From Clostridia bacterium (GTDB taxonomy: Bacteria; Bacillota; DUOV01; Zhaonellaceae): DNA of 40,638 nucleotides. The notes beneath the pieces are model-generated. The model saw only the letters and a list, made by a program, of their open reading frames with translations. It did no database searches and had not been told where the DNA came from. Below, one piece after another: positions 1-40,638 of this stretch. Where the stretch lies: contig DUOV01000100.1 of assembly GCA_012838615.1 (NCBI GenBank), forward strand, positions 1 to 40,638. The letters are read 5' to 3'. The translations under genes were made by a program, and so were the position numbers. Within the stretch, counting starts at the first letter, position 1, and the number at the start of each line of letters is the position of its first letter.

Positions 1-65
1 ATAACAATTGAATTACATTAGAAAAGACTAAACCAGCAGGGAAATTATACCAGCAAAAAAGCTAG

Positions 66-91
66 AAAAGCCCGTAAAATCGGGCTTTTAT
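66..91 (+). terminator. Intrinsic terminator at left edge
   Basis: A 9-bp perfect stem (AAAAGCCCG / CGGGCTTTT) with a six-base loop ends in a short U tract. It would end a transcript entering from beyond the left edge of the window. Nothing recognisable lies in positions 1-65. Confidence 0.75.
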
Positions 92-123
92 AAATTAGGC
101 TAAACTGGATTAAATAAAGATTA

Positions 124-185
124 TAGGACTCAAAATCCAGCGGGGCTCACCCCCCGTGTCGGTTCGACCCCGACCTTCGGCACCA
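124..185 (+). pseudogene. 3' part of tRNA-Leu(CAA), 5' half missing
   Basis: The 3' part of a leucine tRNA is intact: anticodon loop CTCAAAA (anticodon CAA at 131-133), a long class-II variable arm (CGGGG 141-145 pairing CCCCG 152-156), a T arm (GTCGG / CCGAC around the loop TTCGACC), the acceptor strand CTTCGGC at 175-181, discriminator A and encoded CCA to 185. The 5' acceptor strand (expected GCCGAAG) and the D arm are absent upstream. Homology stops in the 5' side of the anticodon stem, where T124 and A125 no longer pair well. Such a fragment cannot fold into a tRNA. It matches the duplicated 3' end left by an integrase at the far side of an element inserted in a tRNA gene; a plain deletion remnant is the alternative. 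Confidence 0.85.
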
Positions 186-359
186 GATATACTGAATTTA
201 GAGATTTACTTGTATTCAAGTTAATCTCTTTTTTGTTTTAAAATTGTTTTTAGATTGAATTGGAAGTAGAATATTGTAAAATTATTTTAAGATTAAAAGT
301 GAATAAAAACTACATCAAAATAACCTAATCTAGGTAAAAGCCGTTTTGTGGAGGAGCTT

Positions 360-698
360 ATGGAGATTAGAGTTAATGATTTTTTTGCTAGAAGAGAACG
401 GATACTGGAAGGTTTAAGCAATTTACTGACTCAAAAAATTGCTCGAGAAAAAGAAAATGCTAGACAAGTTGCTGAAAATCATAAATTGAATGCTTTTGAG
501 GGTTCTAAACTAAAAGCTGACTTTATGATTACTTGTGATTCTTACATTCCAAAAGGATATCACCTTCCGCAGAAAGTAGTTTATATTCGCGATGGAAATA
601 ATCATTTGTTAATAGAAATGCCTAGTGAAGTAGCAAGGAATATAGCCCTGAAAGCAGTTGATAAATATATAGGGAATTTTCTCGATGAAAGAGTGTGA
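360..698 (+). CDS. Conserved-looking small protein of unknown function
   Basis: This encodes about 112 residues and I do not recognise the family. The ATG at 360 is preferred over an in-frame GTG at 348, because the purine-rich ribosome binding site (GGAGGAG, 350-356) lies between them and suits the ATG. The N-terminal half (to about residue 50) is highly charged and probably helical, with runs such as ARRERILEG and AREKENARQ. The C-terminal half looks like a mixed alpha/beta domain containing YIPKGYHLP. There is no signal peptide or membrane segment. It stands alone: 270 bases including a terminator separate it from the sigma-factor gene. It is likely a real gene, given the good ribosome binding site and ordinary composition. 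Confidence 0.6.
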   Translation: MEIRVNDFFARRERILEGLSNLLTQKIAREKENARQVAENHKLNAFEGSKLKADFMITCDSYIPKGYHLPQKVVYIRDGNNHLLIEMPSEVARNIALKAVDKYIGNFLDERV

Positions 699-783
699 AT
701 TTAATTTGTGGTATTGCTTAATTATTGTATTTACTTGAACAATACCGGCAGATTATTTTGAAGATAGTGGGAAAAATTGTGAG

Positions 784-825
784 ATGCAGACCAAAGTCTG
801 TTGAAGACCCAGTCTGTATTTTTTA
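784..825 (+). terminator. Intrinsic terminator after the small unknown gene
   Basis: An 8-bp stem (ATGCAGAC 784-791 / GTCTGTAT 812-819, one G-U pair) closes a 20-base loop and is followed by a U-rich tract. It separates the gene ending at 698 from the sigma-factor operon. Confidence 0.6.
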
Positions 826-908
826 TTGTCTAATATTGGTAATCTAAAAAAATAGCTTATTTAAACAAGGAGATGCTTGATTAGTAGCGAAGTTAACTAG
901 GAAACCGT

Positions 909-934
909 GGAACTAATTTACTTTCTACTACGCC
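909..934 (+). promoter_or_regulatory. Possible ECF-type autoregulated promoter
   Basis: GGAAC at 909-913 resembles the -35 core of ECF sigma factors, and CGCC at 931-934, 17 bases later, is a 3-of-4 match to a CGTC-type -10. Its place just upstream of an ECF sigma gene fits autoregulation. The match is weak and rests on inspection only. Confidence 0.3.
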
Positions 935-968
935 TAATAAATGCCATTTTGTGGAAGGAGGCCTGGCG

Positions 969-1583
969 GTGGAACTACACGAAAGTGAACTTATTTTAAA
1001 GTGTAAAAACGGCAACGTCGAGGCCTTTGAAGAATTAGTATTAAAATACCAACGGCAGATATATACCGTTGCCTATCGTTTTATGGGAAATCATGAAGAT
1101 GCTTCTGATTTAGCTCAAGAAGCATTTATTAAAGCCTATAAATCTATTGATCGTTTTCGAGGTGAATCCTCCTTGAAAACTTGGTTGTATCATATTGTTG
1201 CTAACGTTTGTAGAGATGAATTAAGAAAACGAAAGAAAGGACAAGTTTTATCGCTGGATGCGCCCATTTCTACGGAAGAAGGGGAAATAACCAGGCAGAC
1301 CGAAGACTGGACTTACGCACCAGACCTTATTTATGAAAGTAAAGAAGCTCAGTATTTTATTCAGGAAGCCATAAATCAACTTACTCCTGAATATAAAGAG
1401 GTAATTATTCTACGTGAAATACAAGGTTTTAGCTATGAAGAAATTGCCCAACATTTAGGTTGTTCTTTAGGGACTATAAAATCTAGATTGAACAGAGCTC
1501 GTAAAGCAATGCGTGATCTTCTAATTAAGCGTCGGGAACTTTTCGTAGACCAGTACCGTCTAAAACAGGTAAAGGGGGGATAA
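969..1583 (+). CDS. ECF RNA polymerase sigma factor (SigW/RpoE-like)
   Basis: This is a group-4 sigma-70 factor of about 204 residues, which directs RNA polymerase to a stress or envelope regulon. Region 2 (about residues 18-85) has the usual EAFEELVLKYQ...AYRFMGN...DASDLAQEAFIKAY pattern. Region 4 (about 135-185) shows LTPEYKEVIILREIQGFSYE followed by a helix-turn-helix with GTIKSRLNRARK. The GTG at 969 is chosen because GGAAGGAGG (953-961) sits seven bases upstream; an in-frame GTG at 951 would place that site inside the coding region. The gene is followed three bases later by its probable anti-sigma factor, so the pair is likely co-transcribed and co-regulated. Confidence 0.93.
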   Translation: MELHESELILKCKNGNVEAFEELVLKYQRQIYTVAYRFMGNHEDASDLAQEAFIKAYKSIDRFRGESSLKTWLYHIVANVCRDELRKRKKGQVLSLDAPISTEEGEITRQTEDWTYAPDLIYESKEAQYFIQEAINQLTPEYKEVIILREIQGFSYEEIAQHLGCSLGTIKSRLNRARKAMRDLLIKRRELFVDQYRLKQVKGG

Positions 1584-1586
1584 GAG

Positions 1587-2783
1587 ATGGATTGTCATGA
1601 AGTGTCAGATTTACTTTCTACTTATATCGATGGTGAGCTGGAACTAGATGAATCAAGGGGGATTACAAATCATTTAAGTGTATGTGCCCGCTGTCGTAAA
1701 GAATTGTTTGAGCTACAGCAGACAATTGATTTACTTCATGCATTACCTGATCTAACCCCGCCACCGGATTTATGTCTACGAGTTATGAATCGGCTCAAGG
1801 CAGAGTCAAAAAAGAAAGCTTGGTTCTCATTCAAATCCAGGCCTTGGGTTTCTCTTGGCGCTGTAGCTGCAGCAGTTTTACTGTTTGTAGCATCCATTAA
1901 TGTTATTTCACCTTTTAGAACCCTTCCTGTTGCAACTGAGTCAAGTACTAGAATGGCAGCAGACAGTTTAGATGCCCCAAAAGATACTCTAGCTGAAACC
2001 GAGTTGTATCAGTTAGATATTTATAACACTACTGATGATGCAATAGATACTCGTAATTTGAAAAAGGATATCTCAAATTCTGATGAACAAATAGAAGTTA
2101 GCCCTGAAGATTTAGAAAAACAATTAATGAAGACTAAGCAAGAAAATGATTTATTGCAGGAGTATTCTTTAAGTGCTGAAACAGATGCTGCTAAAATTTT
2201 TCAAAATAATGAGGTTAATAGTACTTCTCAAGAGACAAATATAAATATGGCAGAGTACAATGGTGAAAAAGAGCTGAAAAATCGCAGTTCGAATTACCGA
2301 GGTAGGGAAGAAAGCCAGGTGCTCATAAACCAAACCGGGGAAGGTGTTGAAGGGACTGGCCTAGAATATGATATTTTGCTCAAAACTGAGGACACGGACC
2401 AGGTTAGTCAGGAGATATGCCAAATTGTATATTCCTTGGGAGGAAATGTGCTTAGTCAAGATTTAACTGGTTTAGAGGTTGCTGTGCCAACAACTAGACT
2501 AGAAGTGGCTTTTGCTGCATTTAACGATAAAGGTATTGCAGAAGTACATCAAGTTTCAAGTCAAGACGTTAATCAAGTTATCGGTTTTCTAAAACAAAAG
2601 CAAGAAGAATTACTCTTAAACATTAAGGAGTTGGAAAGACAAACTTCCCAGGTCTTACCGGAGGAAAGATTAGCTAATCTTGAGGTAACTATAAACCAGC
2701 TTTATAAAGAGTTGAAAATAACTCAGCTGAAATTAAAGACAATAGCTAATGGTAATACTATTGTAAAAATAAACTTCCAGTAA
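1587..2783 (+). CDS. Membrane anti-sigma factor, zinc-finger type with DUF4349-like C-terminus
   Basis: This is the likely partner that holds the preceding ECF sigma factor at the membrane. Residues 1-45 form a ZAS-type zinc domain, with His29, Cys33 and Cys36 in the H-x3-C-x2-C pattern and a further Cys3. One membrane segment spans about 87-105. A polar, low-complexity linker covers about 110-250. The outer C-terminal part (about 255-398) resembles DUF4349: a beta-rich stretch with YDILLKTED and VAVPTTRLEVAF, then a long coiled coil (about 320-385, KQKQEELLLNIKELERQ). At 398 residues it is much longer than simple anti-sigma factors, which suggests that the outer domain senses something. The start is supported by GGGGGGA six bases upstream. 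Confidence 0.85.
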   Translation: MDCHEVSDLLSTYIDGELELDESRGITNHLSVCARCRKELFELQQTIDLLHALPDLTPPPDLCLRVMNRLKAESKKKAWFSFKSRPWVSLGAVAAAVLLFVASINVISPFRTLPVATESSTRMAADSLDAPKDTLAETELYQLDIYNTTDDAIDTRNLKKDISNSDEQIEVSPEDLEKQLMKTKQENDLLQEYSLSAETDAAKIFQNNEVNSTSQETNINMAEYNGEKELKNRSSNYRGREESQVLINQTGEGVEGTGLEYDILLKTEDTDQVSQEICQIVYSLGGNVLSQDLTGLEVAVPTTRLEVAFAAFNDKGIAEVHQVSSQDVNQVIGFLKQKQEELLLNIKELERQTSQVLPEERLANLEVTINQLYKELKITQLKLKTIANGNTIVKINFQ

Positions 2784-2793
2784 AAGCGTTTCG

Positions 2794-2832
2794 TTCGGTG
2801 TGCAGGAAATACTACTTGCACACCGAATTTTT
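2794..2832 (+). terminator. Terminator of the sigma/anti-sigma operon
   Basis: An 11-bp perfect stem (TTCGGTGTGCA 2794-2804 / TGCACACCGAA 2817-2827) is followed by a U tract, 10 bases after the anti-sigma stop. Confidence 0.9.
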
Positions 2833-2906
2833 ATATAGTTTAAGCTCTTATTTGAGGAAGAGGTTTTGGTAAGAATAATATTAATTTAACTTTAGGAGTG
2901 TCAAAT

Positions 2907-5543
2907 ATGTATTCTGATAAAAAGCTAATGATTTTAGATGGAAATAGTCTTATCCATAGAGCGTTTTACGCGTTACCAATCTTAACAAATAGTAAGGGAA
3001 CTTTTACAAATGCTGCTTATGGTTTTACAAACATGTTGTTAAAAATTATTAAAGAGCACGCGCCAGACCATATAGTTGTAGCTTTTGATAGCGGCAAAAC
3101 TTTTAGACATGAAAAATATGAAGAATATAAGGGAACTCGTAAAGCTACTCCACCAGAATTAAAGTCACAATTTCCCTTGGTACATAAAATTCTCAAGGCG
3201 CTAAATATAGCAACCATCCAGTTAGAAGGGTATGAAGCTGATGATTTAATAGGCACCATAGCTAAACAAGCTGAAAAGGAAAACTATCAAACTTTTATCG
3301 TGACAGGGGATCGGGATGCCTTTCAACTTGTGAGTAGTGCCATAACTACAGTCATAACTCGTAAGGGAATAAGCCAGCTAGAAATTTATAGCCCAGAGGT
3401 AATTAAAGAAAAGTTCGGGATTGAGCCTGCCCAATTTCAAGATGTGAAAGGCCTTATGGGTGATGTTTCTGACAATATTCCTGGAGTGCCAGGTATTGGT
3501 GAAAAAACAGCATTAAAATTGATTAAAGAATATGGTAATATTGATAATCTTTTTAGTAACTTAGAGGATTTGACTCCTAAGCTAAAAGAAAAGCTCGTTA
3601 GCTATAAAGAACAGGTTTTTTTAAGCAAAAAACTTGGTACTATCCATTGTGCTGTTCCCGTTAAAATTGAATTTAATGATTACAAGTATCAGGAACCTGA
3701 CCATGAAAAGTTATTAGCTATCTTCAAAGATTTGGAATTTAACAGTTTAGTACAAAATGTAATACAATCAATGGAAAGCGAATTAAAAGAACAGCAAGCT
3801 CTGCTCAATTGGGAGCTTGCTAACACTTATGATGAGGCTATGGCTATGCTAGAAAAGCTACCAAAAGAATTTGCCTGTTATGTAGGTTTTGACCAAAAAG
3901 ATTATTTAAGAGCCAATATTACAATTATCAGTATATCTTGGGGTGAAAAAACCTTAGTTATTAAGACGGATACGATGCAGAATGATGAGCTAAGCCTTAT
4001 TTTAAAACAGATTTTTGTTGACCCAACGCAGAAAATTATTGTATGGGATTTAAAAAGCATTTTGGTAGCAGCCAAGGTACGAGGAGTAGACGTAGAGTCT
4101 ACTTTTGATGATATTATGCTGTTAGCGTATTTGTTAAATCCCTCTGCTTCTAATTACGAACTGGGTAAGCTGAGCTTAGAATACTTAAATAGACCGCTGC
4201 TGCTCCAGGAAGATACTACTGAACAGGCTTCTCAGATGGCAGTTGTACTATGGGATTTACGAACAGTTTTAAAAGAAAAAATCCGTGAAGACAACATGGA
4301 AGAACTTTACGAAGAACTAGAACTGCCTCTCGAGTATGTTTTATCTGATATGGAATTACAAGGGGTAAAGCTTGATAAGCATATACTTTCCCTAATGGGT
4401 GAGAATTTAGCTCAAAATATAGCCGGATTAACAAAGGAAATATATGAAATTGCTCAAGAGGAATTTAATATTAATTCACCAAAGCAGTTGGGAGTTATTT
4501 TATTTGAAAAGCTAGGGTTACCTCCTATTAAAAAGACTAAAACTGGTTATTCTACAAGTGCCGAAGTTTTAGAAGAATTGGCTGAAAGGCATGAGATTGT
4601 TGCTAAAATATTGGAGTATCGACAGTTAGTCAAGTTAAAAAGTACATATATAGACGGTTTAATGGCTTTAATAAGTCCGGCTACTGGAAAAGTACACACT
4701 ACTTTTAATCAGACCATTACGGCTACCGGAAGGTTAAGCAGTACAGAACCTAATCTCCAAAATATACCTATTAGACTTGAAATTGGGCGGCGTATCAGAA
4801 AAGCATTTATTCCTTCAAGTCCTGAACAGGTTTTAGTAGCAGCAGATTATTCTCAAATTGAGTTACGGGTTTTAGCTCATATAGCAAAGGATAGCAATCT
4901 TATTGATGCTTTTCTAAATAATCATGATATACATACCAGGACTGCAAGTGAAGTATTTGGAGTACCGATGTCAGAGGTAACTAAAGAAATGCGCCGACAA
5001 GCTAAGGCAGTAAATTTTGGGATAGTCTACGGTATTAGCGATTTTGGTTTGAGTCGGGATCTTGGAATACCGGTAAGTAAAGCCAAAAAATATATAGAAC
5101 TATATTTTAGTCGTTATCCAGGAGTGCAGCGTTTTATTGACGCAACAATTTTTAAGGCAAGGGAGCAAGGCTATGTTACCACTCTTCTAAATAGACGGAG
5201 GTATTTACCTGATATTTATAGTACAAACCGTAATGTACGAGGGTTTGGAGAAAGGGCGGCTATTAATACTCCAATTCAAGGTAGTGCAGCTGATATAATA
5301 AAATTAGCGATGCTTTTAGTTGTTGGGAAAATACAAGAAGCAGGTCTTAAAACTAAAATGATCTTACAAGTTCATGACGAGTTGATTTTTGAAGTTCCTA
5401 AGGAAGAGCTTGCCGAAGCTACGGTAATTATTCGTAATGCTATGGAGCAGGCTTATCAACTTGATGTACCTTTAAGAGTAGATATGAAAGTTGGAGCAAA
5501 TTGGTACGATATGGAGGAAGTAAGGATGGGGAAGAATGCCTGA
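2907..5543 (+). CDS. polA: DNA polymerase I
   Basis: This is the repair and Okazaki-fragment polymerase, 878 residues from the ATG at 2907 (AGGAG eight bases upstream; an in-frame GTG at 2898 overlaps that site). Domains in order: a 5'-3' exonuclease (about 1-290, LMILDGNSLIHRAFYA, GDVSDNIPGVPGIGEKTA), a 3'-5' exonuclease-like domain (about 300-470) and the polymerase domain (about 500-878). Motif A (VAADYSQIELRVLAHI), motif B (RRQAKAVNFGIVYG) and motif C (LQVHDELIFEV) are all present. In the middle domain the metal-binding D-x-E at the expected position reads GFDQKDYL, so proofreading is probably lost, as in many Bacillus-type enzymes. It overlaps mutM by 8 bases. Confidence 0.98.
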   Translation: MYSDKKLMILDGNSLIHRAFYALPILTNSKGTFTNAAYGFTNMLLKIIKEHAPDHIVVAFDSGKTFRHEKYEEYKGTRKATPPELKSQFPLVHKILKALNIATIQLEGYEADDLIGTIAKQAEKENYQTFIVTGDRDAFQLVSSAITTVITRKGISQLEIYSPEVIKEKFGIEPAQFQDVKGLMGDVSDNIPGVPGIGEKTALKLIKEYGNIDNLFSNLEDLTPKLKEKLVSYKEQVFLSKKLGTIHCAVPVKIEFNDYKYQEPDHEKLLAIFKDLEFNSLVQNVIQSMESELKEQQALLNWELANTYDEAMAMLEKLPKEFACYVGFDQKDYLRANITIISISWGEKTLVIKTDTMQNDELSLILKQIFVDPTQKIIVWDLKSILVAAKVRGVDVESTFDDIMLLAYLLNPSASNYELGKLSLEYLNRPLLLQEDTTEQASQMAVVLWDLRTVLKEKIREDNMEELYEELELPLEYVLSDMELQGVKLDKHILSLMGENLAQNIAGLTKEIYEIAQEEFNINSPKQLGVILFEKLGLPPIKKTKTGYSTSAEVLEELAERHEIVAKILEYRQLVKLKSTYIDGLMALISPATGKVHTTFNQTITATGRLSSTEPNLQNIPIRLEIGRRIRKAFIPSSPEQVLVAADYSQIELRVLAHIAKDSNLIDAFLNNHDIHTRTASEVFGVPMSEVTKEMRRQAKAVNFGIVYGISDFGLSRDLGIPVSKAKKYIELYFSRYPGVQRFIDATIFKAREQGYVTTLLNRRRYLPDIYSTNRNVRGFGERAAINTPIQGSAADIIKLAMLLVVGKIQEAGLKTKMILQVHDELIFEVPKEELAEATVIIRNAMEQAYQLDVPLRVDMKVGANWYDMEEVRMGKNA

Positions 5544-6360
5544 ATTACCTGAAGTTGAAACTGTACGAAGAAGTTTAGAAAAACACCTGTTAGGAAGAAT
5601 CATTACTGAAGTTATAATAAATAAGTCTAAAATAATAAAATTTCCTGAACCAGAAAAGTTTAAATTTCTATTGGAAGGTGATAAGATAAACTCCCTGGGA
5701 CGAAGAGGTAAATATTTACTTTTTTGCTTAAAATCAGGTTATACTTGGGTTACTCACCTGCGTATGACTGGTCAGTTTTATTATGTTAAACCAGAAGAGT
5801 CCCTTTTAAAACATACCCATTTAATTTTTGAATTAGATAATGGTTATCAGTTACGGTACGTAGATATACGACAGTTTGGTACCATGTATCTCCTAAGGCC
5901 TGAAGAATTTAAATTGATTAAGGGCCTAAGAGATCTAGGACCTGAGCCTTTAAGTAATGGTTTATCATTCGACCGGTTTTGCCGTTTACTAGAAGGTAGA
6001 AGAGGGGCTTTAAAACAGTTGCTTTTAGATCAAACTTTTTTAGCAGGCATCGGTAATATTTATGCTGATGAAATTTTATTTGACGCGGGATTACACCCTA
6101 AACGTTTAGTTAGTTCCTTATCGTTACAGGAAAAAAAGGCTCTTTTAAAAAGCATCCAAAAAATGCTCCAATTGGGAATAGAAAATCGAGGAACGTCTTT
6201 TCGCAATTATGTAGATGGTGATGGCAGAAAGGGTTCTTTTCAAGAACTGCTAAAAGTTTATGGACGTGGCGGTGAAGCATGCTGTAAATGCGGACAACCA
6301 CTTACTAAACAAAAAATAGCAGGGAGAAGTACCTGCTTTTGCAGTACTTGCCAAAAGTAA
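5536..6360 (+). CDS. mutM: Formamidopyrimidine-DNA glycosylase
   Basis: This base-excision repair enzyme removes 8-oxoguanine and formamidopyrimidines and nicks the abasic site. It has 274 residues, the usual length. The N-terminus MPELPEVETVRRSL supplies the catalytic Pro2 and Glu3. GRRGKYLLF carries the conserved lysine. LLLDQTFLAGIGNIYADEIL is the helix-two-turn-helix. The C-terminus is an intact zinc finger (CCKCGQPL ... CFCSTCQK). The gene starts inside the end of polA, so the two are translationally coupled, and coaE follows 22 bases later. Confidence 0.98.
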   Translation: MPELPEVETVRRSLEKHLLGRIITEVIINKSKIIKFPEPEKFKFLLEGDKINSLGRRGKYLLFCLKSGYTWVTHLRMTGQFYYVKPEESLLKHTHLIFELDNGYQLRYVDIRQFGTMYLLRPEEFKLIKGLRDLGPEPLSNGLSFDRFCRLLEGRRGALKQLLLDQTFLAGIGNIYADEILFDAGLHPKRLVSSLSLQEKKALLKSIQKMLQLGIENRGTSFRNYVDGDGRKGSFQELLKVYGRGGEACCKCGQPLTKQKIAGRSTCFCSTCQK

Positions 6361-6382
6361 CTATTGTAACTGAGGTGGTTGA

Positions 6383-6985
6383 ATGAAAGTTATTGGCCTT
6401 ACTGGCGGCATTGCTAGTGGCAAGAGTACTGTGTCAAATAAATTAAGGGAACTTGGAGCCGTAATAGTTGATGCTGACGCTATTTCTAGAGAGGTAGTTA
6501 AAAAAGATGGGCCTGTATGGCATAAGATAAAAGAACATTTTGGCTCAAGTGTGTTGCTCCCTTCAGGAGAGATTAACCGAAAAGCCTTAGGTAACATTAT
6601 TTTTAATAATTCAGAAGCAAGGAACGTTTTGAATTCAATAACTCATCCTGAAATTTTTAAACGTGCAAAAGAAAAAATAAAAGCTTTGCAAAAATCAGGC
6701 AGTAAAGTTATAGTTTTTGACGTTCCATTGTTGATAGAATCTGGCTATCATACAATGGTTGATAAAATTTGGTTAGTTTATTGTTCTAAAGAGACCCAGA
6801 TCAAGAGGCTAATGACAAGGAACGGACTAAGCCGGGAAGAGGCTATTAGTAGAATAGAATCCCAATTGCCGTTAGAAGAAAAATTGCGTTATGCTGATGA
6901 AATAATTAATACTGAAGGGAGTTTAAGCGAAACAGAACACCAAGTGCAGAAATTGTGGTTCAGATACTTTAGTAAAGAGTGTTAA
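6383..6985 (+). CDS. coaE: Dephospho-CoA kinase
   Basis: This enzyme phosphorylates the 3'-OH of dephospho-CoA in the last step of coenzyme A synthesis. It has 200 residues, the normal size. The P-loop is GLTGGIASGKST (about residues 5-16), followed by DADAISREVV and the DVPLLIESG motif that binds substrate. GAGGTGG lies six bases before the ATG. The polA-mutM-coaE order is common in Clostridia and supports all three assignments. Confidence 0.97.
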   Translation: MKVIGLTGGIASGKSTVSNKLRELGAVIVDADAISREVVKKDGPVWHKIKEHFGSSVLLPSGEINRKALGNIIFNNSEARNVLNSITHPEIFKRAKEKIKALQKSGSKVIVFDVPLLIESGYHTMVDKIWLVYCSKETQIKRLMTRNGLSREEAISRIESQLPLEEKLRYADEIINTEGSLSETEHQVQKLWFRYFSKEC

Positions 6986-7046
6986 GTTTTTGGAATTTGT
7001 CATAAATTTAATTATAGTAAAAAGCCAAGGCAGATAGAGGGGTTCT

Positions 7047-7589
7047 ATGAATTCAAAAAGGTTTACTTTGATTATTTCTATTATCTTCCTAAGTTTCCTG
7101 ATAATCATAATTCCATGGTTTTGGAGAATATTTTATCCTTATCCTTATCGTGAAAGTATATTAAGCCATGCCAATGAATTTTCATTACCGCCTAATTTAG
7201 TCGTAGCTGTAGCGCGGGTTGAAAGTAAATTTAGACCAAACGCTGTATCTCCAAGGGGAGCCAAGGGTATAATGCAGTTGATGCCTGAGACAGCCCAGTG
7301 GATAGCAAGCCAAATGAATATAGACTACAAAGAAGATAGACTATTTGATCCAGACTATAATATTAGATTAGGATGTTGGTATTTAGCATATTTACTCCAT
7401 GATTTTCAAGGCAGTCTACCTGCAGCTTTGGCTGCTTATAATAGTGGCAAGAGTAGAGTTAAGCAATGGATTAGTAATAAAATCTGGGATGGGTCCTTGG
7501 ATACCCTTTCTCAGATTCCTTATAAAGAAACACGTGACTTTGTAGAGAGGGTTGTTCATGATCTAAAAATGTATAACATTTTATATTAA
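7047..7589 (+). CDS. Lytic murein transglycosylase (Slt family), membrane anchored
   Basis: This 180-residue protein cleaves the MurNAc-GlcNAc bond of peptidoglycan. An N-terminal hydrophobic segment (about 6-27) anchors it at the outer face of the membrane. The SLT domain covers about 38-175, with the catalytic glutamate (Glu59) in VARVESKFRPNAVS, then GAKGIMQLMPETAQ and the AALAAYNSG motif. It lies 61 bases after coaE and probably belongs to the same transcript. A role in growth, or in spore cortex processing, cannot be told apart from sequence. Confidence 0.93.
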   Translation: MNSKRFTLIISIIFLSFLIIIIPWFWRIFYPYPYRESILSHANEFSLPPNLVVAVARVESKFRPNAVSPRGAKGIMQLMPETAQWIASQMNIDYKEDRLFDPDYNIRLGCWYLAYLLHDFQGSLPAALAAYNSGKSRVKQWISNKIWDGSLDTLSQIPYKETRDFVERVVHDLKMYNILY

Positions 7590-7683
7590 TTAAAAATATT
7601 CTTTTTTACTTTTAAAAAGGGTATTATGGTAAGTATAAAGAATAAGCAAGGGATTAGTTAACATCACAGAAGAGGTGTCCTTT

Positions 7684-8718
7684 ATGCCTGAATTAAAAAA
7701 CTTAGATCAAGTAGCTAACTTTAAGGTTCTGCCCCAACGAAAATTTTTTTCGGCTGAACATCAAGAAATCTTAGATGGTGTTACGACAGACATCTATTTT
7801 GTAAGAACCTATGAGATTTTAGAAAAGCTAAATAAAGCTTCTACTCCAGTAGTAGCCGAGATCTTTGCTCGTAAAGGTGGAATTTTGGCCGGTGTTGAAG
7901 AAGTTAAAAATTTGCTTCAAGATAAAAACGTTGCAGTATGGTCTCTACCGGAAGGAGCAGAGTTTGCACCAAAAGAAGTGGTGATGCGCATTAGTGGCCC
8001 ATATAACCAGTTCGGACTCTATGAAACAGTACTGTTAGGTATGTTAGCAAGTTCTAGCGGGTGGGCTACGGCAGCTAAAATTGCTAAAGAAGCTTGTGGG
8101 GACAAGCCTATGTTTTGCTTTGGCGCTCGTCATGTACATCCTGCGGTAGCGCCAGTTATGGAAAGAGCAGCTCTTGTAGGTGGGGCTGATGGAGCCAGTT
8201 GTATACTAGCAGCAAAACTTTATGGTATTGAACCTTCGGGTACTGTACCACATGCTATTTTCTTAATTGTTGGTGATACCCTAGAGGTTGCCAAAGCTTA
8301 TGACTGTTACATGCCTAAAGATGCAAGAAGGTTAATGTTAGTAGATACTTTTAGGGATGAGGTCGAGGAAACCCTTTACTTGGCAGAAAATCTCAGGGAT
8401 AAATTAGAGGGTATTAGATTAGATACGCCTAGTGAAAGAGGTGGCGTGACACCTGATTTGGTTAAAGAGCTCAGATATCGTCTTGACATGGCAGGTTTTA
8501 AACACATTAAACTATTTGTGTCAGGAGGTTTGTACCCGGAAAAAATTCAAGCTCTGAAAGAGGCTGGAGCAGACTCATTTGGTGTTGGCAGTTTCATATC
8601 TGCTGCATCACCAATCGATATGACTATGGATTTAAAAGAAGTTAACGGCAAACCTATTGCAAAGCGGGGAAGATTACCTGGACTGACTAAAACAGAGCGT
8701 CTAATGAAAATATTGTAG
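7684..8718 (+). CDS. Nicotinate phosphoribosyltransferase
   Basis: This NAD-salvage enzyme joins nicotinate to PRPP to give nicotinate mononucleotide. It is of the short type (about 344 residues), seen in archaea and many Clostridia, rather than the longer PncB. Key stretches are FSAEHQEILDGVTTDIYF near the start, FGARHVHPAVAPVMERAALV in the middle, GTVPHAIFLIVGD and, near the C-terminus, LFVSGGLYPEKI ... GVGSFIS of the phosphate-binding barrel. ATG 7684 is preferred over GTG 7675 because AGAGGTG (7671-7677) is the ribosome binding site. A terminator follows directly, so this ends the left housekeeping block. Confidence 0.9.
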   Translation: MPELKNLDQVANFKVLPQRKFFSAEHQEILDGVTTDIYFVRTYEILEKLNKASTPVVAEIFARKGGILAGVEEVKNLLQDKNVAVWSLPEGAEFAPKEVVMRISGPYNQFGLYETVLLGMLASSSGWATAAKIAKEACGDKPMFCFGARHVHPAVAPVMERAALVGGADGASCILAAKLYGIEPSGTVPHAIFLIVGDTLEVAKAYDCYMPKDARRLMLVDTFRDEVEETLYLAENLRDKLEGIRLDTPSERGGVTPDLVKELRYRLDMAGFKHIKLFVSGGLYPEKIQALKEAGADSFGVGSFISAASPIDMTMDLKEVNGKPIAKRGRLPGLTKTERLMKIL

Positions 8719-8723
8719 AAATT

Positions 8724-8758
8724 AAAGGCTAAACTTGATCTCAAGTTATAGCCTTTTT
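8724..8758 (+). terminator. Intrinsic terminator after nicotinate phosphoribosyltransferase
   Basis: A long stem (AAAGGCTA-AACTTGA / TCAAGTT-ATAGCCTTT, with a small interior bulge) and a U tract start a few bases after the stop codon. Confidence 0.85.
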
Positions 8759-8794
8759 AGTTGCATCCAGATTTAAACAACTAATTACACGGTG

Positions 8795-8803
8795 TGTTAT
8801 AAT
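8795..8803 (+). promoter_or_regulatory. Extended -10 promoter of the binding-protein gene
   Basis: TGTTATAAT is a perfect extended -10 element (TGn-TATAAT). No good -35 lies 16-18 bases upstream, as is tolerated for extended -10 promoters. It is 26 bases before the start codon. Confidence 0.5.
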
Positions 8804-8828
8804 GTTACAAGAATAGTGTCCTGGGGGT

Positions 8829-10466
8829 ATGGGATTGAGAAGAAAAATAAGCATAATTATTATTTGCGTTGTTTTGTTATTTACTGTAGGGTGTGGTAAA
8901 TCCCAGCCGTCTGATGAACAGGTTAACGACCAGAAGATAAGCGTAAGAATAAATGAATTAGCTATCAGTATACCTGATGAAGTCGAAAGCCTAGATCCTT
9001 TAAAAATAAAAAATTCTTGGGAGTTGCAGGTAATAAGCAATATCTATGAAGGTATGGTTGTTTATAATTCCGAAACTAGAAAAATTGAACCTGCCTTAGC
9101 AAAGGAATGGAGCAGTACTTCTGATGGCTTGACTTATACCTTTAGGTTAAGAGATAAGGCATACTTTCATTCGGGAAAAGAAGTAACGGCTAGTGACATT
9201 AAAGCTTCTTGGGAACGGGCAATAAAACATTCAAGTGCTGCAACCTGGTACATTTTTAAGAATATAAATGGTTATGAGCAGTTTTATAACGGAAAAACTG
9301 AAGATGTTGCCGGCATAACTGTTTTGAATGATGACATTTTACAAGTGACTTTAGATACACCTGATGAGATGTTTTTGCTAAAACTTACTCATCCTGCAGC
9401 TGCTATTGTAGACGCTGAGTATATTAAGAGCTCAACTTTAGGTTATGGAGTAGCCGGCAATTTTGAAAAGCAATCAAGAGTTAATGGAACTGGACCTTTC
9501 TCTTTGGTAGAATGGGCAGCTCATCAAAATATTACCCTTGAACCTTTTGAAGAACATCCAACTAAATGTCAATTTACAAGAATTGATTTTAGTTTAACTC
9601 CTGATGTGGAAATGGGTTATGCTGATTTAAAACGTGGTTATGTAGAGATTTTGCGAAATGGTCAGAAGTTACCAGATTTAGTTTTGACTAAAGACCCGAT
9701 AGCACAGGAACAGATAACTGAAGAATCAAAGTCTGAAGTGTTTTATTTAGGTTTTAATGTAAAACAAAAATTTCAAGACCAAAGTTTACGTCAAGCTATT
9801 AGCTATGCCATTGATCGGGTAAATCTAACTAAGAAATTAGGTATGGGCAAGGTGGCGGAAGGCCTGCTCCCTAGGGAAATTATTCAAAACCGGAGTCCAT
9901 TAATCAACTATATTTATTCCTTAGAATCAGCCCGAAATTTAATTAATTACAATACTGAAGAACCCCTTAACCGAGAAAAGTTATTATTATATTATGTTGA
10001 TGAAGAAATGAATAATTTACTAGTCGATGAAATAGTTAAAAGTATAGATAAAGCGGGAATAGTAGTAGAAGCTAAAGCTTTGGATTCCTATCAAGAGCTT
10101 TACACAGGAATAGAAAGTGGCAGCATTTCATTTTACCTAGATAGACGGATTGTTCAAGCGGAAGAAGCCGGGTTTTTTTTAACACCATTATTCCATAGTA
10201 AAAGCCCATTTAATTTATCAGGTTACAGTAATGAACTAGTTGATGACTTGCTTGCTTTTTTGCAAAATCAAAAACCTTTTTCCAAGGAGTATGTAGAAAC
10301 TATACTGCAACTTGAAAAAATAATTATGTCTGACGTTCCTATGATAACTCTTCTGGAAAAAGGAGACTGGGTTGTAAAGAGTAATTTAGTTAGCGATACT
10401 GCTTTTCACCCGATATGGGGAATTCAACTTTTGAAGGTAAGGATGAATACAGAAGTAACTCTGTAG
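8829..10466 (+). CDS. Solute-binding lipoprotein, peptide/nickel family 5 (OppA-like)
   Basis: This 545-residue protein is an extracellular substrate-binding component of an ABC importer. The signal peptide has a lipobox (LLFTVGC, lipidated Cys near residue 22). The SBP_bac_5 fold is shown by ISNIYEGMVVYN, ALAKEWSSTSDGLTYTFRLR, SGKEVTASDIKASWERAI and the later FYLGFNVKQKF...LRQAISYAIDR. No permease or ATPase gene is nearby, so it is an orphan binding protein that either borrows a transporter or acts as a sensor or chaperone. The substrate is unknown. The ATG at 8829 is very close to GGGGG (8823-8827); a TTG at 8835 would be better spaced and still leaves a full signal peptide. Confidence 0.9.
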   Translation: MGLRRKISIIIICVVLLFTVGCGKSQPSDEQVNDQKISVRINELAISIPDEVESLDPLKIKNSWELQVISNIYEGMVVYNSETRKIEPALAKEWSSTSDGLTYTFRLRDKAYFHSGKEVTASDIKASWERAIKHSSAATWYIFKNINGYEQFYNGKTEDVAGITVLNDDILQVTLDTPDEMFLLKLTHPAAAIVDAEYIKSSTLGYGVAGNFEKQSRVNGTGPFSLVEWAAHQNITLEPFEEHPTKCQFTRIDFSLTPDVEMGYADLKRGYVEILRNGQKLPDLVLTKDPIAQEQITEESKSEVFYLGFNVKQKFQDQSLRQAISYAIDRVNLTKKLGMGKVAEGLLPREIIQNRSPLINYIYSLESARNLINYNTEEPLNREKLLLYYVDEEMNNLLVDEIVKSIDKAGIVVEAKALDSYQELYTGIESGSISFYLDRRIVQAEEAGFFLTPLFHSKSPFNLSGYSNELVDDLLAFLQNQKPFSKEYVETILQLEKIIMSDVPMITLLEKGDWVVKSNLVSDTAFHPIWGIQLLKVRMNTEVTL

Positions 10467-10512
10467 TAAATTTTTCCTATGTATGCATATTGAAAATATA
10501 TTTATCCATACT

Positions 10513-10547
10513 AAGACTAGCACCTGGAGTGGGAGGTTGCTAGTCTT
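10513..10547 (+). promoter_or_regulatory. Hairpin enclosing the ribosome binding site of the next gene
   Basis: Perfect 9-bp arms AAGACTAGC (10513-10521) and GCTAGTCTT (10539-10547) flank a loop that contains GGGAGG (10531-10536). The second arm includes the first two bases of the TTG start codon. It lacks a U tract, so it is more likely a translational control element than a terminator. Confidence 0.45.
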
Positions 10548-11451
10548 GATTGATTTTAAATTTCATATTTTTTCTTTAGTTGCTATTTTTTTAGCCTTAG
10601 GGATTGGTATAGTAGTTGGAATCACCTTAATCGGAGATGATTCCTTGATCCAAGAACAAAAAGTAATAATTGACAGACTGGAAGAAGAATTTAATCTATT
10701 GCGTGCAGAGAGTCGCGAAACTCAACAAGAAATTGTAGCTTTTAAAAACAGTAATGATGTTTATCAGCAATTTGCTCAATCAGTATTACCTATTTTAGTA
10801 GAAAAACGTTTAGACAATAGAAATATTGCTATTATTAATACTAATAATTATGTAAGTACGGATAGTTTGGAAAAAAGTTTAGAATTAGCAGGAGCTAATG
10901 TGGTTTCTTTAACCAATATTAACACAAGTTTTGATTTTAGTTCTGAAAAAGTTGGAGCTTTACTGGAAACAAATCTGGGAATTCAGGCGACAAAAAATAC
11001 CAATGAATTAATTATCTCAACTGTTAAATATATCGGACAAGGAATACTATATGGGTTTGAACCTGAAAAATTAACTTTTCTTCAGGAAGTAAAATTAGTT
11101 GAATTTAGGGCAGGTAATTTGCTTAACTTAGATTGTGTTATAATCTTAGGAGGAAAACATGTAAAAGATGATAACTTAGTAAAAGCAATAGATTTAACTT
11201 TAATAACTTTATTTTTAGAAAATGGGGTTGAAGTGGTAGCTGCTGAGCAAAGTGAGGTACCATACTCATCAATAGCTCATTATAAAACCAAGGGTATTAC
11301 TACAGTAGATAATATAGAAACGCCTCTTGGGCAGATCGCGCTAGTTTATGCTTTAGACGGAATGCCTGGTCATTATGGTGTAAAAGAAACGGCTGAAAAA
11401 ATACTGCCTGATTTAAATGAAATTGCAGTACGTAGTAGCATGGTACAGTAA
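10546..11451 (+). CDS. MctB-like membrane protein (DUF3186 'copper transporter' family)
   Basis: The start of this protein, LIDFKFHIFSLVAIFLALGIGIVVG, aligns with the typical family N-terminus (MIDFRYHLVSLIAVFLALAVGI), so I place the start at TTG 10546, nine bases after GGGAGG, giving about 301 residues. An in-frame ATG at 10483 would add an atypical 21-residue extension. After one membrane segment comes a coiled coil (about 35-70, LEEEFNLLRAESRETQQEI) and an extracytoplasmic alpha/beta domain. In mycobacteria MctB is linked to copper efflux as an outer-membrane channel, but most Firmicute members have no proven role and no copper genes are nearby. It follows the binding-protein gene after a short gap. 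Confidence 0.7.
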   Translation: MIDFKFHIFSLVAIFLALGIGIVVGITLIGDDSLIQEQKVIIDRLEEEFNLLRAESRETQQEIVAFKNSNDVYQQFAQSVLPILVEKRLDNRNIAIINTNNYVSTDSLEKSLELAGANVVSLTNINTSFDFSSEKVGALLETNLGIQATKNTNELIISTVKYIGQGILYGFEPEKLTFLQEVKLVEFRAGNLLNLDCVIILGGKHVKDDNLVKAIDLTLITLFLENGVEVVAAEQSEVPYSSIAHYKTKGITTVDNIETPLGQIALVYALDGMPGHYGVKETAEKILPDLNEIAVRSSMVQ

Positions 11452-11527
11452 AAGTTCTGACGAATTAATTAGCTGTTATCTAATGGGTATAGATGTTGTT
11501 TATTGAGCAAACGGAAAAAAGAAACCC

Positions 11528-11557
11528 TTGTCTGTTGAGTAATATTTATGATATAAT
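11528..11557 (+). promoter_or_regulatory. Promoter of tRNA-Leu(GAG)
   Basis: TTGTCT (11528-11533), an 18-base spacer and a perfect TATAAT (11552-11557) lie 27 bases before the tRNA. Confidence 0.55.
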
Positions 11558-11583
11558 CAATTTGTTAACTTCAAAAGATGTTT

Positions 11584-11670
11584 GCGGAAGTGCTGGAATC
11601 GGCAGACAGGCTTGTTTGAGGGGCAAGTGCCCAGTAGGGCGTGCGGGTTCAAGTCCCGCCTTCCGCACCA
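11584..11670 (+). tRNA. tRNA-Leu (anticodon GAG)
   Basis: This is an 87-base class-II tRNA. The acceptor arms GCGGAAG / CTTCCGC pair perfectly and CCA is encoded. The anticodon loop TTGAGGG carries GAG, which reads CUC and CUU. The long variable arm (GTGCCCAGTAGGGCGT) is typical of leucine tRNAs, and the T loop is TTCAAGT. It stands alone, with its own promoter and terminator. Confidence 0.96.
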
Positions 11671-11680
11671 TAATTTTATT

Positions 11681-11719
11681 AAAAAGCCGTATCAACTATT
11701 TGTTGACACGGCTTTTAAT
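11681..11719 (+). terminator. Terminator after tRNA-Leu, probably bidirectional
   Basis: The stem AAAAGCCGT-TCAAC / GTTGA-ACGGCTTTT has one mismatch. It has U-rich tails on both strands, so it can also end the convergent HD-domain gene whose stop is at 11735. Confidence 0.85.
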
Positions 11720-11734
11720 TTTCTTGTGTTTTGG

Positions 11735-12910
11735 CTAGGCAATTTTTTCAGTAATAATAGTGTTAAATTTGCTAAGAAGTCTGTAATCAAAATCTCCACG
11801 ATTAGCCATATTTTTTAGGATGTTCATTGCTTCCTGATGGGACATTCCTTTCCTATAAGGGCGATCTTCGACAAGAGCAACATAGACATCAGAAATAGCA
11901 ATTATCTGCTCTTCTTCTGACAGGTTTGTTAAACCTTCAGGATAACCTTGGCCATTTAGCTTTTCGTGATGGTTACCTGCCCATTCGGCAATTTCCTCTA
12001 GTCCATTAATTTGTCGTAAAATCTTCTTAGTGTAGTATGAATGTTGTCTTATAACAGCGAACTCCTCAGGTGTGAGGCTACTAGGTTTTTCTAATATAGA
12101 ATTGGGAACCATTACTTTGCCTATATCATGTAAATAAGCTGCTATACTAATTTTTCTTGTTTTTAACTCGTCATAACCTAAATTGAGAGCTACCTGACTT
12201 GCTAAACGTTGTAGACTAAGTGAATGTTGGTGTGTAAAACGGCTTTTATTGTCAATTATACGACTAAAGGCTTTGGCAATTTCTTCAAAATCATTAAATG
12301 AGATGTAAATAGGACTTGGTTCGACCTTTTTTAAACTGTAATCCAGGTTACGGACCTCTAAGTCTAACCAAAACTGTTCGGTTTTGGCAATTTCTAAAAA
12401 TGCATCTTTAATTTCTGGAAAAAATTTTTTTCCAGAACTATTTAAAACCCAGTCAAAAATTTTATAACGTAGTTTGGTGGAGGGAATTTGACCGTTTAAA
12501 AATAAATCTAAATGATCTGCAAAACTTAATATTTTGGATTCAAAAGGAATTTGTTCTGATTTTAGTTTAAAGGCACCACTTCCGTCGTAATATTCGTGAT
12601 GGTATTTCACTATTTTAGATAAACCTTTTAAATGCGGGAAATGGTTTAAAATTTTTGCGCCTATTTCAGCATGGTCAAACATAAGCTTGGTCTGGTTATG
12701 GATTTCTTTAAGGCCATAGATACTTAGTTCACCACTTGCTCCTAAATCGTGTAAAAGTCCCCCAAAATAACACATAGTTTCTGAAGCCCCTAAAGATTGA
12801 GCCAGACGCGTTGCTACATAGGCTGTTCTTTTAGAATGCTCACAGCTACGTTCTCCAGCAAGGTCAATAATAACTGCAAATGCATTACATATTTCGTTTA
12901 GCAATAGCAT
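11735..12910 (-). CDS. Two-domain HD/HD-GYP protein, putative cyclic-di-GMP phosphodiesterase
   Basis: This 391-residue cytoplasmic protein has two tandem HD domains. The N-terminal one (about 15-140) has HSKRTAYVATRLAQ, GGLLHDLGA and a degenerate HHEYYDGSGAF. The C-terminal one (about 215-390) is a canonical HD-GYP: FTHQHSLSLQ, AYLHDIGKVMVP, RQHSYYTKKIL and NHHEKLNGQGYPEGL. The full set of metal ligands in the second domain suggests hydrolysis of c-di-GMP to pGpG or GMP. No receiver or sensor domain is attached, so the first domain may play the regulatory part. Its natural partners are not visible here. It reads leftward, converging on tRNA-Leu. Confidence 0.85.
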   Translation of the reverse strand: MLLLNEICNAFAVIIDLAGERSCEHSKRTAYVATRLAQSLGASETMCYFGGLLHDLGASGELSIYGLKEIHNQTKLMFDHAEIGAKILNHFPHLKGLSKIVKYHHEYYDGSGAFKLKSEQIPFESKILSFADHLDLFLNGQIPSTKLRYKIFDWVLNSSGKKFFPEIKDAFLEIAKTEQFWLDLEVRNLDYSLKKVEPSPIYISFNDFEEIAKAFSRIIDNKSRFTHQHSLSLQRLASQVALNLGYDELKTRKISIAAYLHDIGKVMVPNSILEKPSSLTPEEFAVIRQHSYYTKKILRQINGLEEIAEWAGNHHEKLNGQGYPEGLTNLSEEEQIIAISDVYVALVEDRPYRKGMSHQEAMNILKNMANRGDFDYRLLSKFNTIITEKIA

Positions 12911-12929
12911 TTACTATCATCCTTTAATT

Positions 12930-12963
12930 AAAATAAAGTACCATATTAATGATACTTTATTTT
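12930..12963 (-). terminator. Probable terminator of the enoyl-CoA hydratase gene
   Basis: An 11-bp AT-rich perfect stem (AAAATAAAGTA / TACTTTATTTT) lies between the two leftward genes, with a U-rich tail on the minus strand. It is weak because the stem has little GC. Confidence 0.5.
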
Positions 12964-12998
12964 GAACTAAATATTTTTAAAAATATAATAAAAATTTT

Positions 12999-13787
12999 TT
13001 ATTTCCCGGGTCTATTTTTATCAAAAATTGGCTTTCGCTTGGTTGTAAAAGCATCAATGCCTTCCATATGATCAGAAAAGTTAAAACAGGCTGCAAAATT
13101 CTTGGCTTCTTTGTTGGAAATTTGTTCAGAATTAAGTGTGGCAAAAAAATTTATAGTTTGTTTTAGCTGACTAAGGGAGTAAAACGATAAAGAATTCAAA
13201 GTACGGGCCAGATCACGAGCTGCACTATGGGCTAATCCGTAAGCTACAACTTTATTTACCAGTCCTAAAGCAAAAGCTTCGTCAGCCGTAATTTGTCTGC
13301 CCAAAAACAGCAATTCCTTAGCTTTTGAAATACCGAGCAATTGGATGAGTCGCTTGATTCCGCCAAAGCAAGGTATTATACCTAACGATACTTCAGGTTG
13401 CATAAACGTTGCATTAGCTGAAGCAATGCGCAAATCGCAAGCCAGGGCTAATTCACAACCGGCACCAATGCTCTGTCCGTTGATGGCGGCAATAACAGGC
13501 TGAGGTAAATCAACTATTTTTTGAAATACTTGTTGGCCATAGCAAGCAAATTTATAAACTGTTTCTGGATCTATATTTACTAGCTCAGAATAATCTAAGC
13601 CTGACGAGAATGCTTTTTCTCCTGCTCCTGTAATAATAATAGTTCGTACTGAATTGTCATCTTTTAACAAATCTAATAGTTCGTTAAGTTCGTCAAGTAA
13701 GTTCAAATCTATGGTGTTTAAAGCTTCAGGACTATTAATTATTACCGAAAGCAGTAATTCTTCTTTTTTTGTTGTCAAATAAGACAT
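12999..13787 (-). CDS. Enoyl-CoA hydratase/isomerase (crotonase family)
   Basis: This protein of about 262 residues belongs to the crotonase superfamily, which hydrates or isomerises acyl-CoA thioesters. NTIDLNLLDELNELLDLL, the oxyanion-hole region GEKAFSSGLDYSEL and IGAGCELALACDLRIA, and QPEVSLGIIPCFGGIKRL are present, with the two glutamates expected of a hydratase (in GCELAL and PEVSLG). The start is taken at the ATG at 13787, five bases after AGGTG, rather than 13826. It stands alone, with no thiolase or acyl-CoA dehydrogenase nearby, so the substrate cannot be given. A palindrome lies 52 bases upstream in the region shared with thrC. Confidence 0.88.
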   Translation of the reverse strand: MSYLTTKKEELLLSVIINSPEALNTIDLNLLDELNELLDLLKDDNSVRTIIITGAGEKAFSSGLDYSELVNIDPETVYKFACYGQQVFQKIVDLPQPVIAAINGQSIGAGCELALACDLRIASANATFMQPEVSLGIIPCFGGIKRLIQLLGISKAKELLFLGRQITADEAFALGLVNKVVAYGLAHSAARDLARTLNSLSFYSLSQLKQTINFFATLNSEQISNKEAKNFAACFNFSDHMEGIDAFTTKRKPIFDKNRPGK

Positions 13788-13838
13788 AAAGACACCTGCT
13801 CCTTTTCCATCATACTCATCTTTCAAAGTATATGCTCT

Positions 13839-13863
13839 AAGAATGTGACAATATCACATTCTT
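13839..13863. promoter_or_regulatory. Perfect palindrome in the divergent echA-thrC control region
   Basis: Ten-base arms AAGAATGTGA / TCACATTCTT flank the five-base centre CAATA. It sits between two divergent genes where no transcript ends and lacks a clean U tract, so an operator is more likely than a terminator. The inner TGTGA / TCACA recalls Crp-Fnr sites, but the spacer is five, not six. Confidence 0.55.
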
Positions 13864-13978
13864 TTAAAATAATAATGTTGCTGACTAAGATGGTTGTTTT
13901 TTTATTCTCGTTTTGATGATAGAATAAGAACAATGTATGTGAAATTTCTTATTGAGTTAAGGTATAGAGGTGGTAATA

Positions 13979-15472
13979 ATGCTTTACGAAAGTACAAGGA
14001 TGGAAAGTTTACCTGTTGCTTCAGCGCAAGCAATTCTTTCTGGAATTGCTCCTGATGGTGGACTATTTGTGCCAATGAATGAAGTAACCATAAATACAAA
14101 AGAATTAGAAAAACTGGTCGATTTGTCATACCAGGCTCGAGCAGTATTTGTTTTAAAACAATTTCTAACCGATTTTAATGAAGAAGAATTAAGAGAATGT
14201 GTGGAAGATGCCTATAATAGTAAAAACTTTGATCACGCTTCCATAGCTCCTTTGACTTTGCTCAATGATAATTTGGCCGTACTAGAATTGTGGCATGGAC
14301 CAACATATGCTTTTAAAGATATGGCCTTACAATTATTACCCCGTTTATTGATGAAAAGCGCCGAGAAGGTAGGGGATGAATCTGATTATGTAATTTTAGT
14401 TGCAACTTCAGGCGATACTGGCAAAGCTGCCTTAGAGGGCTTTAAAGATGTTCCTAAAACGAAAATACTTGTTTTTTATCCTGTTGAAGGAGTAAGCCAG
14501 GTTCAAAAATTACAAATGATTACCCAAGAAGGGCACAATGTTGGTGTAGTAGCTGTGGAAGGAAATTTTGACGATACACAAAATGGCGTTAAAAAGATAT
14601 TTAACGATCAAGAGTTTAAAGCCCGACTTTTAGAAAAAGGTCACAAATTTTCATCTGCTAATTCTATAAATTGGGGTCGGCTTGTACCACAGATAGTTTA
14701 TTATTTTTCCGCTTATTTAGATTTAGTTAAGACAAAAAAGATTTCCTTGGGGCAAGAGATTAACTTTGTGGTTCCAACAGGTAACTTTGGTAATATTTTG
14801 GCAGGTTTTTATGCTAAAAGCATGGGGCTACCCATTTATAAGTTGATCTGTGCTTCCAATCAAAATAACGTTTTAACTGATTTTATTAATACAGGTGTTT
14901 ATGATCGGAATCGTACTTTTCACAAAACTATTTCTCCCTCGATGGATATTTTAATCTCCAGTAATTTAGAACGATTACTTTTTGAACTTTCCGTTGAACC
15001 CGGTAAAGTTAAGGGATGGATGGAGGATTTAAAAAGGGCTGGAAGATATGAAATAGATGAGGATCTTAAGAATAAAATAACCTGTAATTTTTGGGCTGGA
15101 TTTAGCTCAGACTTAGAAACCAAGCAGCGAATCAGAAAGATTTATGAAAACTATCAATATGTAACTGATACTCATACTGCAGTTGCTTGGGACGTCTATG
15201 AAAAATATAGATATGAAACAGGAGATAAGCATCCTACCGTAATAGTTTCAACTGCAAGTCCTTTTAAATTTAACACAAGTGTGTGTGAAGCTATTTATGG
15301 TAAGAATACTATAGAAGGAAAAAGTGAACTTGAAATATTAAAATTATTGGCCGCTAAAACAGGACTGGAAATCCCTAAAGCCTTAAATCAACTAGAACAA
15401 AAAGCTATTATTCATAACGAAGTATGTCAGAAAGAAGAAATGCTTATGCAGGTAGCTGAATTTTTATTTTAA
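13979..15472 (+). CDS. thrC: Threonine synthase
   Basis: This PLP enzyme converts O-phosphohomoserine to threonine. It has about 497 residues and belongs to the longer class of threonine synthases, with an N-terminal extension (LYESTRMESLPVASAQAILS, GGLFVP). The PLP lysine lies in GPTYAFKDMALQLLP, and VATSGDTGKAALEG and VVPTGNFGNILAGFYAK bind the phosphate groups. ATG 13979 is chosen over GTG 13970, because AGAGGTGG (13965-13972) is the ribosome binding site. It is alone; homoserine genes are not in the window. Confidence 0.96.
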   Translation: MLYESTRMESLPVASAQAILSGIAPDGGLFVPMNEVTINTKELEKLVDLSYQARAVFVLKQFLTDFNEEELRECVEDAYNSKNFDHASIAPLTLLNDNLAVLELWHGPTYAFKDMALQLLPRLLMKSAEKVGDESDYVILVATSGDTGKAALEGFKDVPKTKILVFYPVEGVSQVQKLQMITQEGHNVGVVAVEGNFDDTQNGVKKIFNDQEFKARLLEKGHKFSSANSINWGRLVPQIVYYFSAYLDLVKTKKISLGQEINFVVPTGNFGNILAGFYAKSMGLPIYKLICASNQNNVLTDFINTGVYDRNRTFHKTISPSMDILISSNLERLLFELSVEPGKVKGWMEDLKRAGRYEIDEDLKNKITCNFWAGFSSDLETKQRIRKIYENYQYVTDTHTAVAWDVYEKYRYETGDKHPTVIVSTASPFKFNTSVCEAIYGKNTIEGKSELEILKLLAAKTGLEIPKALNQLEQKAIIHNEVCQKEEMLMQVAEFLF

Positions 15473-15589
15473 TAACAGCAGTTAAAAGAAATGCACGCAT
15501 TTTCGGTCCAAGTCCGCGTTTCAGTATTGTATTCCTTGACAGTTTGTGTCAAAGGGCAGAGTTTTATAAATTCCTACAATAAAACATGA

Positions 15590-15622
15590 AGACCTTGGTT
15601 TCCATACCAAGGTCTGTTTTTT
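15590..15622 (+). terminator. Terminator between thrC and trpB
   Basis: A perfect 10-bp stem (AGACCTTGGT / ACCAAGGTCT), loop TTCCAT, then a run of U. It lies between convergent thrC and trpB and probably serves thrC. The remaining 117 bases of this gap hold no gene I can support. Confidence 0.9.
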
Positions 15623-15627
15623 GATAA

Positions 15628-16821
15628 CTACTTATTGAAAAGTTCAAACACTTGTTGTACGTCTTTGTCACCCCTGCCAGAAAGATTAACAATTATAATT
15701 TGATCCTTTCTCATTTTTGGGGCAGCTTTAATAGCGTAGGCAACAGCATGGGAACTTTCCAAGGCAGGTATGATACCTTCAATTTTTGAAAGCAACTTAA
15801 AAGCCTCTAAAGCTTCATTATCAGTTACTGCAACGTAATCTGCTCTTCCTATTGCTTTCAAATAACTGTGTTCAGGTCCAACACCAGGGTAATCTAGGCC
15901 TGCCGCTATAGAATGGGTGGGAAGAGGGTTTCCTTCTGAATCGGCAACTACATAGCATTTAAAGCCGTGAATTATACCTGGAACGCCAGCTGTCAGAGGT
16001 GCAGCATGGCGACCTGTTTCTAATCCATCTCCTCCTGGTTCAACACCGACAATTTTTACATCTTTATCGTCAAGAAATGGTGCAAACAAGCCAATCGCAT
16101 TACTTCCGCCGCCTACACAAGCGGTGATCAAATCTGGAAGCCGACCTTCTTTCTCAAGAATTTGCTTTCTGGCTTCTTGGCCAATAATTGATTGAAAATG
16201 TTTCACAATTAGAGGGTAGGGATGGGGGCCTACTGCAGAACCTAATAAATAATAGGTGTTTTTATAGTTGGCGATTAAGTCTTCAAGCGCTACGTCTACC
16301 GCATCTTTTAACGTTCTCAAACCTCTTGTCACAGGTACTACTTTTGCACCCAGAAGTTCCATCCTGAAAACATTGAGAGCCTGACGTTTAGTGTCTTCTT
16401 CACCCATGTAAATCGTACAATCTAAACCAAACAAAGCACAGGCAGTAGCTGTAGCAACTCCATGTTGTCCGGCACCTGTTTCAGCAATAACCCTTTTTAA
16501 TCCCATTTTTTTGGCTAATAAAACTTGGCCCAGAACATTATTGATCTTATGGGCACCTGTATGGTTTAAATCTTCACGTTTTAAATATATTTTTGCACCA
16601 TTTAAATGTTCTGTTAATCTTTTAGCAAAGTACAGGGGATTTGGTCTACCCACGTACTCTAGTAGGTAGTAATTAAGCTCCTCAAGAAAATCAGGGTCAT
16701 CTTTATAGGCTAAAAAAGCCTTTTCAATTTCTTTAAGGGCTGGTTGTAACTGTTCAGGGACAAAACACCCCCCAAAGTCACCAAAAAAACCATTTTGACA
16801 TTCTTCTCTTACTAACCTCAT
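15628..16821 (-). CDS. trpB: Tryptophan synthase beta chain
   Basis: This enzyme condenses indole with serine to give tryptophan; PLP binds the lysine in [20 protein letters not shown]. It has 397 residues, the standard TrpB1 length. Other markers are [33 protein letters not shown], the phosphate-binding [10 protein letters not shown] and the C-terminal [15 protein letters not shown] precedes the ATG. No trpA or other trp gene is adjacent, so it is an orphan beta chain that may pair with a distant TrpA or salvage indole. Only about 150 bases separate it from the divergent regulator, too little for a T-box leader. Confidence 0.96.
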
Positions 16822-16872
16822 CTCTTCTCCTCCATCTCATCTCAGATTTTTTTAGGATTTAACCCTCCGTAT

Positions 16873-16901
16873 ATTTTATACTACTTACAGAAGAATGACA
16901 A
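16873..16901 (-). promoter_or_regulatory. Promoter of trpB
   Basis: On the minus strand TTGTCA, a 17-base spacer and TAAAAT form a good sigma-A promoter. It faces away from, and lies back-to-back with, the promoter of the first GntR gene. Confidence 0.55.
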
Positions 16902-16906
16902 TGCAG

Positions 16907-16935
16907 ATGACAAAATAAACAATAAACTCTATAAT
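16907..16935 (+). promoter_or_regulatory. Promoter of the first GntR gene
   Basis: ATGACA (16907-16912), a 17-base spacer and a perfect TATAAT (16930-16935) make a strong sigma-A promoter. The predicted transcript start, near 16942, lies after the ATG at 16937, which supports the GTG start at 16976. Confidence 0.7.
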
Positions 16936-16975
16936 TATGTTAGTTAACAAAGATGTAGCATTAGAGGTGAAGGTA

Positions 16976-17638
16976 GTGGGTAAACCCAGATTAAAATTTA
17001 CAAGTAAAAGTGAATATGTATATCAAGTTTTAAGAGAACGTATTATTCAGGGAGAACTTCAAACAAATAAACGCTACAAAGCGGTAGATATAGCTGCAGA
17101 ACTAGGCGTAAGTAGAACTCCGGTCAGCAATGCAGTTAAAATTCTTGCCTCACAGGGTTATGTAACTTTATTGCCAAGTGTAGGATTTGAAATAAAACAG
17201 CTAACCCTCAAAGAAGTTGAGGGAATTTTATTGATACGAGGGGCTTTAGAGGAACTGGCGATTGAACTTGCAATGGATAATGTTTCTCCTCGAGATATTG
17301 CTGATTTACGGAAAATTTTGCCTACTTGTGAAAGAGCAATAGAAAGGCAGGACAGCAGAAAATATAGTGAATTAAATAAAGAGTTTCATTTTAATTTATA
17401 TCAGTTTGCTGATCTTCCTAATCTAATTGAAACTTTTGAAACTCTTTGGATTCATGAAGGTTGGTATAGTAAAGAACTAAAAAACAACCCTGAAAATATA
17501 TTAACTTTAGTTAAAGACCATTATGAAATTGTAGATCTTATTGAGAAAAAAGAGAAAAATAGAATTAAAGCTTTAGTCAGACGTCATATATATAACTGTT
17601 TACATGTTGTTTCTGAATCATTATCTAACATTAAATAA
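16976..17638 (+). CDS. GntR-family regulator, FadR/FCD subfamily (paralogue 1)
   Basis: This DNA-binding regulator of about 220 residues has a winged helix (about 10-75: SEYVYQVLRERIIQGEL, AAELGVSRTPVSNAVKILAS) and an all-alpha FCD ligand domain (about 85-215) with the likely metal ligands in NKEFHFNLY, KDHYEIV and VRRHIYN. The GTG at 16976 follows AGAGGTGA at the right distance and makes the N-terminus match the second regulator (KSEYVY / KSQAVY). The ATG at 16937 would overlap the promoter. It is divergent from trpB and clearly paralogous to the regulator at 18655 (shared EGWY and DHY motifs), so it may respond to a related ligand and could control the dehydrogenase operon. Confidence 0.88.
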   Translation: MGKPRLKFTSKSEYVYQVLRERIIQGELQTNKRYKAVDIAAELGVSRTPVSNAVKILASQGYVTLLPSVGFEIKQLTLKEVEGILLIRGALEELAIELAMDNVSPRDIADLRKILPTCERAIERQDSRKYSELNKEFHFNLYQFADLPNLIETFETLWIHEGWYSKELKNNPENILTLVKDHYEIVDLIEKKEKNRIKALVRRHIYNCLHVVSESLSNIK

Positions 17639-17675
17639 AAAAAGAATATAAATAAAAAATGTGCCAATTAGCAGG

Positions 17676-17699
17676 TTAGAATTAAAGTTAGAATTAAAG
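17676..17699 (+). repeat. Short tandem duplication, 12 bases twice
   Basis: GTTAGAATTAAA occurs twice head-to-tail in the gap before the DedA gene. It may be a chance duplication or a pair of binding half-sites. Confidence 0.6.
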
Positions 17700-17754
17700 T
17701 ATGATATTATTGTCTTACTACACTATAAACAAAACAGAAAATAGGAGCAATTTA

Positions 17755-18366
17755 ATGGAGAATTGGATTATAGATATTGTGAACAATTATGGTTACATTG
17801 GAATATTTTTGTTGATTGCTATTGAAAATATTTTTCCTCCTATTCCATCAGAGGTCATCTTAACTCTAGGAGGGTTTATGACAACTTCTACAAGCCTGAC
17901 CATACCAGGGGTAGTTTTAGCGTCTACAATCGGGTCAATTGTAGGGGCTATAATATTATATGGGATTGGCTTGTTAATGGATGTAAACCGGTTGGAAAAA
18001 ATTGTAGAAAGATGGGGGCATATTCTTCGTTTGACTAAGGATGACATTTATAGGGCTAATTACCAGTTTAACAAACATGGGGTGTGGGCTGTATTCTTTT
18101 GTAGATTAGTTCCCTTAATAAGAAGTTTAATTTCAATTCCTGCAGGTATGTCTCATATGAAATTTTGGTCTTTTTTACTATTAACTGGGGTAGGAACATT
18201 GTTCTGGAATATTGTGTTAGTTAACTTAGGGGCGTTAGTAGGATCCTCTTGGTATAAAATTGTGGAATATCTTGATATCTATGCAAATTTTATATATTTT
18301 GTTTTAGCTGTACTTCTTCTAATCGGTGGAATTATTTATTTTGAGAAGAGAATAAAAAAGCAATAA
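17755..18366 (+). CDS. DedA family membrane protein
   Basis: This 203-residue integral membrane protein of the DedA/SNARE-associated family is linked in other bacteria to undecaprenyl-phosphate or lipid flipping and membrane homeostasis. Signatures are ENIFPPIPSEVILTLGGF, the glycine-rich re-entrant segment GSIVGAIILYGIG, and FFCRLVPLIRSLISIPAGM with the conserved arginines. About four to five membrane segments are apparent. The ATG at 17755 is chosen because AGGAGC lies just upstream; an earlier ATG at 17701 has no such site. It lies between the two GntR genes and ends in its own terminator; a functional tie to them is not evident. Confidence 0.92.
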   Translation: MENWIIDIVNNYGYIGIFLLIAIENIFPPIPSEVILTLGGFMTTSTSLTIPGVVLASTIGSIVGAIILYGIGLLMDVNRLEKIVERWGHILRLTKDDIYRANYQFNKHGVWAVFFCRLVPLIRSLISIPAGMSHMKFWSFLLLTGVGTLFWNIVLVNLGALVGSSWYKIVEYLDIYANFIYFVLAVLLLIGGIIYFEKRIKKQ

Positions 18367-18385
18367 ATGAAAAATTATCACTTGG

Positions 18386-18418
18386 TTCTGTTGTTATATT
18401 AACAACAGAATTTTTTTT
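18386..18418 (+). terminator. Terminator of the DedA gene
   Basis: A perfect 11-bp stem (TTCTGTTGTTA / TAACAACAGAA) with a three-base loop is followed by eight U. Confidence 0.92.
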
Positions 18419-18518
18419 GTAGGAGCTTATAAAACTTTGCCATTTAGAAAAATATCGTATTCTTGTACTACAGAATTTATAACTTTTGTGGTTTTGAAAA
18501 GTCAGGGAATGTAGTATT

Positions 18519-18560
18519 AAAAGGTGCTCATTAAGGGAACTTAATTTTGAGCACCTTTTT
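18519..18560 (+). terminator. Second hairpin terminator upstream of the GntR2-dehydrogenase operon
   Basis: The stem AAAAGGTGCTCA / TGAGCACCTTTT has an internal AAG/CTT extension and a U tract. It lies about 100 bases after the DedA terminator, with no gene between the two. It could end a short independent RNA or act as a leader terminator for the downstream operon. Its stem resembles the hairpin after the E2 gene (GGTGCT / AGCACC). Confidence 0.7.
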
Positions 18561-18615
18561 AAAAAATAAATTTTTTTTAAAAAATAGCAGGAATTGAGGA
18601 AGCTTGTGTAGAAAT

Positions 18616-18631
18616 ATGTTGCATGCAGCAT
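18616..18631. promoter_or_regulatory. Palindrome before the second GntR gene, candidate operator
   Basis: ATGTTGCATGCAGCAT is a 16-base palindrome with one mismatched pair, centred about 30 bases before the start codon. Its place, directly before a FadR-type regulator that heads an operon, suits autorepression. The rest of the 288-base gap (18367-18654) holds two hairpins and no supportable gene. Confidence 0.5.
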
Positions 18632-18654
18632 GAAGTTAATATTGGAGGCTATTT

Positions 18655-19308
18655 ATGGGTAATATTTCCTATGAGTTTAAAACAAAGTCCCAGGCTGTTT
18701 ATACTGCTATTAGAGAAATGATTACTAGCGGTGAACATGGGCCTGATGAAATATTTAATTCAGTTGATTTAGCCAAAAAGTTTGGCGTAAGTAGAACACC
18801 TGTTACGGAAGCAGTTAAAATGCTTGAAGCGAAAGGCTTTGTTACTGTTTTGCCTGGAGTTGGCTTTAAAATCCGTAAGCCTAGTACTATGGAAATCTTA
18901 GAGCTATTAGAAATTAGGTGTGCGCTGGAATTATTAGCAATAAGAAGAGCTGTCAGGCTGCGCTGTCAGAAAGATGTTGCAAACTTAGAAAACATATTAA
19001 ATAAAATAAAAAACTGTGTAAAAACAGAAGAAATGGATGAATATTTACGACTAAACGAGGAATTTCATTTTGCTTTATATGATTTATCAAGGTATAACCA
19101 TTTGATCCAATTGCAAAGGGATTTATGGGATTGGGAAGGTTGGTACGCCAATGAATTATACGACACACCTCATGATATAGAAGTTTTGCTTGAGGATCAT
19201 TACAAAATTGTCAAGTGTCTTAAAGATAGAGCAATTGAGGAATCAGAAAAAGTTGCACATGAGCATTGGCGTCATTGCGTAGAGGTTTTACAAAAAAAAA
19301 TAAAATAA
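18655..19308 (+). CDS. GntR-family regulator, FadR/FCD subfamily (paralogue 2)
   Basis: This 217-residue regulator probably controls the following genes. The winged helix (about 10-72) includes KSQAVYTAIREMITSG and KKFGVSRTPVTEAVKMLEAK. The FCD ligand domain (about 80-215) has NEEFHFALY, EDHYKIV and HEHWRHC as likely metal/ligand residues. Sequence and length match paralogue 1 throughout. GGAGG lies six bases before the ATG, and the dehydrogenase gene starts 21 bases after the stop, so regulator and enzymes appear co-transcribed. FCD regulators usually bind small organic acids and release DNA, so an induced catabolic operon is expected. Confidence 0.92.
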   Translation: MGNISYEFKTKSQAVYTAIREMITSGEHGPDEIFNSVDLAKKFGVSRTPVTEAVKMLEAKGFVTVLPGVGFKIRKPSTMEILELLEIRCALELLAIRRAVRLRCQKDVANLENILNKIKNCVKTEEMDEYLRLNEEFHFALYDLSRYNHLIQLQRDLWDWEGWYANELYDTPHDIEVLLEDHYKIVKCLKDRAIEESEKVAHEHWRHCVEVLQKKIK

Positions 19309-19329
19309 ATAACTTAAAGGAGGATAATA

Positions 19330-20040
19330 ATGGATTTTACTAACAAAGTTGCAATTGTTACAGGTGCCAGCCAAGGGCTTGGTGTAGAAATTGCTATGCA
19401 GTTTGCTAAAAATGGTGCAAGTGTAGTTTTAGTTGCAAGAACTTATTCTAAAATTAAAAAACTTGCTGATGAAATAGTGGCTTCCGGTGGTAAAGCCCTT
19501 GCTTGCGCTGCTGATATTTCCAAAGAAGAAGATGTTAAAAACTTAGTAAATCAAGCGGTAGAAACATTTGGTACAGTTGATATTCTCGTTAATAATGCAG
19601 CAGCACACAAAGCAATTCCGGTTAAGGATCTATCTTTAGAAGACTGGAACCTTCAGATTAATGTTAATTTAACCGGTACATTTCTTTGCTCCAGAGAAGT
19701 ATTGAAACCTATGATGGCACAAAAGTCTGGCAAGATTATTAACATTTCTTCTAGTTCTGCTAAACACTTCTTCCCTGGCTTTGGCGCTTATGCGGCTTCT
19801 AAAGGTGGGATTGTAAGTTTTAGCCAAACTTTGGCTGAGGAAGTTAAAGATTATAATATTCAAGTAAATGCAATTTATTTAGGTTTAACTAACACAGAAT
19901 ATACTCGTTCAAGAATGGATGTAGATCCGTCTACAATGTTACAGCCTGATCAAGTTGCAGACGTAATTATGTTTTTAGCTTCTGAAAAATCTTCTGCTAT
20001 TGTCGGCGCCGCCATTGATGTTTTTGGTAATAGGAAATAA
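19330..20040 (+). CDS. Short-chain dehydrogenase/reductase (SDR)
   Basis: This 236-residue classical SDR oxidises an alcohol or reduces a ketone with NAD(P). The cofactor site is TGASQGLG (about 11-18), NNAA follows, and the active site is a serine in INISSSSAKHFF plus YAASKGG (Tyr-x3-Lys). An acidic residue after beta-2 is missing (VARTYSKIKK), which leans towards NADP but is not decisive. It is the first enzyme of the operon, 22 bases before the first Mch homologue. Acetoin or diol dehydrogenases of this class often accompany acetoin-type E1/E2 complexes, so it may make or consume the hydroxyketone substrate. The substrate is unknown. Confidence 0.9.
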   Translation: MDFTNKVAIVTGASQGLGVEIAMQFAKNGASVVLVARTYSKIKKLADEIVASGGKALACAADISKEEDVKNLVNQAVETFGTVDILVNNAAAHKAIPVKDLSLEDWNLQINVNLTGTFLCSREVLKPMMAQKSGKIINISSSSAKHFFPGFGAYAASKGGIVSFSQTLAEEVKDYNIQVNAIYLGLTNTEYTRSRMDVDPSTMLQPDQVADVIMFLASEKSSAIVGAAIDVFGNRK

Positions 20041-20062
20041 ATATATTTAGGAGGTGGAATAA

Positions 20063-21022
20063 ATGATTAGTATCAATAAGAAGGCTATGGTAGTAGTAAG
20101 AGAGATCTTGAAAAACGCTGAAGATTTAGGTTGTCAAGTTCATAAGATGGATTGTGGCGCAACTGTAGTCGATATGGGGATTAACTGCCGAGGTAGTTGG
20201 GAAGCAGGTCTTTTATTTACTCGTGTTACTCTTGGAGATTTAGCCAAGGTTCAGTTAGGAGAATTTTATTTAAATGAAGATTATTCATTTTCGGCAGCAG
20301 AAGTTTTTGTAGAACAGCCTTTAATCGCTTGCTTAGCTTCCCAAATTGCTGGATGGAAATTAGGTGAAGGTGAATTTGCCACCATTGGTTCTGGCCCTGC
20401 TAGAGCTGTAGCAGCCGTAGAAACAGATCAGTATTTAGAAATGACACCGTACCGTGACAAAAATAACGAGGTTGTTCTTTGCATTCAGGATACAAAACTT
20501 CCTGATGAAAGAATTGGTCTTTGGGTAGCAGAGGCCTGTAAAGTAAAGCCTGAAGATGTATATTTACTAGTTGCTCCTAGTGCTTGTATAGTAGGTTCTA
20601 TTCAAGTTGCAGCAAGGATGCTGGAGCAGGTATGCCACAAAATGTATGAAAAAGGCTTTGATGTTACCCAAGTAGTTGCTTGTCGTGGTAAAGCTCCCGT
20701 AGCCCCAGTTGTAAAAGACGAAGTGAAAGCTATGGGTAGAATTAACGACGCCATACTTTACGGCGGTGAAACTGAGTTCTGGGTAGACTCAACTGACGAA
20801 AAAATTGCTAAAGTAATTCATCAGTTGGTTTCCAAGACATCGTCACCTAATTATGGAGAATTATTTGCTGATATTTTTGAGCGAGCTGGTAAAGATTTTT
20901 ACTATATAGATCACGATGTTCATTCAATTGCTAAGATTCAAATCCACAACATCAATAGTGGTCGTTCATTTGTAGCTGGAGAAATCAATTATGAAGTACT
21001 AGAGAGAAGCTTTCTTAAATAA
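20063..21022 (+). CDS. Methenyl-tetrahydromethanopterin cyclohydrolase homologue, copy 1
   Basis: This 319-residue protein is full length and colinear with archaeal Mch, which interconverts methenyl- and formyl-H4MPT. Diagnostic stretches are NAEDLGCQVHKMDCGATVVD, LASQIAGW (about 91-98), GSGPARA (109-115), KLPDE, LLVAPSACIVGSIQVAARMLE, AMGRINDAILYGGE and the C-terminal FVAGEINYEVLERSF. The residues shown to be catalytic in Archaeoglobus Mch (Arg183, Glu186) correspond to Arg185 and Glu188 in ARMLE. It lies between the SDR and E1-alpha genes with 22-24 base gaps, so it is part of the enzyme operon itself. Whether it uses H4MPT, another pterin or a different cyclic substrate is not known. Confidence 0.88.
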   Translation: MISINKKAMVVVREILKNAEDLGCQVHKMDCGATVVDMGINCRGSWEAGLLFTRVTLGDLAKVQLGEFYLNEDYSFSAAEVFVEQPLIACLASQIAGWKLGEGEFATIGSGPARAVAAVETDQYLEMTPYRDKNNEVVLCIQDTKLPDERIGLWVAEACKVKPEDVYLLVAPSACIVGSIQVAARMLEQVCHKMYEKGFDVTQVVACRGKAPVAPVVKDEVKAMGRINDAILYGGETEFWVDSTDEKIAKVIHQLVSKTSSPNYGELFADIFERAGKDFYYIDHDVHSIAKIQIHNINSGRSFVAGEINYEVLERSFLK

Positions 21023-21046
21023 AAACTTTGAAGGAGGAAGAATTAG

Positions 21047-22030
21047 ATGGCCTTAAGTAAAGAAAGATTGCTAAAACTATACGAAGACATGTTTTTAATT
21101 CGCCGTTTTGAAGAAGAGGTTGAAGTTTACGCTAAAAATGGAACTATTCCTGGATTTGTGCATTTAAGTATTGGTCAGGAAGCTGCTCAAGCTGGAATCA
21201 TTGATTGTTTAAGAAAAACTGACTACAAATTCCCAGATCATAGGGGTCATGGTGCTATTGCTTTGTGCGGAACTGATAAAAAGAGAGTAATGGCTGAAAT
21301 ATTTGCTAAAGCTACCGGTATTAACGGCGGACGTGGCGGTAGTATGCACGTTCACGATTTAGAAGTTAGGAATATGGGCTTTAATGGCATTCAAGGTTCA
21401 ACAGTAGTTACCTGTTTAGGTACAGCTTTTGCTTCCCAATATAGAGGAACCGATGATGTTACAGTTGTCTTTTTAGGAGACGGTACTTTAGGCGAAGGTA
21501 CCTGCCATGAAAGCTTAAATATGGCAGCTACCTGGAAATTACCTATAATTTACTGTTTATTAAATAATCAATATGCTATTTCTACCCATTACACAGAAGC
21601 CCATCCTCAACAACAGCTATCTACTTGGGCGAAAGGATATGAAGTGCCTTCGGAAACTGTAGACGGCAATGATGTGGAAGCAGTAGTAGAAGCTACAGAA
21701 AGAGCAATTGAAAGAGCAAGAAAAGGTGAAGGTCCAACATTTATAGAGTTTATGACTTACCGTTGGCAAGGGCACTTTGCAGGCGATCCAGCTGCCTATC
21801 GACCTGATGATGAAGTTAAAGAGTGGATTGAGAATAGAGATCCTATTAAATTGTTAAAAGAAAAGTTGATTTCCAGAGAAGGTTGTTCTGAGGAAGAATT
21901 ACAAAAAATCGAAGCTAAAGCTAACGAAGAAATTGCTGAAATGGTTAAATTCTGTTTAGAAAGTCCAGATCCAGTTGCTGAAGATGCACTTAAAAATGTA
22001 TATGCTGATAGAGAGGTGGAAGATAGATAA
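21047..22030 (+). CDS. 2-oxo-acid dehydrogenase E1 alpha subunit, acetoin-dehydrogenase-like
   Basis: This 327-residue subunit carries the thiamine diphosphate site: GDGTLGEGTCHESLNMAATW (about 144-163) and the NNQYAIS segment that closes the GDG...NN motif. Other family stretches are IPGFVHLSIGQEAAQAG, DHRGHGAIALCG and GGRGGSMHVHD. The overall pattern (FVHL, HRGHG, GGSMH) is closer to acetoin dehydrogenase AcoA than to pyruvate dehydrogenase, but subfamily calls for E1 are easily wrong. Its stop codon overlaps the start of the beta gene (TAATG), which fits equal production of the two subunits. GAAGGAGG precedes the ATG. Confidence 0.93.
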   Translation: MALSKERLLKLYEDMFLIRRFEEEVEVYAKNGTIPGFVHLSIGQEAAQAGIIDCLRKTDYKFPDHRGHGAIALCGTDKKRVMAEIFAKATGINGGRGGSMHVHDLEVRNMGFNGIQGSTVVTCLGTAFASQYRGTDDVTVVFLGDGTLGEGTCHESLNMAATWKLPIIYCLLNNQYAISTHYTEAHPQQQLSTWAKGYEVPSETVDGNDVEAVVEATERAIERARKGEGPTFIEFMTYRWQGHFAGDPAAYRPDDEVKEWIENRDPIKLLKEKLISREGCSEEELQKIEAKANEEIAEMVKFCLESPDPVAEDALKNVYADREVEDR

Positions 22031-23007
22031 TGAGTAGAATTATTTCTTACGGCAAAGCTATTAACGAAGCCTTACATCAAGAGATGGAACGAGACGATAG
22101 TGTATTTATTTTAGGTGAAGACGTTGCCAAAATGGGTGGAGACTTTGGTATTACCCAAGGTATTTGGCATAGATGGCCTCACAGGGCTAAAGATACTGCT
22201 TTATCTGAGCAAGCAATAATAGGTCTTGCTAATGGCGCGGCTATTTGTGGCCTACGACCTGTGCCCGAGATTATGTTTGCGGATTTCATTACTTGCTGCT
22301 ATGATCAGCTAGTTAATAACGCTGCTAAATTAAACTTTATGTACAATGGTAAAGCTCATTGCCCAATCACAGTTCGTACAGTACAAGGTGCAGGTATTCG
22401 CTGTGCTTATCACCATTCCCAAAATGTTGAAGCATGGTTGATGAATGTTCCGGGTTTAGTTATCGTAATGCCGACAACTCCTTATGAAGCTAAGGGACTC
22501 TTAATTTCTTCAATTCGTAACAACAACCCAGTTGTCTTTTTAGAACACAAACTGCTTTACAATACAAAGGGTGAAGTACCGGAAGAACCATACACCATTG
22601 ATCTTTATAAAGCGGAGATTGAAAGGGAAGGTAAGGATATTACCATTGTAGCTACTCAAACTGCCTTAAAACTTGCCCATGAAGCTGCTGCTATTATGGA
22701 AAAAGAAGGAGTAAGCGTTGAGATTATTGACCCACGTACGATTATGCCTTTAGATAAAGAAACTATTATTAACTCAGTAGCTAAAACAGGTAGACTGATT
22801 ATTGCCCATGAAGGTCCTAAATTTGGCGGTTTTGGCGCTGAAATCTCAGCTATTATTTCCGAACACGTATGGGAATATTTACGAGCACCAATTATGCGTG
22901 TGACCTCTCTAGATGTACCAGTTGCATTTGCACCAGTAATGGAAGATTATGTACTGCCCAAAACAGAGCATGTTGTTAAGGCATGCAGAGAAGTTATGGA
23001 ATATTAA
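22030..23007 (+). CDS. 2-oxo-acid dehydrogenase E1 beta subunit
   Basis: This 325-residue transketolase-type subunit completes the E1 heterotetramer. The N-terminus ISYGKAINEALHQEME, GEDVAKMGGDFGITQGI, DTALSEQAIIGLANGAAICG and RPVPEIMFADFI are typical, as is the C-terminal DVPVAFAPVMEDYVLPKTEHV. It starts in the stop codon of the alpha gene and is followed 15 bases later by E2. Together with alpha it would decarboxylate or cleave its substrate on thiamine diphosphate and reductively acylate the lipoyl arm of E2. Confidence 0.94.
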   Translation: MSRIISYGKAINEALHQEMERDDSVFILGEDVAKMGGDFGITQGIWHRWPHRAKDTALSEQAIIGLANGAAICGLRPVPEIMFADFITCCYDQLVNNAAKLNFMYNGKAHCPITVRTVQGAGIRCAYHHSQNVEAWLMNVPGLVIVMPTTPYEAKGLLISSIRNNNPVVFLEHKLLYNTKGEVPEEPYTIDLYKAEIEREGKDITIVATQTALKLAHEAAAIMEKEGVSVEIIDPRTIMPLDKETIINSVAKTGRLIIAHEGPKFGGFGAEISAIISEHVWEYLRAPIMRVTSLDVPVAFAPVMEDYVLPKTEHVVKACREVMEY

Positions 23008-23022
23008 AGGAGGCACTACCTA

Positions 23023-24549
23023 ATGGCTACTATTGTAGAAATGCCTAAATTTGGACTATCTATGGAAGAGGGAACGATCGCTTCTTGGTTAAAAGAAGAA
23101 GGGGAAGTTGTTAAAAAAGGTGAACCTATTGGTGAAATAACTACAGAGAAAATCACTAATACTGTAGAAGCCCCGGAAGATGGGATTTTAATTAAAATTG
23201 TTGCCCAAGAAGATGAAACTTTACCTTGTGGAGCTACAATTGCTTATATTGGTGAAGAAGGGGAAACTATTTCGGATTCTTCCGAAGAAGCTACCTCTAG
23301 TTCTGCAAGTGAAGTGTCTGCCAGTCAAACCGAATCAGATATTACTTACGTAGAAATGCCGAAATTTGGCTTGTCTATGGAAGAAGGTACAGTTGCTACT
23401 TGGTTTAAAGCTGAAGGTGACTCTGTAAATGAAGGCGAGACTTTGGCAGAAATAACTACAGAAAAAATTACCAATACAGTAGAAGCACCAGCTAATGGTA
23501 TTTTAAGGAAAATATTAGTCCCGGAGGGAGAAACTGTTGCCTGCGGCGTTCCTATCGGTATAATAGCTTCAGCCGATGCTGTTTTACCAACTGATATTGA
23601 AAAACCGGAAGCTAAAACTGTAATGGAACCAGAAATTACTAAAGAAGAAGCTCCAAAGGAGCAAGTTGTAGTACAGACTCATAAAAGACCTTTAGATGAA
23701 ATAGTGATTACTCCTAAAGCTGAGAAGCTGGCTAAAGAAAAGGGAGTTGACTATAGCTATATTGTAGGTACCGGTATAGGTGGCGCAATTACCATAAAAG
23801 ATATTAAAAACTACTTGGCTAGCGGTGGGGCAAGACAAACACCTGTTCAGAGTGGAATAGGGCCTGCGACAGAAACAAAGATGAGTCAGATGCGAGGCAT
23901 TATTTCTGACCGTATGATGGCGAGTTTAAGAGACTCTGCTCAAACTACCATGGTTATGGATGTTGATGTAACTGATTTGACTAAACTTTATAAGCTAAAA
24001 AGAGAAGAATTTAAAGCGAAAAACGTTAAGCTAAGTTACACAGCTATACTAATAAAAGCCGTAGCTAATGCTCTTAGTAAGCATGAGCGTTTTAGAACTG
24101 TAATTACCGAAAATAACACTTTACTCACAAAATCCGAAATCAATATAGGTATTGCAGTTGATATTGAAGATGGTTTGGTTGTTCCTGTTTTAAGGAATGT
24201 AGATCAAAAAGACATGGAAACTATTTGTAATGAACTAGAAGATCTGGCTAAAAGAGCAAGAGAAAATGGCCTTTCAATGGATGAACTAAGTGGCGGTACT
24301 ATGACTATTACCAACTTAGGTATGTTCGGTATTAAGTACTTCACACCTGTCTTAAATCTGCCTGAAAGTGCTATTCTAGGTGTTGGCGCAACTACGGAGC
24401 AACCTGTAGTTGTGGATGGTGGAATCCATGTTAAATCTATAACGACATTAAGTTTAACTCATGATCATAGAATAATTGATGGTGCTCCAGCTGCCAGATT
24501 TTTAAACGAAATTAAACAGATTTTACAAGAACCACAAACATTATTTTAG
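23023..24549 (+). CDS. Dihydrolipoamide acyltransferase E2 with two lipoyl domains
   Basis: This 508-residue core protein passes the acyl group from E1 to CoA. Two near-identical lipoyl domains (about 1-80 and 107-183) each contain EMPKFGLSMEEGT and TTEKITNTVEAP, with lipoyl lysines at Lys43 and Lys148. The TEKITN context resembles acetoin-dehydrogenase E2 (TSKITN). Ser/Glu- and Pro-rich linkers follow each. A peripheral-subunit-binding domain (about 228-266, ITPKAEKLAKEKGV, GTGIGGAITIKD) and a catalytic domain (about 275-508) complete it, with the active-site THDHRIIDG at about 479-487. No E3 (lipoamide dehydrogenase) gene is in the window, so E3 must be supplied from elsewhere. Confidence 0.94.
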   Translation: MATIVEMPKFGLSMEEGTIASWLKEEGEVVKKGEPIGEITTEKITNTVEAPEDGILIKIVAQEDETLPCGATIAYIGEEGETISDSSEEATSSSASEVSASQTESDITYVEMPKFGLSMEEGTVATWFKAEGDSVNEGETLAEITTEKITNTVEAPANGILRKILVPEGETVACGVPIGIIASADAVLPTDIEKPEAKTVMEPEITKEEAPKEQVVVQTHKRPLDEIVITPKAEKLAKEKGVDYSYIVGTGIGGAITIKDIKNYLASGGARQTPVQSGIGPATETKMSQMRGIISDRMMASLRDSAQTTMVMDVDVTDLTKLYKLKREEFKAKNVKLSYTAILIKAVANALSKHERFRTVITENNTLLTKSEINIGIAVDIEDGLVVPVLRNVDQKDMETICNELEDLAKRARENGLSMDELSGGTMTITNLGMFGIKYFTPVLNLPESAILGVGATTEQPVVVDGGIHVKSITTLSLTHDHRIIDGAPAARFLNEIKQILQEPQTLF

Positions 24550-24561
24550 GTAATTTAATAT

Positions 24562-24596
24562 AAGGGTGCTTAAACTAATTTTTAAGCACCCTTTTT
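24562..24596 (+). terminator. Strong intra-operon terminator/attenuator after E2
   Basis: A perfect 13-bp stem (AAGGGTGCTTAAA / TTTAAGCACCCTT) with a six-base loop and a U tract. Only 27 bases, most of them a ribosome binding site, separate it from the next Mch homologue. No promoter fits after it, so the downstream genes most likely depend on read-through. Confidence 0.9.
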
Positions 24597-24623
24597 AGAA
24601 TAAGCTAGGAGGGAAAATATAAC

Positions 24624-25583
24624 ATGATAAGTATCAACAAACACGCCATGAAATTAGTAAGGAAACTTTTAGAAGAAGCAGAAGATATTGGTTGCAAAGT
24701 TCTAAAACTTAAAAACGGCGCTACGGTTATAGATATGGGTGTAGAAGCTCCAGGTAGTTGGCAGGCTGCAAAATATTTTACTGAAATTAATATGGCTGGT
24801 TTAGGAACCTGTAATTATTTTAATTACGACTTAGATGAAAAACTTAGTGTCCCTGCAGTAGAAATTTTTGTGGATAATCCTATTCTTGGTTGTTTATGCA
24901 GTCAAATTGCTGGTTGGCCACTTGGCTCTGGAGATTTTGCTGCTATAGGATCGGGTCCGGCCAGAGCTTTAGCTGCTGTTAAAGAAGATCATTGTTTTGA
25001 TTTAACCAGCTACCGTGATAACCACTATGAAGCTGTTTTGGGTGTACAAGCAGTTGATTTACCAGATGAGGCTATGGCTGAAAAAGTTGCTGCAGCTTGT
25101 AAAGTTAAACCAGAAAATTTATATTTATTAGCTCACAAAAGTGCAAGTGTAGTGGCGACTGTTCAAGTATCAGGCCGAATTATAGAACAGACAATTAACA
25201 AAATGATCCGTAAAGGTTTCGATTTAAACCAAATCTTTTTGGCCCGTGGTTACTGTGTAGTTGCTCCTGTGGGTACTGATGAGTTAGACGCTATGGGTAA
25301 AATTAATGACTCATTATTATATGGCGGTGCATCTGAGTTTTGGGTTAAATCAACTGATGAGGAAATACAAAGGGTGTTGCCCCAGTTAGTAACTAAGAGT
25401 GCAAAAGATTACGGAAGACTCTTCCTTGATCTGTTTGTGGAAGCTAATAAAGATTTTTATCAAATGGATTTAGATATTCACTCTCCTGCCAAAGTACAAA
25501 TTTATAATATGAATACGGGTAATGTCTTTGTCGATGGAGAAATACGTAAAGATTTATTAAAGAAAAGCTTTTTCAATTTGTAA
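24624..25583 (+). CDS. Methenyl-tetrahydromethanopterin cyclohydrolase homologue, copy 2
   Basis: This 319-residue Mch homologue is closest to copy 1, starting with the same MISINK and matching it without gaps over most of its length. It keeps LCSQIAGW (about 91-98), GSGPARALAA (109-118), LPDEAMAEKVAAACKVKPEN and the catalytic-type pair Arg185/Glu188 in SGRIIE, plus AMGKINDSLLYGGASEFWV. The segment APV-A-PV is altered to CVVAPVGTDEL. It is the first gene after the intra-operon hairpin. All family active-site positions I can place are kept, so it is probably an active enzyme, on an unknown substrate. AGGAGGG lies upstream of the ATG. Confidence 0.87.
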   Translation: MISINKHAMKLVRKLLEEAEDIGCKVLKLKNGATVIDMGVEAPGSWQAAKYFTEINMAGLGTCNYFNYDLDEKLSVPAVEIFVDNPILGCLCSQIAGWPLGSGDFAAIGSGPARALAAVKEDHCFDLTSYRDNHYEAVLGVQAVDLPDEAMAEKVAAACKVKPENLYLLAHKSASVVATVQVSGRIIEQTINKMIRKGFDLNQIFLARGYCVVAPVGTDELDAMGKINDSLLYGGASEFWVKSTDEEIQRVLPQLVTKSAKDYGRLFLDLFVEANKDFYQMDLDIHSPAKVQIYNMNTGNVFVDGEIRKDLLKKSFFNL

Positions 25584-25680
25584 TTCTATAAAATTTTACT
25601 TTAGTGTCTTCCTTAGCCTAAAAAAATGCGTTGTAAGGCAAGTTATCAAGAAATACTCAATACTAAAGGAGGTAGGAGTA

Positions 25681-26655
25681 TTGTCTGAATTTCAATTCAA
25701 CACGAGCATTAATGACAGAAGTGCTGAAATCATAGAAAAGAAAGTTATTCCAAATGCCGACAAGCTAAATATTGAAATTCATCGCTTAAATAATGGTGCT
25801 ACTGTTTTAGATATGGGAATCAATGCTAAAGGTGGTTGGTTGGCCGGCAAATATTTTACGGAAATTGGTTTAGGTGGCTTAGGTGAACTTTCTTTTACAA
25901 AAATGAAGATTGGTCGCTACTTTATGCCGGCATTAAAAATTAGCGTGGATCTTCCGACAATTGCTGAAATGTCCTCCCATGTGGCTTTCTGGCGTGTTCC
26001 CTGGCAGGGGAAAAACGTAAATATTTCAGGTCCAATTCGTTCCATAAAAAGGCCGGATATTTTTTCACAGGCAGTATCTTATCAGGATAAATGGGCCAAA
26101 AAGATCGTGGCGGAAATTCAAACTACAGAAATGCCCGATGAAGCTTTTACATCTCACCTTGCAGAGCAAGCAGGATATAGTCCTAAGGATTTATATGTAA
26201 TAGTTGCTAGGACAGGAACTTTAGTAGGCGCTATTCAAGTAGGGGCTCGAAACGTTGAACAAACGCTACCAACACTTTTTGACCATGGACTTAAAATGGA
26301 TTGGATCGTCCAAGCAAACGGTATTACTCCGATGGTATCAGTAGTTGATGATGAGTTAATCGCATATGGCCGAGTTAATGATAGCTTGATTTACGGTCAG
26401 GAAAGTAATGTTTATGTAAACTGTGAAGATGAGGATATTATAAGCATTTTAGACCGAATTCCATTTTATAAAAATAAAGATGTTTTTGGTATTCCATTCC
26501 AAGATCTTTTTGCTAGATCCGACAATGACTGGACAAAAGTTTCCAGAGACTGGGATGCTCCATGTAAGGTTAACTTATTCAACATTAAAACTGGACACAG
26601 TTTTAGTACAGGTCGGTTATCCCATGAAGTACTGGAAAAATCTTTTTTAGGTTAA
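25681..26655 (+). CDS. Mch homologue, copy 3, divergent pocket
   Basis: This 324-residue Mch homologue has an N-terminal extension of about eight residues and starts at a TTG preceded by AAAGGAGGTAGG. The Arg/Glu pair is kept (Arg190, Glu193 in ARNVE), but other pocket motifs differ: SQ-x-AGW becomes SHVAFW (about 99-104) and GSGPARA becomes ISGPIRS (about 115-121). LYVIVARTGTLVGAIQVGA and RVNDSLIYGQES still show the fold clearly. The 97-base gap before it contains no hairpin or clear promoter. Altered substrate specificity, or a subunit role beside copies 2 and 4, are both possible. Confidence 0.83.
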   Translation: MSEFQFNTSINDRSAEIIEKKVIPNADKLNIEIHRLNNGATVLDMGINAKGGWLAGKYFTEIGLGGLGELSFTKMKIGRYFMPALKISVDLPTIAEMSSHVAFWRVPWQGKNVNISGPIRSIKRPDIFSQAVSYQDKWAKKIVAEIQTTEMPDEAFTSHLAEQAGYSPKDLYVIVARTGTLVGAIQVGARNVEQTLPTLFDHGLKMDWIVQANGITPMVSVVDDELIAYGRVNDSLIYGQESNVYVNCEDEDIISILDRIPFYKNKDVFGIPFQDLFARSDNDWTKVSRDWDAPCKVNLFNIKTGHSFSTGRLSHEVLEKSFLG

Positions 26656-26667
26656 GGAGGAGAACAA

Positions 26668-27390
26668 ATGATGCAAAGCATATCGGTAAAAAATTTTAAA
26701 CCAGTAGCTTCCATTAAGAACGGAAATATTGTAGATATAGGTGTGAACGCACCAGGGGGCTGGTCGGCTGGTAAAGAGTTAATTTATTTATTTATGAACG
26801 GGATGGGTTACGTAAACTTTGGGGAAATGGCATTAGAAGGTTTTGCTTTGCCTACAGTAGACACATATTTCGATAACCCGGCTGAGGTTTGCTTAGCTTC
26901 CATGTTAAATGAGAAAAAAATAGGCGAGCATACAATGATTGGTCCTGATACTTGGGGCGAAGATAACTTTTGTTATTTTGAAACCTTGGAAGTAAAACCT
27001 GATCTCAGCCAAAAAACAGACCAGACTATTATTGTGGCAAGTCCCTTAAGCCTTGTATCTGCTATTTATAATTCTGCACTAGTAGTACCTTTAGCAGTTA
27101 AAAAATTAGTGAATATGGGAGTAAATCTTGAGCAAATAGAATGGGCTTGGGGAAGTTCTCCCTTGGCTACTTTAAGTGAACTTCCAGATTTGGTTGCTAT
27201 GAGAAAAGAGGCTGCACTTTGTTATGGCGGTGTGGTAAGTATATGGCTTCGTGTCGAGGACAAACTTCTGCAAGATATAGTTAATAAGTGGGAAGGACTA
27301 GGGGAAATAAGATTACATAACCTTCCAACTGCAAAGACTTATGTAGGTGGTAAGCTAGACCTTAAAAAACTAAGTGAAAAAATATTATAA
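26668..27390 (+). CDS. Mch homologue, copy 4, shortened and lacking the catalytic residues
   Basis: This 240-residue protein is recognisable from NGNIVDIGVNAPGGWSAGKE near the N-terminus, YFDNPAEVCLASML, VASPLSLVSAIYNSALVV and the C-terminal IRLHNLPTAKTYVGGKLDLKK. Relative to its neighbours it lacks about 15 N-terminal residues, the SQ-x-AGW and GSGPARA motifs and a stretch of the second domain. The Arg and Glu of the catalytic pair align with Leu and Pro (SALVVP). The frame is open from end to end and both termini align, so it is not a frameshifted fragment. GGAGG precedes ATGATG; the gene starts 12 bases after copy 3. It is probably a non-catalytic partner or a binding protein. Confidence 0.72.
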   Translation: MMQSISVKNFKPVASIKNGNIVDIGVNAPGGWSAGKELIYLFMNGMGYVNFGEMALEGFALPTVDTYFDNPAEVCLASMLNEKKIGEHTMIGPDTWGEDNFCYFETLEVKPDLSQKTDQTIIVASPLSLVSAIYNSALVVPLAVKKLVNMGVNLEQIEWAWGSSPLATLSELPDLVAMRKEAALCYGGVVSIWLRVEDKLLQDIVNKWEGLGEIRLHNLPTAKTYVGGKLDLKKLSEKIL

Positions 27391-27398
27391 ATACGACT

Positions 27399-27436
27399 AA
27401 AGAGGTTCTAACTATTATTGTTTAGAACCTCTTTTA
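27399..27436 (+). terminator. Terminator of the Mch/dehydrogenase operon
   Basis: A perfect 13-bp stem (AAAGAGGTTCTAA / TTAGAACCTCTTT) lies nine bases after the last Mch stop and ends in a U-rich tail. It also lies at the end of the convergent gene whose stop is at 27447. Confidence 0.9.
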
Positions 27437-27446
27437 AATTTACAAA

Positions 27447-28139
27447 CTAGATGAAATGAGCAATATCTTGTTTTATTTGGTCACAGCATTTTTCGAGGAA
27501 TAACTTGTAATGACCATTAATAAGGGTTTGTGCTTTTAGAATGAGATCTTGGCAGTTTTTAGGATCTATATGTAATTGATAAATAGCGCTGAGCTTTTTA
27601 GCGTAATCTATTGCAAGCTTATCTAGGTTTCCTCTTAAAGTTAAAAATCTTTCTAAAGCCAAGTCAACAAGGTGAATTTCATTATAATTGTGCTCACTAA
27701 GAAAGTCGTAAATAATGGCTTTAAGATTTTCGTCCTGTGAGGCTAGCTCGAGGTTTTTCCAAAGCTCACTTTCTTCTGTTTGGTTAAGCCTTACCTCAAT
27801 TGCCATTTCGATAAAATTATGTCCTCTCCATATAGAATGTTCCTTTGGAATGCCTAATTCGGTTAAATCCATTTCCAAGTGTTTGGCATACTGAAAAGCA
27901 AATCCTTCCTGCCCCTCGAAAGCACAATCGCTGTAGTAGTCTAAACCAGGTAAGTTTATACCATGAATAAGATTGCCTAATAACATTTCTTTATGAGGGA
28001 ATATGTTCTGACTATGTGCCTCTTTCCACTTCATGCCTACTGAAGTTAAAATATCTGGTAAAACACTACCTAAAGCTAAGGCTGATGATAACCTTCCTAA
28101 AACATTTTTTGTGAAATAAAGATGTGTTAATGGGTACAT
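27447..28139 (-). CDS. Unknown protein, possibly zinc-dependent phospholipase C-like
   Basis: This 230-residue soluble protein is mostly helical. I do not recognise it with confidence. The N-terminus (MYPLTHLYFTKNVL, ALALGSVLPDI) and spaced candidate ligands His6, Asp29, His60, His107 and Glu111 (RGHNFIEMAIE) recall the zinc-dependent phospholipase C / S1-P1 nuclease fold found in many clostridial hypothetical proteins. There is no signal peptide, so it should act in the cytoplasm. It converges on the Mch operon and shows no sign of sharing its function. Confidence 0.6.
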   Translation of the reverse strand: MYPLTHLYFTKNVLGRLSSALALGSVLPDILTSVGMKWKEAHSQNIFPHKEMLLGNLIHGINLPGLDYYSDCAFEGQEGFAFQYAKHLEMDLTELGIPKEHSIWRGHNFIEMAIEVRLNQTEESELWKNLELASQDENLKAIIYDFLSEHNYNEIHLVDLALERFLTLRGNLDKLAIDYAKKLSAIYQLHIDPKNCQDLILKAQTLINGHYKLFLEKCCDQIKQDIAHFI

Positions 28140-28377
28140 GCTATTCTCCTTTACGTTTATGTTGTAAAAGATACAAATTTTAATATATTAATTAGCCGGT
28201 GGTATAAATTAGGATGATGTCCAAATAAATCGCTTATTGTATTTAGAGAGCGTTTAGTTAATAGTACCATATTATCCTCTTAAACTGTTTATAATAAGTT
28301 TATCATATTTTTAAGCATATCAATAATTATACATATAAAAACTAATTTCCTTTTTTTACAGAAAAAATAAAATTGAA
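28140..28377. other. AT-rich intergenic region without visible genes
   Basis: This is the larger part of a 313-base gap between the leftward unknown gene and trkA. It is very AT-rich and I see no open frame with a ribosome binding site, no RNA gene and no strong hairpin. Confidence 0.6.
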
Positions 28378-28406
28378 TTGTTTTTGTATTTAAAGTGATC
28401 TAAGAT
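28378..28406 (+). promoter_or_regulatory. Probable promoter of trkA-trkH
   Basis: TTGTTT, a 17-base spacer and TAAGAT match sigma-A elements at 4 and 5 of 6 positions. It lies 47 bases before the trkA start in an AT-rich gap, so a chance match is possible. Confidence 0.4.
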
Positions 28407-28452
28407 TTAAACAGTTAATTAGTAAATTGAATTATTTATAAAGGTGAGTTGG

Positions 28453-29808
28453 ATGAAAATAATTATTATTGGCGCTGGAAAGGTTGGATTTACCCTAGCT
28501 CAACGGCTTTCCAGGGAAAAACATGACATAGTTGTCATAGAGAAGGACAATGAACGCCGGGATATAGTAGATAGGTATCTGGATGTGATGACTATTGTAG
28601 GTAATGGTGCATCGCCACGTATCTTGGAGATCGCAGGTGTAAAAACAAGTGATTTGCTAATTGCAGTTACAGATCTTGATGAAGTAAATATGATAGCTTG
28701 TATGTTAGCCAAGAAAATTGGCGCCAAAATAACTATTGCCAGGGTAAGGGATCCGGAATACGCTGAAAGTCAGGACTTTTTTACTAATACAATCGGCATT
28801 GATTATATCATTAATCCTGAATTAGTAACTGCTTTTGAAATAAGTAAGGTTCTAAAAATACCCGCAGCTCTTGACGTAGAGGATTATGCAAATGGAAAGG
28901 TCCAGCTTATTGAAATGCGGGTTGATCCTGATTCGAAAATAATAGGTAAACAATTAAAAGATGCAGTACTCCCTCCTTCAGTTTTAATTGCGGCTATTCT
29001 GAGAAATGATAAAATTATCATTCCAAGAGGAAATGATATTATAAATAAGGGTGATATTGTATTTCTTATCGGTCAAACGGAAAGTATGGAAAAAGCAGAA
29101 GCAATTATTGGAACTGTCTTACCACCTGTCAAAAAGGTAATGATTTTAGGCGGTGGGCGGGTAGGCTTGTATCTAGCAAAAATTCTTGAAAGCTATAACA
29201 TGGATATTAAGTTAATTGAAAATAATTTGGAACAATGTGAATATCTGGCTAGCCAGTTAGATAAAACATTAGTATTACATGGAGATGGAACTGATCTTGA
29301 TCTATTAAATGAGGAATCAGCAGGGGATACAGATGCATTTATTTCTCTTACCAACGATGATAAAACCAATTTTCTTATTGCCACTTTGGCCAAAGAGCTA
29401 GGTGCTAAAAAGACAATAATACAGGTAAAACGTTCTGATTATATTTCAATAATGGAACGAGTTGCGGGGATAGATGTATGTGTTTCACCCAGGATAATTA
29501 CTGCAGCATTCATTTTAAGGCTCGTGAGGAGAGGTGAAGTTGTTTCTGTAACTTTATTGGAAAATGAGAAAGCAGAAGCAATAGAACTACAAGTTAAATG
29601 TCCTGCTCCTTATTTGGATATTCCCTTGGAAAAAGTAAATTTTCCAAGGGACACCTTAATTGGAGCCATAGTTAGGAATGAAAAGGTACTTATACCTAAT
29701 GGACAGGATGTGATAAAGCTTGGTGACAAGGTGATAGTTTTTGCCTTACCACAACAAGTTCCTAAAATTGAAAGCTTTTTTGCCCAAAAGGCTAAACGGA
29801 GGAAATAA
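28453..29808 (+). CDS. trkA: Potassium uptake regulatory subunit TrkA
   Basis: This 451-residue protein is the NAD(H)-binding peripheral subunit that gates TrkH. It has two RCK repeats. The first (about 1-225) starts with the Rossmann motif IIIIGAGKVGF and the acidic VVIEKDNERRD. The second (about 230-450) starts with VMILGGGRVGLYLA and IKLIENN. Each ends in an RCK-C domain with I-P-R/N-G-ND/QD patterns. ATG 28453 is preferred over GTG 28444, because AAGGTGA (28441-28447) is the ribosome binding site. trkH follows two bases after the stop. Confidence 0.96.
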   Translation: MKIIIIGAGKVGFTLAQRLSREKHDIVVIEKDNERRDIVDRYLDVMTIVGNGASPRILEIAGVKTSDLLIAVTDLDEVNMIACMLAKKIGAKITIARVRDPEYAESQDFFTNTIGIDYIINPELVTAFEISKVLKIPAALDVEDYANGKVQLIEMRVDPDSKIIGKQLKDAVLPPSVLIAAILRNDKIIIPRGNDIINKGDIVFLIGQTESMEKAEAIIGTVLPPVKKVMILGGGRVGLYLAKILESYNMDIKLIENNLEQCEYLASQLDKTLVLHGDGTDLDLLNEESAGDTDAFISLTNDDKTNFLIATLAKELGAKKTIIQVKRSDYISIMERVAGIDVCVSPRIITAAFILRLVRRGEVVSVTLLENEKAEAIELQVKCPAPYLDIPLEKVNFPRDTLIGAIVRNEKVLIPNGQDVIKLGDKVIVFALPQQVPKIESFFAQKAKRRK

Positions 29809-29810
29809 AG

Positions 29811-31262
29811 TTGAACTGGAATGGGATAGGTAATTTGCTAGGTAGATTTTTGATATTTATGGCAGCGACTATGGCTTTACCGGTAGCAGTAGCTATTTAT
29901 TTTGATGAATGGGCTCTTAGAAGTTTTTTAATTTCTGCTTTTATTACATTTTTTGTAGGTATACTTATTTATAAAACTACTAAAAAAATTAGTATACTAA
30001 CATTTAAAGACGGTTGTACTCTAGTTACTTTAGGTTGGGTGTCTGCATCTGTGTTTGGGGCCTTACCATTTCATTTTGCTGGTGTAACACCTTCATATAT
30101 AGATGCAATCTTTGAAACCATGTCTGGCTTTACCACAACTGGGGCTAGCATTTTTAAAGATGTAGAAATATTGCCTAATAGTCTATTGTTTTGGCGTGCT
30201 TTAACACAATGGTTAGGTGGAATGGGAATTATTGTTTTGTTTATAACTTTATTACCTAATGTTGGTAGTGTGGCCATGAACTTATTTAAAGCCGAGGTTC
30301 CGGGACCATCTACTGAAAAGGTAAAGCCAAGAATTCAAGGCACAGGGCAGATTCTCTGGCTAATTTATTTTTTTCTAACAATCATTCAAATTATATTGCT
30401 CATGATTTTTGGTATGCCCTTTTTAGAAGCAGTTAATCATACTTTTGCTACGTTAGCAACAGGTGGTTTTGGATTTAAGAACGATAGCGTTGCTGGCTAC
30501 AATGTTTATATCCAATATACAATAACACTCTTTATGATTATTTCTGGAGTTAATTTCTCACTTTACTATTTTGTGCTTAAAAATGGTATTAAAAATTTGT
30601 TTAAAGATGCTGAGCTTAAACTATACTTAGCTATAATTGGGTTGGCGACAGGAATAGTCACTTTAAACATACTACCTTTAAGACAAAGTTTGGAAGAGTC
30701 TTTTAGGCAGGCTATTTTTCAAGTAGGCTCGGTTATTACTACTACAGGTTTTACTACTGTAAATTATGATGTATGGCCTGTTTTAGCCAAGTTTTTGCTT
30801 TTACTCTTAATGTTTATTGGTGGTTGTGCCGGATCTACCGCTGGTGGAATGAAAGTTGGGAGATTTTTGATATTATTTAAAAATACTCTTGTAGGTTTAA
30901 AACAGATTTTACATCCTAATGCTGTTTATAGCATTAGAATCAACGGAAAACCTATTCCGAAGCAGGTTGTGAGCAGCACACTACAGTTTTTCTTTCTCTA
31001 TATTTTAATTTTTGTTATCGCTACAGCCTACATGTGTTTTTTAGGATATGACTTACCTGAAGCAATGGGTTCAGTTGCTGCGACTTTAAATAATGTAGGA
31101 CCCAGTTTCGGTGCTGTAGGGCCAGTAGCTAATTATGCTGATGTTCCTTATTCTGGGAAGATACTTCTTACCTTTTTAATGTTACTGGGTCGTTTAGAAC
31201 TTTTTACAGTACTAATAATGTTTCTACCTGATTTTTGGAGCATTAGGATCGGCAGAAAATAA
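29811..31262 (+). CDS. trkH: Potassium uptake channel subunit TrkH
   Basis: This 483-residue membrane protein forms the K+-conducting pore. It has about ten membrane segments and four pore loops with the family's degenerate selectivity motifs: SGFTTTGAS, LATGGFGF, VITTTGFTT and LNNVGPSFG. The start is TTG with GGAGGAAA upstream, in the same transcript as trkA. No terminator follows immediately; the small gene at 31339 comes next. Confidence 0.96.
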   Translation: MNWNGIGNLLGRFLIFMAATMALPVAVAIYFDEWALRSFLISAFITFFVGILIYKTTKKISILTFKDGCTLVTLGWVSASVFGALPFHFAGVTPSYIDAIFETMSGFTTTGASIFKDVEILPNSLLFWRALTQWLGGMGIIVLFITLLPNVGSVAMNLFKAEVPGPSTEKVKPRIQGTGQILWLIYFFLTIIQIILLMIFGMPFLEAVNHTFATLATGGFGFKNDSVAGYNVYIQYTITLFMIISGVNFSLYYFVLKNGIKNLFKDAELKLYLAIIGLATGIVTLNILPLRQSLEESFRQAIFQVGSVITTTGFTTVNYDVWPVLAKFLLLLLMFIGGCAGSTAGGMKVGRFLILFKNTLVGLKQILHPNAVYSIRINGKPIPKQVVSSTLQFFFLYILIFVIATAYMCFLGYDLPEAMGSVAATLNNVGPSFGAVGPVANYADVPYSGKILLTFLMLLGRLELFTVLIMFLPDFWSIRIGRK

Positions 31263-31338
31263 AACTTTGACTATATCTACCTCCTAAATATGTTCTATAC
31301 TTTCTGCGAATAATATAGTTTAGAAGGAGGAGGTTGTA

Positions 31339-31467
31339 GTGAAGAAAAAAAAGAAATTTACAAGAGAACAAATAAATAAAGCAAAAGATTACCGTTTTAC
31401 ATTTAGTGAAACATATGTTGAACCAAAAGGTATGATGGATAATCCTATCCCTAAAAAAGATAGGTAA
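31339..31467 (+). CDS. Small lysine-rich protein of 42 residues, unknown function
   Basis: A GTG start is preceded by an excellent ribosome binding site (GGAGGAGG, 31326-31333), and a strong terminator begins right after the TAA. The product is very basic at the N-terminus (six residues with five lysines) and continues KFTREQINKAKDYRFTFSET, ending in NPIPKKDR. It has no membrane segment or cysteine. The strong ribosome binding site, the tight terminator and the lack of any other gene in this 330-base gap support a real small gene. A weak promoter (TTGACT at 31267) lies upstream. I do not recognise a family. Confidence 0.65.
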   Translation: MKKKKKFTREQINKAKDYRFTFSETYVEPKGMMDNPIPKKDR

Positions 31468-31468
31468 C

Positions 31469-31507
31469 AAAAAGTCAGCTTGTTGATTTTAACAAGCTGA
31501 CTTTTTG
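31469..31507 (+). terminator. Terminator of the small-protein gene
   Basis: A perfect stem of about 15 bp (AAAAGTCAGCTTGTT / AACAAGCTGACTTTT) with loop GATTTT and a U tail starts two bases after the stop codon. Confidence 0.93.
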
Positions 31508-31591
31508 TTGTATTTGTTGGCATAAAAAAGTATGTTCTGAAGTCAAACAATAATACATAAGATGTTATAAGGAATTTGAAAGGAAACTTAA

Positions 31592-32278
31592 ATGAGCTTA
31601 GGGTTACTTTTCCTTACAATTTTTCTTATTGCCTTGTATTTCATTAATAATTACTGGTTTTTTTATCTGTATTATGTTGTCGGTATTTACTGGTCAGTTT
31701 TTTTCTCGGTAACTTACCTTGTTTCAGAACCGGTAGAAGTTAAAGATAACGCAATACTCATAATCTTAGTTGTGCTTTGCGTTTTAGGTTGTAGTCAATT
31801 GCTATTATATTTTTATAGGGCATCGACAAAATTCTTATGTTTAAAAAAATATGCCCTTGAATATATTGTATTTACTATTATTATAATTGGTTGTTTTGCT
31901 TTAAATTATGAGAGCATTAACCAGAAAGCATATATCTATCTGGAGGCCTACCAAAAAGAACCTACACTAGAAAATGCTGTTCAACTCAACCAATATCTTA
32001 ACCGGTTTGGTCTAATATCTGAACAATCTAATCTTGAATTACACAAAGCGTTGTTAGAAAAGCCGACTCATGTTTCAATACAGAATTTATACACAAAAAA
32101 TAATTTTTTTGATATGTTTTACTTTTCTACGGTTTCATATTTAACTGTAGGCTATGGCGATTATATACCTACTGGGTGGCTGGTTCGTTCTTTGGTTCTC
32201 TTAGAGGTTTTCGTGGGGCATATTTCAACAGCAATTTTATTAGTTGTTGGGATAGCAAAATTTGTTAAAAACCATTGA
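31592..32278 (+). CDS. Potassium channel of the two-TM ion-channel family
   Basis: This 228-residue membrane protein has a clear K+ selectivity filter, TVGYGD (about 185-190), in FYFSTVSYLTVGYGDYIPTG, followed by a final membrane helix. Three hydrophobic segments precede it (about 4-42, 53-75 and 90-105), and a soluble helical loop lies between about 107 and 170, which is unusual for a simple two-TM channel. There is no RCK domain. It starts 330 bases after trkH but behind a terminator, so it is likely a separate unit, though the grouping with trkAH suggests a K+ homeostasis neighbourhood. Confidence 0.88.
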   Translation: MSLGLLFLTIFLIALYFINNYWFFYLYYVVGIYWSVFFSVTYLVSEPVEVKDNAILIILVVLCVLGCSQLLLYFYRASTKFLCLKKYALEYIVFTIIIIGCFALNYESINQKAYIYLEAYQKEPTLENAVQLNQYLNRFGLISEQSNLELHKALLEKPTHVSIQNLYTKNNFFDMFYFSTVSYLTVGYGDYIPTGWLVRSLVLLEVFVGHISTAILLVVGIAKFVKNH

Positions 32279-32283
32279 TAACT

Positions 32284-33228
32284 TTAGGGAGCACCTTGGG
32301 CTAAATCTACCAGCACAGGAGCTTGCCTTATTTCATCCTCGTAATGTGTTCCGAATGCTTTTCTGGCTAGCTGTACTAGAGTCCGCTTAGTTAAGTCTTC
32401 ATTAAATAATCGCCCAATAAAAACATCTAAATCAACTAATTCCTTACTGCATGCTACTATTCCGAGATTCTCTACTACATCAAAATGGCTCCAAGGTGTA
32501 GAATATTTTCCGTTTTCCAAGAAGATTACGGCTTGCTTGACCCCTTCACATAGTCCTAAAACATTAAAGAGAGCACGGTATACTTTGTTGATGTCAACGA
32601 TACTTTCCGGAAGATTATCATGGTATTTATATCTTGATGGCTGGGGCAGTAATCCGAATAAGTTTTTCATAGTTAAGCTAAAATCCCTGCAAGTCGGGGA
32701 GGACATCTTAACTCTAGCTAAATCGATTAAAGTTTTTCCTTTTAACTCAAATAATTTAAGTGGCACTACTTGGTAAAATTCTTGATGACCCACGGGAGTG
32801 AACTTACTCTCGACAATACCTTTAATTACTTCACCGGGTACGGTTTTACCTTTCCACCATTCTTCAGTAATGTTAATATATTCTACATTATGTTTATCTA
32901 AAACATCTTTAATTCCCAAACGATTTAGATACTCTTTTTCCTGAGTCCGAATCCATTCCCGCTTTTCATCCATGTTATCAGGTGTTATTTTTATAGATAA
33001 ATCATTTCTGGAATGGGAATGTCCTTCAATGACAATCTTTTTTCCTGGAAGGGCTGTAAAAACTGCATCTAACGTTTCAGCATCAGTATAACTTCCTGGT
33101 CTGGGGTCAAACCAATTCGGTTTAATGATATATAAATCGTCTTGGGGTATAGTGGCTTTTATAAAACTGATGAATTCATCTTTATTTTTTACAAGTTTAA
33201 AATGAAGACCTGATAAATTCCGGTGCAT
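32284..33228 (-). CDS. DUF362 family protein
   Basis: This 314-residue soluble protein shows the DUF362 pattern: IIKPNWFDPRPGSYTDAETL, VIEGHS, LIDLARVKMSSPTCRDFSLTMKNLFG and VVENLGIVACSKELVDLDVF. Many DUF362 proteins carry a ferredoxin domain at the C-terminus; this one has none and only scattered cysteines. The biochemical role of the family is not established. It converges on the K+ channel with a gap of only five bases between stop codons. GGGAGG lies upstream of its ATG. Confidence 0.82.
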   Translation of the reverse strand: MHRNLSGLHFKLVKNKDEFISFIKATIPQDDLYIIKPNWFDPRPGSYTDAETLDAVFTALPGKKIVIEGHSHSRNDLSIKITPDNMDEKREWIRTQEKEYLNRLGIKDVLDKHNVEYINITEEWWKGKTVPGEVIKGIVESKFTPVGHQEFYQVVPLKLFELKGKTLIDLARVKMSSPTCRDFSLTMKNLFGLLPQPSRYKYHDNLPESIVDINKVYRALFNVLGLCEGVKQAVIFLENGKYSTPWSHFDVVENLGIVACSKELVDLDVFIGRLFNEDLTKRTLVQLARKAFGTHYEDEIRQAPVLVDLAQGAP

Positions 33229-33414
33229 TTTATTCCTCCCTGTTTGATAAAATTATTTATTTTGTTTATAATAAAGCATTTGCAGGTAGTTTGGCAATGT
33301 TTGCAAACCTTTTATTATTTAGTAAAGAAATATTTCAGAAATATGATAGGTAAGGGTTATAATCTAGAATTTCGGAAATATAAAATATATTAAAAAGCTT
33401 AAGGAGGTTTTAAA

Positions 33415-33828
33415 ATGAGCTTTATCCGACTGAATACTAGAGGGTTCCGGACTGTTTGTTTAGCGTTAGGTTTATTTCTTGCTTACGAAGGTTATCGGCA
33501 AATACCTGTTATGACAGAACCAACATTAGGAGCTATTGCTCAAACTACATCTTTGGGCTTAAGTCAAATATTAGGTACTGCAATGTTAATAATCGGTAGT
33601 TTTATTGCAAGTGTGTCTAGCCTATTAGAAGGTATTTACGCCTACCAAGGCTGGTCCAGGACTAAAAACGCTGGAGCTATTATTAATATTGTCGCAGCTA
33701 TTTTGATTTTTGCCCTGGTAGCATATCTCACCTGGCCAGGATTTCAATGGGCTCTAGCAGCAACAATAGTTGCAGTAGTTGCTTTTTATGCGAATAAAAT
33801 AGTCAAAAAACAAAGCAAATATTTTTAA
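33415..33828 (+). CDS. Small membrane protein of unknown function
   Basis: This 137-residue protein has three to four hydrophobic segments (about 11-24, 48-68, 85-104 and 108-125) and a basic C-terminus (KIVKKQSKYF). I do not recognise a family. AAGGAGG precedes the ATG at a good distance, and a weak hairpin follows. It stands alone just before spoVT. A sporulation or membrane role is only a guess from position. Confidence 0.7.
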   Translation: MSFIRLNTRGFRTVCLALGLFLAYEGYRQIPVMTEPTLGAIAQTTSLGLSQILGTAMLIIGSFIASVSSLLEGIYAYQGWSRTKNAGAIINIVAAILIFALVAYLTWPGFQWALAATIVAVVAFYANKIVKKQSKYF

Positions 33829-33832
33829 AAGT

Positions 33833-33866
33833 AAGGAGCTTTCATCGAATAAGGTGAAAGCTCTTT
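33833..33866 (+). terminator. Probable terminator after the small membrane protein
   Basis: The stem AAGGAGCTTTCA / TGAAAGCTCTTT (one G-U pair) has a weak, interrupted U tract. Confidence 0.6.
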
Positions 33867-33899
33867 ACATTATTTACATTTTTTTAATCTTTTAACAAT

Positions 33900-33929
33900 A
33901 CATGAAAAGCTTTAAAGTTTGCCATATTA
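33900..33929 (+). promoter_or_regulatory. Sigma-G-like promoter of spoVT
   Basis: ACATG (33900-33904), an 18-base spacer and CATATTA (33923-33929) fit the B. subtilis sigma-G consensus GHATR-n18-CATWHTA at 4 of 5 and 7 of 7 positions. spoVT is a known sigma-G gene in Bacillus. Confidence 0.5.
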
Positions 33930-33965
33930 AACATAGAACTTTAGCAAACAAAGGAGGCTCTTTTT

Positions 33966-34466
33966 ATGAAAGCCGCGGGAATTGTCAGAAGGATAGATGA
34001 TCTAGGTAGAATTGTAATTCCTAAAGAAGTGCGGAATAATTTGCGCTTAAGAGAAGGGGAGCCTGTTGAAATTTTTGTAGATAGACATGGTGAAGTAATT
34101 TTAAAGAAATATTCTCCAATTGAACAATTGAAACAATTTTCTCAGGAATATGCTGATGTACTTCACTCTACAACAGGACATTCAGTAGTAATAACTGACA
34201 GGGATTTCGTAATTTCAATTGCAGGTCAAACCAATGAATATAATGTAGGTGATCCAATTAAACCGGAAGTTGAAGAAGTTGCTAATAACAAAAGAACTAC
34301 TTGGGTTAATAACGAAAAATCACAAGTTATAGCCCCAATAATTGCTCAAGGAGACAGCATGGGGACATTTATTGTAATCGCTGCAGAAGGTAAAACAATA
34401 AGCGAGACAGAAATAAAACTTGCAGATACGGCAGCAAAATTCCTTGCTAAAAATATTGAAGAATAA
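33966..34466 (+). CDS. spoVT: Stage V sporulation protein T, AbrB-family regulator
   Basis: This 166-residue transcription factor of the forespore modulates sigma-G-dependent genes. Residues 1-50 form the AbrB-type swapped-hairpin DNA-binding domain (AAGIVRRIDDLGRIVIPKEV, REGEPVEIFVD). The rest (about 55-166) is a GAF-like ligand domain with TTGHSVVITDRDFVISIAGQ and APIIAQGDSMGTFIV. It is slightly shorter than the Bacillus protein. It implies that the organism forms spores. AAGGAGG lies upstream of the ATG. Confidence 0.93.
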   Translation: MKAAGIVRRIDDLGRIVIPKEVRNNLRLREGEPVEIFVDRHGEVILKKYSPIEQLKQFSQEYADVLHSTTGHSVVITDRDFVISIAGQTNEYNVGDPIKPEVEEVANNKRTTWVNNEKSQVIAPIIAQGDSMGTFIVIAAEGKTISETEIKLADTAAKFLAKNIEE

Positions 34467-34498
34467 TCACTTTAAGTTAAAATTAAGTTAACCAACAG

Positions 34499-34546
34499 GC
34501 ACCTCAAACGTTAGATAAAAGCTAACATTTGAGGTGTACTTTTTTT
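34499..34546 (+). terminator. Terminator of spoVT
   Basis: A long stem (GCACCTCAAA-GTTAG / CTAAC-TTTGAGGTGT with one mismatch) is followed after three bases by seven U. Confidence 0.88.
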
Positions 34547-34592
34547 GTATGTCAATTGACCAAGGTGCACATAACTGACGACCTTAGTGCTC

Positions 34593-34621
34593 TTTTCATT
34601 ATTACCTTTATATGTTAAAAT
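34593..34621 (+). promoter_or_regulatory. Probable promoter of accD-accA
   Basis: TTTTCA (34593-34598), a 17-base spacer and TAAAAT (34616-34621) are followed at the expected transcript start by an imperfect palindrome. Confidence 0.4.
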
Positions 34622-34627
34622 AATTAT

Positions 34628-34649
34628 CACTAGGTAATAATACTAAGTG
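34628..34649. promoter_or_regulatory. Imperfect palindrome at the accD transcript start, FapR-like half site
   Basis: CACTAGGTA and TACTAAGTG match at 7 of 9 paired positions around the centre ATAA. The right half contains TACTAA, the half-site of the FapR operator, but the left half departs from it. It is a candidate fatty-acid-pathway operator only. Confidence 0.35.
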
Positions 34650-34667
34650 TCAATTTAGGAGGAACAA

Positions 34668-35492
34668 GTGTTTAATCCATTTAAAAGAACACAATATGTT
34701 GAACTAAATATTACAGATCAGATTCAGGACAGACCCTTGGAAAAGTGCCCCCGTTGTAAAGAAATTTTGCTTAAAAAAGAATTAATTCAGAATCTTAAAG
34801 TGTGTCCTAAATGTAATTATCACTTTCGTTTAGGCGCTTGGGAAAGAATACAGATGTTAGTTGATGAAAATTCATTTCAAGAGCTTAATGGTGACCTTTT
34901 CTCTACTAACATATTGGATTTTCCATCTTACCAAGAGAAGTTGAACGAAGCTCAAATAAAAACTGGTTTAAATGAAGCTGTAATTACTGGCAAGGGCTTA
35001 ATTATGGGTAAGATGGCAATGATTTGTGTTATGGATAGCAATTTTATGATGGCCAGTATGGGTACGGTGGTAGGAGAAAAGATTTGTCAGGCTGCTGAGA
35101 TAGCTTTAGCCGAAAGATTACCTTTAATAGCTTTTACAGCATCAGGCGGTGCTAGAATGCAGGAAGGTATTTTTTCTCTCATGCAAATGGCCAAAACATC
35201 TGCTTTAATAAAAAAGATTGATGAAGCGGGTTTACTCTACATTACCGTACTGACTGATCCAACGACTGGAGGAGTTACCGCTAGTTTTGCTTCCTTAGGC
35301 GATATTATAATTGCTGAACCGGGCGCTTTAATTGGTTTTGCAGGACCAAGAGTTATTGAGCAAACAATAGGGCAAAAGTTGCCTGACGGGTTTCAAAGGT
35401 CAGAATTTTTATTAGAAAAAGGATTTGTTGATTTAATTGTTCCACGCAATAAACTGAAAGAAACTATTGCTGAACTTTTAGCAATGCATTAA
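34668..35492 (+). CDS. accD: Acetyl-CoA carboxylase carboxyltransferase beta subunit
   Basis: This subunit moves the carboxyl group from carboxybiotin to acetyl-CoA, the first step of fatty acid synthesis. It has 274 residues. An N-terminal zinc finger has Cys27, Cys30, Cys46 and Cys49 (CPRC ... CPKC), followed by the crotonase-type domain with [37 protein letters not shown] and [18 protein letters not shown]. The start is GTG with AGGAGGAA upstream. accA follows 13 bases later; the biotin carboxylase and carrier genes are elsewhere. Confidence 0.97.
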
Positions 35493-35505
35493 GGATGTGT
35501 TTTAA

Positions 35506-36456
35506 ATGTTACCTTTCGAGCACGAACTAGAGGCTTTAATCAAAAAAATACGTGATTTAGAAGAGTTTTCTATTAAACATAATATTGATCTTACTAACGA
35601 GATTAACTTATTAAAGGCAAAAGAGAAAGATATTCGGAAAAAACTTTACTCGGAAATTGCTCCTTATGAACGTATACAGCTGGCAAGAGCGATTAATCGC
35701 CCTAACACTATGGATTACATAAATAATATCTTTACTAATTTTATAGAACTACATGGTGACAGACTTTTCAGGGATGATTTGAGTATAGTCGGCGGGATTG
35801 CTAAGATTAATGAACAGCCGGTTACCGTTATTGGTCATCGAAAAGGAAGGGATACAAAGGATAATATTAAATATAATTTTGGTATGCCCCATCCGGAAGG
35901 TTATAGGAAAGCACTAAGGCTTATGAAACAAGCAGAAAAGTTTAAGCGCCCAATAGTTACTTTTATCGATACTCCAGGTGCATTCCCAGGAATAGGAGCT
36001 GAAGAACGAGGTCAGGGTGAAGCCATTGCCAAAAACTTAATGGAAATGTCGGTATTAAAAGTTCCCGTAATTGCAATTTTAATTGGAGAAGGAGGAAGTG
36101 GTGGAGCGTTGGCTTTGGCAGTTTCAGACCGTTTCATAATGCTTGAAAATGCTGTATATAGTGTTATTTCAGCGGAAGGTTGTGCAAGTATTTTATTCAA
36201 AGATGCTAGTCGGGCTAGAGAAGCTGCTGAAGCTTTGAAAATTACTGCTCAGGACATGGCTAAGTTTGGTATTGCTGACGAAATAGTAGGGGAACCTCCC
36301 GGTGGCGCTCATCGAGATCCTAAACTGGTAATAGATAGAGTTAAAAACTCTATTTGTAGATTTTTGGCTGAATTAAAAGAACTATCTGTTGATGAATTGT
36401 TAAATCAAAGGTTTGAAAGATACAGGAGAATTAATGCTTCAAACTTAACCTTATAA
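35506..36456 (+). CDS. accA: Acetyl-CoA carboxylase carboxyltransferase alpha subunit
   Basis: This 316-residue partner of AccD completes the carboxyltransferase heterotetramer. It shows the N-terminal coiled-coil region (LEALIKKIRDLEEFS), ARAINRPNTMDYI, GDRLFRDDLSIVGGIA, GMPHPEGYRKALRLMKQAEK, FIDTPGAFPGIGAEERGQGE and GEGGSGGALALAVSDRFIML. Length and order match accDA operons across Firmicutes. Confidence 0.97.
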   Translation: MLPFEHELEALIKKIRDLEEFSIKHNIDLTNEINLLKAKEKDIRKKLYSEIAPYERIQLARAINRPNTMDYINNIFTNFIELHGDRLFRDDLSIVGGIAKINEQPVTVIGHRKGRDTKDNIKYNFGMPHPEGYRKALRLMKQAEKFKRPIVTFIDTPGAFPGIGAEERGQGEAIAKNLMEMSVLKVPVIAILIGEGGSGGALALAVSDRFIMLENAVYSVISAEGCASILFKDASRAREAAEALKITAQDMAKFGIADEIVGEPPGGAHRDPKLVIDRVKNSICRFLAELKELSVDELLNQRFERYRRINASNLTL

Positions 36457-36478
36457 TTCTATAGGGTTAAGTTTTATT
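36441..36478 (+). terminator. Terminator overlapping the end of accA
   Basis: AAACTTAACC and GGTTAAGTTT pair across a 13-base loop and a U-rich tail follows. The left arm lies in the last codons of accA. Confidence 0.65.
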
Positions 36479-36548
36479 ATATTTGCAGGTATCGGCTAAA
36501 AAAAGTAGAATTTTATACAAGAAGCAATATGAGGAGGCCTTTTAAAAA

Positions 36549-37079
36549 ATGATACAAAGAATAAAAATAAATTTGGATGCGGTTGAATCGCTACTCTATT
36601 TTTGGCAAGCAACAGCGGATAAAGAAAAAGTTAATGAACGGTTTATTAATGATGTCTCTGACATGGAAGGTTATAAGTATATTTACGATGAAGAGTTTAC
36701 AAAAGAGTCTTTGCGTAAAATCCTTAGCGCAGTAACTAATAAGGAGATATTTACAAGTCAGAACCGTAAAGAAGGAAGGTTTTGGAATAATAACCTTTGG
36801 ATGTTAGAGGATTTGGGTTATACGGACATGATGGTTAGTCCTTTAAAACATTTAAATTTAGAAAATTTAGCTACAGATTTAAAAGAATTAAATACAGAGA
36901 AAAGTTACGAAGAAATTGAGGTAATATTTGTACCTGCCCATTTAGAAGACTATTATGTTGTAGATAACAAGTTAATTGTTAACTTTTTTAGACTTCGTCC
37001 TGAAGATGGCGATCTGTTTATAAATGAAAAAGGCTTGGTAGATTTTATTGAGGAGAAAATAAGAACAGAAATTCTATAA
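36549..37079 (+). CDS. Conserved-looking protein of unknown function
   Basis: This is a 176-residue acidic soluble protein with no recognised motif. The N-terminal half is helical (IKINLDAVESLLYFWQATAD), the middle has NRKEGRFWNNNLWMLEDLGY, and the last third looks alpha/beta with EVIFVPAHLEDYYVV and NKLIVNFFRLRPEDG. GAGGAGG lies upstream. It stands alone between two terminators, so context gives no clue. Confidence 0.7.
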   Translation: MIQRIKINLDAVESLLYFWQATADKEKVNERFINDVSDMEGYKYIYDEEFTKESLRKILSAVTNKEIFTSQNRKEGRFWNNNLWMLEDLGYTDMMVSPLKHLNLENLATDLKELNTEKSYEEIEVIFVPAHLEDYYVVDNKLIVNFFRLRPEDGDLFINEKGLVDFIEEKIRTEIL

Positions 37080-37089
37080 CTCTTCTGTT

Positions 37090-37118
37090 AAAGTCGTTGC
37101 TTCATCAACGGCTTTTAT
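37090..37118 (+). terminator. Terminator after the unknown gene at 36549
   Basis: A 10-bp stem (AAAGTCGTTG / CAACGGCTTT, one G-U pair) with loop CTTCAT and a short U tail. Confidence 0.7.
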
Positions 37119-37135
37119 GTTAAGGAGGGAGTGTA

Positions 37136-37516
37136 TTGTATCTTTTTAGTTCAGGTTTAGGAAAACACCAAGTTACTGCTAAAGTCCATGTCCTAGACTC
37201 GGGTATTAATATTACTCTGTACGGCGGAGATAAAACCCATGTGGGATCAGTCGTAGTTGCCATTCCACGTCCCAGTCTCCAAGACCAGTCTGTAACTAGT
37301 GTAACTTCTTCAGTAATAAATTTAGTAGGACATAAGGATGAAGATGTAGCTCGACCTTTGGCAGAAAAACTGGCAAGGACCTTTGGCCAAGTAACTGTTG
37401 TTACAGCCGGTATTCACGTAGAAAAAGCAACCTCGGAAGATATTACAGTTATAGTACAAAATGTTGATGAAGTAATGGATGCAATGATATTAAAGTTAGA
37501 AACAGTATTGCGTTAA
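37136..37516 (+). CDS. LpdD / proteasome-assembly-chaperone-4-like protein
   Basis: This 126-residue protein begins at a TTG with AAGGAGGGA upstream. The fold signature, HVLDSGINITLYGGDKTHVG followed by VVVAIPRPSL and, near the end, FGQVTVVTAGIHVEKATSED, resembles small proteins grouped with the prenylated-flavin chaperone LpdD and with PAC4. No UbiD-type decarboxylase or prenyltransferase gene is adjacent, so the role is open. I assign it from memory of similar clostridial proteins, with moderate confidence. Confidence 0.55.
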   Translation: MYLFSSGLGKHQVTAKVHVLDSGINITLYGGDKTHVGSVVVAIPRPSLQDQSVTSVTSSVINLVGHKDEDVARPLAEKLARTFGQVTVVTAGIHVEKATSEDITVIVQNVDEVMDAMILKLETVLR

Positions 37517-37565
37517 CTTTCTTTTTTGGCATGCTTTGTGTATAATTGACTTCGTGAAAGTTAAC
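37512..37565. repeat. Inverted repeat flanking the ychF -10 element
   Basis: GTTAACTTTC (37512-37521) and GAAAGTTAAC (37556-37565) are perfect 10-base inverted copies 34 bases apart. TATAAT at 37541-37546 lies between them. The left copy includes the stop codon of the preceding gene and the right copy lies at about +3 to +12 of the predicted transcript. Confidence 0.6.
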
Positions 37566-37581
37566 AATTGGGGTGAAAGTA

Positions 37582-38676
37582 ATGGCATTATCCTGCGGTA
37601 TTATCGGGTTACCTATGGTTGGAAAAACAACCTTTTTTAACTTATTAACAAATGCTCAAGTTGAAACTAGCCAATTTTTTAGTGGGAAAACAAACACTAA
37701 TTTTCACTTGGTCAAGATTCCTGACAAAAGACTAGATTACTTGGAAGAGATGTATAAACCTCGTAAAAAAACTCATGCTACGCTGGAAGTAACAGATGTT
37801 CCAGGATTGGTAAGAGGTTCAAGTCAAGGTCAAGGAGCGGGAAACGAATTTTTAAATGCTATCCGTGAAGTAGATGCATTAATCCATGTAGTGCGAGCTT
37901 TTAAAAACGATCAGGTCCTGCACGTAGATGGGTCCGTTGATATTTTGCGGGATCTGGAAACCATTAATTTGGAACTATTATTTGCTGACTTGCAGATAAT
38001 AGAGACAAGAATTGAGCGGATAACAACAGGGAAAAAACGTACTAAAGAACATGAATTAGAGCTTTCCGCTATGCATAAATGTAAGGAAGCTTTGGAAAGT
38101 GACAAGCATATCCATCAAGTAGAACTTACAGAAGAAGAAAGAAAAGAACTTAGACATATCAGATTTCTAACTGAAAAACCAATGATCATAGTAATTAATG
38201 TTGATGAAGATCAACTTAAAGATAATGATTTTCCATTTAAAGAAGAAGTGCTTAAATATGCTGCAGAACGGGACATACCTTGTCTTGAAATATGTGCTAA
38301 GGTAGAAGCAGAATTGCGTGAACTTAGCCCGGAAGATGCAGCCTTATTTATGGATGATTTAGGCATTACTGAACCGGGTGTTAATCGACTTGCTCAAATA
38401 GTTTATCAAAGGCTTGGTTTAATTTCTTTCCTTACAGCCGGGGAAGATGAAGTAAGAGCATGGACCATAAGGAAAGGGCTAAGTGCTAAACAAGCAGCAG
38501 GTAAGATTCATTCTGATATTGAAAGGGGATTTATCAGAGCTGAAGTGGTAGCTTTCGATGATTTAAAAGAACATGGTTCTATGACCAAGGTGAAGGAAAA
38601 AGGTTTAGCTCGCTTAGAAGGTAAAGATTATATAGTACAGGATGGAGACATTATTAACTTTAGATTTAATGTTTAA
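37582..38676 (+). CDS. ychF: Ribosome-associated ATPase YchF (Obg family)
   Basis: This 364-residue P-loop ATPase has the G1 motif GLPMVGKTTFFN near the N-terminus, DVPGLVRGSSQGQGAGNEFL as G3, and NVDE in place of NKxD at G4 (IIVINVDEDQL), which marks the ATP preference of YchF. A coiled-coil segment and a C-terminal TGS domain (LISFLTAGEDEVRAWTIRKG, RGFIRAEVVAFDDL) complete it. The P-loop context GLPMVGKTT differs slightly from the usual GLPNVGKST. ATG 37582 is preferred over GTG 37573, because GGGGTGA overlaps the latter. Confidence 0.93.
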   Translation: MALSCGIIGLPMVGKTTFFNLLTNAQVETSQFFSGKTNTNFHLVKIPDKRLDYLEEMYKPRKKTHATLEVTDVPGLVRGSSQGQGAGNEFLNAIREVDALIHVVRAFKNDQVLHVDGSVDILRDLETINLELLFADLQIIETRIERITTGKKRTKEHELELSAMHKCKEALESDKHIHQVELTEEERKELRHIRFLTEKPMIIVINVDEDQLKDNDFPFKEEVLKYAAERDIPCLEICAKVEAELRELSPEDAALFMDDLGITEPGVNRLAQIVYQRLGLISFLTAGEDEVRAWTIRKGLSAKQAAGKIHSDIERGFIRAEVVAFDDLKEHGSMTKVKEKGLARLEGKDYIVQDGDIINFRFNV

Positions 38677-38700
38677 AAAAACACGCCAAAGCGTGTTTTT
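38677..38700 (+). terminator. Terminator of ychF
   Basis: A perfect 10-bp stem (AAAAACACGC / GCGTGTTTTT) with a four-base loop and U tail directly follows the stop codon. Confidence 0.92.
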
Positions 38701-38735
38701 GTTCTTTATATCTTTGCAAATTGAAAAGGTTTTTA

Positions 38736-39848
38736 TTATTCTAGCCTATTAAGTGAGTTAGCAATTATGTACCATTCTCCTGCCAAGAAAGACTTCTTTA
38801 GAGTTAATAATATTTTAGTTGTTTTATAACCTGTGTCACCTTTTTTCTTCCAAGTTAAGGTTATAGGTATGGTGCGAAGCAACTTATGTTCACTTTCGTT
38901 ATTATTATGGATGATAAAACTTTTAATATCTTCACATGTCTTTAAGACTTTTAGAACATCGTCAATTTCTTCACTACTTCTAAAACCCAAGGTAAGACTT
39001 GCCATATGCCAATCATGTTGTTTTAGAGCAGTCAAAAATATAGTTATTAATTTTTCAGGTGTTGAGTTTTGTATTACTTCATCAAGTTTTCCACTTGCTT
39101 TAGCTATCATTAACTGATGGGCCAGGTCTACTTTATTACTTTTGTGAACTTTACTGCCTAAAAAGTGGATGCAAAAATGGCCAGGAAAGTTATTATTTTT
39201 AATGGAGCCGGCGCCATGGGGCATACCATTCATGGAAGCAGCAATCATTCTTCCATCTACTTTAAGAATTATGGCTCTGCGTTTCCAAGACCAATTGCCA
39301 CCAAAAATATTTTTCATTGTCTCTGTATCTTTAGCAGTTAACGGCTGCACATCGGCATGGTAGGTGCCAGATTTACGTCTTATATTAAAGCTTAATCCAG
39401 TCTCTAGATCAGTAACTAGAGCATATCTATTCTTTGGAAATAAAAGCTTCGCTTCTGACCAAGGCATGTCTTCACCATATTGTTCCTTTTCCAGGTCGGT
39501 AAAAATAGAGTCCAGTTGATTCCTTAATTCTTTGGGTATTATAAATAAACCTCCATCAGTTATCGAAAGTAAACTTGACCCAAAATAGCTTAAAGTTTTG
39601 CGGTCTTTTTTAGAATTCATATGAATTACATGATTAGAAATACGATAATCAGCTAAAAGAGGTTCCCCATTTAAAACTTCTTTTAATTGTCTTATGAGGT
39701 CACGGTCTATAATTTCTTTTCTTTTGTTAAATCGGGTAATCTCGAAATCAACAAATGCCTGCGAGCTATGGCGTACCAAAACTATAACTCCCAACAAAAG
39801 AAGGCAGAAAACAACTATTATAAAGCCGAACGTTTTTTGCTTTTTCAT
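38736..39848 (-). CDS. Membrane-anchored protein with a conserved-looking His/Cys motif
   Basis: This 370-residue protein has one N-terminal membrane segment (about 7-25) and an extracytoplasmic body. The central part (about 135-245) contains NGMPHGAGSIKNNNFPGHFC followed by IHFLGSKVH, with His211, His224, Cys226, His228 and His235. This pattern recurs in uncharacterised clostridial cell-envelope proteins. The His...Cys arrangement recalls L,D-transpeptidases, but the usual SxGCxR motif is absent, so enzymatic function is a guess. The C-terminal third (about 260-370) looks like an NTF2-type or lumazine-binding accessory domain. AGGTGA lies before the ATG. Confidence 0.65.
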   Translation of the reverse strand: MKKQKTFGFIIVVFCLLLLGVIVLVRHSSQAFVDFEITRFNKRKEIIDRDLIRQLKEVLNGEPLLADYRISNHVIHMNSKKDRKTLSYFGSSLLSITDGGLFIIPKELRNQLDSIFTDLEKEQYGEDMPWSEAKLLFPKNRYALVTDLETGLSFNIRRKSGTYHADVQPLTAKDTETMKNIFGGNWSWKRRAIILKVDGRMIAASMNGMPHGAGSIKNNNFPGHFCIHFLGSKVHKSNKVDLAHQLMIAKASGKLDEVIQNSTPEKLITIFLTALKQHDWHMASLTLGFRSSEEIDDVLKVLKTCEDIKSFIIHNNNESEHKLLRTIPITLTWKKKGDTGYKTTKILLTLKKSFLAGEWYIIANSLNRLE

Positions 39849-40002
39849 AATATCACCTGCTTTAATAGATCTAATTTAAAAATACTATTTAGAGTGAAAG
39901 GTTATTCTTTAATAGTAAAGAAATGTAAATAATTAATTGCTATTTAACATGTTATATTGGACATTAATTGACCACTTAACATAATTTACTAGGTTTATTT
40001 CA

Positions 40003-40031
40003 TTGACAATCATTTATCAAGCTTGTATAAT
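40003..40031 (+). promoter_or_regulatory. Consensus sigma-A promoter of rnpB
   Basis: TTGACA, a 17-base spacer and TATAAT match the sigma-A consensus perfectly. The 154 bases between the leftward gene at 39848 and this promoter hold no other feature. Confidence 0.92.
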
Positions 40032-40050
40032 AAGTTCTTGCAGAAAAAAA

Positions 40051-40413
40051 TTTGGAATCATGAGATGATCGCGCAGGATAATAAGTCCTGTGAGGAAAGT
40101 CCTGGCTGGCGCAAGCTGAGAGGCGATTTACGCAAGGTGTGGAGCCTGCTTGCAGAGAAAGTGCTTGACGCAAGTCAAGGTAGGGCAACCTAACGGCAGG
40201 GAAAATAACTTTTATAGTTATGATTACCTTTAAAGTGCTATAGTGACGATGCTGCCTGGCGACAGGCAGAGTGAGACGACGTAAACCCCACTTTGCCAGA
40301 AACCCTCTGAGAGGGGAACTTTCCAAAGGGAATTCAACTGGAGGAAAGCACAATCTTTTGATTGTGAGAAAGATGATCATCCTAGACAGAACCAGGCTTA
40401 TTATGATTCCAAA
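40051..40413 (+). ncRNA. rnpB: RNase P RNA, type-B-like
   Basis: This is the catalytic RNA that trims tRNA 5' leaders. The ends pair to form P1 (TTTGGAATCATGA at 40051-40063 with TTATGATTCCAAA at 40401-40413). The universal P4 strands are GAGGAAAGTCC near 40092 and ACAGAACCAGGCTTA near 40386. Type-B-like stretches shared with B. subtilis are GTGACGATGC, GGGGAACTTTCC and GGAATTCAACTGGAGGAAAG. The strong promoter upstream fits a highly made stable RNA. Exact mature ends are estimated from P1. Confidence 0.94.
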
Positions 40414-40425
40414 GTACAATTTAAT

Positions 40426-40502
40426 GGCGGTGTAGCTCAGTTGGTTAGAGCATACGGTTCATACCCGTAGTGTCGTTGGTTCAACTCCAACCACCGCTAC
40501 CA
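40426..40502 (+). tRNA. tRNA-Met (elongator, anticodon CAT)
   Basis: This 77-base tRNA has acceptor strands GGCGGTG / CACCGCT (G1-U72 wobble), D arm with AGCTCAGTTGGTTAGAGC, the anticodon loop TTCATAC (CAT at 40460-40462), T loop TTCAACT and encoded CCA. It nearly matches the B. subtilis elongator tRNA-Met and lacks the C1-A72 mismatch and GGG/CCC anticodon stem of the initiator. A lysidine tRNA-Ile(CAT) is less likely given this match. It begins 12 bases after rnpB and probably shares its transcript. Confidence 0.93.
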
Positions 40503-40512
40503 AAAATAATTG

Positions 40513-40537
40513 ACAGACCAATATGGTCTGTTTTTTT
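40513..40537 (+). terminator. Terminator after rnpB and tRNA-Met
   Basis: A perfect 8-bp stem (ACAGACCA / TGGTCTGT), loop ATA and seven U. The last 100 bases of the window after it contain only a small AAGGC/GCCTT hairpin and no gene I can support. Confidence 0.93.
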
Positions 40538-40638
40538 ATTAAATCACAAGCATAAGCTTTCCAATTTTAATAATAGCAACTAAGGCTTTCGCCTTCGACA
40601 AAAGGACTTGGCCCAAATCGAGCTTTTCCAATAACTTA

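Follow-up and report, generated by a model that had tools for sequence, protein, structure and literature searches.

A truncated tRNA-Leu(CAA) gene as the probable scar of a mobile element in a draft genome of the Zhaonellaceae

Islands and elements that integrate at tRNA genes provide the closest described counterparts of the locus considered here. Among the 3919 islands in Islander, a 3' tRNA fragment accompanies 3760, and the site is centred on the anticodon in 2083 (PMC4383910). ICEBs1 of Bacillus subtilis integrates in a leucine tRNA gene, trnS-leu2, at a 17-bp attB in which 7 bp of spacer separate the 5-bp arms of an inverted repeat (PMC3715440). Here, we describe a tRNA remnant at the left end of a 40,638-nucleotide stretch of DNA (‘the window’), which is the entire contig C36 of its source genome, G000, a 2.55-Mb draft of a Clostridia bacterium in 222 contigs. 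Like the Islander islands of the anticodon-loop (‘A’) sub-site, G000 combines an intact tRNA gene, here on another contig, with a displaced 3' fragment of equal orientation whose breakpoint lies in the anticodon stem-loop; unlike them, neither island nor integrase is seen at the site, and 8 of 59 positions disagree between the 3' halves. The likeness to ICEBs1 lies in the leucine tRNA target and in the geometry of attB, which is that of an anticodon arm such as CTGGA-CTCAAAA-TCCAG in the window; unlike ICEBs1, the G000 site, where the element is unassembled, yielded no ICE genes. Proviruses in viral contigs (the L107/L122 pair, L101, L127 and others) share the target gene and the breakpoint, and have a tyrosine integrase within 150 bases. 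They differ from the G000 site in that the element is present, and in that the 3' halves are identical where both tRNA copies occur.

Positions 126–185 of the window (+ strand) hold the 3' portion of a tRNA-Leu(CAA) gene, which extends from the anticodon stem through CCA and has no 5' half; they form the putative attR. The match starts at G126, which is base 3 on the 5' strand of the anticodon stem, and runs ungapped to the CCA at 185; the two bases before it, ‘TA’ at 124–125, fall outside the tRNA sequence. An earlier note on this DNA, made from the letters alone, had recognized this tRNA 3' end, and alignment confirms it: from position 127 the fragment agrees at 59/59 positions with the intact tRNA-Leu(CAA) in the sister genome G002, and at 57/59 with its counterpart in the other sister, G001, an agreement far beyond chance. 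ARAGORN reported no complete tRNA at the fragment, and the Rfam tRNA match, over 99–182, is sub-threshold (21 bits versus a gathering threshold of 29). The segment GGACTCAAAATCCAG (126–140, +) is common to the fragment and the intact copy around the anticodon, by base-by-base alignment of the window, contig C8 of G000 (discussed later), G002 and G001; together with the equal breakpoint of the viral-contig loci, this marks it as the likely crossover region. The anticodon loop, CTCAAAA, occupies 129–135 (+) within it.

We considered whether the remnant might be a decayed, full-length tRNA pseudogene, and rejected this. The 30 bases before the fragment show no significantly closer likeness to the tRNA 5' half than do sites elsewhere in the window (of 2176 control positions, 11% match it equally well), and the 5' half therefore looks absent, not decayed. 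Directly 3' of the fragment, at 200–235 (+), is a terminator-like hairpin with a T run, presumably the original tRNA terminator (hairpin at about 200–229; −12.6 kcal/mol, z = −3.2), and so the remnant resembles the native tail of a tRNA transcription unit that has lost its front. On the other side, 125 bases separate the fragment from the left end of the contig. This left-hand sequence (1–125), the putative right end of the integrated element, has only short, chance-level matches elsewhere in the genome; it includes a strong terminator-like hairpin at 66–89, found by pattern scan and scored on the − strand (−14 kcal/mol, z = −4.0).

To the right, the core genes that the earlier note had placed there are indeed present: an ECF sigma factor (951–1583, +) and polA (2898–5543, +), both assigned by Pfam. 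The orthologue of the former adjoins tRNA-Leu(CAA) in G002, and the gene order around the latter is kept in relatives, and both serve as anchors of core synteny; a scan of genome contigs with polA returned distant relatives only. Between the fragment and the ECF gene is a 116-aa open reading frame (348–698, +) with no Pfam, PHROG or NCBIfam family, and no relative in G001, G002 or the viral contigs.

The same breakpoint recurs outside this genome. A pattern for the tRNA-Leu(CAA) 3' half identified 31 loci in viral contigs, a few of which are near-duplicates of one another. Sixteen are intact, counting L125, which has a variant 5' half; the other 15 lack the 5' half and are cut at the anticodon stem, as in the window. 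In G039, a genome from outside the family, the tRNA is cut in this way also, and a 369-aa tyrosine integrase adjoins it. Using a profile grown from this integrase, we detected a tyrosine integrase 108–144 bases from the tRNA half at 12 of the 15 truncated loci, mostly upstream and on the same strand. Four provirus contigs have an intact and a truncated copy together, with identical 3' halves (L107/L122, L110/L113, L118/L102 and L124/L100), and these serve the integration model as positive controls. The suggestion that the window's identity block is one used by tyrosine integrases is thus upheld to this extent, that its breakpoint is the breakpoint of elements that target tRNA-Leu(CAA). Judged by analogy with those elements, it is a case of classic anticodon-loop integration.

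Several observations in other genomes may be set beside these. In G034, also outside the family, a tRNA-Leu 3' fragment cut at the anticodon stem (L019:1500-1604, on G034:C141) has flagellar-looking genes downstream, and the contig stops just upstream. In G035, likewise outside it, a C-terminal piece of a tyrosine integrase (L069:3062-3478) lies 88 bases past an intact tRNA-Leu(CAA), on the opposite strand; the 19-kb stretch contains no second tRNA fragment. And within the family, in G002, paired direct repeats, TTTTGACACCAATTTTGACACCAA, occur right after the tRNA terminator (L063:10319-10642) and resemble the integrase-end repeats of L107 and G039. No integrase accompanies the G002 repeats, which seem to be what is left of a further insertion at this tRNA.

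The sole other copy in G000 is an intact tRNA-Leu(CAA) on contig C8 (10666–10754), in the same orientation as the fragment and 38 bases from the right end of this 10.8-kb contig. The 3' halves of the two agree at 51 of 59 positions (86–87% identity), and some of the differences are paired changes in the variable arm and the T arm. The earlier note had expected the intact copy to repeat 126–185 at its 3' end; a repeat is there, at 87% and not exact. G001 and G002, which represent sister genera and are the only other genomes of the same order in the comparison, each carry a single intact tRNA-Leu(CAA) of the same type as the fragment (G001 has another 76% match besides). The C8 gene differs from that of G002 at eight positions, all 3' of the anticodon stem, and its 3' half is nearest (56/59) to a tRNA at the edge of viral contig L119, which has phage late genes. 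Since the copies differ and the family sequence is in the fragment, comparison of the sequences suggests that the fragment probably derives from the host, as its displaced half, and that the element supplied the 3' half of the intact gene. Of the arguments for a native fragment, the exact sister-genus match is the stronger part. The first 30 bases of tRNA-Leu(CAA) are nearly invariant among relatives, so the 3' position of the C8–G002 differences proves little by itself; and the orthologous tRNA-Leu(GAG) genes of G000 and G002 are 20% different, so vertical divergence is possible, and the divergence of C8 alone is no proof of a foreign 3' half. We entertain tentatively, at a little under an even chance, the reading that attP was divergent: that integration swapped half of the only detected tRNA-Leu(CAA) for a foreign version, different at 8/59 bases, and left the native half as a scar. 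This would be element-driven remodelling of a tRNA gene in which donor and native halves are both still readable.

C8 is very likely the left neighbour of the window, a placement that draws on sister gene order, a split hairpin and similar composition. In G002 the order is pyk(+), minC(−), about 8 kb, tRNA-Leu(CAA), ECF sigma factor and polA, and in G001 minC, the tRNA and the ECF gene follow one another as in G002. In G000, pyk ends 35 bases from the left end of contig C105, minC opens C8, the tRNA closes C8, and the ECF gene and polA open the window. The ends of C105 and C8 have seven bases in common, in the middle of a hairpin (the pyk terminator) that is split between the two, and these contigs are therefore consecutive. 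In G+C, C8 is 38.5% and the window 35.6%; the tetranucleotide distance between them is 0.14–0.18, compared with 0.13–0.16 inside the window. With C8 on the left, the order becomes intact tRNA, gap, 3' fragment and core genes, as integration predicts. There is no overlap between the end of C8 and the start of the window, and neither window positions 1–125 nor the last 62 bases of C8 match any other G000 contig. The C8 right end breaks inside the tRNA terminator hairpin, just as the C105/C8 break falls inside that of pyk, and hairpins may be the cause of contig breaks in the G000 assembly. No contig start carries, in the orientation needed, the right arm that the C8 hairpin lacks, AAGCCTTGATTT. 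One feature of the site departs from the relatives: in G000 the tRNA points toward the ECF gene and polA, whereas its direction is away from them in G001, G002, G036, G039, G004 and G026. This would be accounted for by a local inversion, whether it preceded or followed the insertion.

Taken together, we think it likely, and hold with good confidence, that the fragment is the attR scar of a mobile element—a temperate phage or an integrative element—inserted in tRNA-Leu(CAA) between C8 and the window. Such an element, carrying the 3' half of tRNA-Leu(CAA) as its attP, would have integrated into the host tRNA-Leu(CAA), the crossover falling within the anticodon stem-loop. Fusion of the host 5' half with the 3' half of the element would restore a functional gene, now the intact copy that closes C8 on the right (attL); the host 3' half, with its terminator, would be displaced to the far end of the element, as window 126–185 (attR); and the element, or its remains, would lie in the unassembled gap. 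Integration is favoured by the breakpoint, the family-type sequence of the fragment, the intact copy on C8, synteny, and the occurrence of the same architecture with integrases in other genomes. The arrangement follows the Islander type in that the displaced 3' fragment starts in the anticodon stem, a known crossover sub-site, and relatives have an uninterrupted tRNA of the fragment's type. The candidate far-end tRNA, in the same orientation once the contigs are ordered by synteny, is on a separate contig and 87% identical. The linkage of C8 to the window through an element, the tyrosine type of the integrase and the identity of the foreign half are what we infer. Against the model stand the following: neither copy has an element, integrase or phage gene assembled beside it; XerC and XerD are the only tyrosine recombinases of the genome; the two copies are imperfectly matched, in contrast to those of the four provirus contigs; the model leaves unexplained that the tRNA runs opposite to its direction in both sisters; and the contigs do not overlap.

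Searches for the element itself went as follows. Beyond the 125 and 38 bases that separate the two tRNA copies from their contig ends, no element DNA is assembled, and neither copy has an integrase or phage gene next to it. The G000 assembly contains no phage-type tyrosine integrase, only XerC, beside hslV, and XerD, beside deoB (neighbour names were read from the open reading frames); the place where an integrase would be expected is the unsequenced gap between C8 and the window. When public viral contigs were searched with end sequences of the element, the C8-type core, the window-side hairpin and a relaxed core all failed to match exactly. Phage records gave one 81% match to the C8 3' half, and none to the fragment. 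Serine integrases were considered as well, and set aside: G000 has two large serine recombinases (on C157 and C42), neither with a link to the tRNA site. C42 itself (L144, 5940 bp) has genes that resemble DNA methyltransferases, perhaps a restriction gene, and the large serine recombinase, which is truncated at the contig end; it is possibly another mobile island. The earlier note's prediction of an element to the left with a complete tRNA at its far end is accordingly borne out in part, since the contig that synteny places on the left ends with an intact tRNA-Leu(CAA) of matching orientation; the element is absent from the assembly.

The alternative that survives best is a variant of this explanation, in which the element has since been lost or has decayed, leaving the scar alone and little or nothing in the gap. 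An assembly with neither integrase nor element contig is what this would produce, and decayed remains occur at the same tRNA elsewhere, namely the integrase piece in G035 and the integrase-type repeats in G002. We consider it unlikely, if still a serious contender: the fragment has not drifted from the sister genus (59/59), which points to recent displacement, and draft assemblies often miss mobile elements for technical reasons. Rather improbable, in our judgement, is a true scar of which C8 is not the partner, the tRNA-Leu(CAA) on C8 being separate and vertically inherited and the fragment stemming from another event or from a tandem array. The 87% identity of the copies, the lack of overlap between contigs and the vertical divergence of tRNA-Leu(GAG) would suit such a history; synteny in both sister genomes sets C8 directly left of the window, however, and the corresponding interval of each contains a tRNA-Leu(CAA) of the same type as the fragment.

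Still harder to credit is a tRNA pseudogene formed by ordinary duplication or deletion without an integrase. The window by itself presents a truncated gene only, and no integrase is nearby, but the breakpoint equals that of the integrase-linked copies in viral contigs and G039, the 5' half is gone without visible decay, and the resident intact gene is not the source of the fragment's sequence. Finally, a chimeric contig end, fusing a piece of tRNA-Leu to the ECF–polA region, would suit the fragment's terminal location and an orientation opposite to that in G001, G002 and four other relatives, but is the least probable of all, since a break exactly at an attachment core, with the tRNA's own terminator downstream, would be unexpected of an artefact, and the intact C8 copy has the matching orientation.

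The probable integration of a phage or integrative element at this tRNA is a new instance of a common, well-understood process, and the biology is otherwise ordinary. For the finishing of this genome, it indicates that an element probably lies between C8 and C36. More generally, comparison of a displaced tRNA half with sister genera can reveal which half is native, and the site flags a hot spot of integration in the Zhaonellaceae, a sparsely sampled bacterial family.

Follow-up and report, generated by a model that had tools for sequence, protein, structure and literature searches.

An operon of a Clostridia bacterium joining non-canonical Mch homologues to a lipoyl-dependent E1/E2 complex, with a possible role in N-heterocycle catabolism

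Introduction

Proteins of the Mch family, represented by the profiles PF02289 and TIGR03120 and by the structures 1QLM, 4GVQ and 4FIO, are taken as markers for methanopterin-linked C1 metabolism. Acetoin and pyruvate dehydrogenase operons carry their genes in the order E1-alpha, E1-beta and E2, with lipoyl domains. An SDR followed by a TPP-dependent E1 and a lipoyl E2 is a usual route from an alcohol through a ketone to acyl-CoA. Anaerobic purine and urate clusters (xanthinase; the reductive urate pathway) contain amidohydrolases, xanthine-dehydrogenase-type enzymes and reductases, and the part of the source consulted (PMC12507026) presents them without Mch, E1/E2, RibD-like or FolB proteins. 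For folate and pterin degradation, the first steps alone are known, from the soil bacterium Variovorax, where carboxypeptidase G and a pterin deaminase act (PMC9513972).

Here we describe an operon in a stretch of 40,638 nucleotides from an uncultured anaerobic Clostridia bacterium (GCA_012838615.1 DUOV01000100.1:1-40638, hereafter the window), which is real, conserved and unusual. The related clusters share amidohydrolases, xanthine-dehydrogenase-type enzymes and reductases with the purine and urate clusters, and would share ring deamination with the Variovorax route; in contrast to both, they encode Mch homologues. In the literature searched, no published description of such a Mch-E1/E2 operon or pathway was found; a preliminary description of this DNA had also taken such a pathway to be undescribed.

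Gene content and organization of the operon

All the open reading frames were confirmed on the + strand at the coordinates in Table 1, each operon gene has a GGAGG-like ribosome site, and the gaps from GntR2 to Mch4 measure 21, 22, 24, -1, 15, 74, 97 and 12 bases. These coordinates, the mostly short gaps and the Pfam/NCBIfam profiles bear out the gene identities and the one-direction operon structure given in the preliminary description. Since the 74-base gap between E2 and Mch2 holds a T-tailed hairpin (-19.1 kcal/mol, z -4.1), Mch2-4 may form a second or attenuated transcription unit. The window operon joins two sets that are separate elsewhere, the Mch1/E1/E2/Mch2 block and Mch3/Mch4, and contains no importer or deaminase gene itself. 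The GntR proteins heading related operons match regulator 1, upstream of the operon, more closely than GntR2.

Table 1. Features of the operon and the regulator gene upstream, in window coordinates
Feature	Position	Strand	Basis or remark
GntR/FCD regulator 1	16937..17638	+	Profile match; 37% similar to GntR2
GntR/FCD regulator 2 (GntR2), first gene of the operon	18655..19308	+	Pfam/NCBIfam
SDR oxidoreductase (adh_short)	19330..20040	+	Profile; same-place orthologues 50-54% in related operons
Mch1, non-canonical Mch-family protein	20063..21022	+	R183/E186 kept, E140->Q, F280->H
TPP-dependent E1-alpha (E1_dh)	21047..22030	+	Profile match
TPP-dependent E1-beta (Transket_pyr/C)	22030..23007	+	Profile match
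E2 acyltransferase	23023..24549	+	Two lipoyl domains, E3-binding domain, catalytic domain
13-bp hairpin followed by T, terminator/attenuator-like	24562..24593	+	Between E2 and Mch2
Mch2, non-canonical Mch, sister clade of Mch1	24624..25583	+	Profile, tree, alignment
Mch3, non-canonical Mch	25681..26655	+	Profile, tree, alignment
Mch4, degenerate Mch3 partner	26668..27390	+	Catalytic Arg/Glu absent

The Mch homologues form clades of their own

Profile searches keep the four proteins within the Mch family: PF02289 scored 365 bits for Mch1, 355 for Mch2 and 249 for Mch3, each over the full profile length, and 79 for Mch4 (in two stretches). Against the TIGR03120 equivalog cut-off of 228.8, Mch1 (335) and Mch2 (321) pass, Mch3 (222) just misses and Mch4 reaches 66. 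Mch1-3 are full-length paralogues; Mch4 had been counted with them, but its sequence of 240 aa, aligned with four relatives, lacks the catalytic pair and is truncated and degenerate, unlike a normal cyclohydrolase. The AlphaFold model of Mch4, of low confidence (pLDDT 63), had significant matches to Mch structures only.

The catalytic residues of Mch, which we take to be R183 and E186 (A. fulgidus numbering), are retained in Mch1, Mch2 and Mch3 and in all 26 full-length non-canonical Mch proteins aligned. Position 140 is Glu in 11/11 canonical sequences and Gln in each of the 26, among which Phe280 is replaced by His in 21; Mch1-3 differ from known Mch at E140Q, F280H/D and a changed C56. In the tree, a single clade (support 100/99) united the archaeal proteins with those from bacterial clusters of the H4MPT type, and the window Mch1-3 fell outside it. 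Mch1 and Mch2 are sister clades (98/94), Mch3 and the Mch type of contig C215 form separate supported clades, and the non-canonical set comprises, besides Mch1-3, two more paralogue types. The host genome has six Mch genes, four in the window operon, one on C215 and one on C175.

H4MPT and C1 partner genes

The beta-RFAP synthase gene was found in none of the 12 genomes with only non-canonical Mch, which include the single-contig G133 and G001 (the host genome is 95% complete), and in 8/10 genomes with canonical Mch (p=1e-4); three of the ten canonical genomes (G267, G308 and G329) were assigned by score and not by tree. Canonical Mch occurred without RFAP synthase in two genomes. As a separate observation, the canonical-clade Mch loci L043 (G124) and L077 (G155) have no Ftr/Fhc genes nearby although their Mch is canonical, their genomes lack RFAP synthase, and one of the two loci lies near a BMP importer. 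Known Mch loci have Ftr/Fhc neighbours, which were present at 7/9 canonical loci, whereas they were found beside none of the 19 non-canonical loci, where the neighbours are importers and deaminases; no Ftr was found anywhere in G001, G016, G099, G188 and G371. Fae was not found in the host genome, the one genome searched for it.

A plain H4MPT pathway was therefore rejected for the non-canonical-only genomes, on the missing RFAP synthase and the unlinked Ftr/Fhc genes (and, for the host genome, Fae), and the same data lend no support to the earlier idea that a formaldehyde-level carbon from a hydroxyketone, held on a pterin-like carrier, is processed by the Mch homologues. The search for H4MPT genes proposed earlier nevertheless gave a divided picture in the host: beta-RFAP synthase and Fae were not found, whereas two strong Ftr homologues (C10:793-1215, locus L068; C191:13233-13655, locus L069) and FhcA/B-like genes were present, away from the operon. 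Both Ftr homologues adjoin BMP importer and amidohydrolase genes, and that of L069 also lies beside ATP-grasp, FhcB- and FhcA-like genes at the contig end, with a FAD oxidoreductase nearby. Because of these two Ftr homologues, one of them beside FhcA/FhcB-like genes, the network of the host may include some C1 chemistry.

The Mch homologues could be true C1 enzymes working with a tetrahydropterin carrier that is novel or taken up from outside, such as scavenged methanopterin, with Mch interconverting methenyl and formyl, Ftr/Fhc releasing formate and E1/E2 forming acyl-CoA from a C1 donor. The retained Arg/Glu pair, the equivalog scores of Mch1 and Mch2 and the Ftr/Fhc relatives of the host would suit this reading, as would a formate-dehydrogenase-like gene on C215 (named by sequence reading) and the nearby importers, which could supply a pterin. 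We nevertheless regard it as unlikely, given the absences of RFAP synthase, Fae and linked or any Ftr described above, and a single cofactor would hardly account for the several diverged Mch copies in each genome.

Ftr homologues of yet another, third type, with weak scores of 82-96 bits, were also seen in C80 of the host (L070), G048 (L071) and G133 (L072), in clusters with zinc dehydrogenases, an FGGY kinase, an amidohydrolase and an ECF transporter, L070 and L071 having in addition a DeoC/LacD-type aldolase.

Conservation of the block across genomes

The neighbourhood search for Mch beside E1/E2 recovered the same block in other genomes. The order GntR-SDR-Mch1-E1a-E1b-E2-Mch2 is kept in UBA5767 (L028), CSMAG_109 (L029), G016, G099, G163 and G133 and partly present in G286 (L083) and G153 (L076), and the Mch1-E1/E2-Mch2 block spans several Bacillota families, on which ground chance or artefact was rejected. 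In G016, G099 and G163, a same-strand run starts with a RibD-like reductase, an amidohydrolase, a BMP binding protein, an ATPase, two permeases and a lipoate ligase and continues with GntR, SDR, Mch1, E1a, E1b, E2, Mch2 and an FMN flavoprotein, the G163 run having been read in part and its RibD-like gene coming from a separate search. Mch3-Mch4 pairs in G001, G048, G237 and G371 lie near flavoprotein, FolB, BMP importer and amidohydrolase genes, and some of these loci also have aldehyde or alcohol oxidoreductases.

Threonine synthase lies near the Mch operon in the window (13970-16821), L028, L029 and L037, with trpB in three of the four; as pathway genes both were rejected, being ordinary biosynthetic enzymes by NCBIfam in synteny across different families. 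In G061, a Mch1/amidohydrolase/RibD-like cluster (L036) is decayed, its genes fragmented; the pathway can therefore be lost.

The E1/E2 complex

The operon encodes what defines a 2-oxo-acid or acetoin dehydrogenase, E1-alpha, E1-beta and a lipoyl E2 with E3-binding domain. The gene order and lipoyl domains are those of acetoin and pyruvate dehydrogenase operons, and E3, lipoate ligase or LipB-like genes occur near some cluster copies; E3 itself is not encoded in the operon, an E3-like gene lying upstream in L028 and G133. The window operon differs in that the E1/E2 genes are embedded between Mch1 and Mch2 together with an SDR gene, and in an Asn, invariant in the nine cluster orthologues, at an E1-beta site occupied by His in 1IK6 and 1UM9 and by Gln in B. 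stearothermophilus PDH. The His-to-Asn change was dropped as proof of a non-acid substrate in view of that Gln. No acetoin E1 was among the best PDB matches of the window E1, whose similarity is of the PDH type; E1/E2 may have an acyloin-cleaving role.

The PDH-type similarity, and the position of Mch1 and Mch2 flanking E1/E2 in most loci, could also mean that the operon is an ordinary acetoin/2-oxo-acid dehydrogenase operon in which the Mch proteins serve as accessory subunits, with a scaffold or regulatory function. This is highly improbable: the catalytic residues persist throughout the non-canonical set (26/26), and the Mch3/4 and Mch5 types are found in loci that lack E1/E2 yet carry BMP, flavoprotein or amidohydrolase genes.

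Importers, reductases and FolB paralogues

Across the phylum (399 genomes), a RibD-like reductase was found in 10/10 genomes with Mch1-type proteins versus 3/389 others (p=1e-17), or, by genus, 6/6 versus 2/261. Of the three exceptions, one (G262) is 76% complete and belongs to the genus of G016. In L113, L115 and L116 as well, RibD-like genes adjoin those of amidohydrolases and/or BMP importers. Separately, in L113 and L116 a corrinoid-binding protein and a transporter-like membrane protein adjoin two RibD-like genes, an amidohydrolase and a BMP importer.

The BMP importers are of the base/nucleoside type. BMP-type ATPase genes, by a query that may catch other ABC ATPases, lay near 15/19 non-canonical versus 2/9 canonical loci, and a flavoprotein near 10/19 versus 0/9, in counts that include related genomes and a small control set of nine canonical loci. 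Many neighbours were named from sequence reading, representatives alone being checked against Pfam/NCBIfam, and the families are broad.

The Mch-linked FolB paralogues stand apart from the housekeeping FolB that their genomes also encode. Such paralogues are present in each of the four Mch3/4 loci outside the window and in the G133 Mch1 locus, where the gene lies ~3 kb from the Mch1 operon; a double FolB accompanies a BMP importer, a flavoprotein and an aldehyde oxidoreductase (AOR) on host contig C128, and a tandem FolB lies beside an XDH-flavoprotein-RibD-amidohydrolase group in G213. The sixth Mch gene of the host, on C175, occurs with flavoprotein, BMP, E1/E2, two RibD-like and two amidohydrolase genes, and a pterin-binding protein and a LOG-type hydrolase are encoded upstream of the L028, L029 and G133 operons. 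As an observation apart, double FolB-domain proteins of ~240 aa (L106-L110), weakly like FolB and possibly a new T-fold enzyme, are found beside amidohydrolases (L107, L110) and RibD-like/XDH genes (L110).

The BMP binding protein is nearer to 3s99 and the atrazine-binding 6pi5 than to PnrA/TmpC 2fqw, the cluster amidohydrolases resemble 8-oxoguanine and 5'-deoxyadenosine deaminases, xanthine-dehydrogenase-type genes occur in two loci and the reductase is similar to RibD_C. All four features would agree with a purine substrate, in which N7-C8-N9 forms an N-C-N unit like that of N5-C-N10: the Mch homologues would open the imidazole to a formamidopyrimidine, Ftr/Fhc relatives would deformylate it, the RibD-like protein would handle the ring-opened aminopyrimidine, and SDR and E1/E2 would degrade the sugar-derived chain. 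We consider this variant quite unlikely, as the dedicated FolB paralogues and the pterin-binding protein speak for pterins, an aromatic imidazole resists hydrolysis unless it is first activated, and the anaerobic purine pathways, in the part of the cited source consulted, have no Mch.

A proposed role in heterocycle catabolism

On balance, the operon is probably a module of a catabolic network for a pterin- or purine-type N-heterocycle. An undescribed breakdown of a heterocycle, with Mch enzymes recruited to it, is more likely than a formaldehyde module, and the alternative already raised in the preliminary description, recruitment of the Mch fold for another cyclic substrate, fits the tree, the residue changes and the conserved neighbourhood much better than its formaldehyde-carrier idea. 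Because of FolB and the pterin-binding protein, we infer a pteridine as the favoured ring class over a purine, towards which the BMP and amidohydrolase relatives lean; each of the four families concerned (FolB, RibD, amidohydrolase, BMP) is promiscuous, which weighs against any substrate assignment.

In the catabolic route proposed, a BMP or ECF importer would take up the heterocycle, an amidohydrolase would deaminate it, and the RibD-like reductase and FMN flavoprotein would reduce the product. The SDR may convert an alcohol of the side chain into an alpha-hydroxyketone or oxo group by oxidation, after which the lipoyl-dependent E1/E2 would cleave the oxidized chain to acyl-CoA. FolB cleaves the side chain of dihydroneopterin, and its paralogues could be the alternative side-chain cleavers in sister clusters. 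The Mch homologues, with the water-activating Arg/Glu kept, would act on the deaminated heterocycle and not on methenyl-H4MPT, opening or closing one of its rings or an amidine (N-C-N) unit; the replacement of E140 by Gln, an acid by an amide, with the general base kept, might suit a ring in which an amino group is replaced by oxygen. Mch1/Mch2 and Mch3/Mch4 would act as pairs, Mch4 presumably being a non-catalytic partner.

More tentatively, these clusters may represent an undescribed anaerobic pathway for complete pterin catabolism across several Bacillota families, a possibility that we hold with some doubt. It would deaminate and reduce the pterin, cleave its side chain to acyl-CoA through FolB or through SDR and E1/E2, and open the ring with Mch-derived hydrolases, C1 enzymes of the methanogenesis type thereby treating the pterin as food and not as a cofactor.

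Automatic annotation would assign Mch1 and Mch2 to methanopterin-linked C1 metabolism, which here would be incorrect or, at the least, without support. Should the heterocycle reading be true, a core C1 enzyme family has been turned to a new reaction, and the genes described here would constitute a set for anaerobic pterin breakdown or for a new purine route.
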